A stretch of 42,169 nucleotides of DNA, from NCBI GenBank assembly GCA_903847195.1, contig CAINCZ010000185.1, positions 1-42,169 of the forward strand, given 5' to 3'. Source of the stretch: an uncultured Acidobacteriota bacterium (GTDB lineage: Bacteria > Acidobacteriota > Terriglobia > Terriglobales > CAINCZ01). How positions within the stretch are numbered: the stretch's first letter is position 1; each line of letters begins with the position of its first letter. Positions 1-42,169 of this stretch are shown in pieces. The position numbers were made by a program, and so were the translations under genes. The notes below the pieces were generated by a model, which saw nothing but the letters and a program-made list of their open reading frames with translations, did not search any database and had not been told where the DNA came from.

Positions 1-395
1 GCCCGGGCGCGAGATTGCAGGATCGCTTGCCACTCCGCACTCAGAACCACTGGTCGAGCCACGCGCATCATCTTCGCTCCAGTGTATTAGATGATGCCGC
101 TCGCTTATACTGTTCACTATTTACGCCGCACTACACTAGCACTTCGTCTGGTTCGGCCATTTCGCAGGCTGGACCCGTTTTGGTCAAAACCCTATGCTGA
201 GCAGCGGCAGCAGTTTATTTCCGAAGCTCTTCGATTCAGACCGCTCATCGATTTTTTTCAATAGGTGGCGGGCAAGCGATTAGGCTTCAGCGCGAGTCAA
301 TTCCGCCTCTACCGAGGGTGGTGACGCATGATGCGTCACAATTCTGTCGAACGCTAGTCTCTCTGCTTGTAAGTGACGAGGCGAGATGGCTGGAC
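1..395. other. Left-edge region without a supported gene
   Basis: No reading frame here looks like a protein: the open stretches are short, low in recognisable motifs and have no ribosome binding site. The stretch is visibly richer in A and T (for example the T run near 250-256) than the coding DNA to its right. A short GAAG/CTTC hairpin sits near 223-234, before that T run, and might be a weak terminator for a gene outside the window. I see no tRNA fold or repeat. Confidence 0.4.
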
Positions 396-785
396 CTATT
401 CCTTAAACAACTCCGGCTTGGCGTACTCGGAGAGGTTGATCACGGCGTGCAGGTATACGTCGTTGTGGCCCGGGACCGGGAACCAGTATGCTTCCGATAC
501 CGTGTTGCGCGTTGCGTTGTACACCAGCTCCCGTTGCGCAGTCTGCTCGCGCATGGCCTCGTTGGCCTTGCACTGCTTGTGAACCGAGGTCTGTTTGGTC
601 GCGTGAAAGCACTTGGCGCCTACTTCATAGCCTCGCTCCGCTGCCGCTGGGTTGCAAGCCAGCACGGTGCGGTCTTTCTTAAGCAACGAGGCTGACGACG
701 GGAAGCAGTCCCACATCAGGTGGAAGGCTTTGATCAGTTCGGCGTAGATGTCGTTGGATGCTGCGGTTTCCTGAAGTATCTGCAC
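396..785 (-). CDS. Small single-domain PAS-like protein
   Basis: Predicted 129-residue soluble protein with no signal peptide or membrane segment. The start chosen is GTG at 785, because an AGGGGG ribosome binding site lies 4 nt upstream; the frame stays open further upstream but offers no better start. The segment around residues 22-58 (FHLMWDCFP, then KKDRTVLACNPAA) reads like the first half of a PAS fold, and the C-terminal part (WFPVPG, then VYLHAVINLSEY) fits its closing strands. Cysteines and histidines cluster at C44, C59, H61, H69 and C72, with an HKxCxAN motif that I recall from small PAS-like proteins of anaerobes. There is no attached output domain, so it may be a stand-alone sensor or ligand-binding protein. 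The fold call is from sequence feel only. The opposite strand carries an overlapping 125-codon frame without recognisable content. Confidence 0.55.
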   Translation of the reverse strand: MQILQETAASNDIYAELIKAFHLMWDCFPSSASLLKKDRTVLACNPAAAERGYEVGAKCFHATKQTSVHKQCKANEAMREQTAQRELVYNATRNTVSEAYWFPVPGHNDVYLHAVINLSEYAKPELFKE

Positions 786-1066
786 TCGGCCCCCTGCCGC
801 CCGGGAGGCGGCGCTGGAGCGATATTGCTGTGCTGCGGGCCGGTTTGCAAGAGAAATCCGCCGGTTGCCGGGGGGCGCTCCCCGTTGGGATTAAGACAAT
901 ACAATGAGAGGCTTCCGGACGCCTTCACTTTTCGGCAGGTGCTCGGGAATGAGATAATCGGCGAAGAGCTTCACCCTGCGTTTTTTTCCCGTTTCTTTGG
1001 CATTACGGCGCCGACGCGCCGACGGCACTCTGGCAGCAACGCGCTTGGGATGTGGGAGGTCAAGGC

Positions 1067-2548
1067 ATGGCTGATCAACCTGGTTTTGGACGCAAGCTGG
1101 TCCAGACCATCGGTGCGGTGCGCACCGGAATCATTATTCTCATCATCACCGGCATCGTATCGGCCGCCGGTACCGTCATATTGCAGCGTCCCCTGACCGA
1201 CCCTGAGGAAATGCAGCGCGCTTATGCTCCGGGCACACTGCGCGTGCTCGACGCCATCGGCATGACCGACGTTTACCACGCCTGGTGGTATGCCGCGCTG
1301 CTGGCGCTGTTGGCGATCAGCATCCTCTTTGCCTCGATCGAGCGCTGGCCGAACGTGTGGAAGTACTATTCGCGTCCCTACCGGCGCACCGAGCCTCCGT
1401 TCCGTGCGACGCTGCCGCAGCAGGTTTCGTTTCCGATCAGCGATCCAGCGCGGGCGCTGGAGGCAGCTGACCGTGCGATGCGCAAACACGGGCTGAAGCC
1501 CGACCGCATCATCGAGCACGACGAAGTTTCGCTGTTTGCCGAAAAGAGCCGCTACGCGGTGATGGCGGTTTATGTCGTCCACTTCAGCCTGCTGCTGATT
1601 ATGCTGGGCGGCATCGTGGATTCGATTGTCGGCTACAAGGGCTACCTGCAACTGGTTCCGGGGCAGCCCGCCGTGAAGCAGATTCAGCTGCGCGACAACA
1701 GCATGCATCGGCTCCCCTTTGAGCTGCGCTGCGACGACGCCGGACAGGAGAACTACACCGGGCAGTTTGCCATGATGCCCAAGCGCTGGTGGTCGAAGCT
1801 GGTGGTGCTGCAGGACGGCCGCGAGGTGGAGCGCAAGGAGATCGCGGTCAACGAGCCGCTGGTGCGCGACGGCATCCGCTTCTACCAGTCAGGCTACGGC
1901 CAGAGCGCGTTCCTGAGGCAGGCGCGGGTGGCCGTGGTGAATGAAGCGCAGATGACCAATCCGGTGACCTTCAAGCTCTCAGCGACCGACAGCGGCGTAC
2001 TGCCCGATGGGCGGCCGGTGCGCCTGCTGCGCTTTCTGCCGGACATGTACCAGATGGACGGCGGCGTCTATCAGCGTTCGCGTGATCTGAATGCGGCGGC
2101 CATGGAACTGGAGATCGGCAGCGGCGCGCAGGCGCAGCGGGCGTGGATGTTCCGCACGGATCAGGCCGGCATGGAAGAGGTGGCGCTGGTGGGACCGTTC
2201 GACTCCAAGGGCGACCTGTTGAAGGGCCTGCCCCGGCTGGTGGCGCGCGCCGAGATGCTGCCATTCACCGGGCTGCAGGTTTCCTACGAGCCCGGACAGT
2301 GGGCGGTATGGGCCGGTTGTCTGCTGATGGCGGTTGGCCTCGTACTGGCGTTCTGGGTTCTGCACCAGCGCTACTGGGTGATGCCGCTCACCAACGCGGA
2401 CGGCAAGCTCGTGCTCTGGTTGGGCGGGGCGTGCAACAAGAACCGTGAAGCATTCGTGGCGCGCTTTACCGAAGTGGCCGCCGCGGTGGAAAAAGAACTG
2501 GCAGCTGAACCGGCGCGGGCGGTACCCACCGCGGGCAGCGCTCAATAG
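1067..2548 (+). CDS. resB: Cytochrome c biogenesis protein ResB (Ccs1)
   Basis: ResB works with CcsA in System II cytochrome c maturation, presenting haem for covalent attachment to CXXCH apocytochromes outside the membrane. The 493-residue protein has the family layout: two N-terminal membrane segments (about 17-39 and 70-92), a third near 165-190 containing a conserved membrane histidine (VVHFSLL), a large periplasmic domain, and a last membrane segment near 415-440 (GQWAVWAGCLLMAVG). The ATG at 1067 is preferred over the in-frame GTG at 1052 because GGGAGGT (1054-1060) is correctly spaced before 1067. A GATAAT box at 953-958 could be its -10, but the -35 is poor. ccsA follows after 17 nt with its own GGAGG, so the two are co-transcribed. 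Substrates in this window include the cytochrome c at 10263. Confidence 0.93.
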   Translation: MADQPGFGRKLVQTIGAVRTGIIILIITGIVSAAGTVILQRPLTDPEEMQRAYAPGTLRVLDAIGMTDVYHAWWYAALLALLAISILFASIERWPNVWKYYSRPYRRTEPPFRATLPQQVSFPISDPARALEAADRAMRKHGLKPDRIIEHDEVSLFAEKSRYAVMAVYVVHFSLLLIMLGGIVDSIVGYKGYLQLVPGQPAVKQIQLRDNSMHRLPFELRCDDAGQENYTGQFAMMPKRWWSKLVVLQDGREVERKEIAVNEPLVRDGIRFYQSGYGQSAFLRQARVAVVNEAQMTNPVTFKLSATDSGVLPDGRPVRLLRFLPDMYQMDGGVYQRSRDLNAAAMELEIGSGAQAQRAWMFRTDQAGMEEVALVGPFDSKGDLLKGLPRLVARAEMLPFTGLQVSYEPGQWAVWAGCLLMAVGLVLAFWVLHQRYWVMPLTNADGKLVLWLGGACNKNREAFVARFTEVAAAVEKELAAEPARAVPTAGSAQ

Positions 2549-2565
2549 TCTGGTCGGAGGTTTCG

Positions 2566-3984
2566 ATGGCAACGCGCGCAACCGGAGTGAAGGTCGACGA
2601 CAAGATGCAGGCTAGGACGGGCACCGGCTTTCTGCTCGTTGTCGCCCTGGCGACCGTCTTCGCACTGTTCATGGGCTTTCTGAACGTGGTGAAGTCCGGC
2701 AACCTGCTGAGTGAGAGCAACGGACTGTATGGAGCGCTGGTGTTTTACGCCGCCGCCTCGGCGCTCTACATCGGCTTCGGCGTCATCGGCAACGACCGCC
2801 TGGTGAAGTACGGAACGTGGGCCACGGTGCTGGGCTGGGTATGCAATTCGCTGGCGGCCGGGCACCGCTGGTATGTAGCGGGGCATCCGCCGTTTGCCAG
2901 CATTTACGAGATGCTGCTCAGCTTTGTCTGGACGGTAGCGGTGCTGACGCTGGTCGCCGAGCGGCGCTACGGGGTGAAGCTGATCGGCAGCATTACCATG
3001 CCGCTGGCCGTGGTCAGCGTTATCGTCATGCAGTTGCTGCCCTCCGACGTGCATCCGCTGGTGCCGGCGCTGCAGTCCACCTGGCTGCACGTGCACGTGA
3101 CGCTGGCCATGCTGGCCTACGCCGCCTGCGCGCTGAGCTTCGCGATGGCGATGATGTACCTGATCCAGGACAGCATGAAGACCGAGACCTTTCTGGCGGC
3201 CACCAGCGCCTTCAGTGCGCTGATCTACGCCGCCATCCTCGGCGCGCGCTTTGCCGCATGGGGCGGCCTGAGCGTCACCGCCTACGACCTGGTGCGTAAG
3301 GAGGAGATACTGCTGCAGAAGGGCGTGCGCCTGTTCGTCGTGATCCCCGACCTCGGCTGGCTTTTTGTGCTGACGCTGCTGGTCGCGCTGGCTCCGCTGG
3401 CGATTTATATGGCGGGGCGTTTCCGCGGTGAGCAGGGGGTGCCTCTTGGCGCCAATCGCGCAGTATTTCTTTCCGTGCTGTTGCAGGTGGTGTCGCTTGG
3501 CGTTTTCGCGGTGCGCTGCCGGAACCAGGCCTACGGCTCGCCGGATGCCGAGGGACTTTTCTCCACCAGCCTCGCCGCCAGCCCTTTCCTGCTGGCCGGG
3601 CTGATCGGCAGCATCTTCGCCACACTGCTCTACCTGATGCTGTACTGGCGGCGTGAAGAGTTGCAGCGCCTGCTACCCAGCGCCGACGCGCTGGACCGCG
3701 TCACCTACAACACCATCCGCGTGGCCTTCCCGCTGCTGACGCTGATGATCGCCGTCGGAGCCTACTGGGCCAACCGCACCTGGGGCTCGTACTGGAGCTG
3801 GGACCCGAAGGAGACGTGGGCGGCCATCACGTGGCTGGTCTATGCCGGATACCTGCACATGCGAATCACCCGAGGCTGGAAGGGGCGGCGGGCCGCCTTA
3901 TTCGCCATCCTCGGTTTCGCCGTGGTGATGTTCACGTTCTTCGGCGTGACGTACCTGCTGCCGGGTCTGCACGCCTACGCATGA
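2566..3984 (+). CDS. ccsA: Cytochrome c biogenesis protein CcsA (ResC)
   Basis: CcsA is the haem-handling partner of ResB in System II cytochrome c biogenesis. The 472-residue protein is a polytopic membrane protein with the tryptophan-rich haem-binding motif near its C-terminus ([18 protein letters not shown]), followed by conserved histidine-bearing helices (YAGYLHMRI). A further conserved region, [14 protein letters not shown], lies mid-protein. The N-terminus has about 20 extra hydrophilic residues before the first helix. A GGAGG site sits ahead of the ATG. The stop codon overlaps the start of dtd (ATGA), which indicates translational coupling in a resB-ccsA-dtd operon. Family assignment is firm; the order of helices in the middle is less certain. 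Confidence 0.94.
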
Positions 3985-4430
3985 GGGCGGTCGTCCAGCG
4001 CGTGAGCCGGGCCCGCGTCACCATCGACGGCGAGGTGAGCGGCGAGATCGGGGGCGGACTGCTCGTGCTGGTCGGCGTCACCAAGGCTGACACCGGCACC
4101 GATGTAGCCTACCTGGCCGACAAGATTGCCGGGCTGCGCGTCTTTTACGACGACGAGGGAAAGATGAACCGCGCCGTCGCCGAGGTTGGCGGCGCGCTGC
4201 TCGTGGTGTCGCAGTTCACGCTGTTCGGCGATGTGCGCCGGGGCAAGCGTCCTTCGTTTGACGCCGCCGCCCCACCCGAACAGGCGCGGGCGCTCTACGA
4301 GGCGATGGTGGAGCGCTTCCGGTCAATGGGTTTGCGCTGTGAAACCGGCCGCTTCCAGGAGCACATGGAAGTGGAGCTCGCCAATGACGGGCCGGTTACG
4401 ATTCTGCTCGACTCCACCAAGCTGTTTTAA
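3981..4430 (+). CDS. dtd: D-aminoacyl-tRNA deacylase
   Basis: Dtd hydrolyses D-amino acids (and glycine on tRNA-Ala) mischarged onto tRNA, protecting translation. The 149-residue protein begins [13 protein letters not shown], carries the active-site motif SQFTLFGD and the C-terminal cross-subunit motif NDGPVTI, and has the normal family length. The ATG at 3981 overlaps the ccsA stop as ATGA. The frame is open further upstream inside ccsA, but no family member extends there. The gene ends 7 nt from the convergent photolyase stop, leaving no room for a separate terminator. Confidence 0.96.
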
Positions 4431-4437
4431 CCATCCG

Positions 4438-5817
4438 CTATTTTGACCACTGCTCGATGTACTTCCGGCTGTCGAACTTGCGGCCGGTGCTCGCTCCCGA
4501 CATGTAACGGATCTTGCCGAAGATTGGCCGCTCGCCCCACGCGCGGTCAAACTTGCCGACGATGGCCCAGGCGATGCCGGCGTAACCGTTGGGATCGCGG
4601 CCATCGAGGAAGTAGCGGTCGTTGAGGTAAGCCGCTGTGCGAAAGGCCTCGGCCGGGGTGCGGCTCCACTCCAGAATCTTCTTTGCCCAATACATGCGCA
4701 TGTAGTTGTGCATCCAGCCGGCGCCGAGCATCTGGCGCTGGGCGGCGTTCCACAACTCGTCATGGGTTGCGGCGTGCTCCAAATGGCCTGGGGTGTATCG
4801 CAAGGGGCGCGCATCGGCCATGTGTTCGGCCAGTGTGCGGTGCGCCCACCCTTCACCGCACTCGAACGAATCGTAGTCGGGATGGAAGCGCGCGAGGTTG
4901 ATGCTGAGTTCGCGCCAGGTGATGAGCTGATCGAGAAACGCCGCCTTCTGATCCTCGGGCGCATCGGCCCGCTGCACCGCCAGCGCAACGGCGACCGGGC
5001 TGATGTGCCCGAAGTGCAGGTAAGGCGAGAGCGAACTGGTGCCGTCCACCTCGGGATGATTGCGGTCCGGGTCGTAGCGCTGAAGCTTGGACTGAACAAA
5101 GCTGCGCAGGCGCCGTTCGGCTTCGCGGGTTCCTCCACGGAACGACGAAACCGGAGCCAACGTGCGGTCCAGTTGCCAGCCTTCGGTCAGCTCGTCAACT
5201 GAAATGCGCGGTTCAACACTGTGCACCGCAGGCAGCCTGCTCCAGAGGTGTTTGGCGCGGGGCTCCGGCGAGGCAGCGAGAAAACGCGGCAGCAGTCGTG
5301 CGAGCCGCGGACGGATGGTGCGCGCGGCATACTGCGCCTTTTCCAGCAGCAGCGTGGGCACGATCACGTCGGCATCGACGGTCCACAGCGGCACGCGCAA
5401 CAATTTCGCTGCCTTCGCGCGCCAGCTCTCGGCCTCGCGCAGCGGGTTCTCGTCGCCCACGACCAGCGCGGGGCGCACCTCGGCGCAAAACCGATCGAGC
5501 CGGTGGTTGGGCCAGCGGCGCAGAACGAAGCCGACGCGGCGGCGCTGGCAGTCGTTCTCGATATCGGCGAAGCCCTCGGACATGAAAGCGTAGTGACGCA
5601 GGTTGGCGTGCGGATAGAAAGGAATGGCCGCGAGAAAGACCATGACCGGAAGTTCCAGCGCATTGGCAGCGGCGATGGCGATGTCGAGCGCCGGGTTGTG
5701 GCGCGCGCGCTGCGCCCGCTGCATCCAGTAGATGACGCAGCGCCCGTCAGGGTCGGGAGCGCCCGCGCGACGAACCGTCACGCGGGCGTCGGCCGTGAGC
5801 TTTGCGAGCAGGTCCAT
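4438..5817 (-). CDS. phr: Class II CPD photolyase
   Basis: Deoxyribodipyrimidine photolyase repairs UV-induced cyclobutane pyrimidine dimers using light and FADH-. The 459-residue protein has an N-terminal Rossmann-like antenna domain (CVIYWMQRAQRARHNPAL at about 27-44) and a helical FAD domain. The class II signature is clear near the C-terminus: LDGRDPNGYAGIAWAI followed by ERPIFGKIRYM. Length fits class II enzymes. The ATG at 5817 lies directly against the folP stop (TAGATG), so translation is almost certainly coupled to folP. I cannot identify the antenna chromophore from sequence. Confidence 0.95.
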   Translation of the reverse strand: MDLLAKLTADARVTVRRAGAPDPDGRCVIYWMQRAQRARHNPALDIAIAAANALELPVMVFLAAIPFYPHANLRHYAFMSEGFADIENDCQRRRVGFVLRRWPNHRLDRFCAEVRPALVVGDENPLREAESWRAKAAKLLRVPLWTVDADVIVPTLLLEKAQYAARTIRPRLARLLPRFLAASPEPRAKHLWSRLPAVHSVEPRISVDELTEGWQLDRTLAPVSSFRGGTREAERRLRSFVQSKLQRYDPDRNHPEVDGTSSLSPYLHFGHISPVAVALAVQRADAPEDQKAAFLDQLITWRELSINLARFHPDYDSFECGEGWAHRTLAEHMADARPLRYTPGHLEHAATHDELWNAAQRQMLGAGWMHNYMRMYWAKKILEWSRTPAEAFRTAAYLNDRYFLDGRDPNGYAGIAWAIVGKFDRAWGERPIFGKIRYMSGASTGRKFDSRKYIEQWSK

Positions 5818-6756
5818 CTAGCGGCCGGCTCTCAGTATCTCGTCGGCGACAGCAACGGTGTCGCGCGTGGCGACCACGTCGTGCACGCGAACGAGGTGAG
5901 CGCCGCCGAGAATAGCAGCTGTGACAGTTGCGAGCGACCCGTAGAGTCGCTGCTCAGGCGTGGCAGGTTCGGGGTTGCGGCCGACGGTGCGGACGATGAA
6001 AGACTTGCGCGAGGTGGCTGCCAGCAGCGGGAATCCCAGTTGCTGCAACGCCGCGAATTGGGCGAGGAGCGGATAGTTCTCTTCGAAGTTCTTGCCGAAG
6101 CCGAAGCCGGGATCGAGCACCAGGGCTTCCCGGGCCACCCCCAGGACGAGCGCCGTCTGGGTCCATGCGCTTAATTCGCGGCACACCAGTTCCACAATCT
6201 CCGCGCCGAGCCTGGGCAGGCTGCGCCACTCTTCCGGCCGTCCGCGCGTGTGCATCAACACCACGCCGCAGCGCAGGTCGGCCACCGTGGCCGCCATCTG
6301 CGGGTCGCCACGCAGGCCAGTTACGTCGTTGACGATCTCGGCTCCCGCCGCGACGGCAGCCCGCGCCACCTCGGCCTTGTAGGTATCGATCGAGAGGACA
6401 GATTCGGGCGAGGCCCGCCGCAAACCATTAATAACCGGCAGCACGCGAGCGAGTTCCTCGCGGGCGCCAACGGCTGAGGCTCGTGTCTTTGCTCCGGTTG
6501 TCACCGGAGCGATCTCACCCACGGCGGCGCTGACCGCGGTGGCTGCTCCGGGACGGGTCGATTCGCCGCCGATATCGATGATGTCGGCACCCTCGGCCAA
6601 CATCTCCAGCCCGCGTTCCACGGCGCGCTGCGGATCAAAGAAGACACCGCCGTCGCTGAACGAGTCGGGCGTGACGTTCAGAATTCCCATGATCAGCGTG
6701 CGCCGGCCCAACTCAAGGCTGCGGCTACGCAATCGCCACTGGAAGCAGGGACGCAT
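5818..6756 (-). CDS. folP: Dihydropteroate synthase
   Basis: FolP condenses p-aminobenzoate with hydroxymethyl-dihydropterin diphosphate in folate synthesis and is the sulfonamide target. With the ATG at 6756 (MRPCFQWRL) the product is 312 residues. Motifs appear in order: ILNVTPDSFSDGG (pterin site), IDIGGESTRPGA, LSIDTYKAEVA, EIVNDVTGLRGD, VLDPGFGFGKN and LLAATSRKSFI. The frame stays open another 50 codons upstream, toward and past the dacB start, but that extension (rich in Pro and Arg) resembles no DHPS, so I trimmed it. A slightly unusual insertion between the GGESTRPGA and NGLRR regions (VGEIAPVTTGAKTRAS) lengthens the first loop. phr follows with no gap. Confidence 0.95.
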   Translation of the reverse strand: MRPCFQWRLRSRSLELGRRTLIMGILNVTPDSFSDGGVFFDPQRAVERGLEMLAEGADIIDIGGESTRPGAATAVSAAVGEIAPVTTGAKTRASAVGAREELARVLPVINGLRRASPESVLSIDTYKAEVARAAVAAGAEIVNDVTGLRGDPQMAATVADLRCGVVLMHTRGRPEEWRSLPRLGAEIVELVCRELSAWTQTALVLGVAREALVLDPGFGFGKNFEENYPLLAQFAALQQLGFPLLAATSRKSFIVRTVGRNPEPATPEQRLYGSLATVTAAILGGAHLVRVHDVVATRDTVAVADEILRAGR

Positions 6757-6854
6757 GGCACCATTGTAGCCGCGTCCTAAGGTGCTGGCCCGATCCGGCC
6801 TCTTCTCCCGGGGAATCTGGTTCGCCACCCAGGCCGGGCTGGTCAAACTCAGCG

Positions 6855-6881
6855 TTGCCGGACGGGAATTCAGGTTAAAAT
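6855..6881 (+). promoter_or_regulatory. Candidate dacB promoter
   Basis: TTGCCG (6855-6860) and TAAAAT (6876-6881) are separated by 15 nt, slightly short for sigma-70. The -10 lies 16 nt before the dacB ATG, giving a very short leader that still contains the GGGAAGAG ribosome site. Confidence 0.3.
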
Positions 6882-6897
6882 CGGGAAGAGTCACCCC

Positions 6898-8466
6898 ATG
6901 CACCATTTCCGCTTTATCCCGAAACGTTGGCTGGCGGCGCTGCTACTGATTCTGATCGCGGCGCAGGTTTGTGCGGCTGCCGATACCAAGCGGCTGGCCA
7001 AGCACATTGAGCAGATCCTGAGCGACCGGGACGTGGCGCGCGGCCTTTGGGGCGTTGCCGTGGTCTCGCTGCGCGACGGCAAGGTCGTGTATGCGCTCAA
7101 CGCGGACAAGCTGTTCACCCCGGCGTCGAACACCAAGCTCTTTACCACGGCTGCCGCGCTGGCGCTGATCGGGCCGAATTACACCTTCCGCACCACGGTC
7201 GAAACCAGCGGCAACCTCGACAAATACGGGCGGCTGACGGGCGACCTCACGCTGGTGGGGCGCGGCGATCCGAACCTCAGCGGGCGCGTGCTGCCGTATT
7301 TCCTGCGCACCGAGCGCACGCTACCGGCCATCAAGGCGCTGGAGGGGCTCGCCGACCAACTGGTGCAGAGGGGACTGAAGTTCATCGACGGCGACGTGGT
7401 GGCCGACGATTCGTTTTACGTCTTTGAACGCTACGGCGAGGGCTGGGCCCAGGACGACCTGGTCTGGGAGTGGGGCGCGCCGGTCTCGGCGCTGACGGTC
7501 AACGACAACGTTGTGTACGTCAGCATCATGCCGGCCGACCATCCGGGGGATCGCGCGTTTGTCACGGTGACGCCTTACGCCGACTACTACCGCATCGATA
7601 ACCGCGTGATGACGACGCCGCCGGGCACCGGGCCGCGACGCATCTACATCAATCGCGAGCCAGGCTCCAACCTGCTGACGCTGTGGGGCAACATGCCGGC
7701 CGACGATAACGGCGCCAACGAAGCGCTGGCGATCGAAGACCCGGCCGACTTCGCCGCACAGCTTTTCCGTTCGCTGTTGCAGCGTCGTGGCGTGGTGATC
7801 TATGGGCGCGCCCGCGCGCGGCACAACGAACTCGCCAACCTTTCCACCTTCAGTGTGACCGCGATGGCCTCGGCCCGCGGCGGCGAGGAGCGTCCGTTCC
7901 CGCGTGCGGCTTCGCCGCTGGTGCTGGCCAGCTACCAGTCGCTGCCCCTGCGCGAGGACTTGAAGGTCATCAACAAGGTGAGCCAGAATTTGCACGCCGA
8001 GCTGCTGTTGCGCCTGATGGGACGCGAGAAAGGCACGGCGGCCACCATCGAGGGCGGGCTGGAAGTGATGCGCGGCTTCCTGCTGCAGACCGGCATCACC
8101 AGCGATGAGTTCGTCTTCTTCGACGGCTCCGGCCTGTCGCGGCAGAACATGGTCACGCCTGAGGCGGTGATCAAGCTGCTGACATACATCACGAAGCAAC
8201 CGTGGGGCCAGCAGTTCCTGGAGACGCTGCCGGTGGCCGGCGTAGACGGCTCGCTGGGTGAGCGCATGAAGAAGACCGCCGCCGAAGGCCGCGTGCGCGC
8301 CAAGACCGGCTCGCTCGGCCACGTCAACGCACTTTCCGGTTACGCCACCACGGTCAGCGGCGAGCCGCTGGTGTTCAGCATTATCGCCAACAACCACAAG
8401 CTGCCCACGCGGCGCGCGCTGGAAACGTTGGACAAGATCGTGGATGCGATTGTGAGCGACAAGTAG
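6898..8466 (+). CDS. dacB: D-alanyl-D-alanine carboxypeptidase/endopeptidase (PBP4, S13)
   Basis: Periplasmic penicillin-binding protein of the PBP4 class, which trims the terminal D-Ala of peptidoglycan stem peptides and/or cuts cross-links. The 522-residue protein starts with a signal peptide (RWLAALLLILIAAQVCAAA). The three active-site motifs are visible: SNTK (S77, K80), SQN (in KVSQNLHAE, near 362) and KTG (in RAKTGSLGHVN, near 466). The large insertion between SxxK and SxN is normal for S13. The final codon overlaps the GTG start of the next gene by one base. Confidence 0.95.
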   Translation: MHHFRFIPKRWLAALLLILIAAQVCAAADTKRLAKHIEQILSDRDVARGLWGVAVVSLRDGKVVYALNADKLFTPASNTKLFTTAAALALIGPNYTFRTTVETSGNLDKYGRLTGDLTLVGRGDPNLSGRVLPYFLRTERTLPAIKALEGLADQLVQRGLKFIDGDVVADDSFYVFERYGEGWAQDDLVWEWGAPVSALTVNDNVVYVSIMPADHPGDRAFVTVTPYADYYRIDNRVMTTPPGTGPRRIYINREPGSNLLTLWGNMPADDNGANEALAIEDPADFAAQLFRSLLQRRGVVIYGRARARHNELANLSTFSVTAMASARGGEERPFPRAASPLVLASYQSLPLREDLKVINKVSQNLHAELLLRLMGREKGTAATIEGGLEVMRGFLLQTGITSDEFVFFDGSGLSRQNMVTPEAVIKLLTYITKQPWGQQFLETLPVAGVDGSLGERMKKTAAEGRVRAKTGSLGHVNALSGYATTVSGEPLVFSIIANNHKLPTRRALETLDKIVDAIVSDK

Positions 8467-8936
8467 TGCGCTGCCGACTGGCGCGAATCGCGTTCGTGGC
8501 TGCGCTGCTTCTGTCCCCTGCGCTCGAAGCTTACCCTTGCGCGATGGACCAGTTCTATCCGCTCACTCATCTTCGCGGGCAGGTGGTTGGAGCCAAACTG
8601 GGTCCGCTCAACTACCTTCCGTGGTTGCGGCGCTCGTTTACGCGCGGCAATGCCAAGCTGACACTCTATGAGTTTCGTCTGCCCATGAACCTGCGCAATG
8701 CGCAGCCCGCCGTCAAGAGCGTGCAGAGCGATGCCCAGGGCAATTTCAATTTTGGCGCGCTTGCCGAAGGGCGCTACACGCTGGTCGTCGATGATGCCGG
8801 CCTGAACCGGTCGGAGTGGTTTCAGGTGGAGGTTAAGAGCCTGCCGAAGGAAACGGGCAGCGTCGTGCTCGACATCTCGCCGCACCCATCGGATTGCAGC
8901 AGCGGGCACGAAGTGATCTTCAGAGACAAGCAGTAG
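8466..8936 (+). CDS. Small secreted protein with prealbumin-like (carboxypeptidase-regulatory) fold
   Basis: Predicted 156-residue exported protein. The GTG start shares a base with the dacB stop, so it is translationally coupled to dacB. Residues 1-22 form a signal peptide ending LEA-YPC. The mature part holds a beta-sandwich-like stretch: TLYEFRLPMN, then SDAQGNFNFGALAEGRYTLVV, the usual look of a SpaA/carboxypeptidase-regulatory domain in which D/N-G-x-F follows a turn. Cysteines at about 25 and 147 could form a disulfide. Coupling to dacB suggests a role in the periplasm or cell wall, but no enzyme motif is visible and I assign no function. Confidence 0.75.
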   Translation: MRCRLARIAFVAALLLSPALEAYPCAMDQFYPLTHLRGQVVGAKLGPLNYLPWLRRSFTRGNAKLTLYEFRLPMNLRNAQPAVKSVQSDAQGNFNFGALAEGRYTLVVDDAGLNRSEWFQVEVKSLPKETGSVVLDISPHPSDCSSGHEVIFRDKQ

Positions 8937-8951
8937 TCAGCCGCTCGCGCC

Positions 8952-9761
8952 TTAGAGAAGAGCAAACTCGAGAGTGGTCGTGCTTGCCGCAGGCTGACTC
9001 GGATAGCGTCTCGCAGTCACGCTCAGCGTTATTGCGCGTTCCGGTTGGCCGGGAGCCTGAAACGGGGAAGGGCACAGCTGGTAAGAGTTTGCGCTTCCCG
9101 TGGGAACCACGCGCAGCGGCGCGTCGGTCAGACAGTTAGGGAACTCGACCGTCTGCCTGGTCCCGCAGCACAGGTAGAGCGACATCAGGTCACAGAACTG
9201 CAGCACTTCCAGCAGCGCCGCCAACTCCGGCTCTTCGTACCCGCATCCGCCCAGCCAATGCTGCTGCCGCTCGCGCTCGCGCGCGAGATAATCGCTGATC
9301 ATCCTGAGTTCATTGGCGGCCAGTGCGCCCTGCTTCAGCCGAAATTCGGCCAAGCTGCAGAAATGGCGGCTCACGATGATGCCTCCGGCAGCGCAGATGC
9401 GCCCGGCGGCTTCGATGGAGCGGGTCCAGGCGCAGAGGAACTGCGGTGGCGCAAACTCGATAAACGATACGGGCCGTCCCTCGGCGCTCAACTCCGGCGG
9501 TGCGCTGGCACTGGCTTCCGACGGATAGATGCCCCAGCCCTCGTCGTGCGAAGCGATGGCGCGTGCCACCTCCGGGGTTACACGAGTGAAGCGTGGTGAA
9601 ACAAAGTGAGCCGCCAATTCGCCGGAGAGCCGCGCATGGTCAGGCTGGCTGATGAGCAGGTAAGCCTCGGCATGCTGCCGCTGCCGGGCGGCGATGGCCG
9701 GCCACGCGGGGCCGGCGGCGGCGGGAACATCGGTGTCGGCGTGGATCGGTCGCAGGATCAT
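8952..9761 (-). CDS. DUF3891 family protein
   Basis: Predicted 269-residue soluble protein. The conserved DUF3891 elements are visible: QPDHARLSGELAAHF near 39-53, an AIASHDEGWG segment about 20 residues later and SRHFCSLAE mid-protein. The histidine and aspartate residues in these stretches (DH, HDEGW, RHF) suggest a metal-binding helical core like that of HD-type proteins, but this is inference. Function is unknown. The gene lies 19 nt after the DUF488 gene and probably forms a two-gene operon with it. It converges on the secreted-protein gene with a 15-nt gap. Confidence 0.8.
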   Translation of the reverse strand: MILRPIHADTDVPAAAGPAWPAIAARQRQHAEAYLLISQPDHARLSGELAAHFVSPRFTRVTPEVARAIASHDEGWGIYPSEASASAPPELSAEGRPVSFIEFAPPQFLCAWTRSIEAAGRICAAGGIIVSRHFCSLAEFRLKQGALAANELRMISDYLARERERQQHWLGGCGYEEPELAALLEVLQFCDLMSLYLCCGTRQTVEFPNCLTDAPLRVVPTGSANSYQLCPSPFQAPGQPERAITLSVTARRYPSQPAASTTTLEFALL

Positions 9762-9780
9762 CTGGTTGGAGTGTCCGCTG

Positions 9781-10203
9781 CTATCGCCGGGCTCGCGCCC
9801 GCATGGGAACGGCCGCAGCTTTCTCGGGACCGCTGCTGGCCGGCGGCTTGCGCATGCCCTCCAGCAGTTCTTTCAGCACCACGGCGCTGTTGTGCTCGGT
9901 ATCGCGCGAGGCAAACACCAGCGTCAACAGACGCGGCGCGGCTGCCAGCTCATGCAACTGTTCCAGCTGCGCGATTGCTTCGGGCGTGCGCAGTTCCCTG
10001 AGGTAGAGTTCGCGAAACTGCCGCCACATCGAGGGCCGGGCATGGAACCACTTGCGCAAGGTTGCCGAGGGAGCCAGGTCCTTGAGCCAATGGTCGATGC
10101 GGGCGGTCTCCTTCTTTACCCCGGGCGGCCACAGCCGCTCGACCAGCACGCGAACGCCGTCCTTGCGTGCTGGCTTGTCATAAGCTCGCTTCAAGGCGAT
10201 CAT
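9781..10203 (-). CDS. DUF488 family protein (YeaO-like)
   Basis: Predicted 140-residue protein matching YeaO-type DUF488 proteins: IALKRAYDKPARKDGVRVLVERLWPPGVKKE at the N-terminus (residues 2-32), then DHWLKDLAPSATLRKWF. Its role is not established. The ATG at 10203 has a GGGGAA ribosome site; an upstream TTG would add 22 residues unlike the family. The last 20 residues are Ala/Arg/Pro-rich and probably disordered. Transcribed divergently from the cytochrome c gene across a 59-bp space. Confidence 0.85.
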   Translation of the reverse strand: MIALKRAYDKPARKDGVRVLVERLWPPGVKKETARIDHWLKDLAPSATLRKWFHARPSMWRQFRELYLRELRTPEAIAQLEQLHELAAAPRLLTLVFASRDTEHNSAVVLKELLEGMRKPPASSGPEKAAAVPMRARARR

Positions 10204-10248
10204 GTGGTTCCCCAGATGCGGTGCAGCCCAATTGCTGCCGGCCCACCT

Positions 10249-10276
10249 ATAATATCCCGTTGATGCCAAAGCTCAA
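10249..10276 (-). promoter_or_regulatory. Candidate promoter for DUF488-DUF3891
   Basis: Reading the minus strand, TTGAGC (10276-10271) and TATTAT (10254-10249) are 16 nt apart, with about 45 nt from the -10 to the DUF488 ATG. The same A/T block read on the plus strand gives a perfect TATAAT at 10248-10253, 9 nt before the cytochrome c ATG. Confidence 0.4.
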
Positions 10277-10646
10277 ATGCGGGTTAAGGTGCGGCCGAGG
10301 GCTGCTGGTGCTCAGCGCCGGCTGCTGCCTGCTGCTCGGTATCGGATGCCAGGCCGAGCGGCGCCGCAGTGATGCGGAACTGGGGTTGACGCCGGTGCAG
10401 GCTGCCGGTCGCCAGATCTTTGACCGCCAGTGCGGCGGCTGCCACGAGGCCTACAGCACGCGTCCGCTGAAAGGCCCCAGCCTCGAAGGCGTGTTCCGGC
10501 GGCCTTATCTGCATAACGGCATGCCGGCCAATGACGAGCGCGTGCGCGAGATTTGCCTGTACGGGCGCGCCAAGATGCCGGGCTTCAGCCGCACGCTCAC
10601 CGCCGCGCAGATCGACGACCTGATGGCGTATCTGCATACGCTCTAG
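10263..10646 (+). CDS. Lipoprotein-type monohaem cytochrome c
   Basis: Predicted 127-residue class I cytochrome c. A lipoprotein signal (LLLGIGC, lipidated Cys about residue 29) should anchor it to the outer face of a membrane. The haem site is CGGCH (C57, C60, H61) and the likely axial ligand is M105 in AKMPGFSR. A short helix (TAAQIDDLMAYLHTL) ends the protein as in small electron carriers. There is no ribosome binding site before the ATG at 10263, while a TATAAT lies 9 nt upstream, so the mRNA may be leaderless. Maturation would rely on ResB/CcsA. Its redox partners cannot be named from context. Confidence 0.88.
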   Translation: MPKLKCGLRCGRGLLVLSAGCCLLLGIGCQAERRRSDAELGLTPVQAAGRQIFDRQCGGCHEAYSTRPLKGPSLEGVFRRPYLHNGMPANDERVREICLYGRAKMPGFSRTLTAAQIDDLMAYLHTL

Positions 10647-10700
10647 CTTTCGCTGGCCGCCTTTTGCAGCGCGCCGGGCGTAAAATCAATCTAAGGGAAT

Positions 10701-11609
10701 ATGGCTACCGACCTGGTCCAGATCGTACCTGCTGACGCTCCCGCGCCCCGCAAGCCCTCGTGGCTCAAGGCGCACGCGCCTGCGGGCGAGAACTATCATT
10801 CGCTGAAGCAACTGGCCCGCGGAATGTCGCTGCACACCGTTTGCGAGTCGGCGCGCTGCCCCAACATCGGCGAGTGCTGGAACCACCGCACCGCCACGTT
10901 CATGCTGCTGGGCGACATCTGCACCCGCCGCTGCGGCTTCTGCGCGGTGCCGAAAGGACGCCCGCAGCCGATCGACTTCGATGAACCGCAGCGCGTCGCC
11001 GCTGCCGTTGCGGAACTCGGGCTGAAATACGCCGTCGTCACCAGCGTGAACCGCGACGACGACAATATGGGCGGGGCGCGCGTCTTCGCCGATACGATTG
11101 CGGCCATCCGGCGCGTGCAGCCCGAGTGCAAGATCGAAGTGCTGATCCCCGACTTCCAGGGACACGAAGACTGCCTGCAGGCGGTGCTCGATGCGCGTCC
11201 CGACATCCTGAACCACAATACCGAGACCGTGCCGCGGCTCTACCGGATAGCTCGCTCCGGAGCGCGCTATGAGCGCACAGTCAAGCTGCTGGCCGACGTG
11301 AAGCGGCTTTCGCCGGGCATGGTGAGCAAGACTGGGCTGATGGTGGGCCTGGGCGAAACGATGGACGAGATGCTGGAGGTCTTCCGCGATCTCGCCGCCG
11401 TGCAGGTGGACATTCTGACAGTCGGCCAGTATTTACGTCCCACGAAGGACCATCTGCCGATTGCGCGTTTCTATTCACCGGAAGAGTTCGCGCTGATGAA
11501 GCGCGAGGCGATGGCAATGGGCTTCAAGCACGTCGAGAGCGGCCCACTGGTGCGCTCCTCCTACCGCGCGCACGAACAGGCGCAGTCGACCGGCATCGCG
11601 CATTCATAA
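10701..11609 (+). CDS. lipA: Lipoyl synthase
   Basis: LipA is a radical-SAM enzyme that inserts two sulfur atoms into octanoyl-lipoyl domains. The 302-residue protein shows both clusters: the auxiliary cluster C48-C53-C59 (CESARCPNIGEC) and the radical-SAM CxxxCxxC C74-C78-C81 (CTRRCGFC). The C-terminal RSSYRA motif, whose serine ligates the auxiliary cluster, is present. Length and motif order are normal. AAGGGAA is just before the ATG and a TAAAAT at 10681-10686 may be a -10. No lipB or lipoate-dependent dehydrogenase gene is next to it. Confidence 0.97.
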   Translation: MATDLVQIVPADAPAPRKPSWLKAHAPAGENYHSLKQLARGMSLHTVCESARCPNIGECWNHRTATFMLLGDICTRRCGFCAVPKGRPQPIDFDEPQRVAAAVAELGLKYAVVTSVNRDDDNMGGARVFADTIAAIRRVQPECKIEVLIPDFQGHEDCLQAVLDARPDILNHNTETVPRLYRIARSGARYERTVKLLADVKRLSPGMVSKTGLMVGLGETMDEMLEVFRDLAAVQVDILTVGQYLRPTKDHLPIARFYSPEEFALMKREAMAMGFKHVESGPLVRSSYRAHEQAQSTGIAHS

Positions 11610-11690
11610 GGGCACAGAAGAATATTCCGCGGCTTGCAAACGCGTGGATGGGCGCCCTCCCGGCCTGAGGATCGCGGGTAACCGGCCGAA

Positions 11691-11951
11691 TCAGGTGGCT
11701 ATCAGGGTGACAATAATATAAGCCGCGGCCATCGTAACGTTGATACCGGACAACCACGCCCCAGCCTTATCCGCCCTGATGCGCCGGGCCACCGCCTCTT
11801 CCGGCAAGAGGCCGACCGCTCTCGTGCTGGGCAGGCAGATGACGGTGATCATGCCGATAAGCCCGAGGGCGATCAACCAGCGAAGCGAAGCGAACCCCTT
11901 ATAGTGGGCGATAATGGCTGCGGGTATGCCAAACAGCAGAAGCGGGAGCAT
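11691..11951 (-). CDS. Small hypothetical membrane protein
   Basis: Predicted 86-residue protein with three hydrophobic segments: residues 1-14 (LPLLLFGIPAAIIA), about 23-42 (LRWLIALGLIGMITVICLP) and 66-85 (LSGINVTMAAAYIIVTLIA). A charged loop (EEAVARRIRADKAG) separates the last two. AGAGGA lies 8 nt before the ATG at 11951, which supports it as real. Transcribed convergently with lipA. I do not recognise the family and propose no function. Confidence 0.6.
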   Translation of the reverse strand: MLPLLLFGIPAAIIAHYKGFASLRWLIALGLIGMITVICLPSTRAVGLLPEEAVARRIRADKAGAWLSGINVTMAAAYIIVTLIAT

Positions 11952-12178
11952 GCGGAAGTCCTCTTTCTAGCCGCTAACCTTCCGGGCTTACAAACGAACA
12001 GCAAGGCTTGGGTTGCCGGACACCCGTCGACACGCCGCCCTTATTCCGGCGCGCCCGCTAGGAGCCCAGCGGAATTGACGCTGGACCTTGCCTGTGCCCT
12101 TTTGCCGACATCGGTACCGAGCAACGGATGCGAACGAGTGTGGCAGAACCAGCCCGATTTATCCAACTGAATTGGGGA

Positions 12179-12195
12179 GCGCCTGCGGCAGGCGC
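12179..12195 (-). terminator. Short hairpin after the aminotransferase gene
   Basis: A perfect 7-bp hairpin (GCGCCTG, loop CGG, CAGGCGC) begins a few bases after the aminotransferase stop. No T tract follows, so it may only protect the 3' end. Confidence 0.3.
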
Positions 12196-12199
12196 AACC

Positions 12200-13378
12200 C
12201 TAGCAGCCCGACCTTCGGGTCGCCGCCTTCTCCCGCAGCTTCAGCAGCCGCTCGCCGGCCTCGGCCAGAGTATCCGTGCGCTTGGCAAAGTGCAGGCGCA
12301 TGAGATGGTTCACCGTCTCACGGAAGAAGCTTGAGCCGGGTACGGCGGCCACCCCGACCTCGCGCGCCATCCACTCGCAGAAGGCCACATCGTCGGCGGC
12401 CTTGAACTCCGAGATATCGACCAGGACGTAGTAAGCGCCTTCGGGACGCGTGTAGGTCAGGCCGGCCCGGTCGAGATAGCTGAGCATCACCGCACGCTTC
12501 TCGGTGTAAAGCGCCAGCAGTTCACGGTAATAGCTGTCAGGGAACTCCAGCGCCGTGACGGCGGCCGCCTGCAAGGGCGCGGCGGCGCCCACCGTCAGGA
12601 AGTCGTGCACCTTGCGGGCCTCATTAATGATCTCGGGCGGGGCGATGACGTAGCCGAGCCGCCAGCCGGTGATGGAGTAGGTCTTCGAGAGCGAACTGCA
12701 CGAGAGCGTGCGCGCGAACATCCCTGGCAGCGTGGCGAAGTAGGTGTGCGTGCAGGGAGCATAGACGATGTGTTCGTAGACCTCGTCGGTCAGTACAAAG
12801 GCGTCAAACTCATCGGCCAAACTGGCAATCAGCAGCAGTTCGTCGCGGGTAAAGACCTTGCCGGAGGGATTCGCCGGATTGCACAGTACGAGAGCCTTCG
12901 GCCGCTGCTCAAAGGCGCGGCGGAGTTCTGCCGGGTCGAAGCAGAAGTCGGGCGGGCGCAGCGGGACGTAAATCGGCACGGCGCCGCTCAGGATGGCGTC
13001 GGCCGCATAATTCTCGTAAAACGGGGAGAAGACGATCACCTTGTCGCCCGGGTTGCAGGCGGTCATCATGGCGACCATCATGGCCTCGGTGCTGCCGCAG
13101 GTGACCACCAGATGCTCGTCAGGATTGAGCAGCAGGCCCATGAAGCGCGACTGCTTCGCGGCCAGCGCAGCGCGGAAATCGGGCGCGCCCCAGGTGACGG
13201 CGTACTGGTGCGGACCCTGCCGGGCGGTGCGCTCGGCGGCTTGCAGCAGCAATTCCGGCGGATCGAAGTCAGGGAAGCCCTGCGAAAGGTTGATGGCTCC
13301 GCAGGCGTTGGCCACCCGGGTCATGCGGCGGATGACAGACTCACCAAACTGGCTGGTGCGTTCACTCGGTTTGGGCAT
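12200..13378 (-). CDS. PLP-dependent class I/II aminotransferase
   Basis: Fold-type I aminotransferase, 392 residues from the ATG at 13378. The cofactor lysine is K232 in SSLSKTYSITGWRLGY. N170 (NPANPSGK), D198 (LTDEVYEH) and R240 are the usual PLP and substrate contacts. The N-terminal SQGFPDFDPP segment and the order of motifs resemble kynurenine/methionine-type aminotransferases (YbdL/KAT group) rather than aspartate aminotransferases; the exact amino donor cannot be told. An in-frame TTG nine codons upstream is possible, but neither start has a good ribosome site. It stands alone, with no biosynthetic partner next to it. Confidence 0.88.
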   Translation of the reverse strand: MPKPSERTSQFGESVIRRMTRVANACGAINLSQGFPDFDPPELLLQAAERTARQGPHQYAVTWGAPDFRAALAAKQSRFMGLLLNPDEHLVVTCGSTEAMMVAMMTACNPGDKVIVFSPFYENYAADAILSGAVPIYVPLRPPDFCFDPAELRRAFEQRPKALVLCNPANPSGKVFTRDELLLIASLADEFDAFVLTDEVYEHIVYAPCTHTYFATLPGMFARTLSCSSLSKTYSITGWRLGYVIAPPEIINEARKVHDFLTVGAAAPLQAAAVTALEFPDSYYRELLALYTEKRAVMLSYLDRAGLTYTRPEGAYYVLVDISEFKAADDVAFCEWMAREVGVAAVPGSSFFRETVNHLMRLHFAKRTDTLAEAGERLLKLREKAATRRSGC

Positions 13379-13833
13379 AAGCAGGGACAGTCCCCCCAGC
13401 GTCAACGGGTCGGGCCGCTCAACGGCGCAAGCGCGGATTCAAGGCAAGGCGGCCGCGCTTGCTGAAAGTTTACATGACGCGGCAGCGTGGCCAAGCTGCT
13501 CTGGTTGCCGCTCCAACTGTGGGCGAGCGCGCGGCGGAAACTGGCGCGGAAACGCCAAGCCTGCCGATTGAAAGGAGATATCCGGCGCGCGGCGTGGGCC
13601 ATGACCGCGACACTCGGGTCTTTTTTTGTGGAGCGAGGGGGCAATCGTGGCGGCCCGCGTTTCGGCTCACAAGTGGATGTGACCTGTCGCACACGGCAGG
13701 TTGCGTTGATCCCGTATGATTTTCATGTCAATACAGGCATGTCAGGCGGCTTGCCGCGCTAGCGGGCAGGTCTGCCCGCCGCTGCGAATTGCGCCGGCGC
13801 TTGCGACTAATATTTTCTTATAAAGGGTTGCTC
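13379..13833. other. 455-bp divergent intergenic region
   Basis: No credible gene. It separates the aminotransferase (minus) from the CoA-transferase operon (plus), so it must hold both promoters, but I see no convincing -35/-10 pair. A perfect hairpin, GCGGGCAG-GT-CTGCCCGC, lies at 13762-13779 in the leader of the CoA-transferase operon. A weaker ACCTG/CAGGT inverted repeat lies near 13682-13701. Either could be a regulatory site. Confidence 0.35.
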
Positions 13834-14490
13834 ATGATCGACAAAGCCATATCTTGCTCAAGTGCGGTCGAGAAGATCCATGACGGCGCTGTTCTGATGA
13901 TCGGCGGGTTCTTAGGAGTAGGTACGCCGGACCGCATCATCGACGAGCTGGTCCGTCAGGGGAAGAAGAATCTCACGGTGATTGCCAATGACACAGCGCG
14001 GCCGGGGGTCGGAATCGGAAAGCTGATCGACGCCGGCGCGGTGAAGAAATTGATCGTGACTCACATCGGCACGAATCCGATCACGGGCCGCAAGATGATC
14101 TCCGGGGAGATCGAAGTGGAACTCTGCCCGCAGGGCACGCTGGCCGAGCGCATCCGCGCCGGCGGTTACGGTCTGGGTGGCGTTCTGACCGCGACCGGCC
14201 TGGGCACCCTAGTGGCCGAAGGCAAGCAGATCGTCGAAGTGAATGGCACGCCCTACCTGCTGGAGACTCCGATTAAGGCTGATTTTGCGCTGATCGCGGC
14301 GCACCGGTCGGATTATCGCGGCAACCTGGAGTATTCGCTCACGGCCCGCAACTTTAACCAGGTCATGGCGATGTCTGCCCACATTGTGATTGTGGAGCCG
14401 GAGCACATTGTTCCGGTCGGCGTGATCCCTCCCGACATGGTGGCAACGCCGTTTGTCTGCGTCAACCACATCGTCACGAGGAGCAATTGA
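13834..14490 (+). CDS. 3-oxoacid CoA-transferase family, subunit A
   Basis: Alpha subunit of a family I CoA-transferase (AtoD/ScoA type), which moves CoA between acyl-CoA and a free acid such as acetoacetate or butyrate. The 218-residue protein has the family start (DKAISCSSAVEKIHDGAVLMIGGFLGVGTPD) over residues 3-33 and the glycine-rich TNPITGRKM and GGYGLGGVLT segments. The ATG at 13834 has AAAGGG upstream; the open extension before it is not family-like. Subunit B begins one base after the stop. Substrate cannot be decided between acetoacetate, butyrate and related acids. No thiolase or acyl-CoA dehydrogenase gene lies nearby. Confidence 0.9.
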   Translation: MIDKAISCSSAVEKIHDGAVLMIGGFLGVGTPDRIIDELVRQGKKNLTVIANDTARPGVGIGKLIDAGAVKKLIVTHIGTNPITGRKMISGEIEVELCPQGTLAERIRAGGYGLGGVLTATGLGTLVAEGKQIVEVNGTPYLLETPIKADFALIAAHRSDYRGNLEYSLTARNFNQVMAMSAHIVIVEPEHIVPVGVIPPDMVATPFVCVNHIVTRSN

Positions 14491-14491
14491 T

Positions 14492-15172
14492 ATGGATGCG
14501 AAAGTAATTATTGCGAAGCGCGTTGCCCTTGAGATGAAGGACGGACTGCTGGTTAATCTGGGCATCGGCCTGCCTACCGCCGTCCCCAACTACCTGCCTG
14601 CGAACATGGAAGTTTACTTCCAGTCGGAGAACGGAATCGTCGGACTGGCAGCGGCTCCCGATGCCGCCATGACCGATCCCTCGCTGACGGACGCGGGTGG
14701 TGGATACGTGGGCGCCATTCCGGGCGCGGCCAGCATCGACAGCACACTCTCCTTTGGCCTGATTCGCGGCGGCCATCTCGACATGACGGTGCTGGGCGGC
14801 CTGGAAGTCGATGAAGCCGGCCAGTTGGCCAACTGGGTCGTCCCTGGCAAGATGGTTCCCGGCATGGGCGGAGCCATGGACTTGGTCACCGGCGCCAAGT
14901 GTGTGATCGTGGCCATGACCCACACGGCCAAGGGCAAGTCGAAGATCATCAAGAAGTGCACGCTGCCGCTGACTTCGGTGCGGCGGGTCAACCTGATCGT
15001 TACCGAGCTGGCCGTGATCGAACCGACGGCCGACGGCCTGGTGCTGAAGGAAGTCGCCCCCGGGGTTACGGTGGATGAAGTCGTGGCGGCTACCGAAGCC
15101 AAGCTGATTATTCCCGCTAACGTACCGGTGATGCCGATCAGCGACGACGAAGCGCAGGTAGCTAAGGCGTAA
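14492..15172 (+). CDS. 3-oxoacid CoA-transferase family, subunit B
   Basis: Beta subunit (AtoA/ScoB type), 226 residues, carrying the catalytic glutamate in SENG (E46) that forms the glutamyl-CoA intermediate. LGIGLPT near residue 23, then GGHLDMTVLGGLEVD and VPGKMVPGMGGAMDL complete the family pattern. A GAGGAG ribosome site overlaps the end of subunit A. A strong terminator follows the stop, so the operon has just these two genes. Confidence 0.92.
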   Translation: MDAKVIIAKRVALEMKDGLLVNLGIGLPTAVPNYLPANMEVYFQSENGIVGLAAAPDAAMTDPSLTDAGGGYVGAIPGAASIDSTLSFGLIRGGHLDMTVLGGLEVDEAGQLANWVVPGKMVPGMGGAMDLVTGAKCVIVAMTHTAKGKSKIIKKCTLPLTSVRRVNLIVTELAVIEPTADGLVLKEVAPGVTVDEVVAATEAKLIIPANVPVMPISDDEAQVAKA

Positions 15173-15193
15173 AACGGAAAGCTGGAAAATGCG

Positions 15194-15227
15194 AACGGCG
15201 GAGCCATGGCTCCGCCGTTTTCTTTTT
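15194..15227 (+). terminator. Intrinsic terminator of the CoA-transferase operon
   Basis: A perfect 26-bp palindrome (15194-15219) centred on CCATGG is followed by TTTTCTTTTT. It lies 22 bp after the subunit B stop and 12 bp before the convergent DUF169 stop. Confidence 0.9.
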
Positions 15228-15239
15228 GCCCCCGGGCAA

Positions 15240-16064
15240 TCAGCCCTGGTGTTTCATCAGTTCTTCCCATGATTCGCGCTGGAGGAAGCTGCCCTCCACG
15301 CTGCCTTCCATCCGCTGGAATACCGGCCAGGGCGCGGTAAACGACATGACGTTCTTGCCCAGCATAGGGCGAACCGTATTGCGGGCTGAGATGTCGGTCA
15401 GGCCAACGACCGCGCGCGGGTGCTCTCGCTCCAGCTCTTGATAGGTAAATGAGCCGATCGACTGGCAGCCGGCACCCCAGGGAATGGTGACGTTCTCCAA
15501 CTCCGGATGGTCATAATTAGCGAGTACGACCAGCGCCGACAACCGGTCGGCATCAACGAAGAAGGTCACGCTCTTGACGTTGTCCACCGCCGGGTCAACC
15601 TGGTCCAGCGGCTTGATGACGACCCAGTTTGCCGGGATATCGCGGAAGGGGAAGACGTCGAGCCAGGCGCGCGTGGTGGCAGCGTCTTTCAGGTAACGCT
15701 CGCCCATCATGAAGTCGTCGGTCATCGTTCGATTGCCCCAGGCGGCTACCTGCTGGCCCACGGCGCGGCCTTCTTCAGTCTTGTCGTTGCCGTCGGCCAG
15801 AAAGCCGCAGAAGCACTGTTCGCCGCCGGGGAAGACCTTGTAGCAATCGCCGAAGCCAAGTCCAGTGCCCGCGCCCCAGCAGCCGTAGGTCTGGCGGTCG
15901 AAGGCTCCAACCTTGCCCTTGGCCGCTGCAGCCGCGAACAGGCTCATGGCGCAGGCCCAGCGGCCCGGCTTAAAGGAAGTAGCGCCCTCCGGGGCGTCGT
16001 CGGCCCAGATGAGTGCGACCGGTTGATTGGTGAGGCCGATGGCCTTGACGATCCTGGATTCCAT
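15240..16064 (-). CDS. DUF169 family protein
   Basis: Predicted 274-residue soluble protein of DUF169, a family found largely in anaerobes and of unknown role. Recognisable parts are the N-terminal LTNQPVALIWADDAPEGA, the segment GRWACAMSLFAAAAAKGK and the motif TYGCWGAGTGLGFG, followed by CYKVFPGGEQCFCGFL. The many cysteines in the first 100 residues suggest a bound metal or FeS cluster, but that is inference. GGAG precedes the ATG at 16064. It is transcribed alone, facing the CoA-transferase terminator. Confidence 0.82.
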   Translation of the reverse strand: MESRIVKAIGLTNQPVALIWADDAPEGATSFKPGRWACAMSLFAAAAAKGKVGAFDRQTYGCWGAGTGLGFGDCYKVFPGGEQCFCGFLADGNDKTEEGRAVGQQVAAWGNRTMTDDFMMGERYLKDAATTRAWLDVFPFRDIPANWVVIKPLDQVDPAVDNVKSVTFFVDADRLSALVVLANYDHPELENVTIPWGAGCQSIGSFTYQELEREHPRAVVGLTDISARNTVRPMLGKNVMSFTAPWPVFQRMEGSVEGSFLQRESWEELMKHQG

Positions 16065-16260
16065 GGAATGACTCCGCGATTAAGTGCTCGCAATATGGCT
16101 GATTTGAAACTGGGCGTAAGTTAACGGCGACGAAGAATCTTGGATGTGATGCCGGTCACGGCTCGTGGTGAGACTATGTCGCAAGCGGGTCGGAGTCAAG
16201 GCCGTCGCTGATAGACTGATGGTGTCCCCGAAGCAAAATTCATAACTTTATGGCAGGATC

Positions 16261-16983
16261 ATGGCACCCACCTATAAGCGCGTAATCATAAAACTGTCTG
16301 GTGAGGCGCTGGCTTCCAACCAGGGCTTTGGTGTGGATCCGATACGGATTCATGAGATCGCCGGCGAAGTGCAGCAGGCGCAGGCGCTGGGAGTGCAGAT
16401 CGCGATCGTGGTCGGCGGCGGAAATTTTTTCCGTGGCGTAGCGGTGCAAGCGAAAGAGATGGACCGCGCCACGGCCGATTACATGGGCATGCTTGCCACT
16501 ATGATCAATTGCCTGGCCCTGCAGGACGCGATGGAAAAGCGCGGCGTATATACGCGCGTGATGTCGGCCATTGAAATGAAGGAACTAGCCGAGCCGTTCA
16601 TCCGCCGGCGCGCCATCCGCCACCTCGAAAAAGGCCGCGTCGTGATCTTCGGCGCCGGCACCGGAAGCCCGTTCTTTTCCACCGACACGGCGGCCTCGCT
16701 GCGGGCGACCGAGATCAAGGCGGATGTGATTCTCAAGGCCACCAAGGTTGATGGCATCTATGACGCCGATCCCATGCTGGTGAAAGACGCCGCGATGTTT
16801 CAGGAGATCAGCTATCTGGAGATGGTCAAGCGCGGCCTGAAGGTGATGGATTTGACTGCTATCACCCTGTGCCGGGAAAACAACATTCCCATCATCGTCT
16901 TCAACCTGAACACGCCCGGCAATATTTGCCGTGTGTTGCAGGGAGAGCGCGTCGGCTCCAAGGTCACCAACGGCCAGGATTAG
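16261..16983 (+). CDS. pyrH: UMP kinase
   Basis: PyrH phosphorylates UMP to UDP in pyrimidine nucleotide synthesis. The 240-residue protein shows KLSGEALA, the GGGNFFRG nucleotide loop, the [16 protein letters not shown] segment and [13 protein letters not shown], all typical of the hexameric bacterial enzyme. GCAGGA precedes the ATG. In many bacteria the order is rpsB-tsf-pyrH-frr; here only pyrH and frr are together, with DUF169 divergent upstream. Confidence 0.97.
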
Positions 16984-17258
16984 CGAAGCGTCTTGCAACC
17001 TGCAGGGAAATTCGCAGCGCAGTTACCTGCGTCAAGAGATCGCTGTGTGCGGCCGCCGGGTGGTTTTCCGGCAGGGCATTTATGCCCACATAGATGCCGA
17101 CCCCAGGTGCTGGCTGCGCCCGTAACGTTCCCGTCGCCTGGCCGGCGCGGCCGCAAAATTCCGGGCGGGAATGGGGCGGGAGAGTATAATCACCTATTCG
17201 CGGCAGCCGTTCGCAGTCAAGGACGGGCCGCTAATCACGAGCGAGGATTGGTACTCGT

Positions 17259-17846
17259 ATGGCGCAACCTACGATGGCATCGAAACCGGAACTGAAGGTC
17301 ACCTTCACCCAGGTTCGCACCCGCATGGAAAAGTCGGTCGAGGACTTCCGCCAGGAAATGGCCGCCCTGCGCACGGGACGTGCGAACGTGCACATGCTCG
17401 ATGGCGTTCAGGTCGATGCATATGGCTCGATGATGCCGCTGAACCAGGTGGCGACGGTTCACGCGGCGGAAGCGCAGTTGATCACCGTGCAGACGTTTGA
17501 TCCCACGCTGCTCAACACCGTGGACAAGGCCATCCGGGCTGCCGGACTCGGCCTGAACCCGATGAACGACGGCAAGCTGATCCGCGTGCCTGTGCCCGCG
17601 CTGACCGAAGAGCGCCGCAAGGACATGGTCAAGCAACTGCACAAGGCGCTGGAAGAGCACCGCACCGCGATCCGCAACGTCCGGCGCGATGGCGTTGACG
17701 CCATCAAGAAGGCCACCAAGGACAAGAAGATCACGGAAGACGACGAGAAGCGGTCGCTGGATGAAATGCAGAAGCTGACCGATGATGAGATCAAGAAGAT
17801 GGAAGAGATGAGCAAGGCCAAGGAAAAGGAAATCATGTCGGTCTAG
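17259..17846 (+). CDS. frr: Ribosome-recycling factor
   Basis: RRF splits post-termination ribosomes together with EF-G. The 195-residue protein contains FRQEMAALRTGRANVHMLDG, VQTFDPTLLNTVDKAI, GLGLNPMNDGKLIRVPVPALTEERRK and the acidic helical C-terminus with DDEKRSLDEMQKLTDD (each spanning consecutive parts of the protein). The ATG at 17259 adds five residues before a second possible ATG at 17274. It lies 275 bp after pyrH, with a TATAAT at 17185-17190 that may give it a promoter of its own. Confidence 0.97.
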   Translation: MAQPTMASKPELKVTFTQVRTRMEKSVEDFRQEMAALRTGRANVHMLDGVQVDAYGSMMPLNQVATVHAAEAQLITVQTFDPTLLNTVDKAIRAAGLGLNPMNDGKLIRVPVPALTEERRKDMVKQLHKALEEHRTAIRNVRRDGVDAIKKATKDKKITEDDEKRSLDEMQKLTDDEIKKMEEMSKAKEKEIMSV

Positions 17847-17877
17847 CTTTTCTCGCCGGATTTTCGGCCCGGAAACG

Positions 17878-17916
17878 AAGCGGCAATCGGAAGTGTCCGA
17901 TTGCCGCTTGTTCTTT
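17878..17916 (+). terminator. Intrinsic terminator after frr
   Basis: A perfect 14-bp stem (17878-17891 with 17896-17909, loop AGTG) is followed by GTTCTTT. It lies between convergent frr and yqeB and could serve both, though the T-rich side favours the plus strand. Confidence 0.8.
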
Positions 17917-17960
17917 GCCGATTAAGTCTGGCCAACTTTACCGGCCCGAGGGGAACGACC

Positions 17961-18785
17961 TCACGCCCACGAGGCCAGCTTGCGCTGCTCACTGAGGCGC
18001 TGCAACATCGCTTCAAGCACGCCGCCTCCGATCGCCAGCGCTTTGTCCGAAATGCTGAAGCAGTGCTCACGGGCGCCGCGCGGATCAACGTCGCCGATCT
18101 TCATGCCAGGATGGACCTCCAGCCCTTCGCGGAGCAAGCCGCGCAGCATGCCGTTGATGCTCGCAGGTACCGGCGTCTGGTCGATCAGGCAGGCGGCTTC
18201 ACCCTGCGCGATCTGATCGCCGATGCGCTTTCCGCTGAGATGCAGCACGCCGGCGCACGGTGCGCGCAACAAACGCTCAATCCCGCGTCCGCCGATTTCG
18301 CCCGGTACGCCGGTATCCGGCTCGGCTGATCCCTCCCAGATGACACGGCCCAACGAGTGGCCGCGCAGCGTCTCGACGACCGCGTGAACATCAACCTTGG
18401 CCGTGAATCCGGGCCCGAGGCCGATCACGACTTCGGCATCGTTGATTGACGTGCCCAGGTTGCGCTTGGCCATGATGGCGTCCACCACCACCTCGGGCCG
18501 CAGCATGCCGACGATGGCGGCCTGCGGATCGACGATGATGGGTATCACCCGCTCACGCCAGGCCTGCTCGGTCTGTTCGCGGCCTTCGACATGGCGAGCG
18601 CGCAAGCCTTCCACCTGCACCTCGCCGGCGAAAATCGCCTCTGAGAAAGCTACAGTGCGGCGCACAGTTGTCGGCTGGGCAATCTCGGAGGCAACCACGC
18701 GGAAGCCGGAACGCCACAGGCGCGCTATCACACCGGTGGCGAGATCGCCGGCGCCTTTGACCACAACCGTGAGCCCTTTAAACAA
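17961..18785 (-). CDS. yqeB: Selenium-dependent molybdenum hydroxylase accessory protein YqeB
   Basis: YqeB-type protein, 274 residues, associated by genome context with selenium-dependent molybdenum hydroxylases; its biochemical step is not settled. The N-terminus is a Rossmann-like strand-loop (VVVKGAGDLATGVIARLWRSGF, residues 7-28), followed by VVASEIAQPTTVRRTVAFSEA. Later segments VVDAIMAKRNLGT and VIGLGPGFTAKVDVHAVVET are family-typical. The start is TTG at 18785 with GGGAG six bases upstream. It is the last gene of the minus-strand cluster, 151 bp after the YqeC-MocA fusion. Confidence 0.88.
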   Translation of the reverse strand: MFKGLTVVVKGAGDLATGVIARLWRSGFRVVASEIAQPTTVRRTVAFSEAIFAGEVQVEGLRARHVEGREQTEQAWRERVIPIIVDPQAAIVGMLRPEVVVDAIMAKRNLGTSINDAEVVIGLGPGFTAKVDVHAVVETLRGHSLGRVIWEGSAEPDTGVPGEIGGRGIERLLRAPCAGVLHLSGKRIGDQIAQGEAACLIDQTPVPASINGMLRGLLREGLEVHPGMKIGDVDPRGAREHCFSISDKALAIGGGVLEAMLQRLSEQRKLASWA

Positions 18786-18936
18786 TATGTTCTCCCTGCG
18801 GTCCGACCTGCTCCGCGTACTTCATCCCATCAGGCCGCGCGAACGGCCATTGTCGGTCGATATTTCGATGATGCCATCCACTGCGCCCGCCCGCAACTCG
18901 CAACTTCATGATGCGGCCAGTCGTAAGTGCAGCGCC

Positions 18937-20334
18937 TTAACTATTTTCAAAGCCAGCCAATAGCCTTTCGTAGTCGGCAGCGGTGTCGACATCGCCCGGC
19001 GCATCGCAGTCGAGCGGAACCGCCTCGCGATCCGTCAGGTGGCGACGCAGCACCTCGCGTCCGCCTTCGTCGCCGGTTACGCCGAGCAACTCGGGAAACA
19101 GAGATCGGGCAAACAGTACCGGATGCCCGGGAGTGCCGCGGAACACCGGTTGTACGGCAGGCGCCCGGCGCGCGCGAAAGGCATGGACCACGGCGTCGAT
19201 AATCGCCGGCGTGATCGTCGGCTGGTCGCCCAGCAGGAACAACACCGCATCCGTGTCAGCCGAAAGCGCCGCAACGGCCGCCCGGATGGAAGCGCTTTGA
19301 CCCGTGGCGTAGTCGGGGTTGAGCACCATGCGCAGACGGTCATGGGCGGGCACGAGGGCCTGTAGCTCGTCCGCCTGATGCCCAACCACTGCGAGAACCT
19401 CGTCTGCGACGGAGGCCAGCGCGGCGTCCACGACGTGCTGCAGCAAAGGCTTGCCGCCGAGCGCGAGCCCGAGTTTCAGGCGGCCCATGCGCCTGCCGAG
19501 TCCTGCGGCCAGCACGACCGCAGTTACGCGGGCGCCGCCGTCCTGCGCCACCACCACCTCGCGCACCGGCGACGCTTGCCGCACCGCGCCGATCACCACT
19601 CGCCCGACACCACGAGCAACCAAAGCTCGGGCAACTTCGCGTCCGCCGGCGAGTTCTGCTTCCCCGTCCGCCTGATTGAGCAGCGGGATGAACCGCGCAG
19701 CGGGTGGCGCTGTCCGGCGGCCGCCTTCGGCGTGCGCCAGAACGGCAGCCACAATCTCGGCGGATACAGTTTCTCCCAGCCTGGCCCCCGCCAGGCTGGC
19801 CACGATCTCCGGACGGTGTACGCGCTCATTGGTTAACGGCGCGCCCAGGATGCTCAGTCCGACTACCGGAATCACCAGCGTGGTTTCGGCCGGTATCACC
19901 GGCTCGTGGGCTGCCGGAGCCTTGAAGGGACGGCTCTTGGAGCCATCGGCTTCGACCAGCATCGTGGGGTGCCCTAGTCCTCGCTGCAATTGAACAACCC
20001 ACTCGGGCGGAATCCCCGCCAATCTTCCATCGGCGGTGTGCCCGCGCGCTACGGTGATGAAGCGAGCGGTAGCGAATGCGCGCTCCGCAGCCAACAGCAG
20101 ACGGTCGAGCGTGGGTTCAAGAACAACCGAGGAGCACTCGTCGGGCTGCGGCGGCAGAATGTGGGTGGTGGTCGCGCCGATCGCGCGGCACTCCGTGGCG
20201 GCGATCTCCGCGCCGAGGCGGAACAGGGTGCTGGTCTTGCCGCCGCCGCCCACCAGGGCGACGATCTCACCGGGTCTGATCTCGAAAGCCTCGGTGAGCG
20301 TGAGCCCGGTGCCGGAAATGTATTGGGTCTTCAT
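18937..20334 (-). CDS. YqeC-MocA fusion (Se-Mo hydroxylase accessory protein plus MoCo cytidylyltransferase)
   Basis: A 465-residue two-domain protein. Residues 1 to about 262 match YqeC, a putative selenium-dependent hydroxylase accessory protein with a P-loop-like GGGGKTS (29-35), an ATTTHI motif and a LVEADGSK motif. Residues about 267-465 are a MobA/MocA-type nucleotidyltransferase: VVLAAGLGRRMGRLKL, GGKPLLQHVV, FLLGDQPTITPAI and GTPGHPVLF. MocA attaches CMP to molybdopterin to give the dinucleotide cofactor used by xanthine-dehydrogenase-type enzymes. In E. coli the related yqeC and mocA are separate genes beside xdhD and yqeB. Here one polypeptide should serve the large subunit encoded just upstream. 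No frameshift marks the junction, so the fusion looks genuine. Confidence 0.9.
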   Translation of the reverse strand: MKTQYISGTGLTLTEAFEIRPGEIVALVGGGGKTSTLFRLGAEIAATECRAIGATTTHILPPQPDECSSVVLEPTLDRLLLAAERAFATARFITVARGHTADGRLAGIPPEWVVQLQRGLGHPTMLVEADGSKSRPFKAPAAHEPVIPAETTLVIPVVGLSILGAPLTNERVHRPEIVASLAGARLGETVSAEIVAAVLAHAEGGRRTAPPAARFIPLLNQADGEAELAGGREVARALVARGVGRVVIGAVRQASPVREVVVAQDGGARVTAVVLAAGLGRRMGRLKLGLALGGKPLLQHVVDAALASVADEVLAVVGHQADELQALVPAHDRLRMVLNPDYATGQSASIRAAVAALSADTDAVLFLLGDQPTITPAIIDAVVHAFRARRAPAVQPVFRGTPGHPVLFARSLFPELLGVTGDEGGREVLRRHLTDREAVPLDCDAPGDVDTAADYERLLAGFENS

Positions 20335-20351
20335 CCGTTTGCATGAAAGCA

Positions 20352-20377
20352 GCCGCCGGAAGTTGACGACCGGCGGC
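20352..20377 (-). promoter_or_regulatory. Hairpin ahead of the YqeC-MocA gene
   Basis: An 8-bp inverted repeat (GCCGCCGG/CCGGCGGC, loop 10 nt) lies in the 122-bp gap between the hydroxylase gene and yqeC-mocA. It has only a weak TGCTTTC tail, so it could be a partial terminator lowering accessory-gene expression. Confidence 0.35.
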
Positions 20378-20456
20378 GCACTCTATCAAGACTAACAGCC
20401 GGCTAGCTCAGCAAATAGCCGGAGCGAACCCGCGAGGCGGTGAAGTCCAGCGAATT

Positions 20457-22823
20457 CTAATCTTCTCCTTGAGCGCGCGCTGCCGATGACGCTGCCTCTT
20501 TCCGGCTCTGCTGGATGACCCTCCACACACGCTCTGCCGTCAGCGGGAGCTGATGCACGCGGACGCCAATGGCGTCGGCCACGGCGTTGGCAACGGCCGC
20601 CGCCGTCGGCACCGTGCAAGGCTCGCCGATGCCCTTGGCGCCGAAGGGTCCGCCCGGGTAAGGATCTTCGATGATGATGTTTTCGATCTCCGGGGTATCC
20701 ATGGCGGTCGGCAGCAGATAAGTTGCAAGGGAAGGATTACACACCCTGCCATCTTCGATGACGATCTCTTCCGTGATCGCGTAGCCGAGGCCCATGCTCA
20801 CGCCGCCATGCACCTGGCTGTCGACGAGCGAGGGATTGATGGAGCGGCCGACGTCCTGCGCGTTGACGATACGCTTGACCTCGACGTTGCCGGTAACCGT
20901 GTCCACCTCGACTTCCGCGATCTGCGTGCCGAAGGCATAGACGGGGAAAGGATTCCCCAGCCCGGTCTGCTGGTCCACGACCGGCCGCTCAATACACCAC
21001 CATCCTTTGCCGAGCAGGCGGCGCCCGCAGCGGAAGCAATAGAGCAGGACCTCGTGGGCTCCGGTGATGCGCCCGCTGCGCTGGTGCCGGAATTCGCCGT
21101 CGATCAGCGCGACTTCTTCCGGGGGAACTTCCATCAGGTCGGCGGCCATCTCCCGCATCGTCTGCCGCGCTTCGGCGGCAGCAGGCACGATGGCGTTGCC
21201 AGCGACCAGGGTGCCGCGCGAGGCCACGGTGAGCAGGCTGTCAGGATCGGCGACCGAATCGTTGCGGGGCGCAATCATCACGTACTGCAGGTCAATGCCG
21301 AGTGCTTCGGCGGCGATCTGTGCATGGGAGGTGCGCGCGCCCTGACCCAGTTCGACAATCCCGGTGCGCACGATGATCGTGCCGTGCGCGTTGACCTCCA
21401 TGGTGCAGTTGGAGTACTCCGGCCAACCGCCGGTGGCGAGCGGGAACCAGTAGGAGGCGATGCCGATGCCGCGGCGGAAGCGGCCTGCCGAGCGAGCAGA
21501 TGAGGCTGGGTGAACCCGCTGCCAGCCAACGCGCTCTGCTGCCTTGACCATGCTTTCTTTCAGCCCCACGCTGTTTTCCAGCAGCTGGCCGGTGACGGTG
21601 CGAGCGCCGACCTCCAAGCCGTTTAGCAGACGAATCTCGAGCGGGTCCATGCCCAGGGCCTTCGCGAGCTCATCCATCTGCGCCTCATGCGCGAAGGCGA
21701 CCTGGGGAATGCCGAAGCCGCGCATGGCTCCGCTGACTGGCAGGTTGGTGTACACGTTGTAGGCGTCAACGCGCGCATGGGGAATCTGGTAAGGGCCGCT
21801 AGCGTGGAATCCGACCTTGTCCGTCAATCCGCCTGCCGGAGGCATGGCGTGACCAACGGAGGCGTAGGCCCCCTTGTTGAGGTACACGCGCACTTCGATC
21901 GCCTGCAATCGGCCGTCGCTTGTGGCGCCGCTCTTATATTCGATCAGCGCCGGGTGGCGCTTGGTGGAGAAGTTGATGGATTCCTCGCGGTCGATCACCA
22001 GCTTGACCGGACGCCGTGCAGCCCAGGCGAGCAGGGCAGCGCGCACGCCGCACTCGTTGCCGAGTTCCCCTTTGCCGCCGAAGCCGCCGCCGGTATTGGG
22101 GATGATGACGCGAACTTTCTCCGGCGGTATCGACAGCATGGCGGCGGTGAAGTTGCGAATCAGCAACGAATACTGTCCGCAGGTCCAGATGGTCAAGCCG
22201 CCATCGGGAGTGTAGTCGGCGATAGCGCCCTCAATCTCAAGATAGGCGTGTTCGACCAGAGGTGTCTGATAGGTGCGCTCAATGATCACGTCGCAGGCGG
22301 CGAAGCCGTCTTCCACCGAGCCCTTGCGCAGCTTGAAGTGGCGCAGCACGTTGTTCAGTACGTTGTCGTGCACGGTGGGGGCCGCGGGCAGCATGCCCTG
22401 CTTGGCGTCGAAGACCGGAGGCAGTTCGTCGTAACGGACGTCGATCAACTCCAGCGCGCGAGTGGCGATATCCAGAGTCTCGGCCGCAACCAATGCAACT
22501 ACATCGCCGAGGAAACGCACCTTGTCGTAGCTGATAATCGGCTGGGCGCTGTGGCCGAAGTTCTTGTTGCCGGGAATGTCGGCGGCTGTTACCACGGCCA
22601 CCACGCCGGGCAGGGCCTTGGCGCGCGAGGCTTCGATACCGACCAGACGGGCGTGAGGGAAGCGGCTGCGCAGCGCCCGTCCATAGAGCATGTTGGGCAG
22701 CTGCAGGTCGCCGCAGTATACGGGTTCGCCCCGGACTTTCTCCCGTCCGTCGGCGCGAACCACGGACTCTCCTACTCCGCCCTGGGTCTTAATCAGCTTG
22801 TCTAGCTCGGTCGCAGCAGCCAT
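20457..22823 (-). CDS. Xanthine dehydrogenase family, molybdopterin-binding large subunit
   Basis: Large catalytic subunit of a molybdenum hydroxylase (788 residues), which hydroxylates a carbon next to nitrogen or an aldehyde using water. The N-terminal a/b hammerhead domain (about 15-125) begins GESVVRADGREKVRGEPVY. The Mo domains show NTGGGFGGKGELGNECG, the GAMRGFGIPQ loop, the VELGQGARTSHAQIAAEALG segment and, near the C-terminus, PFGAKGIGEP, whose glutamate (near 737) is the catalytic base. A local CFRC...WWC stretch lies near 640. GAGGAAG precedes the ATG. YqeB and YqeC downstream suggest a selenium-dependent enzyme. No 2Fe-2S or FAD subunit lies next to it. Substrate (purine, nicotinate or other N-heterocycle) is unknown. 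Confidence 0.92.
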   Translation of the reverse strand: MAAATELDKLIKTQGGVGESVVRADGREKVRGEPVYCGDLQLPNMLYGRALRSRFPHARLVGIEASRAKALPGVVAVVTAADIPGNKNFGHSAQPIISYDKVRFLGDVVALVAAETLDIATRALELIDVRYDELPPVFDAKQGMLPAAPTVHDNVLNNVLRHFKLRKGSVEDGFAACDVIIERTYQTPLVEHAYLEIEGAIADYTPDGGLTIWTCGQYSLLIRNFTAAMLSIPPEKVRVIIPNTGGGFGGKGELGNECGVRAALLAWAARRPVKLVIDREESINFSTKRHPALIEYKSGATSDGRLQAIEVRVYLNKGAYASVGHAMPPAGGLTDKVGFHASGPYQIPHARVDAYNVYTNLPVSGAMRGFGIPQVAFAHEAQMDELAKALGMDPLEIRLLNGLEVGARTVTGQLLENSVGLKESMVKAAERVGWQRVHPASSARSAGRFRRGIGIASYWFPLATGGWPEYSNCTMEVNAHGTIIVRTGIVELGQGARTSHAQIAAEALGIDLQYVMIAPRNDSVADPDSLLTVASRGTLVAGNAIVPAAAEARQTMREMAADLMEVPPEEVALIDGEFRHQRSGRITGAHEVLLYCFRCGRRLLGKGWWCIERPVVDQQTGLGNPFPVYAFGTQIAEVEVDTVTGNVEVKRIVNAQDVGRSINPSLVDSQVHGGVSMGLGYAITEEIVIEDGRVCNPSLATYLLPTAMDTPEIENIIIEDPYPGGPFGAKGIGEPCTVPTAAAVANAVADAIGVRVHQLPLTAERVWRVIQQSRKEAASSAARAQGED

Positions 22824-22945
22824 AGTCTTCCTCGGTCCGGCAGATGGTACGGATTTGCGTTCGCTTTACTTTCTTCATTTGCGCATGGTGGCGCGGTGAT
22901 GGGCGTCACCGGCGGCCGAATGCGGGCGGCGCCGCGCATGATGCC

Positions 22946-22983
22946 AGAAAAGAAAACCGGACCGCCGCTGGGCGACGGTCCGG
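22946..22983 (-). terminator. Intrinsic terminator after the MFS gene
   Basis: On the minus strand an 8-bp stem (CCGGACCG/CGGTCCGG, 22957-22964 with 22976-22983) runs into TTTTCTTTTCT. It lies between the MFS gene and the hydroxylase gene and should separate their transcripts. Confidence 0.85.
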
Positions 22984-23004
22984 CCGGTTAAGCGAACAAC
23001 GGCA

Positions 23005-24423
23005 TCAATGGCCGCCGGCACCCTGTTGGGCGCCGATTTGTTCGAGCGACTGCTGACGCGTGTCCACCCGAATCACGAATAGGGCAATCAAGGCCGCGAA
23101 GACCATCGGGACGGCGAAGTAGTAGATGATGTGGCTGGTCGGAGTGCCGAACTTCATCAACAGGCCCAGGGCCGTGGGCCCGAACACCATACCGAACCGG
23201 CCAACTCCATTGACGATGCCGATGCCCAGCGTGCGGACGGAGGTGGGGAACAGTTCGCCGCTCAGGGTGAACAGAATAGCCACCACGCCCTGCCCGAACA
23301 GCATCTGCAGGAACTGCGCGCCGACCACGTAAAGCGGCGACAGGTGATGCTGGAACGCCAGGCCGAACAGGAACGAGAACCCGGCGCTGATCGCCGTCAG
23401 CCAGAACAGGGCCCACTTGCGGTTGATGCGGCGCTGCAAATACATCGCGCCCCAGGAAGAGATCGGGGCGGCAATCAGGATGATCAAGGTGTAGCTGAAG
23501 CTCTTAACCAGAGGGTAGCCCTCCCGCACGAAAATCGCGGGAAGCCAGGCATTGATACCCCAGGTCTGCATGAAGAAGCAGAAGTAGAAGATCGACAGGA
23601 TCGCGGTCGTACCCCAAACCAGCTTGAGTTGGCCCAACTGCTGGGCGTAGCTCATCTTGGTCTGGCCAATCGCCGACGGCGGAGGCACAAGTTCAACGTC
23701 CATGTTCGCCCTGCGGGCGAGGTCGTTGGCGATGCGTCCCGCTTCTTCGACCCTGCCTTTGCTCAGCAGGTAGCGGATGGATTCGGGCATGTAGGCGCGG
23801 ATGAAGATGATCAGCACCACCGGTGCCACGCCCACGTAGTAGATGGCGCGCCATCCGAAGATGGGAATCAGCCAGATGGAGAGCAGCGCGGCTACGATCA
23901 GCCCCACGGCAAAGAACAGCGGGCCCAAGGGAATAAAGATGTGCCGCAGGCGGGTCGGGGCGAACTCCGCCAGGATGGAAAACACAATCGGCAGCTGCGC
24001 GCCCAAACCAATGCCGGCGATAAACCGGGATATGGCCAGCACGTTGTAGTTGGGGGCGAGGGCGCTGATTAGCGTGCCGCCGGCATAGAACAGCACGACC
24101 CACTGGAAGATAACTTTACGGCCGGCGAAGTCGCACAGCACCGGGAAGAAGATCGCTCCTATCGCCAGCCCGAAGTTGGCGGAGGACAGCAAAGCGCCTG
24201 CCTGTACGGGACCGATGCGGAATTCGCGGAAGATCCCCGGCAGCGCGAACGTGGTCGCCATGAAGTCCATGCCGTCCAGCAGCTGCGCCAGGCACATGCC
24301 GCTGATCAGCAGCCAGAGGAAACCAGTCATGGGCGATTTGTCGAGGAACTCCGTATAGGTCATGCGGAGCTTACTGGGGGCCGCGCTGGTGCCTGAGTCC
24401 GATTTTGTCTGATCAAATGTCAC
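23005..24423 (-). CDS. MFS transporter, aromatic-acid/sugar-porter-like
   Basis: Predicted 472-residue inner-membrane transporter with about 12 membrane segments. The AAHS-like signature LLDGMDFMATTFALPGIF lies in the first helix. The loop 2-3 motif is FAGRKVIF, and SRFIAGIGLGAQLP follows. A central cytoplasmic loop (about 215-265) carries the SKGRVEEAGRIAN helix common in this group. The start is GTG at 24423 with AGGAGG upstream. The neighbouring hydroxylase suggests uptake of an aromatic or N-heterocyclic acid, which is inference. A strong terminator separates it from that gene. A decayed relative lies immediately upstream. Confidence 0.88.
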   Translation of the reverse strand: MTFDQTKSDSGTSAAPSKLRMTYTEFLDKSPMTGFLWLLISGMCLAQLLDGMDFMATTFALPGIFREFRIGPVQAGALLSSANFGLAIGAIFFPVLCDFAGRKVIFQWVVLFYAGGTLISALAPNYNVLAISRFIAGIGLGAQLPIVFSILAEFAPTRLRHIFIPLGPLFFAVGLIVAALLSIWLIPIFGWRAIYYVGVAPVVLIIFIRAYMPESIRYLLSKGRVEEAGRIANDLARRANMDVELVPPPSAIGQTKMSYAQQLGQLKLVWGTTAILSIFYFCFFMQTWGINAWLPAIFVREGYPLVKSFSYTLIILIAAPISSWGAMYLQRRINRKWALFWLTAISAGFSFLFGLAFQHHLSPLYVVGAQFLQMLFGQGVVAILFTLSGELFPTSVRTLGIGIVNGVGRFGMVFGPTALGLLMKFGTPTSHIIYYFAVPMVFAALIALFVIRVDTRQQSLEQIGAQQGAGGH

Positions 24424-24458
24424 AGGTGCTTCTCCTCCTGAAATTCGGTGTTTACGCT

Positions 24459-24477
24459 GGTGCCAAACACTGGCACC
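24459..24477. promoter_or_regulatory. Operator-like inverted repeat in the MFS leader
   Basis: GGTGCCA-AACAC-TGGCACC is a perfect 7-bp inverted repeat 36 bp before the MFS start. A second copy of the half-site GTGCCAA lies at 24545-24551, just downstream of a minus-strand TTGACT (24561-24556) that could be the MFS -35. The pattern suits a repressor or activator site. Confidence 0.4.
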
Positions 24478-24609
24478 GCCAGGCGAAGTGCAGCCAGCGG
24501 CGCTCTTGAAACGTAAGGATTGGGGCGAAACTAGCTAAACGCGAGTGCCAATTAAAGTCAAGCAAATATAAAAACTGAACGGCCGGTAAACTCGGCCCTG
24601 GCTGCGCCG

Positions 24610-24926
24610 CCGCGCAATCGTTCTTAGATCCGACAGCCGAAAGCGGCGCAGGGCAGCACCCACGGTAAGATCAGCTTGCGTCCCGTGCGGCCACACAGCA
24701 GCGGGAACAAGATGAGCCCGACCATCAATCCGATATTGCCGACCGACGAGATCGCACCCGCCTGTGGGGCTGATGCCGAACTTGCGGATGATGCCAGTCA
24801 TGGCGAGGGCCACGATCTGGGAATCTATACTGCACGGAATCTCGGCGAGTCGGACGCCAAAAAGAAATAATTCCAGGAAGCCGGTCATCGGCTGGTTGTC
24901 GAGGAAGTCTCAATGCCGGTCATCAT
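24610..24926 (-). pseudogene. Frameshifted N-terminal remnant of an MFS transporter
   Basis: Translation in shifting frames aligns well with the start of the adjacent intact MFS protein. MTGIE, then after a 2-nt shift FLDNQPMTGFLELFLFG, then IVALAMTGIIRKFGISP, then after a second shift AGAISSVGNIGLMVGL and ILFPLLCGRTGRKLILPWVL. The intact neighbour reads EFLDKSPMTGFLWLL, ALPGIFREFRIGP, AGALLSSANFGLAIGA and FFPVLCDFAGRKVIFQWVV at the same places. The match then fails and a stop follows, so only about 100 of 470 residues remain. It looks like an old tandem paralogue, not a recent disruption: no insertion sequence or target duplication is visible. Confidence 0.85.
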
Positions 24927-25171
24927 TGCCTGCCGGATTGGGATTAGCGGACGGCTGCTTTAGCATGAGTGCACTGGAAGTGGTGCCGATTGGCTGAGCC
25001 TTGTGAACGATGATTGATCAACAACGGATCGCTATTGCGCGTTGTCGAGCTTGCAACGATCGCAAGGTGCGCTCGGATGTGCGTTGAGAAAACGCACCGA
25101 CCATTGTGCGACACGGATTGGTGCGCACCAGCGAATCGAAAGACGCGAATGCGCCGTTCGGCAGTTGTCAG

Positions 25172-25207
25172 CAAAAACGAAACGCCGCCCGGCAACCGGA
25201 CGGCGTT
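25172..25207 (-). terminator. Intrinsic terminator of a putative small RNA
   Basis: On the minus strand a 12-bp stem (25207-25196 with 25192-25181, loop TTG), containing one G-U wobble, runs into TTTCGTTTTT. Read on the plus strand the same position would be a C-A mismatch and no T tract follows, so the minus strand is the functional one. Confidence 0.85.
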
Positions 25208-25257
25208 CCTTCAAGGGAGAATAGTTCCGACGGAGGCTAAACCGTCAAAACTTGATG
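25172..25257 (-). ncRNA. Putative small RNA or attenuated leader (about 86 nt)
   Basis: A strong sigma-70 promoter (25292-25264) and an intrinsic terminator (25207-25172) bracket about 86 nt with no ATG or GTG start. The predicted RNA begins near 25257, folds a 5' hairpin (GACGG/CCGTC, 8-nt loop), then has a single-stranded UAUUCUCCCUU stretch able to pair with Shine-Dalgarno sequences, and ends in the terminator stem. I cannot match it to a known RNA family. It might instead be a riboswitch-like leader for the transporter locus 250 nt downstream, now a pseudogene. Confidence 0.55.
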
Positions 25258-25263
25258 AGTAAA

Positions 25264-25292
25264 TTCTAGGAACCGCGGAGGGGGGTGTCAAG
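25264..25292 (-). promoter_or_regulatory. Strong sigma-70 promoter in the intergenic region
   Basis: Minus strand: TTGACA (25292-25287), 17-nt spacer, TAGAAT (25269-25264). It is the best promoter in the window and points away from the DUF6599-like gene toward the terminator at 25207-25172. The remaining AT-rich DNA to 25435 holds no credible gene. Confidence 0.7.
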
Positions 25293-25435
25293 CTATTTCT
25301 AGAAGTTAAGATTCTTTGTTTTCAATAGGTTACAACAAAATCACCCTGTGTGAAAACATGTGGCACAATCTGGTACTCGCGACTCTCTGTTTTCGCAAGT
25401 AATAGATATTAAATGCTTTACCTGTAACTCGATGA

Positions 25436-26524
25436 TCACTTTTCGATTTTGAGCTGGATGATCTCCGTTTCGCCAGGCCGGCCGAAGAATCGTCCGGGGT
25501 AGAGCCGCTCGGCGAGGATGCGGACGCCGCCGAAGGCCACACCGATGACAATTGCGAATCCCATCAGAATGAAAACCAGAAAAACAATGTTCACCAGCAG
25601 GTTGGCGACATTGTCTTTCTTATCGAAGTTCGTGTTCTCGTTCCAGGTGACGTCGGCGTCGTAGTTGATGGACGACAACAACGATTTAGCTTCGTCGGAT
25701 GATGCTTGTCCGGCGACGAGGGCAACAAGCGGACCGGTGCGCTTGATCGTAAAGGGAGTTGCTAGCGTCGGGTCGGCAGGCGTCGGCGGATTTTGATTCA
25801 GCGCGGAAAAGGCGCGCAGCCGCTCGACGGCAATCTGCGGCGTGGGGTACGAGATGATGATGACGGTCGCAACTCCGGTGCGAGTCGAGAATTTTCCCTC
25901 GATGACCTCAGCCGAGCGCTCGAAGCCGATCTGCTCGGCTGGGATCGGAGAGCCAACCATGGCCAGCGCCGCCGGACCCATTACAAATTTTGCCGAGTTG
26001 CTGGCGTAACCCTTGCGGGGAAGATACTGCGGCAGCGTGGAGAGATTGCGCGCCGGCGCTTCGGGCAAGGGAATGGCGTCACTCAACTGACGTAACTCGG
26101 CGGCCGACATCGCCGTAAGGCGGTCGAGCGTGGCCTGCACCAGCACATTGCCGCGGTAAAACAGGATGCGGTTGTTCAGCGAAGCCCCCTGCTCGCCGAT
26201 CTTCTCCGCCAGCATCTCGGGTTGCTTGTAGAACGTGAAAGCGCCGTATGCGCCGCTGGCGTCGGCAAAGCGCACTGCTTTGACGGCGAGGCGGTTGTCG
26301 TCGCGGCGGTAGGAAGCAGCCTCAAAGCGCTGAAATCCGTATTCCTTGATGACGGCGGAATTGGCGGCGTCGGCCGTTGCGGCGTCGGAGCTGGCGCTGA
26401 ACTCAGCCTGGCTCCAGCCGGCAAAGCTCTTCGGCAGGATGTTCGTGTCGGCGGCAAGCAGCCGCAGTGGCGCGCCCAAGGCAAGCGCCGTCAACACCAG
26501 GAGAATTCGCGAGACAGTCTTCAT
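25436..26524 (-). CDS. DUF6599-like exported, C-terminally anchored protein
   Basis: Predicted 362-residue envelope protein. A signal peptide (SRILLVLTALALGAPLRLLAA) leads into an extracytoplasmic region of about 270 residues, followed by one membrane helix near 310-332 (LLVNIVFLVFILMGFAIVIGV) and a short basic tail. The pattern ILPKSFAGWSQ, IKEYGFQRFEAASYRRDDN and FADASGAYGAFTFYK recalls DUF6599, described mostly from acidobacteria. I am not certain of the family name. No function is known. The GTG/ATG choice is simple: only the ATG at 26524 precedes the signal peptide. The amidase gene lies 83 bp upstream on the same strand, so co-transcription is possible. Confidence 0.7.
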   Translation of the reverse strand: MKTVSRILLVLTALALGAPLRLLAADTNILPKSFAGWSQAEFSASSDAATADAANSAVIKEYGFQRFEAASYRRDDNRLAVKAVRFADASGAYGAFTFYKQPEMLAEKIGEQGASLNNRILFYRGNVLVQATLDRLTAMSAAELRQLSDAIPLPEAPARNLSTLPQYLPRKGYASNSAKFVMGPAALAMVGSPIPAEQIGFERSAEVIEGKFSTRTGVATVIIISYPTPQIAVERLRAFSALNQNPPTPADPTLATPFTIKRTGPLVALVAGQASSDEAKSLLSSINYDADVTWNENTNFDKKDNVANLLVNIVFLVFILMGFAIVIGVAFGGVRILAERLYPGRFFGRPGETEIIQLKIEK

Positions 26525-26607
26525 CGTGGAATCAGAACGAGGGTCCAGATCTCTATTCTAATTAGACTCCGCTGGGGGGAACAAAGTTTCTAAACGGCCC
26601 GGTGGGG

Positions 26608-29121
26608 CTAGCGGGCTGCCACGCGCGTCTTCTGCGCGACCTTCACGGTGCTGAGCCCGTTGGCGTACTTGGCAATGCCGCGGTAGAGATACTCGGCGAC
26701 CCTCTGCCGGTATTCGCGGTTCTGCAAGCGCTTCTCATCCGTTGAATTGGAGAGGAAGGAAATCTCGGCGAGCACCGACGGCATATTGGCGCCGATCAGC
26801 ACGATGAATGGAGCCTGGCGCACGCCGCGGTCGCGCATAGGCGGGTTCTTGTAGGCTTGGCCCGACCACAACGACTTCTGCACGTCGCTAGCGAACTCGC
26901 GCGATTCCTCGATCTTTTCCTTCAAAGCTATCTTCTTCACCAGGTCCTGCAACTCGTGGATGGACTTCTCCGACACGGCGTTTTCGCGCGCGGCCACTTC
27001 CAGTGCATCGCGCGAAGAGGTGAAGTTGAGGTAATAGGTTTCCACGCCGCGCACCGAGGGGTCCTGGCTGGAGTTCGCATGAATGGAGATGAACAGATCG
27101 GCCTCGGACTGGTTGGCGACTGCAGTGCGTGTTTCCAGCGGCACGAAGCTGTCATCGTCGCGCGTGTATATGATCTCGGCGCCCATGCGCGTGGTGAGCA
27201 GCTTGCCGAGCCGCTGCGCCACGTCGAGGACCAGATCCTTTTCCTGCAAGCCGTTGGGTCCCACGGTGCCGGTGTCGTGCCCGCCGTGACCGGCATCGAT
27301 CACAATCCTTCCCACTTTCAGACCGAGCGCGCGAGTCAGCGAGCGCTCACCGGAAGCAGTGGGACGCGCCGGAACGGCGGTGCGCTCCGGTCCGGGAATG
27401 GTGCGCTTTGCGGCGGTGGAGCTCGGCGCGACGGACTCGAAGGTCGGCCCGGAACTCAGCGGCGTTTCCTTCGCCGAGCTGCCGGGGGGAGGCAGCGGAG
27501 TAGCGGCACGCTCGACGCCTGCCTTGGGAGTCGAAGCCGCCGTGGCCGGGACGGGTGCCGGCTTCGACGGTGCCGGTTCACTTACGGTCGATGCAGCGGT
27601 GGTGCCAGCAGTGCCAAGCTTCGGTTTCGGCTGGCTCACGCTGGCCGTCGAACGGCTGGGCGTGCTCGCGATGGAGGGCGGCGGCGTAACGCTTGCCAAT
27701 TCAATCGGACGGGCCGCAGGTGTGGTCTGCGCTCCACCCTGAGCCCAAGCTTCATCCAGCGTTGGTTTCAGCGGGGCCTTGGTGCCGTCGGTAACCCGGC
27801 CACCCAGTTGAGCGCGCCGCTCTTCGACCGTCACTGGCCTCGTCGTCGGAGGGGCTGTCACCGCCGGGCGGGATGCCGCAGTTTCGACGCGACGCTCCAC
27901 TGGCTTGGCGGGTGCCGGTTCGGTTTTCACCGCAGCCGCAGTCTCGACCGCAGGCTTGGGTGAGGAAGCCGTCCTGGCAGCAGCGGCAGGAGCTTCTTTT
28001 TCGCTCGGTTTACGGGAGGCACGCTGCGTTCCGCCCGAGCGCCCGTGAATGTCCACGATCAAGCGGTAAGGGTTAGGCAGCAGGAACGCCGAGTAGTCGG
28101 ATAAGTCATCAACCTCAAGCACCACCCGGGTGATGTTGCGCGTGTACTGCGCCACGCGGATCTTGCGCAGGAATCCGTCCTGCACTTCGAAGCTCTTGCC
28201 GGCCAAAGTTGAGGCGAGTTTGGTGCTGTGCAGGTCGAAGAAGATCCGATCCGGTTCGGGTACGCGCCCGGCCTGATACTGAACTTCAGTCTCCAGATCG
28301 ATGGCGACGCGCGTGTAATCGGGGGTGGACCAGTAACGAATGCCAGTGACCAGCGGCAAGGGACCGTTGCGTATGGCGCCGGGCACTTCCGACTTGGCTG
28401 CCGCGTCGCGCAGCTGCGCTTCCTTGCCCGCCACGTCACGCAACTCAGCCGAGCGACCATTCTCGGGGCTGGCGATGTCTCCGTTCGTCTCCCGCTTTTC
28501 TTTCTTCTTTTCCGCTGGAGGCTGACGCAGTTCGGTCAGCGCCGCCCGCGCGCCCTCGGCATGGGCGCTGCGCGGATAATGCTTCAGGAAATCCTGAAAG
28601 GTGGCGTCGGCAGTGGCGGTGTCGTTGAGGTCCGACTTGTAGATCTGCGCAATCGTATAGAGCGCATCGACCCTGAACTTGCTGCCCGGATACTCGCGCC
28701 GCAGAAACTCGAATTGCCCGATGGCGGCGGCCAGCGACTTTGGATCGTTGAAGCGGCGGCCGGCTTCGGCCAGCAACTCGCCGACGGCGATCACCGCGGG
28801 CTCGGCTTTAATCGAGCTTGGGGCCGTGTAGTATACGCGCCGGTAAGCGTCGGTTACCTGCTGATAGTCGCGGCGGGTACGTTCCTCGAGCGGACGTCCA
28901 TTGAGTTCCTGGCGCAGGCGCTCGGCCATCTGAAACTGGTTGCGCGCCAACTGCTTCTTCTGGGCCAGGTCGCGGGCAAAAGCCGGCACCGAGGCAACCA
29001 GGACAATGAGGCCCAGCAGCACGAACGCGCGAGTTGCCAACTTCCTGACCAACGGAGGTCGCCCTCTATATTGATAAACCCGTTTCGCGACGCACCCGGC
29101 TACCGGTCCGCAGCGCTTCAT
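26608..29121 (-). CDS. N-acetylmuramoyl-L-alanine amidase with AMIN and helical-repeat domains
   Basis: Periplasmic zinc amidase that cleaves the MurNAc-L-Ala bond, as in daughter-cell separation. Order in 837 residues: signal or anchor near 27-50 (FVLLGLIVLVASVPAFA); a TPR-like helical region about 60-200 (AIGQFEFLRREYPGSKF, TFQDFLKHYPRSAHA); an AMIN domain about 255-355 for septal targeting; a Pro/Ala/Thr-rich linker about 360-600; and an Amidase_3 domain from about 607. Zinc/catalytic motifs are IDAGHGGHDTG, FISIHANSS and VLAEISFLSN. The ATG at 29121 gives 23 residues before the signal. A TTG at 29052 with AGAGGG 9 nt upstream would put the signal peptide at the N-terminus and may be the true start. 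Confidence 0.93.
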   Translation of the reverse strand: MKRCGPVAGCVAKRVYQYRGRPPLVRKLATRAFVLLGLIVLVASVPAFARDLAQKKQLARNQFQMAERLRQELNGRPLEERTRRDYQQVTDAYRRVYYTAPSSIKAEPAVIAVGELLAEAGRRFNDPKSLAAAIGQFEFLRREYPGSKFRVDALYTIAQIYKSDLNDTATADATFQDFLKHYPRSAHAEGARAALTELRQPPAEKKKEKRETNGDIASPENGRSAELRDVAGKEAQLRDAAAKSEVPGAIRNGPLPLVTGIRYWSTPDYTRVAIDLETEVQYQAGRVPEPDRIFFDLHSTKLASTLAGKSFEVQDGFLRKIRVAQYTRNITRVVLEVDDLSDYSAFLLPNPYRLIVDIHGRSGGTQRASRKPSEKEAPAAAARTASSPKPAVETAAAVKTEPAPAKPVERRVETAASRPAVTAPPTTRPVTVEERRAQLGGRVTDGTKAPLKPTLDEAWAQGGAQTTPAARPIELASVTPPPSIASTPSRSTASVSQPKPKLGTAGTTAASTVSEPAPSKPAPVPATAASTPKAGVERAATPLPPPGSSAKETPLSSGPTFESVAPSSTAAKRTIPGPERTAVPARPTASGERSLTRALGLKVGRIVIDAGHGGHDTGTVGPNGLQEKDLVLDVAQRLGKLLTTRMGAEIIYTRDDDSFVPLETRTAVANQSEADLFISIHANSSQDPSVRGVETYYLNFTSSRDALEVAARENAVSEKSIHELQDLVKKIALKEKIEESREFASDVQKSLWSGQAYKNPPMRDRGVRQAPFIVLIGANMPSVLAEISFLSNSTDEKRLQNREYRQRVAEYLYRGIAKYANGLSTVKVAQKTRVAAR

Positions 29122-29295
29122 GCCGGGCTACGCACCTTGGCGCACTTGCTGCGACCTCGGAGCACGGAGACATACAGGTACAGTGAACCACGAATTCCGC
29201 TCCGTGCAAAACAGGAAATCACCTGATAACTAAGGGGAGTAGCCGCATTTGCACTGCTCAGGCTAAACATTCGGAAGCCAGAAAACGTCTAAGGT

Positions 29296-29326
29296 CGGAT
29301 ACCTGAGTCACAGCCGGGAGTGTCAA
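29296..29326 (-). promoter_or_regulatory. Weak candidate promoter for the amidase gene
   Basis: Minus strand: a perfect TTGACA (29326-29321) followed after 19 nt by TATCCG (29301-29296). The spacer is long and the -10 poor. It lies in the 246-bp gap between the transglycosylase and amidase genes. Confidence 0.25.
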
Positions 29327-29367
29327 GTTGGATTCACCGGGCAGAACGCAATCTGCGCGCAGCAGGA

Positions 29368-30162
29368 TCAGTCGTTGGTGACCGTCAGGACACCTCGATC
29401 GTTGCGCGAAATGCGGATCGAAGATGCCTGAAACCAAACTCCCCGTCCCTCGGCATGGTTGCGGTAGAGGCTGGTGATCTGGCGCACGTAGCTTTGCGTT
29501 TCGGCGAAGCCGGGGATGCCGTTGGCGCGAGCCACAGCCGCAGCGCCGGCATTGTAGGCCGCCAGCGAGAGCCGCAGATCGCCGTTGTAGCTGGTCAGCA
29601 GGTCTCTAAGGTGACGCACGCCGCCGTCAAGGTTCTGATGCGCGTCAAAGGGGTTAGCGACCTTAAGCTGCCGCGCAGTGGCGGGCATCAGTTGCATCAA
29701 TCCCATCGCGCCCTTGCTGGAAAGCGCCCGCGGATTGTAGTTCGACTCCACCTTAACCACGGCGCGCACCAGATTGGCGTCCACCCCGTGCCGCGTGGAG
29801 GTCTCCTGGATGGCCGCGTCGATCTCGGCCGCGTTCGGACTCCGCTCAGTGGTTGGCGAGCCAGCTTTCGTCCGGGAGAGCGAAATCTCTTTCACTGGAG
29901 CCTGCGGCAGATCAACGGAGGGCTCAGCGTTGACGTAGACGACGCGCCCGTTCTCGGTCTGTCGGGCTTCAATGCCGTCCCGTTGCGACGAGTAGGCACT
30001 GCGCGGCAAGACGAGCAGGACGAGGAGAAGAAGGACCAGCAACGCCCCCAGGCGGGCTAGCGCCTCACGCAACGCCCAGTCGCGCGTCCGCAGCCGTTCG
30101 CGTCCGGTGGTAACGGTCGTGAAATCGGTCCCGTTCAAAATATCGGCTGTAGGTGACTTCAT
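29368..30162 (-). CDS. Lytic transglycosylase (SLT domain)
   Basis: Predicted 264-residue membrane-anchored peptidoglycan lytic transglycosylase. An N-terminal helix (about 38-54, LGALLVLLLLVLLVLP) anchors it and a low-complexity stretch leads to the SLT domain at about 110-235. Catalytic Glu lies in VVKVESNYNPRA; GAMGLMQLMPATA, NLDGGVRHLRDLL and SLAAYNAGAAAV follow in family order, ending SYVRQITSLY. It cuts the MurNAc-GlcNAc bond with formation of anhydroMurNAc. The AGGCAGGT before the ATG supports the start. With the amidase downstream it forms a cell-wall hydrolase pair. Confidence 0.92.
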   Translation of the reverse strand: MKSPTADILNGTDFTTVTTGRERLRTRDWALREALARLGALLVLLLLVLLVLPRSAYSSQRDGIEARQTENGRVVYVNAEPSVDLPQAPVKEISLSRTKAGSPTTERSPNAAEIDAAIQETSTRHGVDANLVRAVVKVESNYNPRALSSKGAMGLMQLMPATARQLKVANPFDAHQNLDGGVRHLRDLLTSYNGDLRLSLAAYNAGAAAVARANGIPGFAETQSYVRQITSLYRNHAEGRGVWFQASSIRISRNDRGVLTVTND

Positions 30163-30338
30163 CGTTTACCTGCCTTTACAGCACTTCCCCGGAAGGACTG
30201 TATTATAAGAAGGAACGCGTTTGGCGGGTCCTGCGAAGCGCCGTGGCCGGGCACGAAAGAAGCAGGTACGGTGTACGAAGGTAATGGGCCGCGCCGGCAC
30301 GGCAGGCCGGCGTTCAAGAAAGGCAGTTAATCAACGCA

Positions 30339-30662
30339 ATGTTGCTGGAAGTCGACACCTACGGATTCGGTGTGCTGCTCGACCTGGTTGTGCCGGTCGA
30401 GAAGGGGGCCATGCGCCGCCTCCCCGGAGGCGCAGTCCTGCGGTTGTCCGAGGTGCCGCCGGCAGTAAGCCCAACTCCCGGCAAGCCAACCTGCATTACG
30501 TTCCACCTGGAGTGCGCTCCCGGCGTCGATACGCGCCTGGGCGGGACCTGGCTCTATCTGACCCTGAAGGGGAAAGTGGAGGCGTTGCGCATTGCGGGCA
30601 CGCAGATCGCCGTCGACCAGGAGAGCATTATCAACTGCCTGGAAGCCCTGCGCGGTCAGTGA
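30339..30662 (+). CDS. Conserved-looking hypothetical protein
   Basis: Predicted 107-residue soluble protein beginning MLLEVDTYGFGVLLDLVVPVE and ending NCLEALRGQ. It has no signal peptide, membrane helix or motif I recognise. The pattern of alternating strands (TCITFHLECAP, TWLYLTLKGKVEALRI) suggests a mostly beta fold. AAAGGCAG lies upstream of the ATG at a slightly long distance. A TATTATAA block at 30201-30208 might be part of a promoter. It lies 148 bp before hypC on the same strand, but nothing ties it to hydrogenase maturation. Confidence 0.55.
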   Translation: MLLEVDTYGFGVLLDLVVPVEKGAMRRLPGGAVLRLSEVPPAVSPTPGKPTCITFHLECAPGVDTRLGGTWLYLTLKGKVEALRIAGTQIAVDQESIINCLEALRGQ

Positions 30663-30810
30663 TGTCCGCTGCCGACGCCGCGTCGGCTCCTCCTTCTTTG
30701 GTCCCAGCGTCTCCCTCTGCGCTGCGAAATCTCTAAGTTTCCCCTCACCCCGTTCGCAGGAATCCTGTATTATCCGCCCGATTGAGTGACGGCTGGCTGG
30801 CAGGTGCGCA

Positions 30811-31062
30811 ATGTGTCTGGCTGTTCCCGGCGAAGTGCTCGAAATTGTCGAGCAGGATGACCGGCGCGAGGGACGGGTGCGATTCGGCGGCGTTGTGAAG
30901 CGCGTGCGGCTGGACTTCGTTCCCGAAGCGCGGCCCGGCGACTACGTCATCGTCCACGCCGGATTCGCCATCAGCCGAATGGACGCCGAGGAGGCACAGC
31001 GAACCCTGGACCTGTTCGCTGAGTTGGTAGCCGCTAGCGTAGACCTGACGGAGCAGTCCTGA
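30811..31062 (+). CDS. hypC: Hydrogenase maturation chaperone HypC
   Basis: HypC (83 residues) binds HypD while the Fe(CN)2CO group is assembled and carries it to the hydrogenase large subunit. It starts with the essential MCLAVPGEV motif (Cys2) and keeps GGVVKRVRLDFVP and GDYVIVHAGFAISRMD. GCAGG precedes the ATG. It opens the hypCDEABF operon. A TATTAT at 30768-30773 may be the operon -10, but I see no matching -35. Confidence 0.96.
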   Translation: MCLAVPGEVLEIVEQDDRREGRVRFGGVVKRVRLDFVPEARPGDYVIVHAGFAISRMDAEEAQRTLDLFAELVAASVDLTEQS

Positions 31063-31109
31063 GCCGTGGGTGGCTGGGGATTGTCCGGTTCTGGTTCGAG
31101 GAAGACAGC

Positions 31110-32219
31110 GTGAAATTCGTTGACGAGTTTCGCAGCCGGCAACTTGCCCAGGCCCTGACGCGCGAAATCGTCAACACCGTCACCCGCCGCTGGGTGCTGA
31201 TGGAAATCTGCGGTGGCCAGACCCACACCATCCTCCGTTACGGACTCGATGAACTGATCGGCGGCGCCGTGGAACTGGTTCACGGCCCGGGCTGCCCGGT
31301 CTGCGTCACCCCGGCCCAGGCGATCGACCGCGCGGTAGAGTTGGCGTTTGGCTGCGGCGTGATCCTGGCCTCTTACGGCGACATGCTGCGGGTTCCCGGT
31401 TCGCGCTCGAATCTATTTCAGTCGCGTGCGCAGGGCGCCGACGTGCGCGTTATCTATAGTCCGCTGGAGGCGGTGAAGCTTAGCCGCGACAACCCCGGCC
31501 GCCACGTGGTGCTGTTCGCCATTGGATTTGAGACGACTGCCCCAGCGAACGCCCTCGCCGTCAGTGAGGCACGCCGCCACGGGCTGACGAATTTCTCGCT
31601 GCTGGTCTCGCAGGTATTGGTGCCGCCCGCCATCCGCGCGCTGATGCGATCGCCGGGAAACCTGGTGCAGGGACTGATTGCCCCCGGCCACGTATGCACC
31701 ATTATGGGGTGCGAGGAATACTCAGAACTGGCCGCCGAGTGCCGGGTCCCGGTGGTCGTGGCGGGATTTGAACCCGTGGATCTGCTGCAAGCCGTGCTCA
31801 TGCTGGTCCGCCAACTGGAAGCCGGCACCGCCGTGTGCGAAAACCAGTATGCCCGCGCGGTGCGGGCTGAGGGCAATCCTGCCGCGCGGCGGCTCATGGG
31901 CGAGGTCTTCGAGTGTTGCGACCAGCATTGGCGCGGCTTTGGCATGATTCCCGCAAGCGGGCTGCGCCTGCGCACTGAATATGCCAACTGGGATGCCACC
32001 CGGCGCTTCCCGCTGCCGGAGCGCGCGGCGGAAGAGCCGGCCGATTGCCTGAGCGCACAGATCCTGCAGGGACGCAGCCGACCGCCCGACTGCCCGAGGT
32101 TTGCCGAGCGTTGCACGCCGGAAAGTCCGCTGGGTGCGCCCATGGTCTCCAGCGAAGGAGCCTGCGCTGCCTACTATCGCTACCGTGGACACGCCGCGAA
32201 AGCCGAGGCGACCTCATGA
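31110..32219 (+). CDS. hypD: Hydrogenase maturation protein HypD
   Basis: HypD is the 4Fe-4S scaffold on which the iron receives its CN and CO ligands. The 369-residue protein has the key motifs MEICGGQTHTILRYGLDELI (C34), GPGCPVCVTP (C62, C65) and APGHVCTIMG, with cluster cysteines in the C-terminal quarter (from DCPRFAERCTPESPLGAPMVSSEGAC onward, split over about 340-365). GTG start with GAGGAA upstream. Its stop overlaps the hypE start as ATGA. Confidence 0.96.
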   Translation: MKFVDEFRSRQLAQALTREIVNTVTRRWVLMEICGGQTHTILRYGLDELIGGAVELVHGPGCPVCVTPAQAIDRAVELAFGCGVILASYGDMLRVPGSRSNLFQSRAQGADVRVIYSPLEAVKLSRDNPGRHVVLFAIGFETTAPANALAVSEARRHGLTNFSLLVSQVLVPPAIRALMRSPGNLVQGLIAPGHVCTIMGCEEYSELAAECRVPVVVAGFEPVDLLQAVLMLVRQLEAGTAVCENQYARAVRAEGNPAARRLMGEVFECCDQHWRGFGMIPASGLRLRTEYANWDATRRFPLPERAAEEPADCLSAQILQGRSRPPDCPRFAERCTPESPLGAPMVSSEGACAAYYRYRGHAAKAEATS

Positions 32220-33304
32220 GCGACGTGAAAGACGATCCGCGCTTTCTCTGCCCGGCTCCGTTGCCGGTGAAGGACCGCGTCGTGCTGGGACATGGCAGCG
32301 GCGGCAAGCTCAGCGCCGAGCTCATGGCCTCGGTGTTCCTGCCAGCGTTGCGCAACCCGGAGCTGGCGAAGCTCAACGATCAGGCGGTGATCCGTGTCGG
32401 CGGCGCGCGCCTTGCCTTCACTACGGATACGTTCGTTGTGAAGCCGCTCGTCTTTCCGGGTGGCGACATCGGCTCGCTCGCCGTACATGGCACGATCAAC
32501 GACCTTGCCGTGGGTGGTGCGCGTCCGCTTGCTCTGAGCGCGGCGTTTGTGATCGAAGAGGGAGTCCCGCTCGACCAACTGCAACAGCTTGTCGCCTCGC
32601 TCGCGCGGGCGGCTGCGGCGGCCGCAACGCCGGTGGTGACGGGCGATACCAAGGTGGTGGAGCGCGGCGGATGCGATGGGCTCTTCATCAACACCAGCGG
32701 CATCGGTGTCATCGAAAGCGGAGTTGATCTCTCCGGCGAGTATGCGCGCGCCGGCGACCGCATCCTGCTCAGCGGGTTCATCGGCGACCATGGCATCGCC
32801 GTACTGGGCGAACGCGAAGGGCTCGAGTTTGAATCGCCGGTCACCTCCGACAGCGCCGCGCTGCACCAGCTCGTCGCCGCGATGCTGGAGGCAAGTGCGC
32901 GTTACCGGCAGCAGGGAGTGGCGCCCGGGCCGATTCGCTGCATGCGGGATCCGACACGCGGCGGGCTCGCCAGTGCGTTGAATGAAATTGCGGGCAAGGC
33001 CGCGGTCGGGATCCAGTTGGAAGAGCGTTGCATTCCGGTACGCGAGGCGGTGCGTGGAGCCTGTGAACTGCTGGGATTCGATCCGCTCTACGTGGCGAAC
33101 GAGGGCAAACTGGTCGCCTTCGTGGCGCCCGAAGCCGCCGACGCGGTGCTCGAGGCCATGCAAGCGCATCCGCTTGGCCGCGAGGCAAGAGACATTGGAT
33201 GCGTATCCGCCGAGCACCCGGCGGTCGTGACCCTGCGTACCACACTCGGCACGCGGCGCATGGTCGATATGCTGAGCGGCGATCAGTTGCCGCGTATCTG
33301 CTGA
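32216..33304 (+). CDS. hypE: Hydrogenase maturation protein HypE
   Basis: HypE receives a carbamoyl group from HypF on its C-terminal cysteine and dehydrates it to a thiocyanate, the source of the CN ligands. The 362-residue protein has LGHGSGGKLSAELM at the N-terminus, DPTRGGLASALNEIA in the ATP-binding PurM-like core, and the expected terminal PRIC (C362). The ATG at 32216 overlaps the hypD stop. Confidence 0.97.
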   Translation: MSDVKDDPRFLCPAPLPVKDRVVLGHGSGGKLSAELMASVFLPALRNPELAKLNDQAVIRVGGARLAFTTDTFVVKPLVFPGGDIGSLAVHGTINDLAVGGARPLALSAAFVIEEGVPLDQLQQLVASLARAAAAAATPVVTGDTKVVERGGCDGLFINTSGIGVIESGVDLSGEYARAGDRILLSGFIGDHGIAVLGEREGLEFESPVTSDSAALHQLVAAMLEASARYRQQGVAPGPIRCMRDPTRGGLASALNEIAGKAAVGIQLEERCIPVREAVRGACELLGFDPLYVANEGKLVAFVAPEAADAVLEAMQAHPLGREARDIGCVSAEHPAVVTLRTTLGTRRMVDMLSGDQLPRIC

Positions 33305-33325
33305 GCGATTGCCGAGGGCCTGATT

Positions 33326-33706
33326 GTGCACGAGCTGGGCATCGCCGAATCGATTCTCGCGGCCGTTTCGAATGAGGCCGCCAGCCGCCCGGGCAGCCGT
33401 CCGCTGCGCGTGGGCGTGCGGGTGGGAGAGTTGGCCGCCATCGATCCCGAGTCGCTGCGCTTCTGTTTTGAAGTGCTGGTGAAGGGGACCGAAAACGAAA
33501 GCCTGCAGATGGAGATCGAGACGGTGCCGCGCCGCCATTTCTGCGGTGTCTGCAAGGAAGACTTCGCGGTGCGCGACTATGACTTTCATTGTCCCGGCTG
33601 CCATGCCTGGTGTCCGACGTTTGCCGGCGGCGATGACCTGACCCTGACGTTTCTGGAGCTGGAAGAAGATGGAGACCATACCGCTGCAGCGGAAAGTGCT
33701 CAGTGA
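33326..33706 (+). CDS. hypA: Hydrogenase maturation nickel metallochaperone HypA
   Basis: HypA delivers nickel with HypB. The 126-residue protein has the N-terminal nickel ligand His2 (MHELGIAES) and a zinc site with two pairs of cysteines, C73/C76 and C89/C92. GTG start at 33326 in a GAGGGCC context. Its last 38 nt overlap the beginning of hypB. Confidence 0.96.
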   Translation: MHELGIAESILAAVSNEAASRPGSRPLRVGVRVGELAAIDPESLRFCFEVLVKGTENESLQMEIETVPRRHFCGVCKEDFAVRDYDFHCPGCHAWCPTFAGGDDLTLTFLELEEDGDHTAAAESAQ

Positions 33707-34361
33707 AAACGACCGGCTGGCCACCGACCTGCGAGAACGCTTTGCGGCGCACGGCATCCTCTGCCTGAACCTCATCAGCTCGCCCGGGTCCGGCAAGACG
33801 AGCCTGCTGGAGCGCACGCTCGCCCAGTGGCCCGCCGAGGTTCGTCCCGCCGTGCTGACCGGCGACATCCAGACGGAAAACGACGCCAATCGCCTGCGCC
33901 GCTTCTGCGGCCGGGTGAAGCAGATCACCACCGGCGGGGCGTGCCACCTGGATGCGCGCATGGTCGAGGCGGCGCTCACCGACTGGCGGTTGGACGAGAT
34001 CGATCTGCTGCTGGTGGAAAACGTCGGCAATCTGGTTTGCCCGGCCAGCTACGATCTGGGTGAAGCGGCCAAACTGGTGCTGCTGAGCGTGACCGAGGGT
34101 GAAGACAAGCCGCTCAAGTATCCTTCGATCTTCTTCAAGTCCGAGCTGGTCGTCGTGAACAAGATCGACCTGCTGCCCTATGTGCCCTTCGACCTTGCCA
34201 AGGCGGAAGACAACGCGCGCAAGGTGCATCCGGGCGTCGAGATCATTCGTACCTCATGCACCACGCAGCAGGGAATAGGCGAATGGCTGGGCTGGCTGCA
34301 ACGGCGATTGCGCTCGATCCGAACGCGGGTGGATGCAACACCGGCCGGAATCAGCGGCTGA
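33669..34361 (+). CDS. hypB: Hydrogenase maturation GTPase HypB
   Basis: HypB is the GTPase that drives nickel insertion. The 230-residue protein has a P-loop SSPGSGKTS (K43), the GDIQTENDANR switch, metal-site residues C92-H93 (GGACHLD) and C124 (GNLVCPA), and the guanine-specificity motif NKIDLL. It lacks the poly-His nickel store and N-terminal CxxCGC site found in some homologues. The ATG at 33669 (GGAAGAAG upstream) keeps the conserved start METIPLQRKVLSEND, so the hypA overlap is real. Confidence 0.96.
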   Translation: METIPLQRKVLSENDRLATDLRERFAAHGILCLNLISSPGSGKTSLLERTLAQWPAEVRPAVLTGDIQTENDANRLRRFCGRVKQITTGGACHLDARMVEAALTDWRLDEIDLLLVENVGNLVCPASYDLGEAAKLVLLSVTEGEDKPLKYPSIFFKSELVVVNKIDLLPYVPFDLAKAEDNARKVHPGVEIIRTSCTTQQGIGEWLGWLQRRLRSIRTRVDATPAGISG

Positions 34362-34379
34362 CACGGACGGCGGCAGATC

Positions 34380-36659
34380 ATGATCACGCGCAAGCGAATC
34401 GAGCTCCAGGGCATTGTGCAGGGCGTGGGGTTCCGTCCCTATGTTTTTCGCCTGGCCACCGAACTGAGCGTTGCCGGATTCATTTCCAACTCTTCGGCCG
34501 GGGTGACGATTGAGGTCGAGGGAGAACCCGCAGCTGTCGAGCTATTCCTGCGCCGCCTGCCGTCCGAGTTGCCGCCGCTGGCGCGCATCACACGCAGTGA
34601 GGTGGTGGCGGTGGCTCCTTTGGGTGAAAGCTCCTTTCATATTCTTCCCAGCGACAGGGGCGCACGCGCGACCGCCATGATCGCCGCCGATGTGGCCACC
34701 TGTGCCGACTGCCTGCGCGAGTTGTTCGACCCTGCCGACCGGCGCTTCGGTTATCCATTCCTCAATTGCACCAACTGCGGCCCGCGTTTCACCATCGTGC
34801 GCGGCATCCCCTACGACCGGCCCTCAACCTCGATGGCGGCCTTTCCGATGTGCGAGGCCTGCCGCCAGGAATACGACGACCCTCGCGACCGCCGCTTTCA
34901 CGCCCAGCCCAACGCCTGCTGGCAGTGCGGTCCGCAGGTGGAACTCTGGAATGCCAAAGGAGAACGGCGGCCCGTGGCCGACCCCGTAGCCTCGGCAGCC
35001 GAGGCTATCGCTGCCGGACAGATCATGGCGGTGAAGGGGCTGGGCGGCTTTCATCTGGCCGTTGACGCCACTAATGAGGAGGCGGTTGCGCGGCTGCGCG
35101 AGCGCAAGGGCCGGGCGGAGAAGCCGTTCGCGGTCATGGTTCCCAGCATGGAGCGTGCCGAAGAGATTTGTGAGCTGGATGAGGTCGCGCGGCAGGCGCT
35201 GGTCTCGGTGCAGCGGCCCATCGTGTTGTTGGTGCGCCGCAACGCCGGGCTGGTTGTTGAGCAGGTGGCGCCGGGCAACCGCTATCTGGGAGTCTTCCTG
35301 CCCTATACGCCGCTGCATCACCTGCTCTGTGCCCGGAGCGGCCTGCGGGCGATGGTGATGACCAGCGCCAACCTGAGCGAGGAGCCGATTGCTATTGATA
35401 ACCGCGAGGCGGTCGAGCGGCTCGGCGGCATCGCCGATGGATTTCTCGTGCACAATCGCGACATCCTGCGGCGTTGCGACGACTCGGTGGTGACGGTGTC
35501 ACCCTGCGGCGTGCGCCACCTGCGGCGCTCGCGCGGATTTGTGCCCGTGCCGGTAACGTTGCGCGTACCGCTGCCCGCGGTGCTGGCGGTGGGTGGCGAG
35601 TTGAAGAACACGATCTGCATGATTCGCGGCGAGCACGCCTTTCTGAGCCAGCACATCGGCGACCTCGAGAACTTCGAGGCCTGCCGCTTTTTTGAAGAGG
35701 CCGTCGGGCACTTGCAGAAGGTGCTCGAGTTTTCTCCGGCGACCATCGCGCACGATCTGCACCCTGACTATTACTCCACCCAGTGGGCGCTGCGGCAGGC
35801 GGGAGTGCGGCAGGTGGCGGTGCAGCATCATCATGCGCACATTGCCAGCTGCATGGCCGAGCATCGCCTGGAAGGGCCAGTGATCGGCTTCGCCATGGAC
35901 GGCACCGGCTACGGCTCCGACGGGCACATCTGGGGAGGCGAGGTTCTGGTCTGCGACTACGCAGGTTTTGAACGGGCGGCACACTTCGCCTACGTGCCCA
36001 TGCCGGGCGGAGCGGCGGCGATTCGAGAGCCGTGGCGGATGGCCGCGGGCTATCTCGTGCATCACTTCGGCCCGGAGGGACTAAAGCAGGACTTGCCCTT
36101 CCTGCGCGAGATTGAACGGAGCAGGCTGCAGACGGTGCTGCCGATGATCGAGCGCCGCGTGAATTCACCGCTCACCTCCAGTTGCGGACGGCTGTTTGAC
36201 GCGGTAGCGGCCCTGGCCGGAATTCGCAACACGGTCACCTACGAGGCGCAGGCGGCGATTGAGTTGGAGATGGCGATTGGGCAATCAGGAGATGAAGAGC
36301 CATACGGCTTCGACCTGCAAGTCTGCGAAGGTGCTTCGTGGATCATCGATACGCGGCCGATCTTTGGGCAGTTGCTCGCGGACGTGCGGCGCGGCACATC
36401 CACCGCACGGATCAGCACGAGCTTTCACCTTGGTTTGATTGAGGTGTTCGTGCAAGTGGCCCAGGCCCTTCGCGAGCGCACACGGCTGAATCGCGTGTGC
36501 CTGAGCGGCGGGACTTTCCAGAACCGTTTTCTGCTGGAACTACTTCAAGCGCGATTGTTTGAGGCTGGCTTCGACGTATACTCCAATGCGCAGGTTCCCT
36601 CAGGCGATGGCGGGCTGAGCCTGGGGCAGGCGGTGGTGGCGGGGTGCCGTTGCCGCTGA
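34380..36659 (+). CDS. hypF: Carbamoyltransferase HypF
   Basis: HypF converts carbamoyl phosphate and ATP to a carbamoyl adenylate and passes the carbamoyl group to HypE. The 759-residue protein has all domains in order: acylphosphatase (1-90, GIVQGVGFRPYVFRLA), two zinc fingers (C108/C111/C130/C133 and C158/C161/C180/C183), YrdC-like (about 200-375, VKGLGGFHLAVDA) and Kae1-like (about 395-755, VQHHHAHIASCMAEH, GFAMDGTGYGSDG, LSGGTFQN). Full length and intact. It ends the hyp operon, followed by a small membrane-protein gene. Confidence 0.97.
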   Translation: MITRKRIELQGIVQGVGFRPYVFRLATELSVAGFISNSSAGVTIEVEGEPAAVELFLRRLPSELPPLARITRSEVVAVAPLGESSFHILPSDRGARATAMIAADVATCADCLRELFDPADRRFGYPFLNCTNCGPRFTIVRGIPYDRPSTSMAAFPMCEACRQEYDDPRDRRFHAQPNACWQCGPQVELWNAKGERRPVADPVASAAEAIAAGQIMAVKGLGGFHLAVDATNEEAVARLRERKGRAEKPFAVMVPSMERAEEICELDEVARQALVSVQRPIVLLVRRNAGLVVEQVAPGNRYLGVFLPYTPLHHLLCARSGLRAMVMTSANLSEEPIAIDNREAVERLGGIADGFLVHNRDILRRCDDSVVTVSPCGVRHLRRSRGFVPVPVTLRVPLPAVLAVGGELKNTICMIRGEHAFLSQHIGDLENFEACRFFEEAVGHLQKVLEFSPATIAHDLHPDYYSTQWALRQAGVRQVAVQHHHAHIASCMAEHRLEGPVIGFAMDGTGYGSDGHIWGGEVLVCDYAGFERAAHFAYVPMPGGAAAIREPWRMAAGYLVHHFGPEGLKQDLPFLREIERSRLQTVLPMIERRVNSPLTSSCGRLFDAVAALAGIRNTVTYEAQAAIELEMAIGQSGDEEPYGFDLQVCEGASWIIDTRPIFGQLLADVRRGTSTARISTSFHLGLIEVFVQVAQALRERTRLNRVCLSGGTFQNRFLLELLQARLFEAGFDVYSNAQVPSGDGGLSLGQAVVAGCRCR

Positions 36660-36724
36660 TCGAGCATGCTCCACGCTGAGCAATCGAACCTGCGTCAGAC
36701 TCTACCTTGCAGAGGAATACCAGC

Positions 36725-36907
36725 ATGACGGCGATCAGCTCTTTCATGTCCGAGCACACAATCCTGGCCGTCCTGATTGTCTCCGTGGCGTGGTTTGGCG
36801 CCGGATGGCAGAGCTCTGCCAAAGGCAAACGGGGAGACGGGTTGGGCTGGCAGATCGTTAGCCTGATGGTGTTGGTCGCCGGGCTCATCAAATTTGCGTT
36901 TGACTAG
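36725..36907 (+). CDS. Small two-helix membrane protein
   Basis: Predicted 60-residue protein from the ATG at 36725, with AGAGGAA seven bases upstream. Two membrane helices (about 13-28, TILAVLIVSVAWFGAG, and 43-57, WQIVSLMVLVAGLIK) flank a basic loop (SSAKGKRGDG). It lies 65 bp after hypF on the same strand and 48 bp from the convergent hydrogenase operon. I do not recognise it; the codon pattern and ribosome site suggest it is translated. Confidence 0.55.
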   Translation: MTAISSFMSEHTILAVLIVSVAWFGAGWQSSAKGKRGDGLGWQIVSLMVLVAGLIKFAFD

Positions 36908-36955
36908 GCGTGGAGTAGTGCAGGTGTCTGCGTCGTGGCGTTTGTCGCGGAGATT

Positions 36956-37459
36956 TTAATCGTCCGGCGTCTTTGGCGCCGCGGTGAGGCAAATCGAGCG
37001 ACCTAAATTCTCAACTGTGAGCTGATCGGTCTTGAACAGATTGGTCATGGCCTCTGCGACTCTTGCCGCGGCTTCGCATACCGCGAGGCTCATCTCCGCG
37101 CCGTGTTCCAGCGTTACGGCTGTTGCCGTTACGAGCGCAGCCGGAGGCGCATGGCCGAATACGCTCTGCGCGAGCGCAAGCAGCGTTCCCGGTTCGAAGT
37201 GGTGGGAGCTGCTGGAGGAGCCGCAGGGTTCGACAGGCATAGCGCAGAGCGCTCCCGGTTGGTCGCCCACGGCGGCGTCGAGGAAGATCGCATAGTCCGT
37301 CTGGCTCAGCGGGATGGCCATCTCGGGCGTGAGCTGGCGGTTGACGATTACCTCAACGGAATCGAGGCGGCGATCCTCGATCTGCCGGGCGGTGAGCGGG
37401 CCGAAGCCGTCGTCACCGCGGTACGGATTGCCGTAGCCGATCACCAGTACGCGCTGCAC
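36956..37459 (-). CDS. hoxW: Hydrogenase large-subunit maturation protease, HoxW-type
   Basis: Nickel-dependent endopeptidase that removes the C-terminal tail of the large subunit after metal insertion. The 167-residue protein starts at GTG 37459 (AAGGGG upstream). It has VIGYGNPYRGDDGFGP with D16/D17, then D61 (IFLDAAVGD) and H86/H87 (SSHHFEP) as metal ligands. The NRQLTPE motif is typical of proteases for NAD-linked (group 3d) hydrogenases. The longer open frame upstream overlaps the large subunit and is not family-like. Its partner gene ends 25 bp upstream. Confidence 0.93.
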   Translation of the reverse strand: MQRVLVIGYGNPYRGDDGFGPLTARQIEDRRLDSVEVIVNRQLTPEMAIPLSQTDYAIFLDAAVGDQPGALCAMPVEPCGSSSSSHHFEPGTLLALAQSVFGHAPPAALVTATAVTLEHGAEMSLAVCEAAARVAEAMTNLFKTDQLTVENLGRSICLTAAPKTPDD

Positions 37460-37484
37460 AGGCGGCCCCTTGGTTTGATTCCAC

Positions 37485-38906
<1,422 letters not shown>

Positions 38907-38916
38907 ACTCGACTCC

Positions 38917-39447
38917 CTATCCGAACTTCACCTTCGCATTGGTCGCGGGCTTGCGGCCCTCCAGCAGGTCGGTCAACAGTCCAAGGATGGCCTTGGCCGG
39001 CGGAGGACAGCCGGGCACATGGATATCCACCTCGACGAACTCATGCAGCGGCCGCGCGTGTTTCATCAGCGAAGGAACGCCGTCGCTGGGTATCTGCTTG
39101 TTTTCATCCGCGCCCTCGACGTAGATGCGCTGCAGCAGCTGCGTTACCGGGATGGAGTTCCGCATGGCCGGCACGTTGCTGGTTACCGCGCAGTCGCCCA
39201 GGGCGATCAGGATGTGCGTGCGGTGGCGGATGGTCTCAATGCGATGCGCGTCTTCCAGCGAGCTGACGGCGCCTTCCACCAGCGTGACGTCCACCGCTTC
39301 GGGGAACTCCTGCGCATCCACCAGCGGACCGTAGACGAGGTCGATCTTGCCGGCCAGGGCGATGACGGCGGCATCCGTGTCGAGCAGCGACATGTGGCAC
39401 CCGGAGCAGCCATCCAGCCAGACCGTGGCTACCTTGACCTTTTTCAT
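38917..39447 (-). CDS. hoxY: [NiFe]-hydrogenase small subunit (HoxY-type)
   Basis: Electron-transfer subunit carrying the single proximal 4Fe-4S cluster next to the NiFe site. The 176-residue protein keeps four ligands: C14 and C17 (LDGCSGCHMSLLD), C86 (ALGDCAV) and C147 (VPGCPPP). No Tat signal and no C-terminal cluster domain, as expected for soluble HoxY. AAGGAG precedes the ATG at 39447, which overlaps the hoxU stop (ATGA). Confidence 0.95.
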   Translation of the reverse strand: MKKVKVATVWLDGCSGCHMSLLDTDAAVIALAGKIDLVYGPLVDAQEFPEAVDVTLVEGAVSSLEDAHRIETIRHRTHILIALGDCAVTSNVPAMRNSIPVTQLLQRIYVEGADENKQIPSDGVPSLMKHARPLHEFVEVDIHVPGCPPPAKAILGLLTDLLEGRKPATNAKVKFG

Positions 39448-40157
39448 CCGCGCACTCCTTTCCGCAGCGCCAGGCCGGTCAAATTCTCGTTGCGCTTCAC
39501 CATCTCTTCGACGGCATAGCCCTTTTCGGACAGAGCGCCGGTCGGGCATGCCTGAACGCACTTGCCGCAACTGGTGCACTCGGGGGCCTCGCCCCAGGGC
39601 TGGTTGAGGCCGCTGTTCACGCGGGCGTGGATGCCGCGCGAGGTGATGTCCCAGACGTTGGCCCCTTCCAGCTCGCTGCATACCCGCACACACCGCGTGC
39701 AGAGAATGCAGCGGTTGTGGTCGAGCACGTAGCGCTTGTGCGTCATGTCGACCGGCAACTTCGGATAGTTGTACCAATAGCGGGTGCTGGTGATGCCGAG
39801 CGCCGTGGCCATCGACTGCAATTCGCAGTGGCCGTTGGAAACGCAGACGGAGCAGACGTGGTTGCGCTCGATCAGCAGCAACTCGACGGCGATGCGTCGG
39901 TACTGCGTCAGCCGCGGCGAGGTGGTCGTGACCGACATGCCGTCCTGCGCCGGGGTGGTGCAGGCGGGCAGCAGGCGGTCGGTACCCGACACCTCGACGA
40001 TGCAGAGCCGGCAGGCGCCGATGGCGGAGAGACCCTCGAGATAGCACAGCGTCGGGATCTGCTTACCGGCGGAGCGGGCCGCCTGCAGGATCGTCTCTCC
40101 CTCCAGTGCGTTGACCAGTTCGCCGTCAATACGGATGGAAAGTTTTTTTTGCGCCAA
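39444..40157 (-). CDS. hoxU: Diaphorase iron-sulfur subunit (HoxU-type)
   Basis: NuoG-like electron relay between the flavoprotein and HoxY. The 237-residue protein has four cluster sites: 2Fe-2S (C38, C49, C52, C66), a His-ligated 4Fe-4S (H100, C102, C105, C111 in NHVCSVCVSNGHC), and two ferredoxin-type 4Fe-4S (C150/C153/C156/C160 and C194/C197/C200/C204). The start is TTG at 40157 with GGAGG seven bases upstream, 11 nt after the preceding stop. Eight consecutive A's lie in codons 3-5. Compared with NuoG/HydA it lacks any molybdopterin or H-cluster domain. Confidence 0.94.
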   Translation of the reverse strand: MAQKKLSIRIDGELVNALEGETILQAARSAGKQIPTLCYLEGLSAIGACRLCIVEVSGTDRLLPACTTPAQDGMSVTTTSPRLTQYRRIAVELLLIERNHVCSVCVSNGHCELQSMATALGITSTRYWYNYPKLPVDMTHKRYVLDHNRCILCTRCVRVCSELEGANVWDITSRGIHARVNSGLNQPWGEAPECTSCGKCVQACPTGALSEKGYAVEEMVKRNENLTGLALRKGVRG

Positions 40158-40168
40158 GTCTCGCCTCC

Positions 40169-42169
40169 TTAGCCAACGCTCACGTGCGTGCGGATGTCGC
40201 AGCGCAGGCACCGGCAGGATTCTTCCCAGGCTTCTTCGGCAACTAGGCCCGTCACCACTTCATCGTTGGACTTGATCCGCTTCTTGGCGTTGAGGGCCCG
40301 GGCAGCGTGGCGGCGGCTCTGGCCCGGTTCCTCCGGCGCCTTCTGCTCGTACACAAAATCGGGGAACAGGCGGAGCCAGCGGGACTCGCCCATCAGCCGC
40401 TCGTCGATGTTGCGAGCGGCCTGCTTGCCGTAGTCCATGGCATTGGAGACGTTGGAGGCCCCGGTGATCACATCGCCGCCGGCGTAGAAATTGGTGCGGC
40501 TGGTCTCGAGCGAGAAGCGGTCCACGACGATCGTGCCCTCTTCCTTGAGCCCCAGACCCGAGGCACGGCAGAAGTCGAGGTCGAAGGTCTCGCCGACGCC
40601 GAGCACCACCGAGTCGCACTCAAAGCGCTGAATCTCGTCGGTGGACACCGGACGGCGGCGGCCCGAGCGGTCGTACTCACCCAAGCGGGTGCGCACCACC
40701 TCGATCGCCTTCACGTTGCCTTCGGCGTCGCCAATGATGCGATGCGGCGCCGACAGGAAGACAAAGCGAACGCCCTCTTCCTCGGCGGCCACGGTCTCTT
40801 CCTCGATGGCGGGCATATCCTTGCGCTCGCGGCGATAGAGGACGGTAGCTTCGGCGCCCATGCGGACGGCGGTGCGCGCCGAGTCGATGGCGGCGTTGCC
40901 GCCGCCGATGATGGCGACCCGGCGTCCCATGCGCATCTTCTCTTCCTTTGAAACCGCCTCGAGGAAGATCAGCGCCGGATAGACGCCCCTCAACTCCGTG
41001 CCCGGCAGATAGAGCCACGACTCCTTCCACGTGCCGATGGAGATAAAGACAGCATCGAAGCGGTCAGCCAGATCGTTCAACGGCAGGTCGAAACCGACGC
41101 GCGTGTTGAAGACGAACTTGACCCCCAGCCGCTCGATCAACTCGACCTCGCGGCGGATCACTTCCTTCGGCAAGCGGTACTCGGGGATGGCGAAGCGCAG
41201 CATGCCGCCCGCCTCGGCCTTTTCGTCGAAGACCGTTACGTCGTGGCCGAGCAGAGCCAGGTAAAACGCGGCGGTCAGGCCGGTGGGTCCGGCCCCGGCC
41301 ACGGCTACCTTGCGCCCGGTAGCGCCCAGCTTGCGCGCTACGATGCGTGCCGCCATGGCGTCGAACTGATCGGAGAACAGGATGGTATCGGCGATCCGCC
41401 GATGCACCTCGCGCATGTTGACCGCTTCGTCGAGCGTGCTGCGGCGGCAACGGTTCTCGCACGGATGCTGGCAGACGCGTCCCGTGGATGCGGGCAGGGG
41501 ATTATCGAGGATCACCGACTCGAATGCCTCTTCGATGCGGCGTTCCTGGTAGAGCTGCAGGAAGCGCGGGATGTTCATGCGCAGCGGGCAGCTGTTTTCG
41601 CAGGGCGAAAGCGCGAGGTCCTGGCAGACTCCCGCGCGGCAGCGATGCGCCCGCAGGTGGTCTTCAAATTCCTCGCGGAAGTGGCGCATGGTGGTGAGCA
41701 CGGGGTTCGGGGCCGTCTGGCCCAGCCCGCACAGCGAACAGTCGCGGATCATGCGGCCCAGCTCTTCGAGCGCCTCCAGTCGGTTCCGCATGCCGGGGAT
41801 GCCGTGCGTGATGCCATTCAGGATGCGCAGCAGCTTGTTGAGCCCGACGCGGCAGGGGATGCACTTGCCGCATGATTCCGAATGCGTGAACTCGACGAAG
41901 AAGCGGGCCACATCGACCATGCAGTTGTCTTCGTCCATCACCACCATGCCGCCCGAGCCCATGATGGAGCCCAACTGCTGCAGGCTCTCGTAATCGACCG
42001 GCGTGTCGAACATCTCTTGCGGAATGCAGCCGCCCGAGGGGCCGCCGGTCTGCACGGCCTTGATGGCGCGGCCCGGAGTGCAGCCGCCTTCGCCAATGTC
42101 GTAAATAAAGGTCTTGAGGGGACTGCCAAGCGGCATCTCGACCAGTCCGGTGCTATGCACCTTGCCGAC
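40169..42169 (-). CDS. HydB/NuoF-type diaphorase fused to a GltD/NfnB-type flavoprotein (5' part outside window)
   Basis: The frame is open to the right window edge, so the N-terminus is missing; 666 residues are visible. Residues 1 to about 170 are the C-terminal half of NuoF/Hyd[44 protein letters not shown], and the 4Fe-4S site C100/C103/C106 plus C147 ([12 protein letters not shown]). A HydB-like RCRAGVCQ follows, where HydB carries a ferredoxin domain; instead, a GltD-type 4Fe-4S domain begins ([15 protein letters not shown], then [10 protein letters not shown]), then FAD (GAGPTG near 292) and NAD(P)H ([13 protein letters not shown] near 422, with YRRERKDMP) motifs and a closing [20 protein letters not shown]. 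It should link H2 to NAD(H) and possibly NADP(H). Upstream subunits (NuoE/HoxE type) may lie beyond the edge. Confidence 0.9.

Follow-up and report, generated by a model that had tools for sequence, protein, structure and literature searches.

Introduction

Hox hydrogenases (group 3d) have the gene order E-F-U-Y-H, and their HoxF subunit is not known to carry a further C-terminal module. The Bfu family has a conserved BfuBC core that includes the clusters B3 and B4 (Schut 2022, PMC9304861); its text does not use the term GltD. Here and below the published systems are described from portions of the cited papers. In the NiFe-HydABCSL enzyme (Type 3 Bfu/NiFe-Bfu) of Acetomicrobium mobile, HydB (597 aa) ends in a ferredoxin domain carrying B3/B4, HydA has 692 aa, and the B2 ligands are Cys438, Cys/Thr476, His525, Cys531 and Cys536 of 7t2r_B (PDB 7t2r, PMC8880783). 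The StnABC/Nfn-Bfu transhydrogenase (PDB 8oh5, 9n5u, 9bov; PMC10482914, PMC7483475) has a HydB with B3/B4 as well, and its GltD module lies within a NuoG-like subunit and feeds B1. The cluster next to the FAD of such modules has a Glu ligand in NfnB and a Lys ligand in StnC (PMC10482914).

Closest to the protein described here is sub-type I BfuB, in which a DPD_II domain (two [4Fe-4S]) and an FAD/NAD(P) domain replace B3/B4, the hydrogenase being of [FeFe] group A3 in each case described (Zheng and Huang 2024, PMC11406978). The HydB-GltD fused subunit itself is already known from these [FeFe]-hydrogenases. An initial annotation of our locus had named no exact precedent; this does not hold for the subunit, but it stands for the [NiFe] setting, as open-licence PMC papers (without supplements) yielded no report of a fused HydB-GltD beside a [NiFe] pair. 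The same literature yielded neither a His as a Lys/Glu-type cluster ligand beside FAD nor a strongly selected set hydC-fusion-hydA with no hydrogenase gene seen close by, which we describe below for six Acidobacteria. The portions available to us of Kremp 2020 (PMC7483475), Losey 2020 (PMC7311640) and Poudel 2018 (PMC6085437) do not show the fusion, and a study of peat Acidobacteria reports [NiFe] hydrogenases of several groups, including 3b and 3d, with no mention of the subunit in the portion available (PMC9599518). To the known fused subunit, our locus and its relatives add a [NiFe] form whose cluster is of the His type, as well as an offshoot lacking hydrogenase genes in its vicinity.

Results

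The fused subunit and its gene neighborhood

We analyzed a stretch of 42,169 nucleotides from an uncultured Acidobacteriota bacterium, hereafter called the window. Its hydrogenase locus contains the following features.

41624..42169, minus strand: NuoF-like C-terminal part of HydB/BfuB in the fused subunit; 5' end beyond the window
41921-41935, minus strand: DEDNC, whose Cys is a B2 ligand of the HydB half
41852-41878, minus strand: ESCGKCIPC, B1 [4Fe-4S] ligands of the HydB half
41720-41740, minus strand: CSLCG, whose second Cys is a B1 ligand
41624-41665, minus strand: 14-residue stretch with the His and two Cys ligands of B2
40169..41623, minus strand: GltD/StnC-like module in the same frame as the HydB half (Pfam, motifs, fold match of relative L003)
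41585-41608, minus strand: SPCENSCP, cluster Cys of the GltD module
41447-41482, minus strand: 12-residue stretch with further cluster Cys of the GltD module
41396-41413, minus strand: REVHRR, with His at the Lys/Glu ligand position of the GltD module
41267-41308, minus strand: FAD Rossmann motif of the GltD module
41165-41185, minus strand: PEYRLPK, with the Arg of the GltD module
40889-40915, minus strand: NADP Rossmann motif of the GltD module
40808-40837, minus strand: 10-residue motif of the GltD module
40199-40222, minus strand: C-terminal CLRC of the GltD module
39444..40157, minus strand: hydA (HoxU-like), 237 aa; TTG start behind GGAGG
38917..39447, minus strand: hydS, small [NiFe] hydrogenase subunit (Cys 14, 17, 86, 147); ATGA overlap with hydA
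37485..38906, minus strand: hydL, large [NiFe] subunit with RICGIC and DPCFSC motifs; C-terminal extension behind CSTH
36956..37654, minus strand: hydrogenase maturation protease (TIGR00072 above cut-off); start probably within the listed ORF
30811..36659, plus strand: maturation genes, which we take from the sequence to be hypC-D-E-A-B-F

The fused frame runs on the minus strand from 42169 to 40172 (666 aa, stop at 40169), has no internal stop and is open at its 5' end, at the window edge. Pfam places NADH_4Fe-4S at 86-171, the two-cluster domain Fer4_20 at 171-263 and the FAD/NAD(P) fold Pyr_redox_2 at 287-580. The frame, the Pfam domains and 24 relatives confirm what had been read from the letters at the outset, namely an uninterrupted frame that joins a NuoF-like part to a complete GltD module. 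The order on the minus strand is fusion, hydA (hoxU), hydS, hydL, maturation protease; it resembles that of Hox loci, which also share the HoxU-like HydA.

The window HydA has one [2Fe-2S] domain, an NADH-G 4Fe-4S region and a two-cluster ferredoxin-type domain at its end, and scores 345.2 bits against the HoxU family NF005745 (cut-off 333). With 237 aa it is not a large BfuA with A1-A5 like the HydA of 7t2r, and the domain search found no H-cluster domain in it. The locus, which resembles the published description of sub-type I BfuB (Hydrogenedentota) in having DPD_II and FAD/NAD(P) domains in the place of B3/B4, differs in its catalytic part: a HoxU-like HydA without an H-cluster domain and [NiFe] HydSL stand where sub-type I has the [FeFe] group A3 subunit. 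The large subunit has both NiFe-binding Cys pairs and, in a comparison with PDB entries, scored 515.8 bits with HydL of HydABCSL and 405.8 bits with HoxH. The partners had originally been named HoxU, HoxY and HoxH; the HoxU-like character of HydA stands, but the large subunit scores nearer to HydL of HydABCSL than to HoxH.

Two further arrangements were seen elsewhere in the window. A xanthine-dehydrogenase-type molybdenum subunit adjoins a fusion protein of YqeC and a MobA-like NTP-transferase (20460-22823 and 18940-20334, minus strand), and ResB is paired with a cytochrome c assembly protein (1052-3981, plus strand).

Relatives carrying the fusion

A scan of GTDB genome contigs gave at least 589 confirmed relatives, of which 80 were kept; the frame was read at 30 of those 80 loci. 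At 24 of the 30 (L001-L024, from 24 different genomes) the HydB and GltD halves lie in one frame, measuring 1049-1276 aa from the first start codon in 22 and cut 3' by the contig in two (L017, L021). At the remaining 6 loci, HydB and a separate GltD-type gene stand side by side in a Stn-like manner. Because both halves are in frame at 24 loci, a stop or an assembly error at the junction, named as a possible refutation in the initial annotation, was ruled out. Chance joining of neighboring genes was also ruled out, by the conservation across relatives and the dN/dS values given below.

The fused relatives possess the FMN/NADH half that in our locus would lie beyond the window edge: all 53 retain the Gly that opens the FMN loop as well as D and E of CNADE. 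As far as the window holds it, the "NuoF-like half" is the cluster part of HydB; its FMN/NADH residues are expected from the relatives. All 24 fused relatives have hydC upstream of the fusion; the window ends before that point.

A protein search returned at least 8000 matches at E <= 1e-100, which was every candidate scored and may include plain HydB/NuoF; the 120 matches listed are 957-1053 aa long and align over 91-100% of the fusion. Of 396 genomes sampled from the phylum of genome G003, 271 gave a match at 1e-100, in many cases to plain HydB or NuoF. Junction-crossing matches, counted by hand, numbered at least 67 in at least 60 of these genomes, two of the 67 with one internal stop; since at most two candidates per genome were scored, the count is a lower bound. 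Many Acidobacteria genomes carry the fusion, some of them from bogs and soils by their record titles.

The junction and the HydB half

The junction directly follows H-x5-CRAGVC (residues 169-182 of the window frame). The tail comparison agrees with its original placement after RCRAGVCQ, at the usual start of the ferredoxin domain. Non-fused HydB proteins have tails of 60-76 aa with 8-9 Cys behind the motif in 55/65 rows; the tail is short (10-16 aa, 0-1 Cys) in 5/65 (L082, L083, L085-L087), and the motif is missing in 5/65. In the fusion, by contrast, about 480 aa follow the B2 motif; they include a pair of [4Fe-4S] sites as well as motifs for FAD and NADPH, and no B3/B4 ferredoxin domain (IPR017896). 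We call the short-tailed rows Hox-type, a label assigned here; they have no GltD, and the GltD module behind B2 rules out a simple HoxF. One of them (L087, 5914-11085, minus strand) belongs to a second [NiFe] cluster of genome G007, and its HydB with the B2 motif ends 12 aa later.

Ligands were aligned in 54 rows, the window and 53 relatives (L093 duplicates L003 and was excluded). All four B1 [4Fe-4S] Cys are invariant in 54/54 rows including the window, and so are the three Cys and the His of B2 (C...H-x5-C-x4-C). The position equivalent to 476 of 7t2r_B is Thr in 34 rows, among them the window, Cys in 12, Ser in 4, Lys in 3 and Ala in 1. In the N-terminal thioredoxin-like domain, a region that the window does not reach, the B5 Cys are present in 33, 51 and 51 of 51 relatives, the first being substituted in 18. 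The short-tailed HydB rows retain the B2 motif too; therefore, B2 alone does not prove bifurcation. NiFe-HydABCSL shares with our locus the HydB half, HydS, HydL, B1 and B2, and in the HydB half relative L003 is 60% identical to 7t2r over 423 aligned residues. The two enzymes differ in that the 7t2r HydB ends in the B3/B4 domain and the fusion in GltD.

The GltD module

The five cluster Cys of the GltD module, the Arg beside the FAD and both Arg of YRR are invariant in 54/54 rows, and the C-terminal CxxC is found in all 52 rows with letters there. As ligand of the FAD-proximal cluster, 27 rows (the window together with L001-L023 and L094-L096) have His and the remaining 27 have Lys; Glu occurs in none. 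The module shares the fold, the FAD and NADP motifs and the five cluster Cys with the NfnB/GltD/DPD family, but NfnB has a Glu ligand, bears its CxxC on the N-terminal side and is not fused to HydB.

StnC is the best-matching solved GltD module; relative L003 matches it by fold over 100-565, and Stn GltD also has a CxxC on its C-terminal side. Its cluster ligand is Lys, that of the window His. HydC, HydB, the NuoG N-terminus and GltD occur in both enzymes, in another order: the fusion has GltD on HydB behind B2, on the ferredoxin side of the FMN, and Stn has it on the side of B1. The fusion enzyme and Stn are the same parts with opposite wiring. The predicted structure (pTM 0.58) has a weak hinge at 570-578, so the spacing between B2 and the GltD clusters is not fixed by the model, which is also weak at 233-235, 316-318, 630-633 and 1042-1052, near the FMN/NAD and cluster sites.

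The suggestion that a single subunit next to a [NiFe] hydrogenase has two nucleotide sites is well supported: the FMN/NADH half is retained in the relatives, and the positions of GltD tested for the clusters, FAD and NADP do not vary apart from the His/Lys ligand. That the second site takes NADP rather than NAD is predicted from motif homology.

Hydrogenase partners and an offshoot without hydSL nearby

Among the 26 close relatives with the His ligand (L001-L023, L094-L096), hydSL adjoins the fusion in 16 (L003, L008, L010-L016, L018-L021, L094-L096), 2 have an [FeFe] HydA (L022, L023) and 2 are cut by a contig end (L009, L017). Six Acidobacteria loci (L001, L002, L004-L007) keep hydC-fusion-hydA next to genes with no relation to it, accA for example; no HydS, HydL or [FeFe] HydA was found in the sequence retrieved around them, which extends 1.9-8.2 kb upstream of hydC. 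A ~1270-aa ORF lies upstream in L002, L004, L005 and L006 (cut short in L002 and L005), and accA downstream of the set in L002, L005 and L006. Both were examined as a conserved neighbor hiding a partner, and no redox partner was recognized in either.

All six genomes encode large-subunit homologues at 50-56% identity. In G001, G002, G004, G006 and G007 the large subunit belongs to another cluster with its own non-fused HydB and HydA; in G005, HydL is seen as a contig-end piece only. The six loci may share such subunits encoded elsewhere in the genome, or their hydSL may sit on a missing contig of an incomplete bin; their hydC-fusion-hydA set could also be a stand-alone transhydrogenase. [FeFe] catalytic domains were detected by family search in 6/24 genomes.

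In a tree of 33 fusion proteins, the sister of the window (100/97) is the branch without hydSL nearby (100/99); the program flagged long branches separating the outgroup from the other proteins, and L024 and L022 are long too. Because this branch is nested among [NiFe]-linked rows, its simplest reading would be that hydSL was lost. The dN/dS of the fusion is 0.055-0.100 in seven pairs, five of them within this branch, and that of hydA is 0.068-0.107 in those five, at partly saturated dS of 0.78-1.9. As computed for the five branch pairs, these values place the hydC-fusion-hydA set under purifying selection. As for the origin of the fusion, the fused HydB halves need 6 changes on their tree, 2 of them forced (the window fragment, being too short, is left out), and the fused GltD halves 2, 1 of them forced.

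Other layouts were found. L024, which combines the fusion with hydSL and a long HydA bearing a molybdopterin-oxidoreductase domain, looks from its gene content like an intermediate layout. L135 (434-7362) has, in one gene run, the fusion, hydC, a 540-aa HydB without GltD and an [FeFe] HydA. L130 (5280-13986) unites in one cluster the fusion, a separate 128-aa piece resembling the HydB N-terminus, a 583-aa HydA and distant hydS and hydL (25% and 38% identity). In L126 (9801-13541, minus strand), the fusion is accompanied by hydC, with no adjacent hydA on the same strand.

Discussion

Building on the modules, ligands, gene order, conservation and selection observed in the window and its relatives, we infer an electron route, a specificity for NADP and a coupling for this enzyme. 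Taken as a whole, we think it fairly probable that the locus encodes a [NiFe] enzyme related to bifurcating HydABCSL, with an NADP(H) port where the ferredoxin port was. It would be a soluble complex of five subunits, HydC, the HydB-GltD fusion, HydA, HydS and HydL, most of which the window holds; HydC and the FMN half are supplied from the relatives. H2 would be split at the [NiFe] site of HydL, and electrons would reach cluster B1 by way of HydS and HydA, and from there the FMN in the HydB half, the site for NAD(H). In related enzymes of the ordinary bifurcating kind, the second electron travels via HydC and B2 to the C-terminal B3/B4 domain and then to ferredoxin; the HydABC and Stn models considered here assign this path to the low-potential electron. 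Here the GltD module directly follows B2, and NADP(H) is most likely where the branch that once led to ferredoxin now ends: since GltD is at the exact position of B3/B4, NADP(H) would be the natural end of the low-potential branch. We consider this replacement of the ferredoxin port likely, and it is common to the main reading and to the first alternative below. Coupling of the two nucleotide reactions by bifurcation we put forward tentatively. The net reaction would be 2 H2 + NAD+ + NADP+ <-> NADH + NADPH + 2 H+, the NAD half assisting the less favorable NADP half at low H2, or vice versa.

The features of the bifurcating core that are kept are B1, B2 and, in the relatives, HydC. Against bifurcation, B3/B4 are missing and a complete B1-B5 set appears necessary for it (PMC11406978); moreover, the first B5 Cys is a Cys in just 33/51 rows, and a plain two-nucleotide hydrogenase fits the same anatomy. 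It is quite possible that the enzyme is of this latter kind and does not bifurcate: one equilibrated chain of clusters would serve NAD+ at the FMN and NADP+ at the FAD independently, and could also act as a simple NADPH:NAD+ transhydrogenase. The absence of B3/B4, which in HydB homologues goes with the loss of bifurcation (PMC11406978), points in this direction, as does the non-bifurcating FAD of StnC (PMC10482914), the best fold match. The conserved B2 ligands and HydC speak against it, being parts of the gated branch in bifurcating enzymes, but the argument from B2 is weak, because the five short-tailed rows, which we take as non-bifurcating Hox-type proteins, keep this motif as well.

Zheng and Huang suggested for sub-type I BfuB, which has the same domain layout, that an Nfn-like bifurcating FAD in the GltD module works beside the FMN-FeS core, giving two bifurcation centers (PMC11406978). 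The Arg that protects the FAD N5 in NfnB is kept throughout our 54 rows, but StnC also has that Arg and does not bifurcate at its FAD (PMC10482914), and the Glu ligand of NfnB is replaced by His or Lys in every row; we regard a second center as improbable for our proteins. One could also suppose that GltD persists as a remnant, or as an arm with a structural role, and has no redox function; the StnC clusters C1/C2, kept off the electron path seemingly for stability or assembly (PMC10482914), could suggest this. It is very improbable given that the tested cluster, FAD and NADP positions (apart from the His/Lys ligand) are invariant in 54 proteins of several phyla and that the fusion has a low dN/dS in all seven pairs.

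The main reading, an NADP(H) port on a HydABCSL-like core, can be carried further, and in its full form it becomes doubtful: the enzyme would be a ferredoxin-independent bifurcating [NiFe] hydrogenase whose FMN-FeS core splits H2 electrons between NAD+ and, via the His-ligated GltD module, NADP+; one Acidobacteria branch would then have lost the hydrogenase subunits, so that HydC/HydB-GltD/HydA would remain as a transhydrogenase in its own right and the Stn principle would have been rewired independently.

The schemes considered here for bifurcation by the HydABC/Bfu core end the low-potential branch at ferredoxin. If the main reading is true, this natural swap of a ferredoxin port for an NADPH port would allow true bifurcation by the core to be told apart from simple conduction. 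Hydrogenase surveys that class enzymes by the catalytic subunit alone would miss the fusion. For the organism, the enzyme would provide a direct route from H2 to biosynthetic NADPH. From potentials of -280 mV for NAD and -370 mV for NADP (PMC10482914) and -414 mV for H2 (PMC9304861), we calculate that 1:1 coupling would bring the H2 pressure that NADPH formation requires down from roughly 3 kPa to roughly 0.1 kPa.
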